This document shows positions 1 to 38,966 of a stretch of DNA of 38,966 nucleotides, one piece after another (position 1 is the first letter of the stretch; each line of letters starts with the position of its first letter). A model generated the notes under the pieces. The model saw only the letters and a list, made by a program, of their open reading frames with translations. It was not told where the DNA came from and did no database searches. The DNA comes from Clostridia bacterium (GTDB lineage: Bacteria > Bacillota > Clostridia > Oscillospirales > CAG-272): contig JAFTKO010000022.1 of NCBI GenBank assembly GCA_017453205.1, positions 1 through 38,966 of the forward strand. Reading direction: 5' to 3'. Position numbers and translations under genes: made by a program.

Positions 1-2
1 CG

Positions 3-692
3 TTGGATCGCGACCATGCGAGTTATCTTGCCAAGTGCGAACAAAATTCCGAGAATGGCAAAAAAGGCGGCAGACCGAGAAAGCAATCCCGATTATCCGA
101 AAGCGAACGGTTTTCGGAAGAAACGAAAAAAGCCGATATGGATATGGATAGGGATAGGGATATGGAAAAGGATAAGGAAATGGATCTCGATATGGATACG
201 GAGTTGGAAAGGGACATGGATAGGGACATGGAAAAAGAGCGCTTTTCTCCTCCCGCTCCGCCCGTCCCGTCCCCTCGCTCCGCGGAGCTATGTGAGGAGG
301 AACGTGAGGAATTGATTGCCAAGGGCATCCCCGCCGATTACATCTCCGAGAGAGCCGCACGTGCCGCGTCCTACGGCAATACCCATGGCAAAGGGGCGTT
401 CCAAGTTCTTCTCGATTGGTGGCACGATGACCGCGCCCGCGCTCCGTGGAACCTTTCCCAATCCCGACAGGTCCACCGTCCCGGGACAGGCTCCACCGAA
501 CGCGGCGAAAGAAAACGGCAAGAGGAATACGGGCAACCGAGGGACACGGAGCCCGCATTGGATTGGGGCGAGTGGCGAAATAAGACACCCGAGGAAATGC
601 TGGATGATGATTTTGGCAGAGCCGCCCTGCGTTGGTATGACAAGTTGGATGCCGCCGAAGCCGCAGGGAGCGAAAGCGCCTACGCCATCTGA
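3..692 (+). CDS. Phage/ICE-type replication protein, DUF6291-like (5' partial)
   Basis: The frame is open from the first bases of the window and begins inside a recognisable stretch (YLAKCEQNSENGKKGGRPRK), so the N-terminus is missing. That basic GKKGGRPRK signature is typical of DUF6291 proteins carried by clostridial prophages and integrative elements, which are thought to act in replisome organisation. A low-complexity Asp/Met/Arg/Glu/Lys linker follows (about residues 44-80), then a proline-rich hinge, then a small helical domain (about 98-150, with FQVLLDWWHDDRARAPWN) resembling the C-terminal region of DnaD-like phage proteins. It ends with an acidic tail. No neighbouring phage genes remain on the right, so this is probably the edge of a mobile element outside the window. 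Family assignment is from recognition of the motif; the biochemical role is inferred. Confidence 0.55.
   Translation: MDRDHASYLAKCEQNSENGKKGGRPRKQSRLSESERFSEETKKADMDMDRDRDMEKDKEMDLDMDTELERDMDRDMEKERFSPPAPPVPSPRSAELCEEEREELIAKGIPADYISERAARAASYGNTHGKGAFQVLLDWWHDDRARAPWNLSQSRQVHRPGTGSTERGERKRQEEYGQPRDTEPALDWGEWRNKTPEEMLDDDFGRAALRWYDKLDAAEAAGSESAYAI
135..236 (+). repeat. In-frame GATATG/GATAGG-type hexamer repeat (Asp-Met/Asp-Arg)
   Basis: Imperfect tandem hexamers of the type GAYATG and GATAGG encode alternating Asp with Met, Arg or Lys in the linker of the replication protein. The array stays in frame, so changes in copy number would only alter linker length. Confidence 0.7.
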
Positions 693-795
693 GGTGTGGC
701 TTTCGATTGGGGGATGTCTGTACAAACGCGCGCCGAGGAAAGGGTAATACCGCCGCACAGCACGGTAAAGCATATTGCAGATATTCGATTTTTCT

Positions 796-1770
796 CTAAG
801 AAATTTTTATGTATTTGAGCAGCTCCGCGATCAAATTTTCGGCATAGAGCGAAAAGCCGTTGTCATTTGGGTGCAAAAGATCCTCGGCGAAAAACGCGGG
901 TGCAGGAGGCACAAGCTTCAGTCCGTCAATATGGATCAGTCCATAGTAATTTGCCGCGTCGATCACGATCTGCCGACAGTCTTGAAAACTGCCCATCTTT
1001 TTTCCGTCCCGTTTGCCGCGCCAAATGGGGGAGATTACAAAAATCAGCTTGTCCGCATATTCCTTGGCAAGCAGACCCAAATGTGCCGTGATCTGCGCGC
1101 GAAATTCCTCCTGCGTTTTGTAACGGTCAAAGTCGTTTGTCCCGTAAGCGACCAAAACAACCTCGGGATCGTAGGCGAGGCGGTCAAAGCTTTCCGGCAA
1201 ATAGTAGGCTCCGCCGATCCCTTGGATCACGCTGTCCGCATTGAAGAAACGGGAGACGCGTTGCGCGTAGGAGAGCGAATCGTGCTCTGCCTCCCAGCCC
1301 TGTGTGATCGAGTCACCGATAAAGAGCATTTTGCGGTCAAATTGATGCGGCATCAGCGTTGCACCGTCATCCAGCTCCAGCCATCCCAATGCCGCGCAGT
1401 CATCGTGCGCGGGAAGGTAGAGGGTGACGCGCTTTTCGGCAAGCGGGTTGCCCAAGGGATCGCACAGGTCTGCGGAGATCTCGGACGTTTCATTGGCGTT
1501 GTATTGCTTGCGGAGCAGACCGTTGATGTACAGCTCATACTTTTTTCCCGACGTCGCACGAAAGGCGAGGCGTTGTGAGCTTGTATGAAAGTCGAGGCGC
1601 ACACCCGTTGCGACCGAAGCTCTTTTGCCCAAGTCCTCGCGCTCTTTGTACCACACGTCGATCTGTTTTTGCGTGCATTTATAAAAATGGATGCCGTCGG
1701 CTTCCTCGACCACACGGAGCGCACCCACCGTGATTTGCTTGATCTGCTCAAGGGATAGTTTCATTTTCAT
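796..1770 (-). CDS. SGNH/GDSL-family hydrolase (carbohydrate esterase type)
   Basis: A 324-residue protein with an N-terminal beta-sandwich-like portion (about 1-140) and a C-terminal SGNH hydrolase domain. Block I is FIGDSITQG (catalytic Ser, about residue 152), block II is the Gly in GIGGAYY, block III is YGTND (oxyanion Asn), and block V is DLLHPND with the catalytic Asp and His near residue 300. The two-domain layout matches acetyl-xylan or oligosaccharide deacetylases of gut Firmicutes. There is no signal peptide, so it probably acts in the cytoplasm on imported acetylated sugars. Two possible ATG starts (Met1, Met3) follow AGGAGAAGG; the second is better spaced (10 nt against 4). The gene stands alone behind a strong promoter with a LacI-like operator, so sugar-inducible repression is likely. 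The substrate cannot be read from the sequence. Confidence 0.85.
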   Translation of the reverse strand: MKMKLSLEQIKQITVGALRVVEEADGIHFYKCTQKQIDVWYKEREDLGKRASVATGVRLDFHTSSQRLAFRATSGKKYELYINGLLRKQYNANETSEISADLCDPLGNPLAEKRVTLYLPAHDDCAALGWLELDDGATLMPHQFDRKMLFIGDSITQGWEAEHDSLSYAQRVSRFFNADSVIQGIGGAYYLPESFDRLAYDPEVVLVAYGTNDFDRYKTQEEFRAQITAHLGLLAKEYADKLIFVISPIWRGKRDGKKMGSFQDCRQIVIDAANYYGLIHIDGLKLVPPAPAFFAEDLLHPNDNGFSLYAENLIAELLKYIKIS

Positions 1771-1807
1771 CCTTCTCCTGTCTTGCGATTGATCGCTGAT
1801 GTTTCCT

Positions 1808-1826
1808 TGTAAACGCGGTGTTTACA
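1808..1826 (-). promoter_or_regulatory. LacI/CcpA-type operator palindrome
   Basis: Perfect inverted repeat TGTAAAC-N5-GTTTACA. It lies about 5-25 nt downstream of the predicted transcription start of the SGNH hydrolase gene, where a bound LacI-family repressor would block elongation. It also resembles a cre box. No LacI gene is in the window. Confidence 0.6.
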
Positions 1827-1838
1827 CACGGACAAACC

Positions 1839-1867
1839 ATTTTACCACAAATATGTAAAAAAGTCAA
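1839..1867 (-). promoter_or_regulatory. Promoter of the SGNH hydrolase gene
   Basis: On the minus strand: -35 TTGACT (1862-1867), 17-nt spacer, extended -10 TGG-TAAAAT (1839-1844). It is followed directly by the palindromic operator. Confidence 0.7.
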
Positions 1868-1920
1868 GTTGTTAAGCTCCTTTTACCACGGCAACGGCAT
1901 TTACTTTTGGATATTTTTTG

Positions 1921-1950
1921 TGGGGAAACTTCTTAAAAGAAGTTTCCCCA
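1921..1950. repeat. Perfect 14-bp-arm intergenic palindrome
   Basis: The arms TGGGGAAACTTCTT and AAGAAGTTTCCCCA are separated by 2 nt. Neither side has a T-tract, so it is not a standard terminator. It resembles dispersed GGGGAAACTTC-type palindromic intergenic repeats I recall from gut Clostridia. It sits between the SGNH gene and a gene relic. Confidence 0.6.
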
Positions 1951-2121
1951 CGCCCTTTCAAGAACTTTGAACGCATTTTTTATGTCATCGTGGGAATGCC
2001 TGTGCCTCTTTCGGTAGTTTTCTGACGGTATGGGAATGTTTATTCGCTATTCCAAACAATCGCTCCCGCAAACCATTTGGTACCACTATGCTGATTACAG
2101 ATCAAAAAGAACTCGAAAAAT

Positions 2122-2400
2122 ATGCAAGCTGCCATCGCCATTGATGCGATTACGGTGGAACACGATGTGATGATGAACAAGCCCATTGTCACCAAAGAGG
2201 GAAGATGGCTTTTGCCGATTGCGGTATGGCGCGACGGGGTAAAAGTCAAGTTTGAGACCGCGAGCTCCTCCAAGCTGTCGTTTGCTTACGAGAGCACCGA
2301 TCAAGGAAAGAGCTTAGCAATGCTCGATGCCGAGAACTATGACGGTATTGCCGAGCTTGCAGGTCGTTACGTTCGGGCAATTTGTAAATCGGGGAATTGA
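2122..2400 (+). pseudogene. Sialidase (BNR/Asp-box)-like gene fragment
   Basis: A short frame contains MMNKPIV..GRWLLPIAVW and STDQGKS. These resemble the MMNKPTV..WLLP core and an Asp-box (S-T-D-x-G-K-S) of exo-alpha-sialidase-like BNR proteins. The flanking sequence does not continue the fold in any frame, and an in-frame stop lies just upstream (near 2090), so only about 70 residues of family-like sequence survive. It is probably a decayed internal fragment and is not expected to be functional. Assignment rests on motif recognition only. Confidence 0.45.
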
Positions 2401-2529
2401 TGTTTGGCAATGAAAGGAACGCGGCTTTGCTGCGAGGGACAATTTACTCCCGCCAACGCCGACGGCAAGCGCGCTGACCAAAACTTTCAGCAAATAGATG
2501 GAAAAATCCGTTTTTCTTTCATTATGTAA

Positions 2530-2558
2530 TTGACAATTATACATTTTTGTGATACAAT
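2530..2558 (+). promoter_or_regulatory. Promoter of the superoxide reductase-ferritin-rubredoxin operon
   Basis: -35 TTGACA (2530-2535), 17-nt spacer, -10 TACAAT (2553-2558), placed 37 nt upstream of the first start codon. No obvious PerR or other operator was identified in the short leader. Confidence 0.8.
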
Positions 2559-2595
2559 ATTCATATAAATTAAAAGAAAATGGAGGATATTTTCT

Positions 2596-2979
2596 ATGTG
2601 TGATAACAATAAGTTTTATATTTGCGAGCATTGCGGCAATCTGATCGGCATGATCCATGACGCAGGTGTTCCCATGATGTGCTGCGGTCAGAAGATGACC
2701 AAGCTTGAGCCCGGCGTTGTTGAGGCGAGCCATGAGAAGCATATTCCCGTAGTTGCTGTTGACGGCAAGACCGTAACCGTAACAATCGGTTCGGTAGAGC
2801 ATCCTATGGTAGAGGAACACAGCATTCTTTGGGTATACCTTCAGACCGACAAGGGCGGTCAGCGCAAGTGCCTTGAGGTTGGCAAGGCTCCCGTTGTGAC
2901 CTTTGCGCTTGCCGACGAAAAGCCCGTCGCTGCATACGCATACTGCAATCTCCACGGGTTGTGGAAGGCAGAAATTTGA
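2596..2979 (+). CDS. dfx: Desulfoferrodoxin (superoxide reductase)
   Basis: A 127-residue class I desulfoferrodoxin. The N-terminal desulforedoxin domain carries CEHC (C10, C13) and the CC pair (about 29-30) that bind the rubredoxin-like iron. The C-terminal superoxide-reductase domain shows EKHIP (Glu and His of the active site), HPM, and CNLHGLWKAE, supplying the Cys/His ligands of the Fe(His)4Cys centre. The enzyme reduces superoxide to hydrogen peroxide in the cytoplasm of anaerobes, with electrons from rubredoxin, which is encoded two genes downstream. The start follows GGAGG at good spacing. It is the first gene of a compact three-gene oxidative-stress operon, with only 19 nt to ferritin. 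Confidence 0.95.
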   Translation: MCDNNKFYICEHCGNLIGMIHDAGVPMMCCGQKMTKLEPGVVEASHEKHIPVVAVDGKTVTVTIGSVEHPMVEEHSILWVYLQTDKGGQRKCLEVGKAPVVTFALADEKPVAAYAYCNLHGLWKAEI

Positions 2980-2998
2980 TAAGGGGAAACAAAATAGG

Positions 2999-3508
2999 AT
3001 GAACGCAAAAGTACATGAGCTGTTAAATCAGCAGATCAACAAGGAGTTTTACTCCGCATATCTTTACCTGGATTTCTCAAATTACTTTGAGGATGCAGGA
3101 CTTGACGGATTTGCCAACTGGTACAAGATTCAAGCACAGGAGGAGCGCGACCACGCAATGCTGTTCTATCAGTACCTCCAGAACGAAAATCAAAAGGTAA
3201 CGCTGGAAGCTATCGCTAAGCCCGACAAGGTATTTACCTGTCATATGGACGTGCTCAAGGCAGGTCTGGAGCATGAGGAATACGTTACCTCGCTGATCAA
3301 CGATATCTATGCGGCGGCATACGAGGTAAAGGATTTTCGCACTATGCAGTTCCTTGATTGGTTCGTCAAAGAGCAGGGCGAGGAGGAGACCAACGCCAAC
3401 GATATGATCACCAAGATGGAGCTGTTCGGCTCCGATCCCAAGAGCCTCTATATGCTCAATCAAGAGCTGGCGGCAAGAGTATATACCGCGCCCTCCTTGG
3501 TTCTCTAA
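2999..3508 (+). CDS. ftnA: Ferritin (bacterial non-haem ferritin)
   Basis: 169 residues, the usual ferritin length. It is a four-helix bundle with the ferroxidase ligands visible: E17-type Glu in NKEFYSAYLYLDFSNYF, E50/H53-type in QAQEERDHAMLF, E94-type in HEEYVTSLI, and EQGEEETNANDMI in helix D. It stores iron as a ferric core and limits Fenton chemistry. The frame extends about 96 nt further upstream, but the ATG chosen here has an AGG just before it and avoids overlap with the superoxide reductase gene. Its place between superoxide reductase and rubredoxin fits a joint defence against oxygen. Shared transcription is inferred from spacing (19 nt and 24 nt gaps). Confidence 0.93.
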   Translation: MNAKVHELLNQQINKEFYSAYLYLDFSNYFEDAGLDGFANWYKIQAQEERDHAMLFYQYLQNENQKVTLEAIAKPDKVFTCHMDVLKAGLEHEEYVTSLINDIYAAAYEVKDFRTMQFLDWFVKEQGEEETNANDMITKMELFGSDPKSLYMLNQELAARVYTAPSLVL

Positions 3509-3532
3509 TTCTTACAGAAAGGAACTTAAAAA

Positions 3533-3691
3533 ATGAAATACGTATGTGATGCTTGCGGCTGGGAATACGATGAAGCCGTCGGTGATCCCGATAACGGAAT
3601 TGCACCCGGCACAAAATTCGAGGATCTTCCCGAAGACTTTGCTTGCCCTCTTTGCGGAGTAGGCAAGGACATGTTCTCAAAAGCCGAATAA
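3533..3691 (+). CDS. rub: Rubredoxin
   Basis: 52 residues, the canonical rubredoxin size. The four iron-binding cysteines appear as CDACG near the N-terminus and CPLCG near residue 38; the family core is also present ([28 protein letters not shown]). It is a one-electron carrier and the likely donor to the superoxide reductase encoded at the start of the operon. A GGAAC-type ribosome site lies 8-9 nt upstream of the ATG. A strong terminator follows immediately, closing the operon. Confidence 0.95.
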
Positions 3692-3699
3692 AATCTATG

Positions 3700-3746
3700 A
3701 AGAGTCCACAGTAGTGAAACCATTACTGTGGCTCTTTCGTTTTCAA
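3700..3746 (+). terminator. Rho-independent terminator of the dfx-ftnA-rub operon
   Basis: Hairpin AAGAG-T-CCACAGTA ... TACTGTGG-CTCTT with a short AAAC loop, followed by TTTCGTTTT. It begins 9 nt after the rubredoxin stop codon. Confidence 0.85.
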
Positions 3747-3752
3747 AATGGA

Positions 3753-3814
3753 ATGAGGGGCAACCAAAACGGTCGCCCCCTCAATATTTGAGACGCAGTA
3801 CACGAAAGAAAAGC
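3753..3814 (-). repeat. Recurrent 3' element, copy 1 (conserved tail plus hairpin)
   Basis: Read on the minus strand, the tail TGCGTCTCAAATATTGAG is followed by a GC-rich hairpin (GAGGGG-CGACC / GGTTG-CCCCTC). This is the most diverged of four copies in the window. Here it lies just downstream of the hybrid-cluster protein remnant and probably served as its terminator region. Confidence 0.5.
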
Positions 3815-3819
3815 TACTT

Positions 3820-4256
3820 TTATCCAAGAATCCTTTTCAGATCCTCCTCGGGTGTTGAGATCGGTGCTATGTTGTAGTGCTCCACCAAGAAGTTCAACAC
3901 CCCGGGCGAAACAAATGCGGGAAGCGAAGGCCCGAGAAGAATATTCTTGATGCCGAGGTGAAGAAGCGTGAGCAGGATGCAGACCGCCTTTTGCTCGTAC
4001 CACGAAAGAACCATAGAAAGCGGCAGGTCGTTGACACCGCAACCAAAGGCTTTGGCAAGAGCCACCGCTACCTTAATAGCGCTGTACGCATCGTTGCACT
4101 GTCCCATATCCATGATACGAGGCAGCCCACCTATGGTGCCAAGGTCAAGGTCGTTGAAGCGGTATTTTCCGCAAGCAAGCGTCAACACCACGCTGTCGGC
4201 GGGCGTTTGCTTTACAAATTCGGTATAGTAGTTACGTCCCGGCTTTAAAAGCTGTC
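3820..4256 (-). pseudogene. hcp: Hybrid-cluster protein (hydroxylamine reductase), 3' remnant
   Basis: About 145 residues, starting after an in-frame stop at [12 protein letters not shown] and running to the natural C-terminus. They match the end of the roughly 540-residue hybrid-cluster protein. Hybrid-cluster ligand regions are present: ACGKYRFND (Cys), GQCNDAYS (Cys) and WYEQKAVC (Glu). The N-terminal cysteine motif for the [4Fe-4S] cluster and the first two thirds of the fold are missing, so it cannot be active. In the intact enzyme this domain handles NO or hydroxylamine under nitrosative stress. Upstream (rightward) sequence shows no further hcp coding, so truncation happened at about position 4250. 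Being next to the oxygen-defence operon suggests a once larger stress island. Confidence 0.85.
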
Positions 4257-4352
4257 AGCCCCCAAAAATCGGAGGAAGAAAGCAAAACGTATTTTTGACG
4301 AAAAATCCCGTTGAAAGACGAAAACTTTTTAGATTTTTATTGAAAACTGCCT

Positions 4353-4381
4353 TTGACAAAAACGGAATTTTATGCTATAAT
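4353..4381 (+). promoter_or_regulatory. Promoter of the MATE-kinase fusion gene
   Basis: -35 TTGACA (4353-4358), 17-nt spacer, extended -10 TGC-TATAAT (4376-4381): an almost perfect sigma-A promoter, with the start of transcription near 4388. Confidence 0.85.
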
Positions 4382-4401
4382 ATTTAAGTCGAACAGCCAC
4401 A

Positions 4402-4440
4402 GTGCGTAGAATCACGACGAGATTCTACGTGCTTTTTTTC
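4402..4440 (+). terminator. Leader terminator/attenuator hairpin upstream of the MATE-kinase gene
   Basis: CGTAGAATC / GATTCTACG stem with a 7-nt loop, directly followed by seven T residues. It lies 15-50 nt after the predicted transcription start and 70 nt before the start codon, so it would stop most transcripts before the gene unless relieved. No known riboswitch class was recognised in the short leader; the CGTAGAATC arm could be the target of an anti-terminator. Confidence 0.65.
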
Positions 4441-4510
4441 TGTCTTGGCGTAGTTTTCAGGTAGCTTTTCTCGGATAAAGACTCCAAAATAAAACTGTTT
4501 GGAGGACTTT

Positions 4511-6505
4511 ATGAATCAAGAACAGACTCAACAATTCTTGGGAAAAGAGAAGATTTCCAAGCTGATGCTGAAATTCTCGATCCCTTGCGTGCTTTCACTT
4601 CTCGTCAGCGCGCTCTACAACATCGTTGACCAGATCTTCATCGGGAACAGCGAGCTTTCCGCGCTCGGTAATGCTGCCACCGGTGTTGTATTTCCGATTT
4701 TCATCATCGCGCAGGCGTTTGCTTGGTGCTTTGGTGACGGTTGCGCCGCTTATCTGAACATCTGCCAAGGTAAAAAGGACACGAAGAACGCCACAAAAGC
4801 GATCGGTACGGGTATCGTCGTTACTCTCGCATCCTCGCTTGTGTTGATGGCAATTTTCTTTCCGCTGAAAACACAGCTTCTTACCTTGTTCGGCGCATCG
4901 GAGAACAGCATCGGTTATGCGGTGGAATACTTCAATGTCATTCTCGCATTCTTCCCGATCTATATGCTTTCCAATATGATGAATGCAGTCATCCGTGCGG
5001 ACGGTAGCCCTGCATGGTCGATGGTTTCCATGGTTGCAGGTGCGCTTACTAACATCATCCTTGATCCTGTGTTCATCTTCGGCACAAAGTGGGGAATGTT
5101 CGGCGCGGCTCTCGCAACCGTTATCGGACAGACCGTTTCCTTTATCATCACGCTTGTTTATTTCTTCCGCACAAAGACATTCAAGCTGAATTTGAAAAGC
5201 TTTATTCCCAATTTTAAGGCATTCAAGGGAGCGTTGCAGCTCGGTGCCTCCTCGTTTATTACGCAGATGACCATTGTTATTATCTCCCTTGCTTGCAACA
5301 TCCTCCTTGCCAAATACGGCGCAATGTCACAGTACGGTGTGGATATCCCGATTGCTATCATCGGTATTGAGAGCAAGGTGTTTACGGTAGTGATCAACCT
5401 TGTAGTCGGTATCGTTCTTGGTTGCCAGCCCATTATCAGCTATAATATGGGGGCAAAGAATTACGACAGAGTCAAGGAGCTTTACAGAAAGATTCTCATT
5501 TGCACCGTTGTCATCGGTCTTGCTTCCACCGCAATCTTTGAGCTTGCGCCCCGTGCGGTTGTCGCTATGTTCGGTGCGCCTACCAATATTCCCAACCCCG
5601 AGGATTATTGGGTGTTCGGAGAAAAGACCTTCCGCATCTTTCTTTGCCTTGTCACCTTTACTTGCATCATCAAAATGACCTCAATCTTCTTCCAAGCGGT
5701 CGGTAAACCCATCCGCGCGGTCATTGCTTCGATGATTCGTGACATTGTATGCTTTATTCCGCTGATCATCATCTATCCTGCTGTATTCGGTGGTGTTGAG
5801 GCAATCCTGTTTGCTTCTCCCTCGGCTGATCTTATCGCCATGATCGTGGCAATGGCGCTGACCGTTCCGTTCCTCCGTTCGTTGAAGATCACATCCACGG
5901 AAGAAAAGAACGAGGTTGCATTGAAGCCCTCGAAAAAGGGCGTTATTATCACAATCGCAAGAGAACACGGCTCGTCGGGGAAGCAAATCGGCAAGCGCGT
6001 AGCCGAAAAACTCGGGATTCCGTTCTACTATAAGGAAATGACCGCCCTTGCCGCGCAGGAAAGCGGACTAGATAAGGAGTTCATTTCCGACATCAACGCA
6101 AACTCTCCCACAATGCTCCATAGCCTTTACCTCAGTACAAGCGTTGTCCGGCAGGCAGTCGTTGCACAGGATAAGGTCATCCGCAAGATCTCCGATAACG
6201 GTAGCTGTGTGATCGTAGGACGTGCCGCGGATTATGTTCTCCGCGATTATGAGAATGTTGTGCGTATCTTTATTTACGCGCCCGAGGATTACAAGATCAA
6301 GCGTGTGATGGAGATTTACGGCGATAGTGCCGAGGATGCCAAGAAAAACGTCCGCCGTTCCGACGAAGCGAGAGCTTCTTATTACAAGAATATTTCCGAG
6401 CAAACTTGGGGTGACAGGCGGAATTACGAGCTTATGATCGACAGCTCTGTCGGTGTGGATGCTTCCGTGGATACCATTTGCACATACCTTCAAAACAGAG
6501 CTTAA
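4511..6505 (+). CDS. MATE-family efflux transporter fused to a cytidylate-kinase-like domain
   Basis: 664 residues. About 1-460 form a MATE/NorM-type transporter: repeated hydrophobic helices, the N-terminal helix PCVLSLLVSALYNIVDQIFIG, and the paired halves with SYNMGAKNYDRVKELYRK, typical of DinF-like sodium- or proton-driven exporters. About 468-664 form a cytoplasmic cytidylate-kinase-like domain (PF13189 type): P-loop-like IAREHGSSGKQIGKR, RIFIYAPEDYKIKRVMEIYG, and DEARASYYKNISEQTWGDRRNYELMIDSS. The start follows GGAGG at 4501-4505; an upstream TTG is less likely. The gene is alone, under a strong promoter with a leader terminator. Substrate and the purpose of the kinase domain are unknown; nucleotide-dependent gating or modification of the cargo are possibilities. 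Domain identification is firm; linkage is seen directly as one uninterrupted frame. Confidence 0.88.
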   Translation: MNQEQTQQFLGKEKISKLMLKFSIPCVLSLLVSALYNIVDQIFIGNSELSALGNAATGVVFPIFIIAQAFAWCFGDGCAAYLNICQGKKDTKNATKAIGTGIVVTLASSLVLMAIFFPLKTQLLTLFGASENSIGYAVEYFNVILAFFPIYMLSNMMNAVIRADGSPAWSMVSMVAGALTNIILDPVFIFGTKWGMFGAALATVIGQTVSFIITLVYFFRTKTFKLNLKSFIPNFKAFKGALQLGASSFITQMTIVIISLACNILLAKYGAMSQYGVDIPIAIIGIESKVFTVVINLVVGIVLGCQPIISYNMGAKNYDRVKELYRKILICTVVIGLASTAIFELAPRAVVAMFGAPTNIPNPEDYWVFGEKTFRIFLCLVTFTCIIKMTSIFFQAVGKPIRAVIASMIRDIVCFIPLIIIYPAVFGGVEAILFASPSADLIAMIVAMALTVPFLRSLKITSTEEKNEVALKPSKKGVIITIAREHGSSGKQIGKRVAEKLGIPFYYKEMTALAAQESGLDKEFISDINANSPTMLHSLYLSTSVVRQAVVAQDKVIRKISDNGSCVIVGRAADYVLRDYENVVRIFIYAPEDYKIKRVMEIYGDSAEDAKKNVRRSDEARASYYKNISEQTWGDRRNYELMIDSSVGVDASVDTICTYLQNRA

Positions 6506-6524
6506 CAAAAAATTTCCAAAAAAA

Positions 6525-6620
6525 TTCGACCTTGCCGTTATGCCAAGGCGTTCTCGGACGGATAAGCTTATGCTCAATCTTGTAGTGAGCGCAGAACACG
6601 TCAAAAGGATGTGTACGCTT
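6525..6620 (-). pseudogene. DDE transposase (integrase-core) fragment
   Basis: About 32 codons on the minus strand read THPFDVFCAHYKIEHKLIRP then RTPWHNGKVE. This is the conserved ending of the retroviral-type integrase core (…HKLIRPxTPxHNGKVERSHR) of IS481/IS3-like transposases, including the catalytic-Glu segment NGKVE. The match stops on both sides. It abuts the oppositely oriented tyrosine-recombinase relic and follows the transporter gene directly, marking an old insertion scar. Confidence 0.6.
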
Positions 6621-7268
6621 GGTACGAACAATCCTTCTTCCGACCGACATGGTGGCACTTCTCGCAGAGCTAAAAAAGCAGACCAAGGGCGAGTGGATGT
6701 TTCCATCGCCCGAGAAAGAGGGAGATCCGAGAAATCCCACGGCGGTGTATCACCGATTCCAATTGATACTCGAAAGGTCGCATTGCAAGAAGGTGCGCTT
6801 CCACGACCTACGGCACACCTTCGCTACGATGGCGTTGGAGAATGGCATGGATATTAAACGCTTTCAGCCTATGATCGGGCATATAAGTTCGGAAACTACG
6901 CTGAACATCTACAGCTACATCACCGACACCATGCAACAGCAAGCGGCGGTTCGTATCAACCGAGAGAGTGACGGTACAAACGCAGAAATGCCAGAACCGC
7001 CACTTCCCAAAACGAGTCACAGCCCGAAAACGCCACAGAAACGGTTTTTGAGCCGTATAAGCCCAAGATAAGAAAGAGTGGCGCGGGATGCGTGACGATG
7101 ACAAACGACCACCTATACGAAGGACGGTTCACGCCGAGAGTAAACGGCAAACGCATATCCAAAAATGTCTACGCAAAGACACGAGAGGAATGCGAGGAAA
7201 AGCTCGCGGAGCCGATAAAAACGATGAAAGTAGAAATCGCAGAGATGAAAAAGGCGGCAAACGCCTAA
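6619..7268 (+). pseudogene. Tyrosine recombinase (ICE-type integrase), truncated and frameshifted
   Basis: The first 150 codons (6619-7071) read as the catalytic half of a clostridial ICE integrase: VRFHDLRHTFAT (His-x-x-Arg), IGHISSETTLNIYSYITD (second His and nucleophile Tyr). The N-terminal core-binding domain and the first catalytic Arg (TGxRxGE) are missing. Near 7035-7045 the natural C-terminus continues in another frame (FEPYKPKIRKSG, then YEGRFTPRVNGKRISKNVYAKTREECEEKL) to a stop at 7266. So the gene is both 5'-truncated and frameshifted, and is inactive. It shows that an integrative element once lay here. Confidence 0.8.
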
Positions 7269-7296
7269 TGAACAAATTACTGACTAAAGAAAAAGT

Positions 7297-7339
7297 ACAC
7301 CTATATCGCTCTGCAAAAGCAGAACGATATGGGTGTTTT
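7297..7339. terminator. Bidirectional terminator at the 3' end of the collagen-like gene
   Basis: An 18-position stem (ACACCTATATCGCTCTGC / GCAGAACGATATGGGTGT, one mismatch and one G-T pair) with an AAAA loop. It is flanked by TTTT on the plus side and by CTTTTTCTTT on the minus side, so it can stop transcription from both directions. Confidence 0.8.
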
Positions 7340-7383
7340 AACATTCAATGGCAACAAAGCATCAGGCGTTGCCTAAAAAAGCA

Positions 7384-8880
7384 TTATCCTATCTGCGTGA
7401 TCACAAGATGCGCCGACACAGGACGAGTTCCGCCTGCAAGAGGGGTGATGGTAAGAGCCGCTGCATTTCCTGCGGGATTACGGACCGTCAGAACCGAGTT
7501 GACTGCCGTGGTAGTTACGATAGCCATTCCCACAATTTGAGACGTTCCCGTGGCGCGACCTACGACGGTATATGCTAAGTCTTGACCGTTTAAGGTCAGG
7601 ATCAGCTGTCCCGCCTCGGTAACGCTGACTTGGAATAGGATCTGATAGGTGCCGATCGGTCCAAGATTAAACGATGACGGACCGAGACGTCCGATATTCG
7701 TATTGACAATCGGACCATTCTGTGGAAAACTGACGTCAGTGCCGGGGGCAACCGTTGCCGAGTTATCGGGCGGCATCAAGGCGTAAAAATCGGCATAGCT
7801 CAATACGCCTCCGGGAAGTCCTTGAGGACCTTGTGCGCCCGTATCACCTACAGGACCCTGAGGACCGACAGGACCTTGGGGACCTGCGGGACCCGTGGCA
7901 CCTACAGGACCTTGAGGACCCGTGGGACCTGTATCACCTACAGGACCTTGAGGACCGACAGGACCTTGGGGACCTGCGGGACCCGTGGCACCTACAGGAC
8001 CTTGAGGACCCGTGGGACCGACATCACCTGCAGGACCCTGAGGACCGATTGGACCTTGAGGACCGACAGGGCCGGTAGCGCCTTGAGGACCTGTGGCACC
8101 CGTGGGACCAATATCACCTTGGGGACCCTGAGGACCTGCCGGACCGGGATTTCCCATAGGACCTTGAGGACCTGCCGGACCGATATCACCTGCAGGACCT
8201 TGAGGACCCGGAAGCCCTTGAAGTCCTTGAGGACCCTGCGGACCAACAGGTCCGATCTCACCGACAGTGCCTTGGGGACCAACCGGACCCGTAGCACCTG
8301 CGGGACCTATGGGGCCTTGCGGACCCGTGTCACCTGCAGGACCTTGAGGACCTACGGGACCTTGGGGGCCTATAGGACCGATTGCACCTGCAGGGCCTTG
8401 AGGACCTGCGGGGCCTACGTCACCTGCGGGGCCTTGTGCACCGATGGGACCTTGCGGACCAATAGGACCGATAGGGCCTACGGGACCTTGAGGACCTTGC
8501 GCTCCTGTGTCACCTGCGGGACCTTGAGGACCGATGGGGCCTTGGGGACCAACCGGACCCGTAGCACCTGTGGGACCTTGCGGACCCGGTGCGCCCGTAT
8601 CACCTGCGGGTCCCTGTGGACCTTGTGCACCTGCAGGACCTTGAGGACCTGGAGCTCCTGTGTCGCCAGTGGGACCCTGTGGACCGATAGGACCTCTCGG
8701 ACCTTGCGGACCTTCGGGACCGGGGGGACAGACTACGCACGGATTTTTATCTTTATCGTGACAATCGTCACATTTATCGCAGCATTCCTGCTGATTGTTA
8801 CAGTTGTTTTGACTGTCGTTTTGACAGTCATTGCAATAGCGATCGTTGGTACTTCGCATAAACGGATTTTGTCTGCTCAT
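7384..8880 (-). CDS. Collagen-like (BclA-type) surface/exosporium protein
   Basis: 498 residues in three parts. The N-terminal region (1-50) is rich in Cys, Asn, Asp and Gln with four paired cysteines ([23 protein letters not shown]). Residues about 52-355 are an unbroken Gly-X-Y collagen repeat dominated by GPQGPxGxxG triplets. The C-terminal 135 residues ([26 protein letters not shown]…) are a jelly-roll like the BclA C-terminal domain, with [12 protein letters not shown] and [22 protein letters not shown]. Such proteins form hair-like filaments on spores, the C-terminal domain driving trimerisation. There is no Sec signal peptide, as in spore-surface members. An excellent AAAGGAGGT ribosome site precedes the ATG. 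A CATA-TAC-TG element 40 nt upstream (8920-8928) weakly resembles a sigma-K -10 box. Family is clear; exosporium location is inferred. Confidence 0.88.
7841..8020 (-). repeat. Two tandem 90-bp copies inside the collagen region
   Basis: Positions 7841-7930 and 7931-8020 are near-identical 90-bp units (30 residues, ten Gly-X-Y triplets each). Nearby units are related but more diverged, pointing to recent in-frame duplication at the C-terminal end of the collagen stalk. Confidence 0.75.
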
Positions 8881-8971
8881 AAAATTACCTCCTTTGTAGA
8901 TTTTGGTGAAGCACCATTACAGTATATGTTGATTTTTGACGAACAGTTACTAATCCTATAAAGCGAAAAGG

Positions 8972-9020
8972 CTGACCGAACAAAGAGGTCAACCCTCAAA
9001 ATTTGAGTCGCAGAAAGCAA
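8972..9020 (-). repeat. Recurrent 3' element, copy 2
   Basis: Minus-strand tail GCGACTCAAATTTTGAG followed by hairpin GGTTGACC / GGTCAGCC and then TTTT. Here the tail is also the last codons (CDSNFEG) of the recombinase relic, and the hairpin acts as its terminator. Confidence 0.6.
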
Positions 9021-9252
9021 AGAAAAAGGCTTTAAGAATTGCTCTCAAAGCCAAATTTGGTCGCCCACATGCAACTTTATCCGAACACGGAATGTCCGTA
9101 AAGAGCACTGTTTTTGAGCCGTAACCGAAGTTTAGAGTAAGTAAAAATCGGTTACTATATAGGAACACAGTATTAACGAAAATGTCGATAAGCTGTCTGC
9201 GTTCTTCAAGGCGCGTAAGATCAAAGTTTCGCATGTAGCGGAACCAATCTTT
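8989..9252 (-). pseudogene. Large serine recombinase, C-terminal remnant
   Basis: About 87 codons, open from a stop at 9253-9255 to the natural end, reading WFRYMRNFDLTRLEERRQLI then DIFVNTVFLYSNRFLLTLNF. This matches the C-terminal segment of clostridial recombinases (…RRxLIDxFVNxVYLYDDK..LTFNY.DGSKT). The catalytic N-terminal domain and zinc ribbon are gone. The terminal CDSNFEG segment coincides with the recurrent 3' element. It is a scar of an integrative element and not functional. Confidence 0.6.
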
Positions 9253-9261
9253 TCAACACCC

Positions 9262-9289
9262 GGCGGCAAGGAGATAACTCTTTGCCGCC
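9262..9289. terminator. GC-rich hairpin
   Basis: 12-bp stem GGCGGCAAGGAG / CTCTTTGCCGCC with an ATAA loop, followed on the plus strand by AATTTTAT. It could be a weak terminator; its T-tract is poor. Confidence 0.4.
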
Positions 9290-9323
9290 AATTTTATAAA
9301 AATCTATAGAGAGGAACAATAAA

Positions 9324-9539
9324 TTGATAATAGAAATTTTAAAAGTGTTCTTTGGAACAATATGGGCAGTTTTTTCAGAAGTTATAACATGTCTCTGGGC
9401 GTTATTGCCTTTGTTTTTGGAAATCAGAAAAATGGCAAGTGTTTTAACACCTGTTGGAATGATTGCGCTTTATTTAGGCGTTCCAACATGTTTAGTATCC
9501 GCTGTTATATTTTTGATAAAAAGAGTTCTCCACACATAG
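9324..9539 (+). CDS. Small two-helix membrane protein, unknown function
   Basis: 71 residues starting at TTG, with a GAGAGGA ribosome site about 8 nt upstream and the frame closed by a stop just before the leftward operon. Two hydrophobic segments are visible (about 5-32, LKVFFGTIWAVFSEVITCLWALLPLF; and about 41-66, TPVGMIALYLGVPTCLVSAVIFL), joined by the basic loop EIRKMAS and ending in KRVLHT. No family was recognised. It lies among recombinase relics, so it may be a leftover of a mobile element. Support comes from the ribosome site and the coherent hydrophobic pattern only. Confidence 0.4.
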   Translation: MIIEILKVFFGTIWAVFSEVITCLWALLPLFLEIRKMASVLTPVGMIALYLGVPTCLVSAVIFLIKRVLHT

Positions 9540-9580
9540 CGGTAGAAGTTCTGTCTGTTTTTGCGTTCTGCTAAACTATT

Positions 9581-11836
9581 TTAAACGTTGTTTGATGAAT
9601 TTAACCAAATGGGATTGCCAACGGCAATTAGACAATCGTGCGTCAAATCATAAACCTCGGCACGGTAAAATTCGCGTTTTTGAACCTCTAACTCAATTGC
9701 CTGAGATTGTTTGCCATTGCAAAGTGATGCATAGGCAATGCCTTTGTCGGTTAAAATACGCAATTCATATGCGGTTTCATCCCTCCATGCAAGTGAGAAA
9801 AAGTCATCCATACGAAGTGTCAATTTCATTCCCTCGCGGTAGGAGATCTCCGATCCCATCGGATATCCGTCGATACACATTTTGAGACCGAGCGGACCTA
9901 CCGTAAAGTCTGCGGTACGCATTTGCTCGAAAAAGGCTTTTCCGGATTTTTCGCGTGTGTAAAAGGTGGAAAGCGCCTTGTTGCTGATTTCTCCATGTGT
10001 GTCCGAACCGCCCGAAGCGTATACCCGTTTTCCTAATGCCAACAGCTTTACCCACAGATCGTAATTTTTGTAAGTGGCGTGTGCGGTGGGAGATTCGTAG
10101 ATCGTTTCCATAAAGGTGTGTTCGCCGATGTAATAATCAAGCGGATCGTCCGAAGCAAGCGTGAGCTTGGGGTGTGGGTGGATCATGATACCGCCAATCG
10201 ACTGTACGTAAGCCGTTAATTCCAAAAAGCGTTCCTTGGTGAATTTCGGATAAACGAAAGAACCTGTTAGCTCATCACCGCGGAAGTTATACTCCGGAAA
10301 GTTTGCAAGCACCATGGCAAGCCCATACTTGTGCGGGAAGAGCATAATGTAATGAATGGCGGCTTGATTATAGCGAACGGCATTCAGTCCCTCGGAAAAA
10401 CGGGTCCCCGGTTCGGTTCCGATGATAAAGCGTTCCTCGTCCCATTCCGGCAAGAAAAATCCGCGCATTTGCTTGTGATCTACCACTGCTGCAAAATCGA
10501 CTTTTTTTTCGTCCATTTTGGTCGGCCATTCTCCAATCGGTACCAATCCGTCGCTTGTCCCGCCGCTTTGTGTGTGAACATGAAGATCACCGTAATAGGG
10601 CTTGCACCCGCTGTAAAGCGCGTCCAACCTTGAAAAATCCGCATTTTTTGTTCCTACAATACAGTGTGGATCGGCAGTGGCGGTCATCCAATTTTGGGGA
10701 TATGCTTCGATATGATCGGGAGCCGACATGGGGGCTGCCGGTTTACGGGAGCAAGTCTCGGCATAGCCGGTAAAAGTGCAATCTTTCAGTGTAATATGAT
10801 CGCCTCCCCCAAAAACGGAAATTGCGGCACCGCTGTTTTGGCGAGTGTCAACAAAGGTACAATTGTTGACAAGAAGACTGCTGCTGTTGTTGTTTAGATG
10901 AGGATTGAGAACCGCCTCATTTTCACGACCGGCATCTACAAAAACCGTGTTTGTTACCGTAAGGTTTAAGCCCTGTGTTTCTGCCCGACCGCATCCTGTG
11001 GCAATTCCGTTGTTACCGCTTAAATTGCGGAAGTAGGAATCGGAGATTTGAATTTCACTGAATTGCGTATTCAAAGCACAATTGGTATGCGTTCGCGCAA
11101 TGTCGGTAAAGCCGAATATTTGACCGGTTGAATCATACACCAGTCCGTCAATGATTGTTTTTTTTGCGTTGGCAAGAATAAAGTTGCCGCCGTAATCATA
11201 GTCATAAAAATCGACCGAACGAATGTTTTGAAAGATGACCTCACGGTTCAGCGATCCGTCTGCTTTTGCGGGTGCAAACTGGTGCAGATTGTTTCCGCAA
11301 GGACTCAGATAAATCATATTACGGAATATCACACAACAGTCTCCGCCGTCGGTACGCAGATCACGAAAGCTGATGCCTAAGGATGAAAAACCGTCAAAAA
11401 TAATTTCTTTGGCTTTTTCACTTTTTGCAAAAACTCTGCCTCGCCAATAGGAGCCTTTAAATACCGATTCCTTTTCTTCAGATCGCATCGGATTCAAAGT
11501 CGGAGGTTCGAGAGTATCCTCTGTGGGAATGTTGGGAGAAATTTGGGCACCGTTCCCCAACAGGGTTAGTGACCGATCAAACTGGAACATATCGATCGAG
11601 TGGGTTCCGACCGAAAAGAGGATTACCGGTGTCGAAAATTCCTGTTGTAATAGTCCTTCCAAAGGTGTTCTTGGAATTTCGGTAGCTTTTTGGTTGGCTT
11701 CTTCCAATGTAGCAAAGAGGTTAATGCCTTCGATAACGGCATAGGTTACTCCCTTGTAAGTAAAAGAATCTTTCGGTGCGTTATCAAAATCACTTTGCAC
11801 GGCATAATAGCCTTTTGGTAATTGTTGCATATACAT
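9581..11836 (-). CDS. Beta-helix / PHP-domain (CehA-McbA-like) metallophosphoesterase fusion
   Basis: 751 residues. An N-terminal part (about 25-75) is followed by a right-handed parallel beta-helix (about 80-400; recurring patterns such as LTVTNTVFVDA, LLVNNCTFVDT, ITLKDCTFTGY). A PHP metal-dependent hydrolase domain occupies about 410-700: GDLHVHTQSGGTSDG (HxH), VVDHKQM (DH), MIHPHP (HPHP) and GGSDTHGE (SDTH) supply the metal ligands. This matches the CehA/McbA family of PHP hydrolases, which cleave phosphate or carbamate esters. There is no signal peptide, so it is probably cytoplasmic, although a beta-helix is more usual in secreted proteins. It lies 56 nt downstream of a phosphohexomutase gene on the same strand, implying an operon for phosphorylated-sugar metabolism. 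The exact substrate is unknown. Confidence 0.85.
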   Translation of the reverse strand: MYMQQLPKGYYAVQSDFDNAPKDSFTYKGVTYAVIEGINLFATLEEANQKATEIPRTPLEGLLQQEFSTPVILFSVGTHSIDMFQFDRSLTLLGNGAQISPNIPTEDTLEPPTLNPMRSEEKESVFKGSYWRGRVFAKSEKAKEIIFDGFSSLGISFRDLRTDGGDCCVIFRNMIYLSPCGNNLHQFAPAKADGSLNREVIFQNIRSVDFYDYDYGGNFILANAKKTIIDGLVYDSTGQIFGFTDIARTHTNCALNTQFSEIQISDSYFRNLSGNNGIATGCGRAETQGLNLTVTNTVFVDAGRENEAVLNPHLNNNSSSLLVNNCTFVDTRQNSGAAISVFGGGDHITLKDCTFTGYAETCSRKPAAPMSAPDHIEAYPQNWMTATADPHCIVGTKNADFSRLDALYSGCKPYYGDLHVHTQSGGTSDGLVPIGEWPTKMDEKKVDFAAVVDHKQMRGFFLPEWDEERFIIGTEPGTRFSEGLNAVRYNQAAIHYIMLFPHKYGLAMVLANFPEYNFRGDELTGSFVYPKFTKERFLELTAYVQSIGGIMIHPHPKLTLASDDPLDYYIGEHTFMETIYESPTAHATYKNYDLWVKLLALGKRVYASGGSDTHGEISNKALSTFYTREKSGKAFFEQMRTADFTVGPLGLKMCIDGYPMGSEISYREGMKLTLRMDDFFSLAWRDETAYELRILTDKGIAYASLCNGKQSQAIELEVQKREFYRAEVYDLTHDCLIAVGNPIWLNSSNNV

Positions 11837-11892
11837 TTTTCTCGCTTTCTCCGCTTATGCGGCTATATGTATGTAGAGATCACAACGGACGA

Positions 11893-13338
11893 TTAATCCA
11901 ACTTTAGCATACAACGGAATGCTTGGATATACCCCTTTGCTGTGTCAGTGTTGCTTGCCTCGGCAAAGATGCGCAGCAGCGGCTCTGTACCCGAAAAACG
12001 GCAGATCACAAATGAACCGTCTGCAAAATAGACCTTGCAACCGTCCTCATAGCCAACACGAACGACTTCTGCATGAAAGATTGGCAGTCGCTTTTCTACC
12101 ATTAAGGTGTGTTCGATCTCGGGCTTTCTCTCCTTTGCAAAGGAGAGATTTGCCTCGACCATTTCAAAATGACCGAATCTTTCTTCCAATTGCATCATCA
12201 TTTCGGTGGGGGACATTCCCGTAGCGCACACCATTTCGATGAAGAGTGACGCGGCGTAGATCGAATCCTTGCCGTGAATGTGTCCGCGCACCGTGAGTCC
12301 TCCAGACGATTCGCCGCCAAGGATCGCGTCGTGTTCATCGATGCCCGCAGAGATATACTTAAATCCAATCGGTACCTCGTAGCATTGTTCACCGTAGGAT
12401 TCGGCAATGCGGTCGAGCATATGCGTGGTAGCAAGGTTGCGTACTACGGGCCCCGTCCAGCCTTTGAAACCGCGCAGATAGTTGTAAAGCAAGCAAAGAA
12501 TTTGGTTGGCATCAATGTAGCTACCGTCCTTATCTACAACGCCGAGACGGTCTCCGTCGCCGTCAAAGGCGATACCGAGATCGTAGCCGCCGTCTACCAC
12601 GCGGTTGCGCAGATCCATCAAGCGCGTCGCTGTGGGTGCGGGCGTGCCGCCGCCAAAGTAGGCGTCCTTGTTCTCATGGATCAAATCCACGGTACAACGC
12701 ATGGAATGCATGATGACCATGAGGGGATAAATACCCGAGCCGTGCATGGGGTCGAACAGGATCCGCAGACCGCGTTTTTTGATCGCCTCTTGGTTCAGCT
12801 TGGAAAGAATATGATCAACAAAATCGTTGAAGGGCGAGTGCATATAAGTCACCAAGCCCTTTTCCTTTGCCTCGGTTTCGGAGAGTGTGGGTATCTCATC
12901 GTTCATACCTTGCGCAATCAGCGCCTCCAAACGCGCGGTGGTCTCAAGCGGTGCGTCTCTGCCCTCGTCCACGATCAGCTTCATGCCGTTGTAATCTGAG
13001 GGATTATGGCTTGCGGTTACTTCAATGCCGTAATGCAGTCCCATATGCTGTACCAAGAACATGATCAGCGGCGTAGGGGTACTGCGCTCCATGAGGATCG
13101 TCTCAAAGCCCATTCCCGTCAGCACCTCGGATATCCAATGCATGGAGGTCTCCGAGAGGAAACGGCGGTCGTATCCGATCACGATCGGTTTGTCGGTCTT
13201 TTGCTCCTCTTGGGCAAGCAGGCAGATGCCATAGGTCACGCGCTGTATATTTGATTTGATAAAATCATCTCCGATAATCCCGCGCCAGCCACCTGTGCCA
13301 AAGCGGATGGGCGGTTCCAAAGTTTTCGTTTGTTTCAT
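11893..13338 (-). CDS. Phosphoglucomutase/phosphomannomutase family protein (alpha-D-phosphohexomutase)
   Basis: 481 residues with all four family signatures. The N-terminal FGTGGWRGIIGDDF is present. The phosphoserine loop is TASHNPSDYNGMK (catalytic Ser in the SHNP motif). The Mg loop is FDGDGDRLGVVD, the sugar-specificity loop GGESSGG, and the phosphate-binding loop RFSGTEPLLRIFAE. It interconverts hexose 1- and 6-phosphates in the cytoplasm. The length is typical of the phosphomannomutase-like subgroup; glucose versus mannose versus glucosamine specificity cannot be decided. AAAGGAACC precedes the ATG. First gene of a two-gene operon with the PHP/beta-helix protein, under a promoter at 13419-13448 and divergent from the AraC regulator. 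Confidence 0.92.
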   Translation of the reverse strand: MKQTKTLEPPIRFGTGGWRGIIGDDFIKSNIQRVTYGICLLAQEEQKTDKPIVIGYDRRFLSETSMHWISEVLTGMGFETILMERSTPTPLIMFLVQHMGLHYGIEVTASHNPSDYNGMKLIVDEGRDAPLETTARLEALIAQGMNDEIPTLSETEAKEKGLVTYMHSPFNDFVDHILSKLNQEAIKKRGLRILFDPMHGSGIYPLMVIMHSMRCTVDLIHENKDAYFGGGTPAPTATRLMDLRNRVVDGGYDLGIAFDGDGDRLGVVDKDGSYIDANQILCLLYNYLRGFKGWTGPVVRNLATTHMLDRIAESYGEQCYEVPIGFKYISAGIDEHDAILGGESSGGLTVRGHIHGKDSIYAASLFIEMVCATGMSPTEMMMQLEERFGHFEMVEANLSFAKERKPEIEHTLMVEKRLPIFHAEVVRVGYEDGCKVYFADGSFVICRFSGTEPLLRIFAEASNTDTAKGYIQAFRCMLKLD

Positions 13339-13418
13339 TTTCCGGTTCCTTTCATTCTTTATTTGTGAACATTTCTTTATACGTGTCTTTCTTCTGTAAT
13401 CGGTTCTTAATTGTTTTC

Positions 13419-13448
13419 ATTATAACACAAATATCATCGATATTTCAA
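13419..13448 (-). promoter_or_regulatory. Promoter of the phosphohexomutase-PHP operon
   Basis: Minus strand: -35 TTGAAA (13443-13448), 18-nt spacer, -10 TATAAT (13419-13424). It lies 80 nt upstream of the mutase start. The 13339-13595 interval otherwise holds only AT-rich sequence and the divergent araC-type promoter. Confidence 0.65.
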
Positions 13449-13522
13449 CCAAAAGAAATGTTTATTTCTCAAAACGATACAAATTGTAAATATAATGCAA
13501 CATATTTTTGTGGATAGGAGTA

Positions 13523-13551
13523 TTGTAATTTGTCAAAAAAAATAGTATAAT
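13523..13551 (+). promoter_or_regulatory. Promoter of the AraC-family regulator
   Basis: -35 TTGTAA (13523-13528), 17-nt spacer, -10 TATAAT (13546-13551), about 45 nt upstream of the probable ancestral start codon at 13596. Confidence 0.6.
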
Positions 13552-13704
13552 AATAAGTAAATAAACAGTATTGGCTGGCTTTGATAAAGGCGGTGATGAT
13601 TTATAATTACTTATATTAGGCATTATTTTGATGACAGAAAAAAAGAAACAGCAGATACAACCGCTGTCTTTTCTTCGTTAGCAGACGGCGAACCTTATCA
13701 AGAT

Positions 13705-14514
13705 GTGGTTCGCCTTACTTGTATGGATAATGAGACTTCTTTGCTTTACACCGTAGGAAAATCAGTTTTTCCAAAAAAATACGAGCTATCCAAAGCCCCT
13801 CAACGGTGGACGATATTCTATGTTTCCGAAGGTGTTTTGTATTTTGGGAAGGAACAATTGGGTAAGGGGGACTTTATCATTGTACCATCCTCGTTTTCAC
13901 ATTATCTGGCGACCAAAAAGGAAAAAAACTGTTTTTATTGGTTTGCAACAAATGATGAGTGGCTGATCCATACCTTTTCGATTGCCGGATACAGCAAAAA
14001 CGAGGTTATGAGGGGATATACCGATTGCGCACAGACCGTTACGGATATTCTGGAAAAAACAATATATCGGTTTCCCAAGGATTGCGATTCCCGTATTTAT
14101 ATGATGTCACGATTTACCTGCTTGCTGTCTTATCTTTCCTCATATGCCGCAAAAACGCAAAAAATATCGGAGCAGTTGCTTTTGCGTTGTATTAGCCATA
14201 TTGAGACATCCTATGGAGCTTTGAACGTAGATGATCTTGCAAAACGTTTTTTTGTCAGTCGCAGATATCTGTATGCAATTTTTAAAGAATATAAAAATGT
14301 GTCACCCATTGAGTATATTATATCGGTTCGTATGAAAGCTGCGGATAAATTCCTTTTGACAACCGATTACAGCATTGCTAAGATTGCGGAATTAACCGGA
14401 TATTCAAGCTATAATCAATTTACCAGAGCTTACAAGGAATATTACGCCATGCAACCCTCCAAAAAAAGAGAGCTGTTAAAGTCCCATTATTTGGCAACCC
14501 AAAATCAAGAATAG
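13705..14514 (+). CDS. AraC-family transcriptional regulator
   Basis: 269 residues as placed (GTG start). An N-terminal cupin-like sensor domain (about 25-130, with GKGDFIIVPSSFSHY) is joined to a C-terminal AraC double helix-turn-helix (about 165-262): LNVDDLAKRFFVSRRYLYAIFKEY, then YSIAKIAELTGYSSYNQFTRAYKEYY. It binds DNA direct repeats and senses a sugar or similar ligand. The start is uncertain: no ribosome site precedes 13705 or the ATG at 13723, while good coding (ITYIRHYFDDRKKETADTTA…) continues upstream to a T-run at 13600-13602. One base removed there would join it to the ATG at 13596, which has AAAGG at ideal spacing. It lies between the mutase operon and the beta-helix operon and is the likely regulator of one or both. 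Confidence 0.88.
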   Translation: MVRLTCMDNETSLLYTVGKSVFPKKYELSKAPQRWTIFYVSEGVLYFGKEQLGKGDFIIVPSSFSHYLATKKEKNCFYWFATNDEWLIHTFSIAGYSKNEVMRGYTDCAQTVTDILEKTIYRFPKDCDSRIYMMSRFTCLLSYLSSYAAKTQKISEQLLLRCISHIETSYGALNVDDLAKRFFVSRRYLYAIFKEYKNVSPIEYIISVRMKAADKFLLTTDYSIAKIAELTGYSSYNQFTRAYKEYYAMQPSKKRELLKSHYLATQNQE

Positions 14515-14529
14515 AGTATTCAATATGCG

Positions 14530-14576
14530 AAAATGTTTCGTCTTTATGATAAAGTAGGGGCGAAACATTTTTATTT
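14530..14576 (+). terminator. Terminator after the AraC regulator
   Basis: AAAATGTTTCG / CGAAACATTTT stem (11 bp) with a 20-nt loop, running into TTTTTATTTTT. Confidence 0.75.
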
Positions 14577-14650
14577 TTGGATATTAATTGTGTAATGTGT
14601 ATATTTTTTCGGTTTTATTTTTGTGAATAAAATCGATAGAAAAAATGTAT

Positions 14651-14682
14651 GTTCTCATTTTGCTACATTCCGTTCTCATTTT
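14651..14682 (+). promoter_or_regulatory. Direct-repeat operator, probable AraC-type binding site
   Basis: GTTCTCATTTT occurs at 14651-14661 and again at 14672-14682, exactly 21 bp (two helical turns) apart. The second copy ends 4 nt before the predicted -35 box of the beta-helix operon. This is the classic layout for an AraC-family activator, and such a gene lies just upstream. Confidence 0.6.
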
Positions 14683-14686
14683 CTCA

Positions 14687-14715
14687 TTACATAATTTGTT
14701 GATATATGTTAAAAT
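14687..14715 (+). promoter_or_regulatory. Promoter of the beta-helix operon (weak -35, extended -10)
   Basis: -35 TTACAT (14687-14692), 17-nt spacer, TGT-TAAAAT extended -10 (14710-14715). The poor -35 next to the direct repeat fits an activator-dependent promoter. The remaining 180 nt to the first gene is an untranslated leader with no clear structure. Confidence 0.5.
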
Positions 14716-14899
14716 TATCATGTGATCTTATTTTAATACGTGTCATTTCTTATAAAGATCGGTTCCGAAATGAAAGGGGGAGGAAGATATCATTTTTATC
14801 TCAAAAGAAAACAGATGGGAGGGAAAATCAAGTCTCAATAGTTGCTTGCCAATACAAATGTAAATCCATTTTAATTCTAATGAAAGGAACAGCTAAAAA

Positions 14900-17881
14900 A
14901 TGAATAAGAACAAAATTGTTTTGAGAGTTGGCTCACTTTTGATAGTTGCTCTGCTGCTTGTCTCGGCGTTGATTTTGTATCCGATAAACGCAGTTGCAAG
15001 TGAAATTGAACCCACTGCAAACTGGGAACCCGATGAAAACGGCATTTATTCCATCGGTTCTGTAGCCGACCTTCTTGCGTTTGCCGTAAACGCTGAGGCG
15101 AACAGTTGGTACAAAAATAAAATCGTCCAACTGACCGCAAACATTGACATGACCGGTGTGTCATGGATCACACCCGAAAAGTTCAGAGGTTTTTTTGAGG
15201 GGAACGGATATGCGATCTCAAATTTGAATTTGGAAAATTCCGAGGGTGAGCTTGCGTTTGTGGGTACACTGGACGGTGCAACTTTCCGTAATATCCAATT
15301 TATCAACGGAAGCGTGACCTTGTCGGGCGCAGGAGTACATCTGGCAGGAGTCATTGCCGTCTCGGTAGATGGAGCCGATTGCTCCTTTGAAAATGTTTAT
15401 ACCAAAATGACTTTGACTACTCCCACAACCGAAACCTGCAGAGTGGGCGGTATGGTCGCATACGTGGGGTACGGTTCCAATGTTTCTTTTAAGAACTGTT
15501 TGAGTGAATGTACCTTATACGGTTATAAGTCATTGGGCGGATTTGTAGGCGCTACGGGCTATGCAAGTAACGTTACCTTTACCGATTGTGTGTTTGCCGG
15601 CACAATCGAAAAAGCAACCGGCGAAGCCGGCGGATTTATCGGCAGAGCAGTAGGAAATGTTACCTTGACAAGATGTGTCAGCATGGGAAGAGATCATTCG
15701 TACAGCCGTCAGCGCGGCAGCTTTCTCTATCTTGATACATTGGATTTTGAAGAAGGCGACCAATCGTTGAAGAGTGCTTCCGTGATCTCGTTGGTAGATT
15801 GTTATGCAGCGCACGGCAACACAACGCAGCTTGCCATTGGAGTAAACAGCGTAAGAAACCATTTTAGTGTTACGGTGAAGTACACAGGTGAATCGAAACT
15901 GGCGTATACACTTTCTGACGGACAGTTAGATCCCGAAATTGCATCGCAAGCATTGAAAAAATTAGCTGTGGGAACCACGGTTTCTTTGGCAAAAGATTCT
16001 TTTGCACAAAATTACGCAGTTTTGGCAACGGGACTGGTTGCCACCGATGAGATCGTAGTCTATGGTAAAAACGGTGAAAACGAATTGACGATTTGTAAAG
16101 TAATGCCCTTGACTGTTTTGGATATGATGGACGGCGAATTTACGGCAGGACCGTTCCCGGAAATGCCGGAGGATCCCGTTGACGATCCGTATAACGAACC
16201 GGACGACGGGAAAGACGATGATAAGAATACCAACACACAGGGCGGGGATATCACAATTACCAAAACGGTAAAGGATCCCAACATCGGTTTGATTGTACTC
16301 TTTTCTGTTGTCATTGCGGGCGCAATTGCTGCTGCTGTTATTTTAGTATTGAAGAAAAAGACGTTGGTAATTCGCATCGTTTGCATTGTGGTGGCTGTCG
16401 GTATCACTGCGGGCGGCGTGGTCGGAATCTCGTTTGCGGCGAATAGAACCGAAAAAATCCAAGAAACGGTCGATAACGGCTACAAGGATAATGCGAATGA
16501 TGAAGGCGATCTTGTTTCAAAGGTTCCCGCAGATCTTACCTTTGTTGGAGAAGACGTACGTATTTTGGTTCCCTATGACGATGAATTTGACACTGATGAA
16601 AACAGTACGGCGATCATCGACCAAGCAGTCATAGAACGAAACCAAAATGTGGAGGGGCGTTTGGGTATTGAGCTGACCTATACTCCAAATACCGGCAAGG
16701 TGCAGACAGATCATATCACAAACATTCGCACCTCGGTCATGTCAGGCACAAATTCCTATGATGTGATAGGAGCTACGGCGTATTACGGTGCGGCTTTGGC
16801 GGCGGAAGGATTGTACTATGACTTGAATACCGATGATGAGCACAACTACATTTCTTCGGATATGCCCTGGTATAATCAGTCTTTCGTAACGGAGACTTCA
16901 TATCGAGATCAACTCTATTATATTGTTGGAGATTTGACAACCTCGGTACCGGATCGTACTCCCGTCACCTACTTTAATGAGAATTTGTTAGATGAATATG
17001 ACATTGACGTGGATTTGTATCAGATGGCGTTGGATGGAAAATGGACAGTCGAGCAATTGAAAGTCTTGATCGAGAATGTATATGTCGAGATGGATAACGC
17101 GGACGGAAAAACAAAAGGCGATTTGCACGGTTTGTTTTTCAACGGTGGTTCCATGTGTGTTGATGCGATGCTGATCGCATTTGGAATCAATCTCAGCGGC
17201 AAGGATGATGACGGAATGATTCAACTGACTTATATGGATGGAAATGCGGTGGACGCATTTGAATCCTTGTATAAGCTCATGTACGAAACTGACGGTGTAT
17301 TCCTTGGCAATGTTGCGGGAGATGCCTACTATGGTACAGATACCGGATACTATTCGGAGCAGGCATTTTTTGAAAAGAGAGCGCTCTTTGCGTTTGGACA
17401 AATTAGAGCGGCAAAGGTCTTTGCACGTGACATAACACTGAAGTACGGAATGTTGCCGCTGCCGAAATACACGGAAACACAACGTAATTATTCAACGACA
17501 CCGCAGGACGGTTATACAATTTTGGCTATCCCTCAAAATATCGGCAACCGATTGGAGTTGGCTACGGCAACTTTGGAAATATTGTCGGAATATTCTTATT
17601 CCACAGTTCGTCCGGTTTACTACGATGTTGCCTATAAAACTCGTTATGCAAGCTCAGAGCAGACAGCGTTGCTGTTTGATACGATTGTTGAGAGTATCGG
17701 CTTTAATTTTGTAACACTATACTCCAACTCACTTGGCGATCCGGTTAAGCTGATGCGTGCAAGATTGGTTGGTGATAGCGGTACGCAAGCAAACTCCAAT
17801 CTAAACCGCTTCAATATCTTGTATGAAACACAGATACAAACATATTTGAACGATCTATTAGAAGAATTTGATAAGCGATAA
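14900..17881 (+). CDS. Membrane-anchored fusion: beta-helix domain, two-helix hairpin, extracellular solute-binding-protein domain
   Basis: 993 residues. A signal peptide or signal anchor (1-34, VGSLLIVALLLVSALILYPINAVAS) is followed by a GLUG-like/parallel beta-helix domain (about 40-300; repeated GGFVGATGYASNVTFTDCVF-like turns). Next come a smaller domain and an acidic Asp/Asn/Pro linker (about 420-450). Two adjacent transmembrane helices (about 461-484 and 488-512) are separated only by KKKTLVIR, a cytoplasmic hairpin. The last 450 residues (about 545-993, from VGEDVRILVPYDDEFD to TYLNDLLEEFDKR) resemble family-1 extracellular sugar-binding proteins of ABC importers, without a lipobox. 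Both large domains would thus face outside. No ABC permease or ATPase genes are adjacent. First gene of a five-gene operon. The architecture is seen directly; the ligand is unknown. Confidence 0.8.
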   Translation: MNKNKIVLRVGSLLIVALLLVSALILYPINAVASEIEPTANWEPDENGIYSIGSVADLLAFAVNAEANSWYKNKIVQLTANIDMTGVSWITPEKFRGFFEGNGYAISNLNLENSEGELAFVGTLDGATFRNIQFINGSVTLSGAGVHLAGVIAVSVDGADCSFENVYTKMTLTTPTTETCRVGGMVAYVGYGSNVSFKNCLSECTLYGYKSLGGFVGATGYASNVTFTDCVFAGTIEKATGEAGGFIGRAVGNVTLTRCVSMGRDHSYSRQRGSFLYLDTLDFEEGDQSLKSASVISLVDCYAAHGNTTQLAIGVNSVRNHFSVTVKYTGESKLAYTLSDGQLDPEIASQALKKLAVGTTVSLAKDSFAQNYAVLATGLVATDEIVVYGKNGENELTICKVMPLTVLDMMDGEFTAGPFPEMPEDPVDDPYNEPDDGKDDDKNTNTQGGDITITKTVKDPNIGLIVLFSVVIAGAIAAAVILVLKKKTLVIRIVCIVVAVGITAGGVVGISFAANRTEKIQETVDNGYKDNANDEGDLVSKVPADLTFVGEDVRILVPYDDEFDTDENSTAIIDQAVIERNQNVEGRLGIELTYTPNTGKVQTDHITNIRTSVMSGTNSYDVIGATAYYGAALAAEGLYYDLNTDDEHNYISSDMPWYNQSFVTETSYRDQLYYIVGDLTTSVPDRTPVTYFNENLLDEYDIDVDLYQMALDGKWTVEQLKVLIENVYVEMDNADGKTKGDLHGLFFNGGSMCVDAMLIAFGINLSGKDDDGMIQLTYMDGNAVDAFESLYKLMYETDGVFLGNVAGDAYYGTDTGYYSEQAFFEKRALFAFGQIRAAKVFARDITLKYGMLPLPKYTETQRNYSTTPQDGYTILAIPQNIGNRLELATATLEILSEYSYSTVRPVYYDVAYKTRYASSEQTALLFDTIVESIGFNFVTLYSNSLGDPVKLMRARLVGDSGTQANSNLNRFNILYETQIQTYLNDLLEEFDKR

Positions 17882-17893
17882 AGGAGATATCAC

Positions 17894-19588
17894 ATGAAAA
17901 AAGCATTATTGTTCGTGATTTGTTTATCATTGTTGCTTTCGTTGGGTTCGGTTGTGACTTATGCAAATGAATCCGAAAACGCAAAGCCCTGGAAGGTGGG
18001 AGAAACCTATTTTGACACGTTGAAAGCCGCCGTAGCCACTCTTTCGGGCAGCGAGGCTACCGTGTATTTATGCGGGGATTTGACGGAAACACTGACAATC
18101 GATAACACCTACGTGCTTTCGGACGGAACCTCAACCTTAGCAGACGGTATGAAGCTGACCATCGAAGGTTTGGAAAAGACCGGAGGCGGAAAATACTCGA
18201 TGAAAACCACAACGGGCGCCGCTTTGATCATTTCCTATGCAAACCTAACGATCAAAAATATCGATTTGGAAGCAACCGGTAAGCTTTCTGATGAAACAGC
18301 AGGCTACGGTACCGTCGTGTTGGGAGAAGGCGCTTACGTGACGTTTGACGGTTGCAGCATCGTCTGCGGTGACGGAACCTACACTGCCTTTAGAACCCGT
18401 AACAACACGGGTGTTTATGCAAAGGCCGATGATGTGAATCTGACGCTCAAGAACACCACTGTTACGAGCATTGTCGGAAATGGCATCACCAACGAAGGCT
18501 TTATTGCGATAACGATTGAAGAAGGCACGCAAATTTCCTCTACGCTCGGAAACGGAGTTTATTCAAATCTCGGCGGAGCGTCGATTACAATGAACGGCGG
18601 TTCAGTCTCGGGAATTGGTGTAACCGGTACATGGAAGTATGGTATTTACGGTGGCGATTCGACACGTATCGTTATCAACGGGGGATCGGTGACAGGATCG
18701 GAATGCGCAGTTCACGGTAAAGAGATGAACGTAACAATTAATAACGGCACATTTACCGCCCAAAACAAATCCAATTACGGTTGTTTGAACAGTAACGACG
18801 CGGACACGGTTTATACGATTGTAAACGGTACCTTTTCGGGCGCCAAGGCAGCGTGCATGATTGCCGGTGAAGTCGAATTGGCATATCCCGAGGGAACGAC
18901 CACACTCACGGTTGTTGCCTCTGCCTGTGAGCATAAGGACACGGTTGCCGCAACCTGTACAAGCAAAGCAACTTGCAAGGCTTGCGGTGCGGAAGTGGGC
19001 GATTTAAACCCCGATAATCATGCTGCAGAGCTTACCTGGACGGTTACTGCCGATAAGCACTGTCAAGTTTATGGCTGTTGCGGCAAGGTTGTGGTCGCTG
19101 AGGCCGATCACACGTGGGAGTCCGATTATACGATTGATACGGAACCCACCTGTACGACCGAGGGAACAAGATCCATTCATTGCTCGGTATGCGGAGCTAA
19201 GAAAGCGGGCAGCGAACAAACGGTGAATGCTCTTGGCCATACCGAGGGCGATTGGATTGTTGTAAAAAAAGCAACCTGTACCAAGGAAGGCTTGCAGAAA
19301 AAGACTTGTACCGTATGTCAAACAAAGCTCAACGAAGAAACGATTGCAAAGACCGCACATACGGAAAGCGAATGGATTGTTGACGTTGAGGCACAGGTCG
19401 GCGCAACGGGACACCGCCATACGGTATGTACACAGTGTGATGAAATTTTGAAGAACGAGGAGATCCCCGCACTTGAGGAGGAAGGCGGCTGTAAGGGCAG
19501 CATTTCTGCACAAACGGGACTTCTCCTTGGTGCGCTTCTCATTCTTGCCGCCGTCACGTTTTCCAAAAAGCGCACGGTAAAAGAATGA
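17894..19588 (+). CDS. Secreted beta-helix protein with Cys-rich repeats and a C-terminal membrane anchor
   Basis: 564 residues. Signal peptide (1-25, cleaved around VTYANE); the PWKVGETYFDTLKAAV segment; a right-handed beta-helix (about 50-335; ladders such as LTIKNIDLEATGK, VTFDGCSIVCG, ITMNGGSVSGIG). Then four or five Cys-rich repeats (about 343-525) of the form H-x-W…C-T-x-E-G…C-x-x-C (PTCTTEGTRSIHCSVCGAKK, ATCTKEGLQKKTCTVCQTKL). It ends with GGCKGSISAQTG, a hydrophobic helix (about 537-556) and the basic tail KKRTVKE, a tripartite C-terminal anchoring signal with a cysteine in place of LPXTG. AAGGAG 7 nt upstream of the ATG; 12 nt after the preceding gene. It is probably displayed on the cell surface and binds or cleaves a glycan. 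Paralogue of the next gene in its N-terminal half. Confidence 0.8.
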   Translation: MKKALLFVICLSLLLSLGSVVTYANESENAKPWKVGETYFDTLKAAVATLSGSEATVYLCGDLTETLTIDNTYVLSDGTSTLADGMKLTIEGLEKTGGGKYSMKTTTGAALIISYANLTIKNIDLEATGKLSDETAGYGTVVLGEGAYVTFDGCSIVCGDGTYTAFRTRNNTGVYAKADDVNLTLKNTTVTSIVGNGITNEGFIAITIEEGTQISSTLGNGVYSNLGGASITMNGGSVSGIGVTGTWKYGIYGGDSTRIVINGGSVTGSECAVHGKEMNVTINNGTFTAQNKSNYGCLNSNDADTVYTIVNGTFSGAKAACMIAGEVELAYPEGTTTLTVVASACEHKDTVAATCTSKATCKACGAEVGDLNPDNHAAELTWTVTADKHCQVYGCCGKVVVAEADHTWESDYTIDTEPTCTTEGTRSIHCSVCGAKKAGSEQTVNALGHTEGDWIVVKKATCTKEGLQKKTCTVCQTKLNEETIAKTAHTESEWIVDVEAQVGATGHRHTVCTQCDEILKNEEIPALEEEGGCKGSISAQTGLLLGALLILAAVTFSKKRTVKE

Positions 19589-19665
19589 TCCGTTTGACTC
19601 AAAAATAAATTAAGTCTCCATTATCAACTCGCTAAAATTAAAAAAATAAGAAAGGAAAAGTCATT

Positions 19666-21090
19666 ATGAAAAAATTATCTCTATGTTTGGCGTTTTGCTT
19701 GATTTTAACGATGATCCCAATTGGAACAATGCTTGCTTTTGCCGAGGAGACCGATCCTTGGAAGCTCGGAGATACCGCATACTCCACACTTGACGGCGCA
19801 ATTGAAAAAGCCCAGAATGGCGATACCATTTATTTGACTCAAGATCTTACCGAAGCAGTTACTGTCGATCTTGGCGGTAGAGAGCTGACGATTGAGGGAG
19901 AGCAAGCCGCTGAGGGTTCTTATCCTACAATTACTGTCGGCACGGTAACTGCAATTACCGTAACGAACGGCACTTTGACGTTGAAGAACATCAACGCCAC
20001 ATCTTCGGGCACCGCTCAGACTGCAACTCTTGTACTGGGTACCGATGCCAATGTTACGTTGGAGAATGTAACTCTTAAAAACACCGGCGGTGCCACAATC
20101 AGTACTAGTAACACGACAGTAGCTCCTTATCTCACGCTCAAGAGCGGAACGATTTTTTCCTCTGCTAGAGCTGCCATCGAACCTGCAAAAAATACAACGC
20201 TGATTTTTACCATGCACGGTGGAAAAGTTGAGAGTACCAGAAACTATGGCATCAATGCAGGAAACAGCGGTTCGACGATGAACGCGGTTATCTATGACGG
20301 TGAAATTTACGGCAATACATGTGCTATGACAGGAAGCTATTTGAGTGCGACAGTGTATGGAGGGACATTTTCTGTTAAAGACGAAAATAGTTATGGAATT
20401 TTCTATTATAGCGGTAAATACACCATTCTTGGTGGCACATTCAAGAATGGTCCTTCGATTATTGGTGGAAAAACTGCTTCTGAAAATGTCAGATTCGCCT
20501 ATCCCGAAGGTGCCACAAGTCTGACCTTACAACCCGTCATGCAAACCGGCGCATCCATCCGTACCAATGCCGATAGCTGGGGAATCCGTTTCCGCAGTAC
20601 GCTCCCCACCGTGTGGCTGGATTACTTGAATACCGCCGGTATCGATGTAACCTATGGAACCTTGATTTGTCCCATTGATGTTTTGGGAGAGACCGACTTT
20701 ACCGTGGATAATGAAAAAGTTCTTGTCAATATCGTAGCCAAGGATGGCATCAGCACCGACGGCACCAACACTGTTTTGTCGGCAGCGTTGGTCAATTTAA
20801 AGACCGGCAACGAAACACGTAATTTTGCGGCAAGAGCTTATATCAGCTTTACGATAGACGGAGAAACACACACTGTTTACTCGGATTTCAGTGAGACCGA
20901 TCATGTACGCTCGATGGTACAGGTTGCTCAAAAAGCGCTTGCCGATGTTGCCGACACTGCCGAGGGCGAATATACGACGGCGGTCACCAAGTGGTATGAT
21001 GCAGACGGAAATCTTGTGGAAAACAGCGGCACAAAGTATAGCTGCTACAGCGAGACCGATCTGGAAGCCATTTGGAGCTATGTATCCTAA
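19666..21090 (+). CDS. Secreted beta-helix protein with a C-terminal all-beta domain
   Basis: 474 residues. Signal peptide (1-26, cleaved near MLAFAEE), then PWKLGDTAYSTLDGAIEKA, matching the same segment of the preceding protein. A right-handed beta-helix follows (about 55-285; ITVTNGTLTLKNINATS, VTLENVTLKNTGG, MHGGKVESTRNYGIN). A C-terminal domain (about 295-474) starts GASIRTNADSWGIRFRSTLP and continues through LVNIVAKDGIS and ARAYISFTIDG. I recognise it as common in secreted proteins of gut Clostridia but cannot name it. There is no C-terminal anchor, so it is probably released or bound to a partner. GAAAGGAAAAG precedes the ATG. Third gene of the operon, 77 nt after the second. Confidence 0.8.
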   Translation: MKKLSLCLAFCLILTMIPIGTMLAFAEETDPWKLGDTAYSTLDGAIEKAQNGDTIYLTQDLTEAVTVDLGGRELTIEGEQAAEGSYPTITVGTVTAITVTNGTLTLKNINATSSGTAQTATLVLGTDANVTLENVTLKNTGGATISTSNTTVAPYLTLKSGTIFSSARAAIEPAKNTTLIFTMHGGKVESTRNYGINAGNSGSTMNAVIYDGEIYGNTCAMTGSYLSATVYGGTFSVKDENSYGIFYYSGKYTILGGTFKNGPSIIGGKTASENVRFAYPEGATSLTLQPVMQTGASIRTNADSWGIRFRSTLPTVWLDYLNTAGIDVTYGTLICPIDVLGETDFTVDNEKVLVNIVAKDGISTDGTNTVLSAALVNLKTGNETRNFAARAYISFTIDGETHTVYSDFSETDHVRSMVQVAQKALADVADTAEGEYTTAVTKWYDADGNLVENSGTKYSCYSETDLEAIWSYVS

Positions 21091-21123
21091 CACCGCTCAA
21101 TCATGAACATAAGGAGAATTGCC

Positions 21124-21246
21124 ATGAAAAAGAATTACATTTACCCGACAATAGAAACGATTGTACTGACGGAAAAGGAAGATATCATTACGACATCCGG
21201 TATTGATGATATTATGGCTGATCCGTATAGTATTTTGACGCTTTAA
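21124..21246 (+). CDS. 40-residue peptide with EDIITTSG motif
   Basis: ATG preceded by AAGGAG with 6-nt spacing. The peptide begins MKKNYIYPTIETIVLTEKED, continues IITTSGIDDI and ends MADPYSILTL. It has no signal peptide or membrane helix. I recall short peptides of the shape MKKxYxxPxxExxxxxxxDIITTSG next to secreted repeat proteins in gut Firmicutes, but no function is known to me. The polar, Thr/Ser/Gly-containing C-terminus and acidic middle could fit a precursor peptide or a small partner of the beta-helix proteins. It sits between the third operon gene (33 nt) and a hairpin that precedes the NAGPA lipoprotein gene. Confidence 0.65.
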   Translation: MKKNYIYPTIETIVLTEKEDIITTSGIDDIMADPYSILTL

Positions 21247-21263
21247 CATTTGACACATTTTAC

Positions 21264-21300
21264 GGCTTTCCCCGATCGGGCTATCTTTTCGGGGAAAGCC
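21264..21300 (+). promoter_or_regulatory. Intercistronic hairpin between the small peptide and the lipoprotein gene
   Basis: Perfect 10-bp stem GGCTTTCCCC / GGGGAAAGCC with a 17-nt loop, 17 nt after the peptide stop. Only TCGTGTTATTT follows, so it is more likely an mRNA-stabilising or processing hairpin, or a leaky terminator, than a full stop. Confidence 0.6.
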
Positions 21301-21345
21301 TCGTGTTATTTGGGTATCAAAAATGCCGAGAAAGGAATTTATACC

Positions 21346-23094
21346 ATGATGAATCATACTCGCCGTATCAAAAAAATTGTTTTATCTGTAATCTGCTTGC
21401 TGCTTATATTGGCAACGCTGGGCGGATGCAACCCTACTGACAATATTCCGCACACAGACACCACCGAAACTACTGTACAAGAAACCTATTTCAGCTTGAA
21501 TGCGTCTGCCTATGGCATTATTTCAAGCCAAAGCAATGAGTCCACGCAAATTACAAAGGCAATCACATTGTTGCGCGATGCAAGCAAGGCTCTTTTAGGC
21601 AAATCGATTACCACCACCGACGATTGGTATCGCGGTGAGCTTGAAAGATATGAGGTTGAGATTTTAATTGGTTCCACCAACCGCCCCGAGTCGGTTGCGG
21701 CAGATGCCGACCTTACCTATTATGACTATATGTATGAGGTCGTATCTCCCAATACCGTAGTCATTTGCGGAGGCAGTGATGAAAGCACTGTTTTTGCCGT
21801 GCGGAAATTCCTGTTGGACTGCTATGGGTATGAGAGCGGGCGGTCGAACGGAACACTGCGGGACATCCCCGTGGGAACCTCCTATGTGTACCGACATGCG
21901 TATGGTTTGACCGACTTTACATTATGCAAAAAAAGCATTGATGCCTATACCATTGTACATCCCAACACGCTACAAGGACGTAACGCCGCAAAATCGCTTC
22001 AAGAACAGATTGAAAAGATTAGCGGAAAAACGCTTGCAACCGTTTCAACAACCGACTTTTCGGGCAAGGATGCCATTTTGATCGGCTGTTCCGACTTGAA
22101 CGGCTCCCACTTGTTCGCAAACTACGGTGAATACAATTATATGATCAAGCTGGAGCAAAACGAACACGGCAACGTACTCATCATTGATTCTACGCTTTCT
22201 TTGGAAACGGTGATCCAAGCCTTTATCACCGAGTTTTTGGACGTTGCCCCCAAACAAGGCAGCTATGCGTTAAACTTTTCAACGGAAGGTCGTGCATATT
22301 GTGTCCTCATTGATGAAATGAACGGACTTGTGCTTTCCTCCGAGAGTCAAGTTGAGCAGCTTGCGGATGGTGTGGCATATCGGGAATTGGTATATAAGGA
22401 TGCAAACGGTCTGCCGATTAATGCGTACGCATTGGAGATCGACCTAAACAAAGCAAGCGTATTAAATGCAACACCCAATTACGGAAATCAAATTACCAAT
22501 GTTACCGCAACCACTCCCGAGGCAATGCAAGCCGTTGCAAACCGAGGCTATGATGTGATTGCGGGTGTAAACGCCGATTTCTTTTGGATCGATACCGATA
22601 AATCCCCCTACGGCTTGTGTATCAAAAATGGGGAAGTGTTGCATGAAGGAAACCGTCCATGGTTTGGAATCACCGCAGACGGAATCCCCGTGATCGGTAC
22701 ATATGATGAATATTTATCGGACTATGACGGAAAGCTGACGGAAGCGGTTGGCGGATCGCACATCGTTCTCAAAGACGGTATGTATCACAATATCACTCAC
22801 TATAACGATTTTGCATCTGCTCGGGACCCGCGCACCGCGGTTGGAATCACCAAGGACGGCAAGCTGATCCTGCTTGTGGTGGACGGTAGATCAATCCTCT
22901 CAAACGGTGCGTCTCTTGCCGATTTGGGTTCTATTCTGTTGGATCTCGGTGTTACGGATGCGCTGAATTTGGATGGTGGCGGTTCTTCTACTATGGTCAC
23001 AGCCACTGCAAACGGGAGTTTTGTAACGCAAAACGATCCATCCGACGGAAAGCTCAGAGAGGTATATAACTCACTTGTTGTTGTGACAAAATAA
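21346..23094 (+). CDS. Lipoprotein with NAGPA phosphodiester-glycosidase domain
   Basis: 582 residues from ATGATG with GAAAGGAATT upstream (the frame is open another 96 nt, over the hairpin, without a good site). Type II signal peptide with lipobox LATLGGC (Cys about 27). Residues about 45-320 look like a glycosidase-associated N-terminal domain (…DESTVFAVRKFLLDCYGYESGR…, and a second half with GRNAAKSLQEQIEKISGKTL). The C-terminal domain (about 345-582) matches PF09992: GVNADFFW, DPRTAVGITKDGKLILLVVDGR, ASLADLGSILLDLGVTDALNLDGGGSSTM. The human homologue removes GlcNAc from GlcNAc-1-phosphodiesters; bacterial members act on sugar phosphodiesters in envelope or host glycans. As a lipoprotein it would act at the outer face of the membrane. 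Last main gene of the beta-helix operon. Confidence 0.9.
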   Translation: MMNHTRRIKKIVLSVICLLLILATLGGCNPTDNIPHTDTTETTVQETYFSLNASAYGIISSQSNESTQITKAITLLRDASKALLGKSITTTDDWYRGELERYEVEILIGSTNRPESVAADADLTYYDYMYEVVSPNTVVICGGSDESTVFAVRKFLLDCYGYESGRSNGTLRDIPVGTSYVYRHAYGLTDFTLCKKSIDAYTIVHPNTLQGRNAAKSLQEQIEKISGKTLATVSTTDFSGKDAILIGCSDLNGSHLFANYGEYNYMIKLEQNEHGNVLIIDSTLSLETVIQAFITEFLDVAPKQGSYALNFSTEGRAYCVLIDEMNGLVLSSESQVEQLADGVAYRELVYKDANGLPINAYALEIDLNKASVLNATPNYGNQITNVTATTPEAMQAVANRGYDVIAGVNADFFWIDTDKSPYGLCIKNGEVLHEGNRPWFGITADGIPVIGTYDEYLSDYDGKLTEAVGGSHIVLKDGMYHNITHYNDFASARDPRTAVGITKDGKLILLVVDGRSILSNGASLADLGSILLDLGVTDALNLDGGGSSTMVTATANGSFVTQNDPSDGKLREVYNSLVVVTK

Positions 23095-23139
23095 TAGACA
23101 GAACGGTTTTATAAGGAGTTGTTCAAATGGTTTTTGTGT

Positions 23140-23349
23140 ATGGTGCGATTCTGTCTTGACAATAAGGCCGGCGGCTATCGTTGTCGATCCCAAGTCCCCG
23201 AACATGAAATTTTGAAGATTGTGCGTATGTACGAGCCATTTATCACGGAATTTTTCGATAACAAAGAAGAAATGGCGAATTTCCAAAAGTGGAGAGCGGA
23301 ACAGAAGGAAAAAGAGAATAAGGATGACAACGACGAAATAAGTGCGTAA
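23140..23349 (+). CDS. Small hypothetical protein
   Basis: 69 residues from the ATG chosen; the same frame is open to a TTG at 23119 that abuts AAGGAG. It reads RFCLDNKAGGYRCRSQVPEHEI and then LKIVRMYEPFITEFFDNKEE, ending in a charged tail of Glu and Lys. The AAGGAG also has ideal spacing to an ATG at 23127 in another frame, so a one-base shift in the T-run at 23131-23135 is possible. No known family was recognised. It follows the NAGPA gene by 45 nt and is closed by a good terminator, so it probably belongs to the same transcript. Confidence 0.5.
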   Translation: MVRFCLDNKAGGYRCRSQVPEHEILKIVRMYEPFITEFFDNKEEMANFQKWRAEQKEKENKDDNDEISA

Positions 23350-23352
23350 AAA

Positions 23353-23406
23353 TATCCTCCAACATAGCAAATTGTTCATGTTATGCTGGAGGTATTTTTA
23401 TTTTTT
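23353..23406 (+). terminator. Terminator of the beta-helix/NAGPA operon
   Basis: Stem CCTCCAACATA / TATGCTGGAGG (one A-C mismatch) followed by TATTTTTATTTTTT. Confidence 0.85.
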
Positions 23407-23437
23407 GCTATTAAAATTGGGATAAGAAAAGAAAACA

Positions 23438-23481
23438 AATAATCCGAACATTTCTCCAAGTAAGAGAATGTTCGAATTATT
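23438..23481 (-). terminator. Minus-strand terminator
   Basis: Minus strand: AATAATTCGAACATT-CTC / GAG-AAATGTTCGGATTATT with a 7-nt loop, followed by TTGTTTTCTTTTC. It is the natural end for a transcript starting at the minus-strand promoter at 23842-23870. Confidence 0.7.
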
Positions 23482-23586
23482 TTCATGTGGTCGAGCGAAA
23501 CCCGAAATATCCGAACTTCGCCGTCGTGTGATATGGCAAGGATTTATGCCGCATGTCCCCGATGATTGGGGGCGGCAACTTGCCGC

Positions 23587-23632
23587 TGGTCGGAGTGACA
23601 AGACTTGAACTTGCGGCATCGACGTCCCAAAC
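23587..23632 (-). other. tRNA-Pro 3'-half-like sequence, candidate attachment-site remnant
   Basis: Minus strand: GTTTGGGACG…GCCGC, T-arm with TTCAAGT loop, CACTCCG acceptor strand, A, CCA. Integrases commonly use the 3' half of tRNA genes as attB and leave such copies behind; recombinase relics are frequent in this window. The D-arm and a pairing anticodon stem are absent, so it is not a functional tRNA. Confidence 0.45.
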
Positions 23633-23816
23633 AAATCTGCACCGATTTTTTCCTTGATTTACAAGGCTTTTCGGGGCTTTTGAGTCCAAAAACGATGCTT
23701 TCGGGTGCTCTCGTTCGCACTGTTTCCACGTAGTCCGAAGCTGTAGATAGTCAAAACTGTGGTCAACCACAAACTACCCACAAATCATCGCTACGGAAAC
23801 CTTTGCCGTCACTCCT
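23587..23816 (-). ncRNA. Candidate structured RNA with a tRNA-like 3' end
   Basis: A minus-strand promoter (23842-23870) and terminator (23438-23481) bracket about 400 nt with no convincing ORF. Within it, GGAGTGAC (23815-23808) can pair with GTCACTCC (23599-23592). The latter is followed by GACCA and preceded by a tRNA-like T-arm (GCAAG-TTCAAGT-CTTGT). The 3' 46 nt resemble the 3' half of a clostridial tRNA-Pro. Either this is a tRNA-like-ended RNA, or an old attachment-site copy of a tRNA-Pro 3' end. A tmRNA was considered, but no tag ORF ending in ALAA is visible. The complementarity could be chance. Confidence 0.3.
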
Positions 23817-23841
23817 GTGAAAAATCTTATTAACAAGAGCT

Positions 23842-23870
23842 ATTGTACCATGATTTTCTGCCTTCGTCAA
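23842..23870 (-). promoter_or_regulatory. Minus-strand promoter of the candidate RNA
   Basis: -35 TTGACG (23865-23870), 17-nt spacer, extended -10 TGG-TACAAT (23842-23847). It points away from the manganese catalase gene, into a region without a good ORF. Confidence 0.65.
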
Positions 23871-23927
23871 TATATTTTTCTTCACTTTGGGAAATAATAA
23901 CGGTGAATACAAAAAACGGAGGTATAT

Positions 23928-24590
23928 ATGTTCAAACACGAAAAACAGTTATTTCATCCCGTAGAGGTGGAAAGACCGAATCCGCAGTATGCCGTTTTGC
24001 TTCAGGAACAGCTTGGCGGCGGCAATGGCGAATTGAAGGCGGCTATGCAGTATATGTCTCAAAGCTTCAGAATCAAGGATCCCGAGATCAAAGATTTATT
24101 CCTTGATATTGCAGCTGAGGAGCTTGGTCATATGGAGATGGTAGCGCAGACCATCAATCTGCTCAATGGACACGACGTGGACGCAACCAAGGTGCAGGCA
24201 GGAGAGGTGCAAACGCACGTTCTGCTCGGGCTCAATCCCGGACTCATCAATTCTTCGGGATATTCTTGGACGGGCGATTACGTTACCGTGACGGGCGACC
24301 TGTGTGCTGACTTGCTCTCTAACATTGCATCGGAGCAAAGAGCAAAGGTCGTATATGAATATCTCTACCGTCAGATTGAGGATAAGAAGGTCAGAGAAAC
24401 CATTGATTTCCTTCTCAACCGTGAGGAAGCGCACAATCAGATGTTCCGTGATGCCTTCAACAAGGTACAGGAAACCGGCTCGAACCGTGACTTCGGTACG
24501 ACTAAAGCGGCGAAAATGTATTTCTCACTCTCAAATCCCGGACCCAATACTTTCGCTAACAATGAAACCCATGCGCCGTCCTTCAAATGA
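23928..24590 (+). CDS. cotJC: Manganese catalase (CotJC type)
   Basis: 220 residues, the length of spore-coat CotJC-type manganese catalases. Four-helix-bundle ligands of the dimanganese site are visible: E35 in NGELKAAMQY, E65/H68 in AAEELGHMEMV, a Glu in ASEQRAKVVYEYL, and the EEAH pair in NREEAHNQMF. It disproportionates hydrogen peroxide, complementing the superoxide reductase at 2.6 kb. CGGAGG lies 7-8 nt upstream of the ATG. The usual cotJA and cotJB partners are not next to it, so it may act as a stand-alone vegetative enzyme rather than a coat protein. It ends in ETHAPSFK, typical of the family. Confidence 0.93.
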   Translation: MFKHEKQLFHPVEVERPNPQYAVLLQEQLGGGNGELKAAMQYMSQSFRIKDPEIKDLFLDIAAEELGHMEMVAQTINLLNGHDVDATKVQAGEVQTHVLLGLNPGLINSSGYSWTGDYVTVTGDLCADLLSNIASEQRAKVVYEYLYRQIEDKKVRETIDFLLNREEAHNQMFRDAFNKVQETGSNRDFGTTKAAKMYFSLSNPGPNTFANNETHAPSFK

Positions 24591-24596
24591 ATATTC

Positions 24597-24668
24597 CAAA
24601 GTCACCGTCAAACAGTTTGGCGGTGATTTTACATATCAAAAATTGAGTCGCTGTAAGCAAAGAAAACG
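24597..24668 (-). repeat. Recurrent 3' element, copy 3
   Basis: Minus-strand tail AGCGACTCAATTTTTGAT with upstream CTTTGCTTAC, then a hairpin (TCACCG / CGGTGA around 24600-24625). It lies between the catalase gene and the flavodoxin operon; the hairpin may also end the catalase transcript. Confidence 0.5.
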
Positions 24669-24734
24669 CTCCTCGAAAAACATTTTTATTATTTGGAATC
24701 TTCAAATATAACATTGTTCAGCGCTAAAGATTAC

Positions 24735-24761
24735 GCCCTCGTTCCGAAATGGAGCGAGGGC
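24735..24761 (-). terminator. Hairpin at the 3' end of the flavodoxin operon
   Basis: GCCCTCGTTCC / GGAGCGAGGGC stem (one G-T pair) with a 5-nt loop, 20 nt beyond the flavodoxin stop codon. The following T-tract is weak, so termination is probable rather than certain. Confidence 0.55.
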
Positions 24762-24780
24762 TGTTACATTTATTCAAGTC

Positions 24781-25197
24781 TTATTTTGCAGAACTTAGGA
24801 TATGGGTAGCAAACTTTTTTGCGTCCCCAATATCCTTTTCATTCGGTCTGCCTTTGTGTACCTTTCCAAACTGACCTCTGCAATGGAACTCCTCGTCCGC
24901 AACTGCAACGCCGAGCTTGTCGGCTACTTTTGTTATGGGCTTTCTCATAGATTTCATCATCGCAGACGTGCCGAAGCAGACGATCTTGCCAATGTTGTCC
25001 TTGTTATCGGAGATGAAGCTTTTTACGGCATCATCCGCATCAAAAGCGTAATAAGAAGAACCGAGAAACAGGATATCTACCTTTTCGGTCAGCGGAGCGG
25101 TGATAGCATTTGCCTCGACAGATACCGTTTCTGCTATAGCATCAGCAAGCTTTTTCGTGTTACCCGAACGGGTGTAATAACGTATCGCAATATTCAT
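24781..25197 (-). CDS. Flavodoxin-family protein
   Basis: 138 residues from the ATG that follows GAGAGGT at 7 nt. The FMN phosphate loop is visible as RYYTRSGNTKKLADAI (T-x-S-G-N-T-x), followed by the flavin-flanking loops GSSYYAFDADD and CFGTSAMMKS. The length and loop pattern match short-chain flavodoxin-like electron carriers. It is the last gene of a radical SAM-nitroreductase-flavodoxin operon (16-nt gap), so it is a likely electron donor to one of its neighbours; radical SAM enzymes commonly use reduced flavodoxin. Confidence 0.85.
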   Translation of the reverse strand: MNIAIRYYTRSGNTKKLADAIAETVSVEANAITAPLTEKVDILFLGSSYYAFDADDAVKSFISDNKDNIGKIVCFGTSAMMKSMRKPITKVADKLGVAVADEEFHCRGQFGKVHKGRPNEKDIGDAKKFATHILSSAK

Positions 25198-25213
25198 AAT
25201 AGCACCTCTCAAT

Positions 25214-26017
25214 TTATATTTTGAATTTATAGGAAGCGATATATTCCATACCGTCTTTGTAAAGGATATTCGGCTCTTCGATCACAAACTCGGTGCTGAT
25301 GCCTTGCTCCTTTGCCGTAAGCTCAAAATGGCAAAGAGCAATGCCCATATCGATCTTCTGCATATCTATTCTGCCGCCGTTAAAGTTCTTGGAGCGTTGC
25401 AAATAGAAATGCACAATACCGTCCATAACTATAATGCGCCACGGCTGTTTGTTGACAGCAGACGGAGCAAGTCGTACCGTCTCGATCGGTAAGAACAGCT
25501 TTCCTGCCGCGTCGGCGGTCAAAGGCTGGTTAAAATTATTCCAAAATGCGATTTCCTCAAAGGAAAAACGGCTGTCAGCTTTCACACCCTTACGCATCAT
25601 CTTTTCCCGTACAGACATCTTCTTTGCGGGATATCCGAAAGGGCTGACACAAGGCATAACCTCATCCTCCGAAAGCTCCATCGCTTTTTCAAAAGCACCT
25701 CTGTCCATCGTGCCGCCGATCCATACCGTACCGATGCGGAGCGACTGTGCATAGAGCACCAGTTTTTCAAAGGCGTAGCCGAAGGCTTCGTTCAAATGCG
25801 GGGCATCCTTTATCTTTGCGCCAATATATAGATCGGTTCCTACAACTACGGGGCAACCCATTTTTGGGAGTAACTTGAATTCGATAGGAAGTCCGTAAGG
25901 GTTATCAATGGTTTCCATATAAGCGCACAGCTTTTCTTTGTCCGCCGCTGTCAGCTCCCGTCCGTCAAAGGTGCGGACACTTCGGCGTTCACGGACGAGC
26001 TTTTCCATATTATCCAT
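25214..26017 (-). CDS. Nitroreductase-family flavoprotein (TM1586-type)
   Basis: 267 residues with two half-domains of the nitroreductase fold. The N-terminal ERRSVRTFDGRELT carries the FMN-binding Arg/Ser; then IGGTMDRGAFEKAMEL, and in the second half RLAPSAVNKQPWRIIV, the flavin-contacting S-x-x-N-x-Q-P-W motif. This corresponds to the putative TM nitroreductase family (PF14512). It probably reduces a quinone, nitro or other electron-poor substrate with FMN. Its ATG overlaps the stop of the upstream radical SAM gene by 8 nt (ATGGATAA), indicating translational coupling. Confidence 0.85.
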   Translation of the reverse strand: MDNMEKLVRERRSVRTFDGRELTAADKEKLCAYMETIDNPYGLPIEFKLLPKMGCPVVVGTDLYIGAKIKDAPHLNEAFGYAFEKLVLYAQSLRIGTVWIGGTMDRGAFEKAMELSEDEVMPCVSPFGYPAKKMSVREKMMRKGVKADSRFSFEEIAFWNNFNQPLTADAAGKLFLPIETVRLAPSAVNKQPWRIIVMDGIVHFYLQRSKNFNGGRIDMQKIDMGIALCHFELTAKEQGISTEFVIEEPNILYKDGMEYIASYKFKI

Positions 26018-27113
26018 TCTGCTTGTTCCTTTCTATGATCGCTTCGACCTTATTCTTCTGCTCAAACAACACGCAACCGCCGATATGCTCACCCGTCAGA
26101 ATGCTCTCGTTTTGCAGAGCTCGGAACAGATCGGATTTCAGAGCCTCACGAAGCGAGGTTTCGCGCACGTTGATATCGGAATAGGGAGAGAACGGACACG
26201 GCTCAGCTCCGCCATGGGAGTTGATGTGGAAGAAGCCTCTGCCTGCCGCAAGACAACCGCCCGTGCTTTTTTCATCACCGGGAAAGGCAATGAATATCAT
26301 CTCGGGATAGGAAGCGCGAAGCTTTGCCATATTCTGCTCCATCAGAGCGCGATCCTCATCGGTGGGGGCAAGAGAAGCGGTGGACGCGCTGACGGGAACG
26401 TACTCTACATAGAATACGACCTTACAGCCGCGGCTATTCAGATCCTCCACGAAATCGCGGGAGAATACCTCTCCGAGATTTTCACGGGTGACGGTGACGG
26501 ATGCGCCGAAGATCAGATGATTTTTCAGCATCCTCTCCATACCGTCTATGAGCCTTCCGTATACGCCTTCGCCACGGCGGGAGTCGGTCTTTTCCTTGTG
26601 ACCTTCGATACTGAATACGGGAACGAGGTTGCGATGCTTTTCAAACAGAGAAAGATACGCATCGTCTATCATAGTTCCGTTGGTGAAGATCGGGAAAAGA
26701 ATTTCGGGAACGCTGCCTGCCGCGCTGATGACATCACGGCGAAGCATCGGCTCACCGCCCGCGAGAAGAATAAAGCTGATACCAAGCCCCTTCGCTTCGT
26801 TAAATATTTTCAGCCATTCGGCATCACTTAGCTGCTCGACAGGGGAGGAGTCACAGCAGGCTTGATTATGACGTGCGTAACAGCCCGCGCAATGAAGGTT
26901 ACAGCTGCTCGTGATGCTTGCGATCAAAAACGGCGGGATATGTTCGCCGTCTTTTTTTAGATCGGCACGGCGCTTTGCCGCTTCCTTTACGCTACGGCTG
27001 TATTTCATCATAAAAGCGCTTTCCTTCGGGTCTTTGAGGGTGGCGCGAAGAATGTTTTTTACAAGATTTTCAACCCCGTTTGAAAGGTATTTTGCGAGAT
27101 CAAAATTTTCCAA
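26010..27113 (-). CDS. Radical SAM protein with SPASM-like C-terminus
   Basis: 367 residues from a TTG that follows AGGAGG. The radical SAM cluster motif CNLHCAGC (CxxxCxxC) lies near residue 72-79, preceded by PPFLIASITSS; GGEPMLR is the SAM-binding motif. The C-terminal region has further cysteines (GGCLAAGRGFFHINSHGGAEPCPFSPYSD…GGCVLFEQ), like the auxiliary-cluster region of SPASM or twitch enzymes. Radical SAM/SPASM proteins often modify peptides or transfer groups on cofactors; the substrate here is unknown. First gene of the operon with nitroreductase and flavodoxin, under a perfect consensus promoter and divergent from a HxlR regulator. Confidence 0.85.
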   Translation of the reverse strand: MENFDLAKYLSNGVENLVKNILRATLKDPKESAFMMKYSRSVKEAAKRRADLKKDGEHIPPFLIASITSSCNLHCAGCYARHNQACCDSSPVEQLSDAEWLKIFNEAKGLGISFILLAGGEPMLRRDVISAAGSVPEILFPIFTNGTMIDDAYLSLFEKHRNLVPVFSIEGHKEKTDSRRGEGVYGRLIDGMERMLKNHLIFGASVTVTRENLGEVFSRDFVEDLNSRGCKVVFYVEYVPVSASTASLAPTDEDRALMEQNMAKLRASYPEMIFIAFPGDEKSTGGCLAAGRGFFHINSHGGAEPCPFSPYSDINVRETSLREALKSDLFRALQNESILTGEHIGGCVLFEQKNKVEAIIERNKQNG

Positions 27114-27146
27114 AACAAAAAATTCCTCCTAAATTACATTTTGCTC

Positions 27147-27175
27147 TTTACTTTACATTTGTTATCTGCTATAAT
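27147..27175 (+). promoter_or_regulatory. Promoter of the HxlR regulator operon
   Basis: -35 TTTACT (27147-27152), 17-nt spacer, extended -10 TGC-TATAAT (27170-27175). Its -10 overlaps that of the divergent radical SAM promoter. Confidence 0.6.
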
Positions 27176-27202
27176 TATACTATCAATAGGTGTGTCTGTC
27201 AA
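27174..27202 (-). promoter_or_regulatory. Consensus promoter of the radical SAM operon
   Basis: Minus strand: TTGACA (27197-27202), 17-nt spacer, TATAAT (27174-27179), a perfect sigma-A promoter. The two -10 boxes share two bases with the divergent promoter, so the polymerases compete and one bound regulator could control both sides. Confidence 0.85.
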
Positions 27203-27259
27203 TTACGCAATTTATTGTGAGTAAGTAAGAAAAAAGTGAGTTGAATGGAGGAATTACGT

Positions 27260-27583
27260 ATGTCTCATAGCCATAACTGTCCTTGTACCGAGGCGTGTCC
27301 GCTTCAGCGCGCGATGGAGATGATCGGAGGCAAGTGGAAGCTTGCAATCTTATGCTCTCTCAGCGTAGACGGAACGGTTCGTTATAACGAGCTTTTGCGC
27401 AAGGTCAAGGGTATTTCAAATACGATGCTTGCAAGATCCTTGCAGGAGCTTGAGATCGACGGACTCGTTCGCCGCTCGGAATATTTAGAGGTTCCCATCC
27501 GTGTGGAATACGAGGCAACTGATAAAGCAAAGGAGCTTGCTCCCATTCTTGTTCAGCTCGCACAGTGGGCTGCGAAGCAATAG
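27260..27583 (+). CDS. HxlR-family transcriptional regulator
   Basis: 107 residues from the ATG that follows GGAGG (an earlier in-frame ATG at 27245 overlaps that site). Family signature: CPLQRAMEMIGGKWKLAILCSL, then the winged helix RYNELLRKVKGISNTMLARSLQELEIDGLVRR. The N-terminal cluster of cysteines (CPCTEACPLQ, and one in ILCSL) could sense redox or electrophile stress, as in HypR/QorR-type members. Divergent from the radical SAM-nitroreductase-flavodoxin operon, which it probably regulates together with itself. Confidence 0.93.
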   Translation: MSHSHNCPCTEACPLQRAMEMIGGKWKLAILCSLSVDGTVRYNELLRKVKGISNTMLARSLQELEIDGLVRRSEYLEVPIRVEYEATDKAKELAPILVQLAQWAAKQ

Positions 27584-27627
27584 AAAACCGATAAGGAAGA
27601 ATTTTTGAAGTAAGATTGGAGTCATTT

Positions 27628-28560
27628 ATGGCAAAATACAAAATCAATAGAGAGTTCTTTCCGTTTTCGCATTTCACACCGCCCATCAGCGAGAAATTTC
27701 TCAAGATGGCTGTGCCTCATATGAAAACGCCGAAGTACATATGGAGGGACAAAGAGCTTGACGTGAGCCGTCACGAATTTGAAAGCTATGATGGAGAGAA
27801 GATCGAGTGCTTCTTAATCTCCCCAAAGGCACTGATCGGAAATGCTCCGTGTCTCATATACATTCACGGCGGCGGATTTGTGTTGGCGGCGGCAGGCTAT
27901 CATTACAAAAACGCTATGAGATATGCCAAAGAGGTCGGTTGTAAGGTCTTGTTCGTAAATTACAGGCTCGCGCCCAAGCATCCGCATCCTGTGTTCTTTG
28001 AGGATTGCTATGCGGCTATGTACTGGGCTTATGACAATGCAGATACGCTCGGCATTGATACCTCTCGCATCGGTATTGGCGGCGACAGCGCAGGCTCGAC
28101 ACTTGCCGTTGGTGTTTGTTTGATGGCGAGAGATCGGCAACACCCGATTAAATTCGCCTTTCAAATGCTACCGTATCCGTTCCTTGACGCAAGAAACAAC
28201 AGTGAGTCCTGTAAGAAATATATGGACACGCCTATGTGGAATTCAACGCTTTCAAGCCGAATCGCACCGATGACAAAGGTTGATAGGAATAATCCAAACT
28301 ACATTTATTACTCCCCGGTGGAAGCAGAGAGCTTTGAGGGGCTTCCTTCCGCATATATCGAAACCGCAGAATTTGACTGCCTTCACGATGATGGCATCCT
28401 ATATGCCGAAAAGCTTCGCGCGGCAGGTATAGAGGTTACTTTAAACGAAACACAAGGTACGATGCACGGCTTTGATATTATGCAAAAAGCGAAAACGTCT
28501 AAGGCAGCGCTTGAGGCGAGAATTGAGTTTATGAAAAGGTGTTTTCTCACCGATAAATAA
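27628..28560 (+). CDS. Alpha/beta hydrolase (hormone-sensitive-lipase type esterase)
   Basis: 310 residues. The oxyanion motif HGGGF, the nucleophile elbow GIGGDSAGS (Ser), an acid residue in AEFDCLHDDG, and the catalytic His in GTMHGF together define a family-IV (Abhydrolase_3) carboxylesterase. No signal peptide, so cytoplasmic. The start is the ATG 6 nt after TTGGAG. It follows the HxlR gene by 44 nt on the same strand and may share its transcript. The substrate, probably a short-chain or acetyl ester, is not deducible. Confidence 0.9.
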   Translation: MAKYKINREFFPFSHFTPPISEKFLKMAVPHMKTPKYIWRDKELDVSRHEFESYDGEKIECFLISPKALIGNAPCLIYIHGGGFVLAAAGYHYKNAMRYAKEVGCKVLFVNYRLAPKHPHPVFFEDCYAAMYWAYDNADTLGIDTSRIGIGGDSAGSTLAVGVCLMARDRQHPIKFAFQMLPYPFLDARNNSESCKKYMDTPMWNSTLSSRIAPMTKVDRNNPNYIYYSPVEAESFEGLPSAYIETAEFDCLHDDGILYAEKLRAAGIEVTLNETQGTMHGFDIMQKAKTSKAALEARIEFMKRCFLTDK

Positions 28561-28590
28561 GAATTTGTTTTAACAAAGGAGTAGATTACT

Positions 28591-28983
28591 ATGAAAGAAG
28601 CGTATGATTTTTTAAGGAATTGCGGCACTTTTTACATTGCAACAGAGGAAAACGGTCAACCTCATGTTAGACCATTTGGGGCAATAAGTGATTTTGAGGG
28701 AAGGATATATATAGAAACGAATAATCAGAAAAAAGTATATCAACAATTGGTAAAGAACGGAAAAGTTGAGATTTGTGGTATGCATGATGGTAAATGGATA
28801 CGAATAGAGGGGACAGTTAAGGAGGATTTGCGACGTGAAGCAAGGGTGGCAATGTTGGAAGATAACCCATCACTCAAAAGCTTGGCTTCTCCTGATAACG
28901 GTACAATGACTGTTTTCTATTTTGACGATGGAGCAGCAACGATTTATTCATTTACGGAAGCGCCCAAAGTTATTAAATTATAA
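28591..28983 (+). CDS. Pyridoxamine 5'-phosphate oxidase-like FMN protein
   Basis: 130 residues of the split-barrel flavin-binding fold: FLRNCGTFYIATEENGQPHVRPFGA, RIYIETNNQKKVYQQLVKNGKVEICG, WIRIEGTVKED. These are the motifs of the small PNPOx-like family that bind FMN or F420. It probably acts as a flavin reductase or binder rather than in vitamin B6 synthesis. AAAGGAG lies 9-10 nt upstream. Codon use is more AT-rich than in the preceding genes, suggesting a different origin, but the close spacing (30 nt) places it in the same operon. Confidence 0.88.
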   Translation: MKEAYDFLRNCGTFYIATEENGQPHVRPFGAISDFEGRIYIETNNQKKVYQQLVKNGKVEICGMHDGKWIRIEGTVKEDLRREARVAMLEDNPSLKSLASPDNGTMTVFYFDDGAATIYSFTEAPKVIKL

Positions 28984-29026
28984 TTTTTAAAGACAGTTGC
29001 ATAAATTCCAATTTGACGAGGTAATT

Positions 29027-29335
29027 ATGGCAAGCAGCAAAGAATATTTAGAATTTGTATTGGATCAATATAGCAGTCTTTCTGCTCGTGCTATGATGGG
29101 AGAATATGTGCTGTATTACGGTGACAAGGTTGTTGGCGGTATCTACGATAACCGCTTACTTGTCAAACCTACACCGTCTGCGGTTGCATTGATGCGCGAA
29201 GCACCGAGAGAACTCCCATACGAAGGTGCAAAAGAAATGCTCCTTGTAGAAGATATTGAGGATAGAGATTTCTTGAACAAACTATTCGAGTCGATGTACG
29301 AAGAACTGCCCGAAGCAAAACAGAAGAAGAGATGA
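29027..29335 (+). CDS. TfoX/Sxy N-terminal domain protein
   Basis: 102 residues from the ATG following GAGGT. It matches the TfoX N-terminal fold: SKEYLEFVLDQYSSL, then SARAMMGEYVLYYGDKVVGG, YDNRLLVKPTPSAVALM. In proteobacteria the family regulates competence; stand-alone Firmicute members have no defined role. Four-base ATGA overlap with the next gene shows translational coupling. Confidence 0.85.
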   Translation: MASSKEYLEFVLDQYSSLSARAMMGEYVLYYGDKVVGGIYDNRLLVKPTPSAVALMREAPRELPYEGAKEMLLVEDIEDRDFLNKLFESMYEELPEAKQKKR

Positions 29336-29658
29336 ATTGTTGTAAAAAAGAAGCATTTGAGATTATAAAGGAATACGATCCGATGCCACAAAATTCCGAC
29401 GGCAGTATTAGATGGTTTTTGTACCGTTGGGACGACGGCAAAAACGGAGTGCGTCGCCTTGTTCGTTGCCGAAAGTGCGGTTCACTGTATTTGGTGCAGG
29501 CGTATCATCTCCATAAATTCTCCGAGCAGAAGAACACTTTGTTCGAGGATTATTATTTGGTCAAGGATCAACGTGAGGCGGATTATCTCAACAGGACCTA
29601 TACAGGTATTCAGTTAGAGCATTCAATGATATCGGCGTTCAAGCTTAGTGAACCGTAA
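29332..29658 (+). CDS. Hypothetical protein with a zinc-ribbon-like CxxC
   Basis: 108 residues, start codon overlapping the stop of the TfoX-like gene (ATGA). It opens MNCCKKEAFEIIKEYDPMPQ, has a WFLYRWDDGKNGVRRLVRC segment, a RCRKCGS knuckle and HLHKFSE, which could make a single zinc site (two Cys, two His). The rest is acidic, with aromatic residues. No named family was recognised; the tight coupling supports that it is real and functionally linked to the TfoX-like protein. Confidence 0.65.
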   Translation: MNCCKKEAFEIIKEYDPMPQNSDGSIRWFLYRWDDGKNGVRRLVRCRKCGSLYLVQAYHLHKFSEQKNTLFEDYYLVKDQREADYLNRTYTGIQLEHSMISAFKLSEP

Positions 29659-29745
29659 TAGCAACAGACAGTTACTTGCAGGCTCCGGCAATCTATGGTA
29701 ATCAAAATCCAATTTGTCGAGCAGATAGCAACAGCGAGTTGCTTG
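29659..29745 (+). promoter_or_regulatory. Two operator-like inverted repeats upstream of the XRE regulator
   Basis: TAGCAACAGaCaGTTaCTTG (29659-29678) and TAGCAACAGCGAGTTGCTTG (29726-29745) are 20-bp direct copies. Each is an inverted repeat AGCAAC-N5-GTTGCT (the first with one mismatch). The second overlaps the -35 box, a typical place for autorepression. Confidence 0.55.
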
Positions 29746-29771
29746 TCAAAGCTGACCGTCAGTGGTATAAT
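29743..29771 (+). promoter_or_regulatory. Promoter of the XRE regulator gene
   Basis: -35 TTGTCA (29743-29748), 17-nt spacer, -10 TATAAT (29766-29771), 30 nt upstream of the start codon. Confidence 0.75.
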
Positions 29772-29801
29772 ATAATCACAACTGATGAAGGTGGTGATTT
29801 T

Positions 29802-30464
29802 ATGGAAACGAAGGATATAATCTTTGAACTCAGAACGAAAAAAGGACTCTCTCAAGAAGAGCTTGCGGAAAAGGTATTTGTGACAAGACAGGCAGTTTCC
29901 CGATGGGAAACCGGCGAAACGATACCGAACACAGAAACTCTCAAACTGCTGTCACAACTGTTTGACATGTCGATCAATACGCTTCTCGGCTCGCCGCGTC
30001 AGCTGATCTGTCAATGCTGCGGTATGCCGCTTGAAGATTCTAACATCAGTAAGGAAATTGATGGCTTTTTCAACGAGGAATACTGCAAATGGTGCTATGC
30101 CGACGGTGAGTACACCCTTGATATCTGGAAGCGATATGCTGAAATTGGTGGAAAAGAAAAGCTCGAAGAATTTAAACAACAGCTGATTCACGAATTCAAC
30201 ACGCTTTTACATATCGAAGGATTGCCCAAGGTAGAGAATTTAAACGTGCTGTCAGGTGAATTTATTAATATGGAATACACTCTCCCTAACGGAGAAAAAG
30301 TGAAATTCCTTGACGATAAGCAGACTTATCTCGGCAGTCAGCTCGAAAGCGAATTCGGCGGTGACAGATGCTTTGGCATCGTAGCCAATATGGACTTTAT
30401 TCTCATAGCTACTTATGAAGCCAACGGAGAGAATCCCGAGCTTGTGATTTATAAGAAAAGATAA
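29802..30464 (+). CDS. XRE-family regulator with a zinc-ribbon domain
   Basis: 220 residues from the ATG after GGTGGTGA. Residues about 1-63 are a Cro/CI helix-turn-helix (LRTKKGLSQEELAEKVFVTRQAVSRWETGETIPNTETL). Residues about 67-105 are a zinc ribbon of the type found in small MATE- or XRE-associated proteins (ICQCCGMPLED … EEYCKWCYADGEYT, four cysteines in two CxxC pairs). The last 100 residues (…NGEKVKFLDDKQTYLGSQLES…) form an uncharacterised ligand-binding-like domain. Operator-like repeats at its own promoter suggest autoregulation; the target genes are not evident. Confidence 0.85.
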   Translation: METKDIIFELRTKKGLSQEELAEKVFVTRQAVSRWETGETIPNTETLKLLSQLFDMSINTLLGSPRQLICQCCGMPLEDSNISKEIDGFFNEEYCKWCYADGEYTLDIWKRYAEIGGKEKLEEFKQQLIHEFNTLLHIEGLPKVENLNVLSGEFINMEYTLPNGEKVKFLDDKQTYLGSQLESEFGGDRCFGIVANMDFILIATYEANGENPELVIYKKR

Positions 30465-30468
30465 CGCA

Positions 30469-30512
30469 GAGGGCTGACGGAAAACAACCGTCAGCCCTCA
30501 AAATTTGAATCG
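30469..30512 (-). repeat. Recurrent 3' element, copy 4, with perfect hairpin
   Basis: Minus-strand tail GCGATTCAAATTTTGAG then a perfect 12-bp stem GAGGGCTGACGG / CCGTCAGCCCTC. On the plus strand this hairpin starts right after the XRE regulator stop and may end its transcript, but no strong T-run follows. Confidence 0.6.
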
Positions 30513-30646
30513 CAGAAAAGAGATTTTCAAAAAGCACTCCAAGAAAGCCCGTAAAAACGTTCAAAACCGGTGTCTTGTGCCGAAACAAAACGTTTTTGCA
30601 AAAAACTGTGGTCTTTTTTGAAAACGCAAAATGGACATAAAAAACA

Positions 30647-30709
30647 AAAAATCAGTCCTAATCTTGCGAAAAGGACTGATTTTTAGTGCATAAAGCACAT
30701 TTTTTGGTC
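30647..30709. terminator. Convergent terminator region
   Basis: AAAAATCAGTCCT / AGGACTGATTTTT 13-bp stem (30647-30659 with 30672-30684), A-rich before and T-rich after, thus bidirectional. It is followed by GTGC-ATAAA-GCAC and TTTTTT (30685-30704). It separates the XRE gene from the oppositely oriented recombinase. The 30513-30646 stretch holds nothing recognisable. Confidence 0.75.
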
Positions 30710-30761
30710 GCAATAATCGAAGCTAAATTGAACACCTGAAAAGAGAGGGTTGAGTCATGGT

Positions 30762-32282
30762 TCAGAAGTACAATTCAAGTCTTAGCTTCGCGCTCTTGGC
30801 GTTATAATTCAAGCCAAAGTCTTTGGGGTCAATATCGCAATCCTCGCTGTAAATGCAAAAGGCCTGATGATCTAAATCACCAGGTCTTTTCTTATCTATG
30901 AAGTTGTAATATATCTCCACCTTGTCGTCATATAAGATAATTTCCTTGACGAGCAGGCGGATCATCGAATACGGCTCTTTCTTTAGTGCCTTGCAGATAA
31001 ATCGCTTGATATCGGCAGGCGTGATCTGTACTTGGCTTTTTGCTTTCTCCGCAAGCACCTTTCCTTCGGCTATCACCAGCGCGGCTTCGATTTCTTCGAT
31101 CCGCTGCTTTGTGGAGCTTGTGATAATACCCTGCGCAACGGCATCCAACATATTGTCTAATGCCTTTCGCAGCTTGTTGCGTTCCGCTTCAAGCAGATTT
31201 AATACGGAAGTCTCTTTGAGCTTCTGTTCGTGGGCTTCAAAGATTCTTGCCGTTATAAAATCAATCGTTTCGGGGTTATCCAGCACAGTAACCGTTGTGT
31301 CAACGACAAGCTGTTCCAGTACCTCTTTCCGTATTGCCGCCTTGTGGCAGAGGGTGGTATCCTTCTTTTTCAAGCCGCATTTGTAATAGCGAATGACCTT
31401 GCCCGTCTTAGACGTTCCGGAATCCGAGGTAATGGGCTTATGACAATAGCCGCAACGTAATTTGTTCTTCAAAAGGTACATAATGTTTTCCTTCGGATGC
31501 CTGCCGTGTCTGTTACCTTCTACGATAGCTTGAACATGATCGAATAAATGCTGCGGGACGATGGGAGGAAACATATTCGTATATTCTCCCTCTGATTTAT
31601 GATTATACACGCCAACATATCTTGTGTTTTGCAAAATACCGTAAATGATAGCCTGTGTAAATGGCTTGCCCTTGCGGTGCATAATGCCTTTTTCGGTCAG
31701 AGCTTTTATGATGTTTTTTGCATACGTGCCTGCCGCATACATTTCAAAAATATTTATAACGATAGCCGCTTCATCTTCGTTTACGAAAAATCTTTTGTTT
31801 TCCACTCTGTAGCCGTAAGGGATACCGCCTCCTGCATAGTTGCCTTTGATGCGGCTCTCGCGCTGTCCTCGGCTGACCTTTTGCGCCAGTTCTACGGAAT
31901 AGTATTCAGCCATACCTTCAAGCAACGATTCAAGGATGATCCCCTCGGGGCCTTCCGGGATATGCTCTTTGGCGGATACCAGCATAATTCCGTGATCCTT
32001 TAACGTCTTTTTGTGAATTGCCATTTCATACTTATTACGCGAGAAACGGTCTAATTTGTAAACCAACACCATATCCCACGCGCCTTTTTGAGCGTCTTTC
32101 AGCATCCGCTGAAAATCCGTTCTGTTGTCATTCTTACCCGTCATAGCTCTGTCGATATAGGTATCTACGATAATAATATCGTGATGCTCTGCGTATGACA
32201 TACACTCGCGGATCTGACCTTCAATGGATTTTTCCGTCCGTCTTTCGCTGGAATACCTTGCGTAAATAACTGCTGTTTTCAT
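30762..32282 (-). CDS. Large serine recombinase 1
   Basis: 506 residues from the ATG (MKTAVIYARYSS) that follows AGGAGG. Resolvase domain (1-150): YARYS with catalytic Ser near residue 11, DRAMTGKNDNRTDFQRML, and VYKLDRFSRNKYE. Recombinase DNA-binding domain (about 170-275, YGYRVENKRFFVNEDEAAIVINIF). Zinc ribbon (about 295-345: CGYCHKPITSD … YYKCGLKKKDTTLCHK). A C-terminal coiled-coil region (about 370-450), ending RLLVKEIILYDDKVEIYYNF plus an unusual 50-residue tail. Such proteins catalyse integration and excision of mobile elements through Ser-DNA intermediates. All catalytic motifs are intact. Paralogue of recombinase 2 at 33034; the pair seems to come from cassette duplication or tandem insertion. 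Confidence 0.92.
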   Translation of the reverse strand: MKTAVIYARYSSERRTEKSIEGQIRECMSYAEHHDIIIVDTYIDRAMTGKNDNRTDFQRMLKDAQKGAWDMVLVYKLDRFSRNKYEMAIHKKTLKDHGIMLVSAKEHIPEGPEGIILESLLEGMAEYYSVELAQKVSRGQRESRIKGNYAGGGIPYGYRVENKRFFVNEDEAAIVINIFEMYAAGTYAKNIIKALTEKGIMHRKGKPFTQAIIYGILQNTRYVGVYNHKSEGEYTNMFPPIVPQHLFDHVQAIVEGNRHGRHPKENIMYLLKNKLRCGYCHKPITSDSGTSKTGKVIRYYKCGLKKKDTTLCHKAAIRKEVLEQLVVDTTVTVLDNPETIDFITARIFEAHEQKLKETSVLNLLEAERNKLRKALDNMLDAVAQGIITSSTKQRIEEIEAALVIAEGKVLAEKAKSQVQITPADIKRFICKALKKEPYSMIRLLVKEIILYDDKVEIYYNFIDKKRPGDLDHQAFCIYSEDCDIDPKDFGLNYNAKSAKLRLELYF

Positions 32283-32529
32283 AGTGGTATAAACCTCCTG
32301 TTTCGTTTTTTTCTTTAGAATACAAAAAGAGCGAATAAATTTGAAGAACATCTGCTTAACCACTTTCTGACATCTACCTGTCTAAAACGTGATCTGATAT
32401 GCAGATGAACCAAACTTTATCCAAACTTCTATATTCTTCTTTCTCCCAACGGGACACCTTTTCCCGATCAGAAAAAGCCGAAGCCGTCAAGGGAAAAGGA
32501 AAAAGTATTGCAGTCGTATCACAACAAAA

Positions 32530-32574
32530 AGAGCCGATTTGAAAAACAGGTAAACTGTCAATCAAGTCGGCTCT
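32530..32574 (+). repeat. AGAGCCGATTTG-type hairpin, copy A
   Basis: AGAGCCGATTTGA / TCAAGTCGGCTCT stem enclosing a second small stem (ACAG/CTGT). Related hairpins occur at 32985-33027 and 34659-34704. It lies upstream of recombinase 1 (minus) and of the small plus-strand gene at 32801. The surrounding 32283-32800 stretch otherwise holds the TTGGTTGATGAT/TTTTGGCTAACC motifs (32692-32717) and a TATACT -10-like box near 32772. Confidence 0.6.
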
Positions 32575-32800
32575 ATGAATTTTCAGCGATACTTTTTACC
32601 CCTTTACGGGGGCGGATTTTTCTGATACACTCAAAACTCCCGTTGTCTCCAAGCAAACATACGGATAAGTTGGGAAAAGTTGTATCAATATTTGGTTGAT
32701 GATAAGTTTTGGCTAACCCACGGCTATCTTTTGGCTTGGTTGATGTTCTTCTTTTCGGAGCAGTTTTCCGTTATACTGAAAGAAAAAACGGAGGTAGCTT

Positions 32801-32968
32801 ATGAAAGAAATTCAAGTGAAAGGCAATAATAAGGACTTAAAGGTATTTATCAACGGTACGCCCGACATACGGCAGATTCCGAACGAGCTTGCAGACGCTT
32901 ATATTGTAGGCTTGGAACGGCGAATTACCGAGGACGTTCTAAAGAAGAACGAGCAAGCAGAAGCATAA
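32801..32968 (+). CDS. Small recombinase-associated protein A (NGTPxIxQIP family)
   Basis: 55 residues: KVFINGTPDIRQIPNELADA, then YIVGLERRITEDVLKKN and an acidic end. GGAGGT sits 5 nt upstream of the ATG. It shares the core (V/F)-x-x-N-G-T-P-x-I-x-Q-I-P…L-E with the small gene at 34404 that is coupled to recombinase 2. I do not recognise a named family (it does not look like TnpW). A basic-acidic helical C-terminus after a short beta segment is likely. It is on the plus strand between the two recombinases, closed by a hairpin at 32985. Possible roles are an accessory or directionality factor; this is inference from linkage. Confidence 0.65.
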   Translation: MKEIQVKGNNKDLKVFINGTPDIRQIPNELADAYIVGLERRITEDVLKKNEQAEA

Positions 32969-32984
32969 AAAATAGCAGTAAAAA

Positions 32985-33027
32985 AGAGCCGATTTGTCTA
33001 ACGGAAATTCCGTCAAGCAGATCGGCT
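32985..33027. repeat. AGAGCCGATTTG-type hairpin, copy B (terminator)
   Basis: AGCCGAT … ATCGGCT outer stem with an inner ACGGAAATTCCGT palindrome, followed by TTTTGTGTTAT. It lies between convergent genes (small protein A and recombinase 2) and probably terminates both. Confidence 0.65.
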
Positions 33028-33033
33028 TTTGTG

Positions 33034-34407
33034 TTATATATATTTATAATATATTTCTGCCCGATCATCAAATAAAATAATGTGGTCAACCAAAAAATCT
33101 ATCAATAACTGCGGTTCGCGTTGTAAAATGTTTTTTACATACTTTTCAATATCCTCACGGTTTATTTTTACACTCAGCTTTCCTTTTTCTATCAGTGTTT
33201 TTTCTTCTATCAATTTCTTTTTGTTCTCCAATTCGTTAAGTCTTGCTTGTGTCGAATCGGAGATAATTCCTTTTTCAATAGCTGTCAGCAAATTTGTTAT
33301 GGATCTCTCGATTTCTTTCTGTTCGCGTTGTAATATTTCTAAAACAGAACATAGTTTAACTCGTTGTTCATAAGCCGCATAAACGCGCTCTGAAACAAAA
33401 CTGATGAAATTCGTTTTACTCAATATTTGCGTAGTGGCATCGACAATAACGGGTTCTAATAAATCTTTGCGAACGGCTCTTTTCGTGCAAATATGCTGCC
33501 TCTTTTTACCTGCACATTGATAGTAATGAAATACCCGACCTGTCTTTGATGTTCCTGCTTCTACACTTACGTGAGAACCGCATTTTCCACACAAGAGCTT
33601 TCCGGTCAGCAAATATAAATTTTCGGTGCCGCGTCTTCCGTGTTTGTTGTTTAGTTTGCGTCCTATGATATCAAAAACAGCCGTAGGAATAATTTGAGGA
33701 TATATGTTTGAAAATACTTCACCCCCGTAACGATAGATACCGATGTATTTTTCATTTCGCAGCATACTGTAAACGCTACTGAAAGCAAACGGCTTTCCAC
33801 GGTTTGTGATACCCTTATTAGCTAAGTCTGCTATAATATCGTCTACAAATATCCCGTTTGCATATTGTGAAAATATGTATCTTACAATCTCCGCGTTTTC
33901 TTCATCAACCACAACTTTTTTATCGACGACCTTATAGCCCAAAAGAATATACCCGCCCGTAAAATTACCTTTTTGGCGGCTTTCATTCAGCCCTCGTTTG
34001 ACTTTTTGTGAAAGCTCTGCTGAATAATATTCAGCCATGCCCTCCAAGAGCGATTCGAGGATAATGCCTTCGGGAGTATCGGGGATATTCTCCATTGCCG
34101 ATACGAGCTTAATGCCGTTGTCCCGCAACGTCTTTTTGTGCATAGCAATCTCGTATTTGTTTCTTGAAAAGCGATCCAGCTTATAAACGAGAACCATATC
34201 CCAAGTTTGACGGGTGCAGTCCTTCATCATTTGTTGAAATCCGGAGCGATTGTCATTTGTGCCCGTCATAGCGCGGTCAATATATGTATCAAGTATCAGA
34301 ATATCGTTGCGCCGAGCGTAATCGTTGCACACACGAAGCTGCCCTTCGATGGATTGTTCTGTTTGTCTTTCGCTGGAATAACGCGCATAAATCACTGCTG
34401 TTTTCAT
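33034..34407 (-). CDS. Large serine recombinase 2
   Basis: 457 residues, intact. Resolvase domain with YARYS (catalytic Ser about 11), DRAMTGTNDNRSGFQQMM and VYKLDRFSRNKYE; recombinase domain (YKVVDKKVVVDEENAEIVRYIF); zinc ribbon (CGKCGSHVSVEAGTS … YYQCAGKKRQHICTK); coiled-coil (EILQREQKEIERSITNLL…) and the C-terminal FLVDHIILFDDRAEIYYKY. Very similar to recombinase 1 in the first 160 residues and clearly more diverged after that, so the two may recognise different sites. Its start overlaps the stop of small protein B by 4 nt (ATGA). Codons are more AT-rich than in recombinase 1, suggesting separate acquisition. Confidence 0.92.
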   Translation of the reverse strand: MKTAVIYARYSSERQTEQSIEGQLRVCNDYARRNDILILDTYIDRAMTGTNDNRSGFQQMMKDCTRQTWDMVLVYKLDRFSRNKYEIAMHKKTLRDNGIKLVSAMENIPDTPEGIILESLLEGMAEYYSAELSQKVKRGLNESRQKGNFTGGYILLGYKVVDKKVVVDEENAEIVRYIFSQYANGIFVDDIIADLANKGITNRGKPFAFSSVYSMLRNEKYIGIYRYGGEVFSNIYPQIIPTAVFDIIGRKLNNKHGRRGTENLYLLTGKLLCGKCGSHVSVEAGTSKTGRVFHYYQCAGKKRQHICTKRAVRKDLLEPVIVDATTQILSKTNFISFVSERVYAAYEQRVKLCSVLEILQREQKEIERSITNLLTAIEKGIISDSTQARLNELENKKKLIEEKTLIEKGKLSVKINREDIEKYVKNILQREPQLLIDFLVDHIILFDDRAEIYYKYI

Positions 34408-34583
34408 ACGGTTTCATCCTCCGATTTTTCGTATTTGTTTTTCACGATCAGTTCGGATACCTTCAATTCTAAGATTGAAACAAAGCTGTTCAATACGTCT
34501 TCGGGGATTTGCTCGATCTGTGGTGTGCCGTTTACGGTAAGGGGAAAGTGAGGGATGGATTTTTGGTTTTGTTTTTTCTTCAT
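34404..34583 (-). CDS. Small recombinase-associated protein B (NGTPxIxQIP family)
   Basis: 59 residues starting MKKKQNQKSIPHFPLTVNGT, then PQIEQIPEDVLNSFVSILEL and KVSELIVKNKYEKSEDETV. AAAAAAGGAGTC lies at the right distance from the ATG. It overlaps the recombinase 2 start by ATGA, so the two are made together. Homologous to small protein A through NGTPxIxQIP and the following helix. No signal peptide or cysteines. Such strict coupling argues for a partner role with the recombinase, for example regulating direction or binding DNA next to it. No experimental family is known to me. Confidence 0.7.
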   Translation of the reverse strand: MKKKQNQKSIPHFPLTVNGTPQIEQIPEDVLNSFVSILELKVSELIVKNKYEKSEDETV

Positions 34584-34658
34584 TGCTTTTGACTCCTTTT
34601 TTATAGAATGAGTAATCATTATATCCATAAAAAGCAGAGACTTCAAGAAAAAATATGA

Positions 34659-34704
34659 AAAGCCGATTTGTCTGGCGGAAATTCCGTCAAACAGACCGGC
34701 TCTT
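34659..34704. repeat. AGAGCCGATTTG-type hairpin, copy C
   Basis: AAAGCCGATTTGTCTGGCGG … CCGTCAAACAGACCGGCTCTTT, the best-conserved relative of copy B. Just beyond it, TTGGTTGATGAT (34740-34751) and TTTTGGCTAACC (34777-34788) repeat motifs also found at 32692-32717. A truncated plus-strand start (MGKEGSIRHKAQ then stop, near 34836-34874) suggests a lost gene of the duplicated cassette. The rest of 34789-34972 holds only the leader of the tyrosine recombinase gene, with an extended -10 TGG-TAAAAT at 34932-34940. Confidence 0.6.
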
Positions 34705-34972
34705 TGTTGTGCTATGTTGGGGTAATGTTTGGTTAATGCTTGGTTGATGATTGATATTGGCTCGGTAGATGTTATGTTTTGGCTAACCGTATGTTCTAAC
34801 ATTTCTTTCTCCTAAATGCTATACTGACGGCAACTATGGGAAAGGAGGGAAGCATTAGACACAAAGCACAGTAAGCAATGATGTGGTATAAAGCGTTTGT
34901 ATCGAGGGTTCAGGGATTATTCGCATTATTTTGGTAAAATAATATATTGAACTGTCACAAGGAGGACATTTT

Positions 34973-35812
34973 ATGAAAAGAACAGTATCTATCAACAATC
35001 TATATCAATTTCAAGAGCACTTGCGCTGTGAAGAACGCAGCGCGGCAACCATCGGAAAGTACGAGCATGACATCAAGTGTTTTTTGCTTTTTGTCGGAGA
35101 TCGGGAGCTTGAAAAATCCATTATTCTGGACTACAAGACTTCTCTTGGCAACACCTACGCGGTCACAAGCGCAAATTCTATGATCGCTGCACTCAATGCA
35201 TTTCTCCGCTTCTGCGGTTGGCACGACCTTTGTGTCAAGCAATTCAAAATGCAACGGCAAGCCTATTGCTCCGAAGAAAAGGAGCTGACTCGCGCTGAGT
35301 ATATCCGTCTCTTGGATGCGGCAACGAAAAAGAAGAACGAGAGATTGAATTTGATCATTCAGACCATTTGCGGTACGGGTATCCGAGTCAGTGAATTACA
35401 GTATATTACTGTTGAGGCTCTGCACAAGGGTGAGGCGGTGGTCAACTGCAAGGGAAAGAATCGCCGTATTTTCATCGTTTCCGAACTAAAGAAAAAACTG
35501 CTCCGTTACATTAAGGAGCAGAAGATCGCGTCGGGTGCGGTATTCGTTACAAGAAGTGGAAAGCCTGTCAGCAGAAACAACATCTGGCGTGAAATGAAAG
35601 CGCTGTGCGCGCAAGCAAACGTATCACCGAGCAAGGTGTTTCCTCACAATCTCCGTCACCTGTTTGCACGTACCTTTTACGGCATCGAAAAGGATATAGC
35701 AAAGCTCGCGGACATTCTCGGTCACGCAAGCATCAACACCACGCGCATCTATATTGTCACCACCGGAGCAGAGCATAAGCGCAAAATGGAGCATATGCGG
35801 CTGATTATCTAA
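34973..35812 (+). CDS. XerC/D-like tyrosine recombinase, probable DNA invertase
   Basis: 279 residues, intact. N-terminal SAM-like core-binding domain (about 8-90, FQEHLRCEERSAATIGKYEHDIKCFLLFV) and a catalytic domain (about 105-279). Catalytic set: Arg in CGTGIRVSELQYI, Lys in NCKGKNRR, His-x-x-Arg in HNLRHLFARTF, His in LGHASINTTRIY with the Tyr nucleophile in RIYIVT. An AAGGAGG site precedes the ATG. It is short and lacks the extra N-terminal arm-binding domain of integrases, like the Mpi/RecV class of invertases. A pair of 18-bp inverted repeats begins 36 nt after its stop and brackets a promoter, so it is the probable invertase of that switch. Confidence 0.9.
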   Translation: MKRTVSINNLYQFQEHLRCEERSAATIGKYEHDIKCFLLFVGDRELEKSIILDYKTSLGNTYAVTSANSMIAALNAFLRFCGWHDLCVKQFKMQRQAYCSEEKELTRAEYIRLLDAATKKKNERLNLIIQTICGTGIRVSELQYITVEALHKGEAVVNCKGKNRRIFIVSELKKKLLRYIKEQKIASGAVFVTRSGKPVSRNNIWREMKALCAQANVSPSKVFPHNLRHLFARTFYGIEKDIAKLADILGHASINTTRIYIVTTGAEHKRKMEHMRLII

Positions 35813-35847
35813 AAAATCCCGATGCGAATACACCGAGACACTTTACA

Positions 35848-35865
35848 ACATAACGGGAATTATGT
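35848..35865 (+). repeat. Left inverted repeat of the invertible segment
   Basis: ACATAACGGGAATTATGT, the exact reverse complement of 36089-36106. Each copy is itself a quasi-palindrome: arms ACATAA/TTATGT (extended outwards as TTTAYMACATAA-like arms) around an asymmetric 6-bp core CGGGAA. This is the form expected of a tyrosine recombinase crossover site. Confidence 0.85.
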
Positions 35866-35913
35866 GATAAACATTGATCCATTCCTGTTTGAAATAAATT
35901 GGATACATAAAGT

Positions 35914-35942
35914 ATTATACCACAAAATGCGTGTAAAATCAA
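35914..35942 (-). promoter_or_regulatory. Promoter inside the invertible segment, currently facing left
   Basis: Minus strand: -35 TTGATT (35937-35942), 17-nt spacer, extended -10 TGG-TATAAT (35914-35919). In this orientation it would produce a transcript antisense to the 3' end of the recombinase gene. Confidence 0.7.
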
Positions 35943-35975
35943 TATCTTTACCTAAATTTATATAATTTTTTCCAT

Positions 35976-36003
35976 AACGAAAACACCTTTCGTTTTCTTT
36001 TTT
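35976..36003 (+). terminator. Terminator inside the invertible segment, facing the lipoprotein gene
   Basis: AACGAAA / TTTCGTT stem with an ACACC loop followed by TTCTTTTTTT. It would stop read-through from the recombinase gene into the lipoprotein gene in the OFF state. Confidence 0.65.
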
Positions 36004-36088
36004 CAAAATTCATGCGAAAGGCTTTTTTGTTATGCCTATTTTTCTTTTTTTCTTACTTTTTGCGAAAGGATCTTTTGATCTTTTTACA

Positions 36089-36106
36089 ACATAATTCCCG
36101 TTATGT
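36089..36106 (+). repeat. Right inverted repeat of the invertible segment
   Basis: ACATAATTCCCGTTATGT, exact reverse complement of 35848-35865, preceded by TTTTTACA and followed by GATTG. It sits 52 nt upstream of the lipoprotein start codon, between any flipped promoter and the ribosome site. Confidence 0.85.
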
Positions 36107-36158
36107 GATTGTTTTGTTCTTGGGTGAAAAATCTATCAAAAGCCGGAGGAAAAAGAAA

Positions 36159-38966
36159 ATGAAATCATTTTTGAAGGCAACATTGACGTTATTGGTACTC
36201 TTATTCGTTTGTGTTCTTACGTTCACCGCTTGTGATGAAAAAGATCACGAGCACGCTTGGGGCGAATGGAATACAGTCGAAAACGCAAGCTGTACCAAAG
36301 AGGGCAAGCAGGAGCGTAGCTGTTCTTGCGGAGAAAAAGAATCTCAAAGCATCCCTATGGTATCTCATACTGTAGTATTGGATGCAGCGGTTTCTGCGAC
36401 TTGTGGAAACACGGGATTGACAGAAGGATCACACTGTTCTGTTTGCGGCGAAATCATCGTAGCGCAACAGACAATCGAAAAGGTAGATCATTCATTTGAT
36501 CTTGAAAATATCGTTTGGACTTGGAACGGTTATGAGTCGGTAACAGCAACCTTAACTTGTGTAAACGATAATACGCACACGAGACAAATCAATGCAAATG
36601 TTACCGATGAAGTAACAACTGCGCCGACTTGTACAGCGACCGGAACAAAAACCTACACGGCTACTGTAAAAATTGACGGCGTTACATATACCGCAACGAA
36701 AAACGAAACGATTGCGGCTCTCGGTCACACCGAAATTACCGATGCAGCGATTGTGGCTACCTGTGAACAAACAGGTTTAACCGAGGGCTCTCATTGTTCC
36801 GTTTGTAATGAGGTTTTAGTAGCACAGCAAGAAGTTCCTGCTACCGGTCATCATTATGATACCGGAAATATCGCATGGACTTGGGAGAAATATGATATTG
36901 GTGACGAGTCTGTTTATGTTACGCTGACTTGTAAAGAGAATGCTACACACACTAAAAAAATGTGGGTTCATCTGTCAAGCGAAATTACAGCTCCATCAAC
37001 CTGTAGTGCAGAAGGGGTGAAAACACACACCGCATACTTTGAGCTGGATGGCGTGAAATATAGTCAGCAAAAAACAGAATCTATCGAAAAAGCCGCTCAT
37101 ACTTGGGGTCACGGTACAGTAACCACACCGGCTACACCGGAAGTTGAGGGTGAGAAAACATATACTTGTGTTGATTGTCCAGCCGTGTATAGAGAGACAT
37201 TTGCTTATCCCATCACTCAGAACGAGTGGAACCAAGCGATTGATAATATTATTGGATCTCAGAATATAACTATGAATATCACCGGTGAAGGCGAGGGATG
37301 GAGTGGTTTTAATGCAACTTATTCTATCGACGGAACAAAATTATATATAATTTCTATTGCTGGTGATATATACGAAGTCTTTTATAGCAGAGAAAATGAT
37401 AAAGATTATTTTTATAATTTAACAGACGGTATATGGGAGAAATCCGAGTTGGGGGGAGTAATGGATTATTCTATATCGGTGTGCTTACCATGGAATGTTT
37501 GGGAGCAATTCAAAAATTCGTATAGCAGTTTCGTGTATGATGATAACACGGGTTTCTATGAAGCACCCGATCTTACTGTTGTTTTCAAACTTGGAGAGGA
37601 AGAAATAACTATTTCCGCAATCACGTTTGTTATTAGTGACGGAGTAATCACAGGTCTGAATTATACGTTTACATACGATGATGGCACAATTGAGATAATG
37701 AAAACGACTTTTAAAGATATTGGATCAACAACGGTAGTGATTCCTCACATCCACGAATGGAGCGAATGGTTTATTGAAACTGAAGCGACCTGTACCGATA
37801 ACGGCTTAAAGAAGCGTGAATGTACATGTGGAGAAGAAGAAACGGGGATCATTTACGCTGAAGGTCATAATTACGAATCTATAGTAACTGCTCCTACTTG
37901 CGAAGAACAAGGCTATACTACGTATACCTGTTCTGCTTGTGTAAGTTCTTATATCGGGCTTTATACTGATGCTTTAGGTCACAGTTGGGGTGAGTGGGAA
38001 GTTAAAGAAACAAATACAGTTCGTTATTGTGACAACGACTGCGGAGATTATCAGCGCATTACGTCTATCAGCGCAAGCTATCACGGTATTCGTTTGCTGA
38101 CGGGTGAATCTGTATGGGTCGATGATGTAACTGTTGTTGCTACTCTTTCCGACAATTCTATTATTTCGATTGACGATTTCACTCTTGAAAACGATGTGAT
38201 GACGGTTGACGGAGCAAATTATGTAACCGTAAAATTCAAGACACTTTCCACAACGTTTTCTGTTCCTGCTATTTATAATAATCTGCCCGGAACGACCTCT
38301 ACTTCTGAATTTACATATACAGAAGAAGATGATGCTATTACGATAACCGGCTTTATCGGATCGTCAACAGACATTATCATCCCTGCTCATATCAATCGCG
38401 TACCTGTTCGCTATATAGGAGAATCTGCTTTTAATGGGCAAGAGAATATTAAGAGTGTTGTTATTCCCGATAGTATATATAGTGTAGCCAAAGAAGCCTT
38501 TTACAATTGTAAGAGAATTGCAAGTGTAAGCTTCGGGAAAGGCTTGACCACGATCGGTCACCATGCTTTCTATAACTGCATCAGCCTAACCGAACTCACG
38601 ATCCCTGTCAATGTTATTACGATTGACGGAACTTGGGGAGACGGTGCATTTGAAAACTGCACAGGTCTAAAAAAGGTGACCATCGGTGACGCTACGGTTG
38701 ATATCGCTGCAACCACGATTGGCGAAAGAGCTTTTGCGAATTGTACCGCACTCACGGAAGTATTTATCGGAAATCAAGTGAAGCTCATTGATGCGGAAGC
38801 ATTCTCCGGATGCTCTGCATTGACTACGGTCACCATCGGAACAGGCGTTCAGAGCATCGGTGACGCGGCTTTCTATAACTGTGAGGCATTGACAACGGTT
38901 GTGGTTCCCGACAGCGTAATCACGATTGGAGCCGAAGCATTCTACAACTGCAAGAGAATCGCAAGC
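36159..38966 (+). CDS. BspA-like surface lipoprotein with Cys-rich repeats and leucine-rich repeats (3' partial)
   Basis: 936 codons in one open frame, running off the right edge with no stop. GGAGGAAAAAG precedes the ATG. Signal peptide (1-24) with a lipobox-like LTFTAC (Cys 25). Residues about 30-330 and 525-625 carry Cys-rich repeats of the form W-x-x-W…C-T-x-x-G…C-x-C-G (SCTKEGKQERSCSCGEKE, GLTEGSHCSVCGEIIVAQQ, CEEQGYTTYTCSACVSSY), the same type as in the beta-helix protein at 17894. A non-repeat domain lies between (about 350-520). From about residue 715, LRR_5/BspA-type repeats follow (IGESAFNGQENIKSVVIPDS, AFYNCKRIASVSFGKGLTTIG, AFANCTALTEVFIGN). BspA-like proteins mediate adhesion. 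It is predicted to be expressed from the invertible promoter upstream, thus phase variable. Confidence 0.88.
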   Translation, partial: MKSFLKATLTLLVLLFVCVLTFTACDEKDHEHAWGEWNTVENASCTKEGKQERSCSCGEKESQSIPMVSHTVVLDAAVSATCGNTGLTEGSHCSVCGEIIVAQQTIEKVDHSFDLENIVWTWNGYESVTATLTCVNDNTHTRQINANVTDEVTTAPTCTATGTKTYTATVKIDGVTYTATKNETIAALGHTEITDAAIVATCEQTGLTEGSHCSVCNEVLVAQQEVPATGHHYDTGNIAWTWEKYDIGDESVYVTLTCKENATHTKKMWVHLSSEITAPSTCSAEGVKTHTAYFELDGVKYSQQKTESIEKAAHTWGHGTVTTPATPEVEGEKTYTCVDCPAVYRETFAYPITQNEWNQAIDNIIGSQNITMNITGEGEGWSGFNATYSIDGTKLYIISIAGDIYEVFYSRENDKDYFYNLTDGIWEKSELGGVMDYSISVCLPWNVWEQFKNSYSSFVYDDNTGFYEAPDLTVVFKLGEEEITISAITFVISDGVITGLNYTFTYDDGTIEIMKTTFKDIGSTTVVIPHIHEWSEWFIETEATCTDNGLKKRECTCGEEETGIIYAEGHNYESIVTAPTCEEQGYTTYTCSACVSSYIGLYTDALGHSWGEWEVKETNTVRYCDNDCGDYQRITSISASYHGIRLLTGESVWVDDVTVVATLSDNSIISIDDFTLENDVMTVDGANYVTVKFKTLSTTFSVPAIYNNLPGTTSTSEFTYTEEDDAITITGFIGSSTDIIIPAHINRVPVRYIGESAFNGQENIKSVVIPDSIYSVAKEAFYNCKRIASVSFGKGLTTIGHHAFYNCISLTELTIPVNVITIDGTWGDGAFENCTGLKKVTIGDATVDIAATTIGERAFANCTALTEVFIGNQVKLIDAEAFSGCSALTTVTIGTGVQSIGDAAFYNCEALTTVVVPDSVITIGAEAFYNCKRIAS

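Follow-up and report, generated by a model that had tools for sequence, protein, structure and literature searches.

Among described systems, hCom2 inverton group 139 is one of the closest to the locus reported here: it comprises 33 invertons, 32 of them in Clostridia and nearly all near a tyrosine recombinase of invertase group 35, with read-based orientation changes in two members (PMC11892184). The group probably represents the same family as our cassette, as judged by description, the repeat being unprinted in the main text of that paper; the passages of it that were examined make no mention of constant arms combined with variable, matched cores.

Other switches share part of this layout. 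RecV of C. difficile is, like the enzyme encoded here, an XerC/D-like tyrosine recombinase from Clostridia, with a segment of ~200 bp in front of surface or signalling genes (PMC2784873, PMC5903667). At cwpV, however, the promoter is external to the segment and recV is encoded away from the switch (PMC2784873), whereas our promoter is internal and the recombinase only 35 nt away. Most switch repeats of C. difficile R20291 are described as unrelated to each other, unlike the constant arms of the present family, and Cdi7, with a recombinase alongside, is nearer to our cassette than cwpV in layout (PMC5903667). The E. coli fim switch likewise has its promoter within the inverted segment and recombinase genes beside it (PMC2784873), but there are two of these instead of one, and the enzymes differ, fim models scoring far below cut-off here. 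Bacteroides Mpi, of the serine type, acts in trans as a single master enzyme on sites scattered over the genome (PMC5903667); several invertible promoters per cell are common to both systems, but ours involve tyrosine recombinases, one beside each analysed cassette. Engineered orthogonal LoxPsym sites for Cre combine common arms with different spacers, which can provide independent recombination channels (PMC10850332). They are man-made, with symmetric spacers and one enzyme, whereas the cores described below are natural and palindromic in 0/123 cassettes.

A preliminary description of this DNA had taken Mpi and RecV switches as models for the locus. Corrections are needed here: Mpi is unsuitable because it is a serine-type master recombinase with scattered sites (PMC5903667), and the cwpV type of RecV switch differs in its external promoter and distant recV (PMC2784873). 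Here we analyse a window, that is, the whole 38,966-nt stretch of contig JAFTKO010000022.1, from a gut bacterium, and conclude that it very probably carries a self-contained phase-variation cassette, in which a recombinase inverts a promoter segment before a BspA-like protein. In its mode of action the cassette would resemble the fim type, a recombinase being dedicated to the switch, and would differ from Mpi and from cwpV/RecV.

Materials and Methods

A clear promoter-direction call was defined by a score margin of 2 between the strands. Before counting, the duplicates L011 (=L072) and L012 (=L096) were removed. Also left out were L016 and L113, whose genes are partial; L118, at 33% identity; L001-L004 and L006, which coincide with L005 and L007; and, as lying on the same contig as a kept locus, L099, L101, L102, L104, L107, L119, L123, L128, L145, L181 and L189. 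L149 and L188 were both counted; their recombinases are 99% identical and probably belong to one species. Target proteins were taken from 116 of 123 cassettes, with heuristic starts and cut at 450 aa.

Results

The features of the window locus are as follows.

34973..35812, plus strand: tyrosine recombinase ORF, 279 aa (PF00589, E 5.7e-26; PF02899, E 3.2e-05)
35816..35839, minus strand: intrinsic terminator, placed after the recombinase stop codon and ahead of the left site (folding, -12.0 kcal/mol)
35848..35865, plus strand: putative left recombination site, ACATAA-CGGGAA-TTATGT (perfect 18-bp repeat, pattern search)
35848..36106, no strand: predicted invertible segment including both sites, 259 bp (inverted repeats and comparison with relatives)
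35914..35942, minus strand: promoter TTGATT-17-TATAAT, its -10 preceded by TG (motif scan and family geometry)
36089..36106, minus strand: putative right recombination site, inverted copy, ACATAA-TTCCCG-TTATGT on the plus strand (perfect 18-bp repeat)
36145..36149, plus strand: GGAGG, likely the ribosome-binding site for the target (read from sequence)
36159..38966, plus strand: target gene for a probable surface lipoprotein of BspA type (LRR_5), truncated where the contig ends (ORF, LRR_5 match)

Much of this anatomy had been claimed in the preliminary description and was confirmed: a tyrosine recombinase gene shortly before a repeat-bounded segment; a 259-bp segment with perfect 18-bp inverted repeats; and a BspA-like target downstream, as borne out by the LRR_5 match. 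The spacing between the stop codon and the left site is 35 nt. From its ATG at 36159 the target ORF reaches the contig end at 936 aa, its full size lying beyond the contig. Its lipobox-like FTAC has F at -3, a residue outside the lipobox consensus at that position.

The recombinase belongs to the tyrosine superfamily (PF00589, 91.8 bits against a cut-off of 27.1) and not to the serine type of Mpi (PF00239). In an alignment of 170 relatives, 167-170 rows keep each of the catalytic residues R138, K162, H225, R228, H251 and Y260, and the remaining rows have gaps. The fim-type DNA invertase models NF007370 and NF007371 score 30.6 and 26.3 bits, below their cut-offs of 221 and 222. The best named profile matches are XerA, XerD and XerC, and solved Xer structures also match, as would be expected if the sites served integration or dimer resolution by a Xer-type recombinase. 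We regard this as scarcely credible, since the scores fall far below the NCBIfam equivalog cut-offs (XerA 141.7/220, XerD 115.4/329.6, XerC 112.4/335.15 bits) and the related sites form inverted pairs ~250 bp apart, mostly with distinct cores, in up to eight cassettes per genome. A recombinase dedicated to the adjoining switch is what we infer instead. Two large serine recombinases lie upstream, near this gene (30762-34407).

A search of the window with a degenerate site pattern (at most two mismatches) returned only the left and right sites, against 0.05 expected from shuffles, and the repeats are thus beyond chance. In the 2.29-Mb assembly ACATAANNNNNNTTATGT occurs at four places, namely the two window sites and one further matched pair; a second cassette of like layout stands ahead of a camelysin-type operon in the same genome. 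Each window site is by itself a hairpin-forming palindrome. This feature, together with the serine recombinases nearby (30762-34407), would suit a reading in which the repeats serve adjacent genes as operators or terminators, the recombinase being part of the upstream mobile-element genes. Such an arrangement is very improbable, as recombinase and site pair occur together in 123 loci, related segments are found reversed, and the core of an operator need not be variable yet identical within the pair.

The window segment is bounded by inverted repeats and contains a promoter, as is typical of an inverton. The promoter with TG that the preliminary description placed there is present, but it lies on the minus strand (the strand had been left unstated) and faces the recombinase, away from the BspA-like target; 48 nt separate the end of its -10 from the left site. 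A plus-strand match, TTGAAA-18-TATTAT (35889-35918), reaches the same 10/12 matches without the TG. Since two motif matches were found and 1.8 are expected from shuffles, the motif alone proves nothing and the family geometry must decide. The assembly most likely captures the OFF state, as the best internal promoter points away from the target. However, owing to the weaker plus-strand match, the scores (11.5 against 10) differ by 1.5, short of the clear margin.

A relative was found in 60 of 391 sampled genomes of class Clostridia. Selection by the arms alone yielded a site pair in 124 of 170 related recombinase loci, and in 123 of these the cores match exactly and the pair stands just downstream of the recombinase. 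The one unmatched case, L093, was excluded, since only 259 bp of contig follow the gene and the second "site" carries two arm and four core mismatches. Pairs occurred in 120/142 downstream regions (at least 500 bp) and in 0/127 upstream control regions. A contig end within 300 bp was seen downstream of the recombinase in 18/88 loci, against 2/88 upstream.

The arms are near-invariant (ACATAA/TTATGT), whereas the 6-bp core takes 79 forms among the 123 cassettes and is identical within the pair in every one of them (0 differences at 738 positions, with 7 expected at the arm rate). The repeat had at first appeared new; on the contrary, its arms recur in all 123 cassettes, before many kinds of target gene. 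These constant arms and matched cores, like the family and the anatomy themselves, are direct readings of sequence. A literature search, mostly at title and abstract level, returned no description of these arms with pair-locked variable cores.

The standard pair was absent from 46 of the 170 relatives, and in 22 of these the contig ends within 320 bp. Inspection of 22 of the other 24 loci revealed seven clear variant sites (L017, L152-L156, L162), five less clear repeats (L075, L112, L148, L187, L191) and ten loci with no repeat within the first 1.3 kb. In one of these ten, L077, three standard sites lie farther downstream, at 2.8-3.2 kb. L083 and L086 each show a single site on a short contig. 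Among the further sites listed (15 places), the three inverted matched pairs all adjoin a recombinase, and no orphan matched pair, on which a recombinase would act from elsewhere, was found. L195 combines a recombinase with one site, L197 has two sites with unmatched cores, and the remaining ten places hold a single site and no recombinase.

Best promoter scores of at least 11 were reached in 81% of segments and in 6% of mononucleotide shuffles. Direction was ambiguous in 35 of 123 cassettes, the window among them; of the 88 clear calls, 80 place the end of the -10 at a distance of 20-60 nt from the exit site, and OFF outnumbers ON by 67 to 21. When 45 segments were aligned in 65 comparisons, 17 of them in opposite orientation, the alignment direction fitted the promoter calls in 64. 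Both orientations thus occur across related cassettes, and since related segments align reversed when promoter directions differ, inversion has occurred in the family. The two lines of evidence are not fully independent, because the score favours 17-nt spacers and the promoter sits in the aligned segments. As expected, the window segment aligns on the same strand with L022 (leaning OFF) and L008 (OFF), and reversed with L019 (ON). Against expectation, it aligns reversed with L025 (OFF) over 72 nt, and on both strands with L020 and L008. The earlier claim of a recombinase-controlled invertible promoter before a BspA-like protein is well supported by the relatives, with the correction that the assembled promoter faces away, probably OFF.

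The excess of OFF calls, and the fact that none of the eight cassettes in the single genome of Clostridium transplantifaecale is clearly ON (four clearly OFF, four ambiguous), could also mean that the window segment inverted in the past and is now a relic fixed OFF in the source organism. An intact recombinase with its catalytic residues and two perfect sites make this improbable.

A somewhat better, though still unlikely, alternative is that the segment inverts but control resides in a terminator, as in cwpV (PMC2784873): transcription would enter from the recombinase side, the orientation of the segment would determine whether it is halted, and the internal promoter would be minor. Target-facing terminators of -8 kcal/mol or better in the OFF state were found in 34/88 clear cassettes; the opposite strand had 17 and the shuffles 0/88, and the second cassette of the source genome has one of -13.3 kcal/mol. 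In the window, however, the target-facing terminator is weak (-4.8 kcal/mol), for which reason a strong terminator was set aside as its OFF block and kept as a rival, and in most segments of the family a strong promoter keeps a constant spacing to one of the sites.

Discussion

Promoter inversion by the adjoining recombinase thus remains our preferred reading of the window. The recombinase would bind the constant arms of both sites and exchange strands within the 6-bp core, and the segment would invert. In the ON state the internal promoter would drive the BspA-like surface protein; in the OFF state, most likely the assembled one, it would fire leftward, and the terminator at 35816..35839, just past the left site, would halt the transcript short of the recombinase gene. 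In the family, 47 of the 65 spacers with a length of 20 nt or more hold such a minus-strand terminator before the recombinase, and none a plus-strand one. Action of the recombinase on the window sites, activity in the source organism, and expression that depends on orientation are all predictions from sequence comparison. We propose that the cores must match between the two sites, and that one core is therefore kept per cassette while cores diverge between cassettes.

It is tempting, if only tentatively, to extend this proposal. Gut Clostridia may carry several switches per cell that share one recombination chemistry, the constant arms being read by related recombinases, possibly in trans, while a fast-drifting, pair-locked core acts as a heritable address preventing cross-recombination. 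If so, the family would correspond in nature to the orthogonal lox sites made by engineering, with putative insulation between switches. Selection for distinct cores within a genome was considered and rejected, since one of 64 within-genome cassette pairs (L159/L160) shares its core, against 0.60 expected from the pool, and sharing is thus no rarer than chance. Outside these 64 pairs, the variant-armed G382 (ACATTA/TAATGT) has core TTGATA in common to three of five cassettes. The family supplies many natural site pairs with common arms and different cores. It makes testable how cores stay pair-identical while drifting apart from one switch to the next, and whether mismatched cores insulate switches that operate side by side in a cell.

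The family also yields a simple sequence rule, a recombinase gene followed by ACATAA-N6-TTATGT and its core-matched inverse ~250 bp further. With this rule, genomes of uncultured Clostridia can be read for phase-variable genes, in many cases together with the state of the switch. The cassette may be a portable module. Its targets extend past adhesins to TasA-like fibres, SPFH proteins, TetR regulators, capsule enzymes and defence-like genes. Ten target proteins were checked for anti-phage defence: no match was obtained for L164, L103, L136 and L184, L165, L089 and L159 matched weakly, and good matches were found for L167 (TIR effector) and for L059 and L170 (restriction-type helicases).

The window cassette

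The window cassette is one of a widespread family in which the design of the sites is unusual, and the mechanism class of this switch is already known. The window is an entire contig (38,966 bp) from a 2.29-Mb assembly of 44 contigs that is 73% complete. The features of the cassette are as follows.

34973-35812: tyrosine recombinase, 279 aa
Between the recombinase stop and the left site, minus strand: terminator, -12.0 kcal/mol
35848-35865 and 36089-36106: perfect 18-bp inverted repeats, spanning 259 bp
ATG at 36159, preceded by GGAGG: target, a probable lipoprotein with BspA-type leucine-rich repeats, truncated by the contig end

The preliminary description had reported a segment of this length behind a recombinase gene, perfect quasi-palindromic repeats with an asymmetric 6-bp core, and a BspA-like lipoprotein downstream; that observation is confirmed. 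The first repeat follows the recombinase gene after a 35-nt gap, and both sites are palindromic (ACATAA...TTATGT) around a central asymmetric 6 bp (CGGGAA / TTCCCG). The terminator is placed to stop a leftward transcript.

The promoter previously claimed, TTGATT-17-TATAAT, does exist, but it lies on the minus strand and is aimed at the recombinase. A rival plus-strand match (TTGAAA-18-TATTAT, 35889-35918) scores 10 against 11.5 for the minus strand, and since a clear call was defined as a margin of 2 between strands, this difference of 1.5 places the segment in the ambiguous class by promoter score. In 80 of 88 clearly called cassettes of the family, however, the promoter ends 20-60 nt from the site through which it exits. 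The minus-strand promoter, ending 48 nt from its exit site, fits this distance, whereas the plus-strand match, about 170 nt from its own, does not. Thus, as judged from promoter geometry, the window cassette appears to have been assembled in the OFF orientation (promoter towards the recombinase).

Just upstream of the cassette lie two large serine recombinases of 532 and 456 aa (30762-32363 and 33034-34407, both minus strand) and a 131-aa ORF (34404-34802, minus strand) without a match in Pfam, NCBIfam or PHROG; together they possibly represent the end of an integrated mobile element.

In the assembly, four places match the loose pattern ACATAA-N6-TTATGT, namely the window pair and one other pair. 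This second pair (core TTTGCA), on contig C42, lies behind a recombinase 52% identical to that of the window. The second cassette (L007:4490-10633) is clearly OFF, with its promoter (TTGACA-17-TAAAAT) on the minus strand and a strong terminator (-13.3 kcal/mol) facing the downstream genes. These encode a protein that is SipW-like by eye, without a Pfam match, and a camelysin-family protein (PF12389).

Family size and site design

Relatives of the recombinase were found in 10 of 35 genomes of the genus (E<=1e-40, source genome counted) and in 60 of 391 sampled genomes of the class, representing 43 of 223 genera (E<=1e-60). From a scan of species genomes we took the best 80 of at least 584 related loci; these 80 came mostly from gut MAGs whose titles give Clostridia or one of its families, the isolates among them being Clostridium transplantifaecale and Holdemania sp. 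After removal of duplicates and partial genes, 170 loci (numbered L) were analysed, and site pairs were picked on the arms alone, ignoring the cores. A pair was present in 124 loci, and in 123 of these the cores were exact reverse complements; the sole unmatched pair, at L093, was judged to have arisen by chance where a contig ends. Where 500 bp or more was available downstream of the recombinase, 120 of 142 loci had a pair; the identical search upstream returned none in 127. A relative with 48% identity (L148) on the Pusillibacter faecalis plasmid pMM59_01, typed as conjugative, has a different, 20-bp inverted repeat pair, with an S-layer homology protein downstream.

Where the flank was long enough (122 cassettes), the inner six bases of the arms are nearly invariant and extend outwards by a weaker TAC-A/C. 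The cores take 79 forms among 123 cassettes, none palindromic; the four middle bases are highly variable, while position 1 is T in 105 and position 6 is A in 106. Cores may differ even between recombinases about 90-94% identical (L146/L171, L060/L063). Within cassettes, mismatches affect 0 of 738 core positions versus 14 of 1476 arm positions, a rate at which 7 core mismatches would be expected. Such pair-matching would fit either a strand exchange that requires matched cores or one that homogenises them.

C. transplantifaecale carries eight cassettes with eight different cores, each with an adjoining recombinase. Selection for differing cores within a genome is not supported, as a shared core occurs in 1 of 64 within-genome pairs and 0.60 would be expected. 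Genome G382 (L152-L156) carries a subfamily whose arms are ACATTA/TAATGT, and the core TTGATA is common to three of its five cassettes, which could allow recombination between cassettes. One or two extra same-core sites lie nearby in 16 of 123 cassettes, 30-63 bp from one pair member and in the same orientation, and may permit alternative segment ends.

Cassettes with a third same-core site (L175 has a fourth)
L019, L021, L035, L098, L106, L111, L124, L132, L134, L135, L136, L137, L138, L169, L175, L183

Evidence of inversion

Promoter scores called 21 of 123 segments clearly ON (promoter towards the target), 67 clearly OFF and 35 ambiguous. A score of at least 11 was reached by 81% of real segments versus 6% of mononucleotide shuffles, and the margin of 2 by 72% versus 10%. 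Of the 88 clearly called cassettes, 82 have a 17-nt spacer, a length that the scoring itself favours. When clearly called segments were aligned with one another, 47 of the 48 comparisons between like calls fell on the same strand, and the lone exception (L009/L019) was a weak match of 70 nt. All 17 comparisons between opposite calls fell on opposite strands. These 65 comparisons draw on 45 segments and include the promoter, which makes them non-independent. The clearest example is L171 against L182, in which the whole segment is reversed (82%). In the relatives of the window cassette, the segments of L019 and L020 (ON) run opposite to those of L008 (OFF) and L021 (leaning OFF). Taken together, the alignments indicate that inversion has happened in the family. 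The window segment itself aligns consistently with L022, L008 and L019, but it is no clean witness of inversion because a 72-nt stretch of it matches L025 (OFF) in reverse, and L020 and L008 match it on both strands. A contig end lies no more than 300 bp downstream of the recombinase in 18 of 88 loci and equally close upstream in 2 of 88, indirectly suggesting mixed orientations in the sample, of which such breaks are an expected effect. Three segments of about 400 bp (L132, L135, L178) have strong promoters on both strands and are perhaps two-way switches.

Most likely, the segment is inverted by the adjoining recombinase. ON would place the promoter ahead of the target; in OFF it would face a terminator lying before the recombinase gene. 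A recombinase-side terminator on the strand of the OFF transcript is present in 47 of the 65 cassettes whose spacer is 20 nt or longer; none of the 65 has one on the opposite strand. Among the 88 clearly called cassettes, 34 have a strong terminator that faces the target in OFF; the corresponding counts are 17 for the other strand and none for 88 shuffles. In the window, the recombinase putatively acts on the adjoining sites, and we infer that target expression follows orientation.

Known systems and target genes

Invertible promoters under tyrosine recombinases are represented by fim and by RecV in C. difficile (PMC2784873 and PMC5903667); Mpi, in contrast to the window enzyme, is a serine enzyme (PMC5903667). 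According to PMC11892184, inverton group 139 comprises 33 invertons, 32 of them in Clostridia, and a group 35 tyrosine recombinase lies close to nearly all of them; reads show orientation changes for two members. This group is probably the family described here; the repeat sequence is absent from the main text of that paper. A literature search covering few subscription papers returned no account of sites whose arms are constant while their variable cores are locked within each pair, and the nearest analogy is the engineered orthogonal LoxPsym spacers (PMC10850332).

The first downstream genes of 116 cassettes were scanned, and among the first 25 of the 80 families matched there were 11 Band_7_1 (SPFH), 11 TetR_N, 6 camelysin, 5 LRR_5, 3 CpsB/CapC, 3 YpsA SLOG, 2 S-layer homology and 2 ResIII/DEAD helicase matches; the switch thus serves many gene types. 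The target at L167 has a TIR domain of the CAP12/Pycsar type. At L167, L059, L170, L164, L165 and L172 the targets are a TIR effector, two restriction-type helicases and three SLOG-like proteins, and phase-variable defence under such switches is possible.
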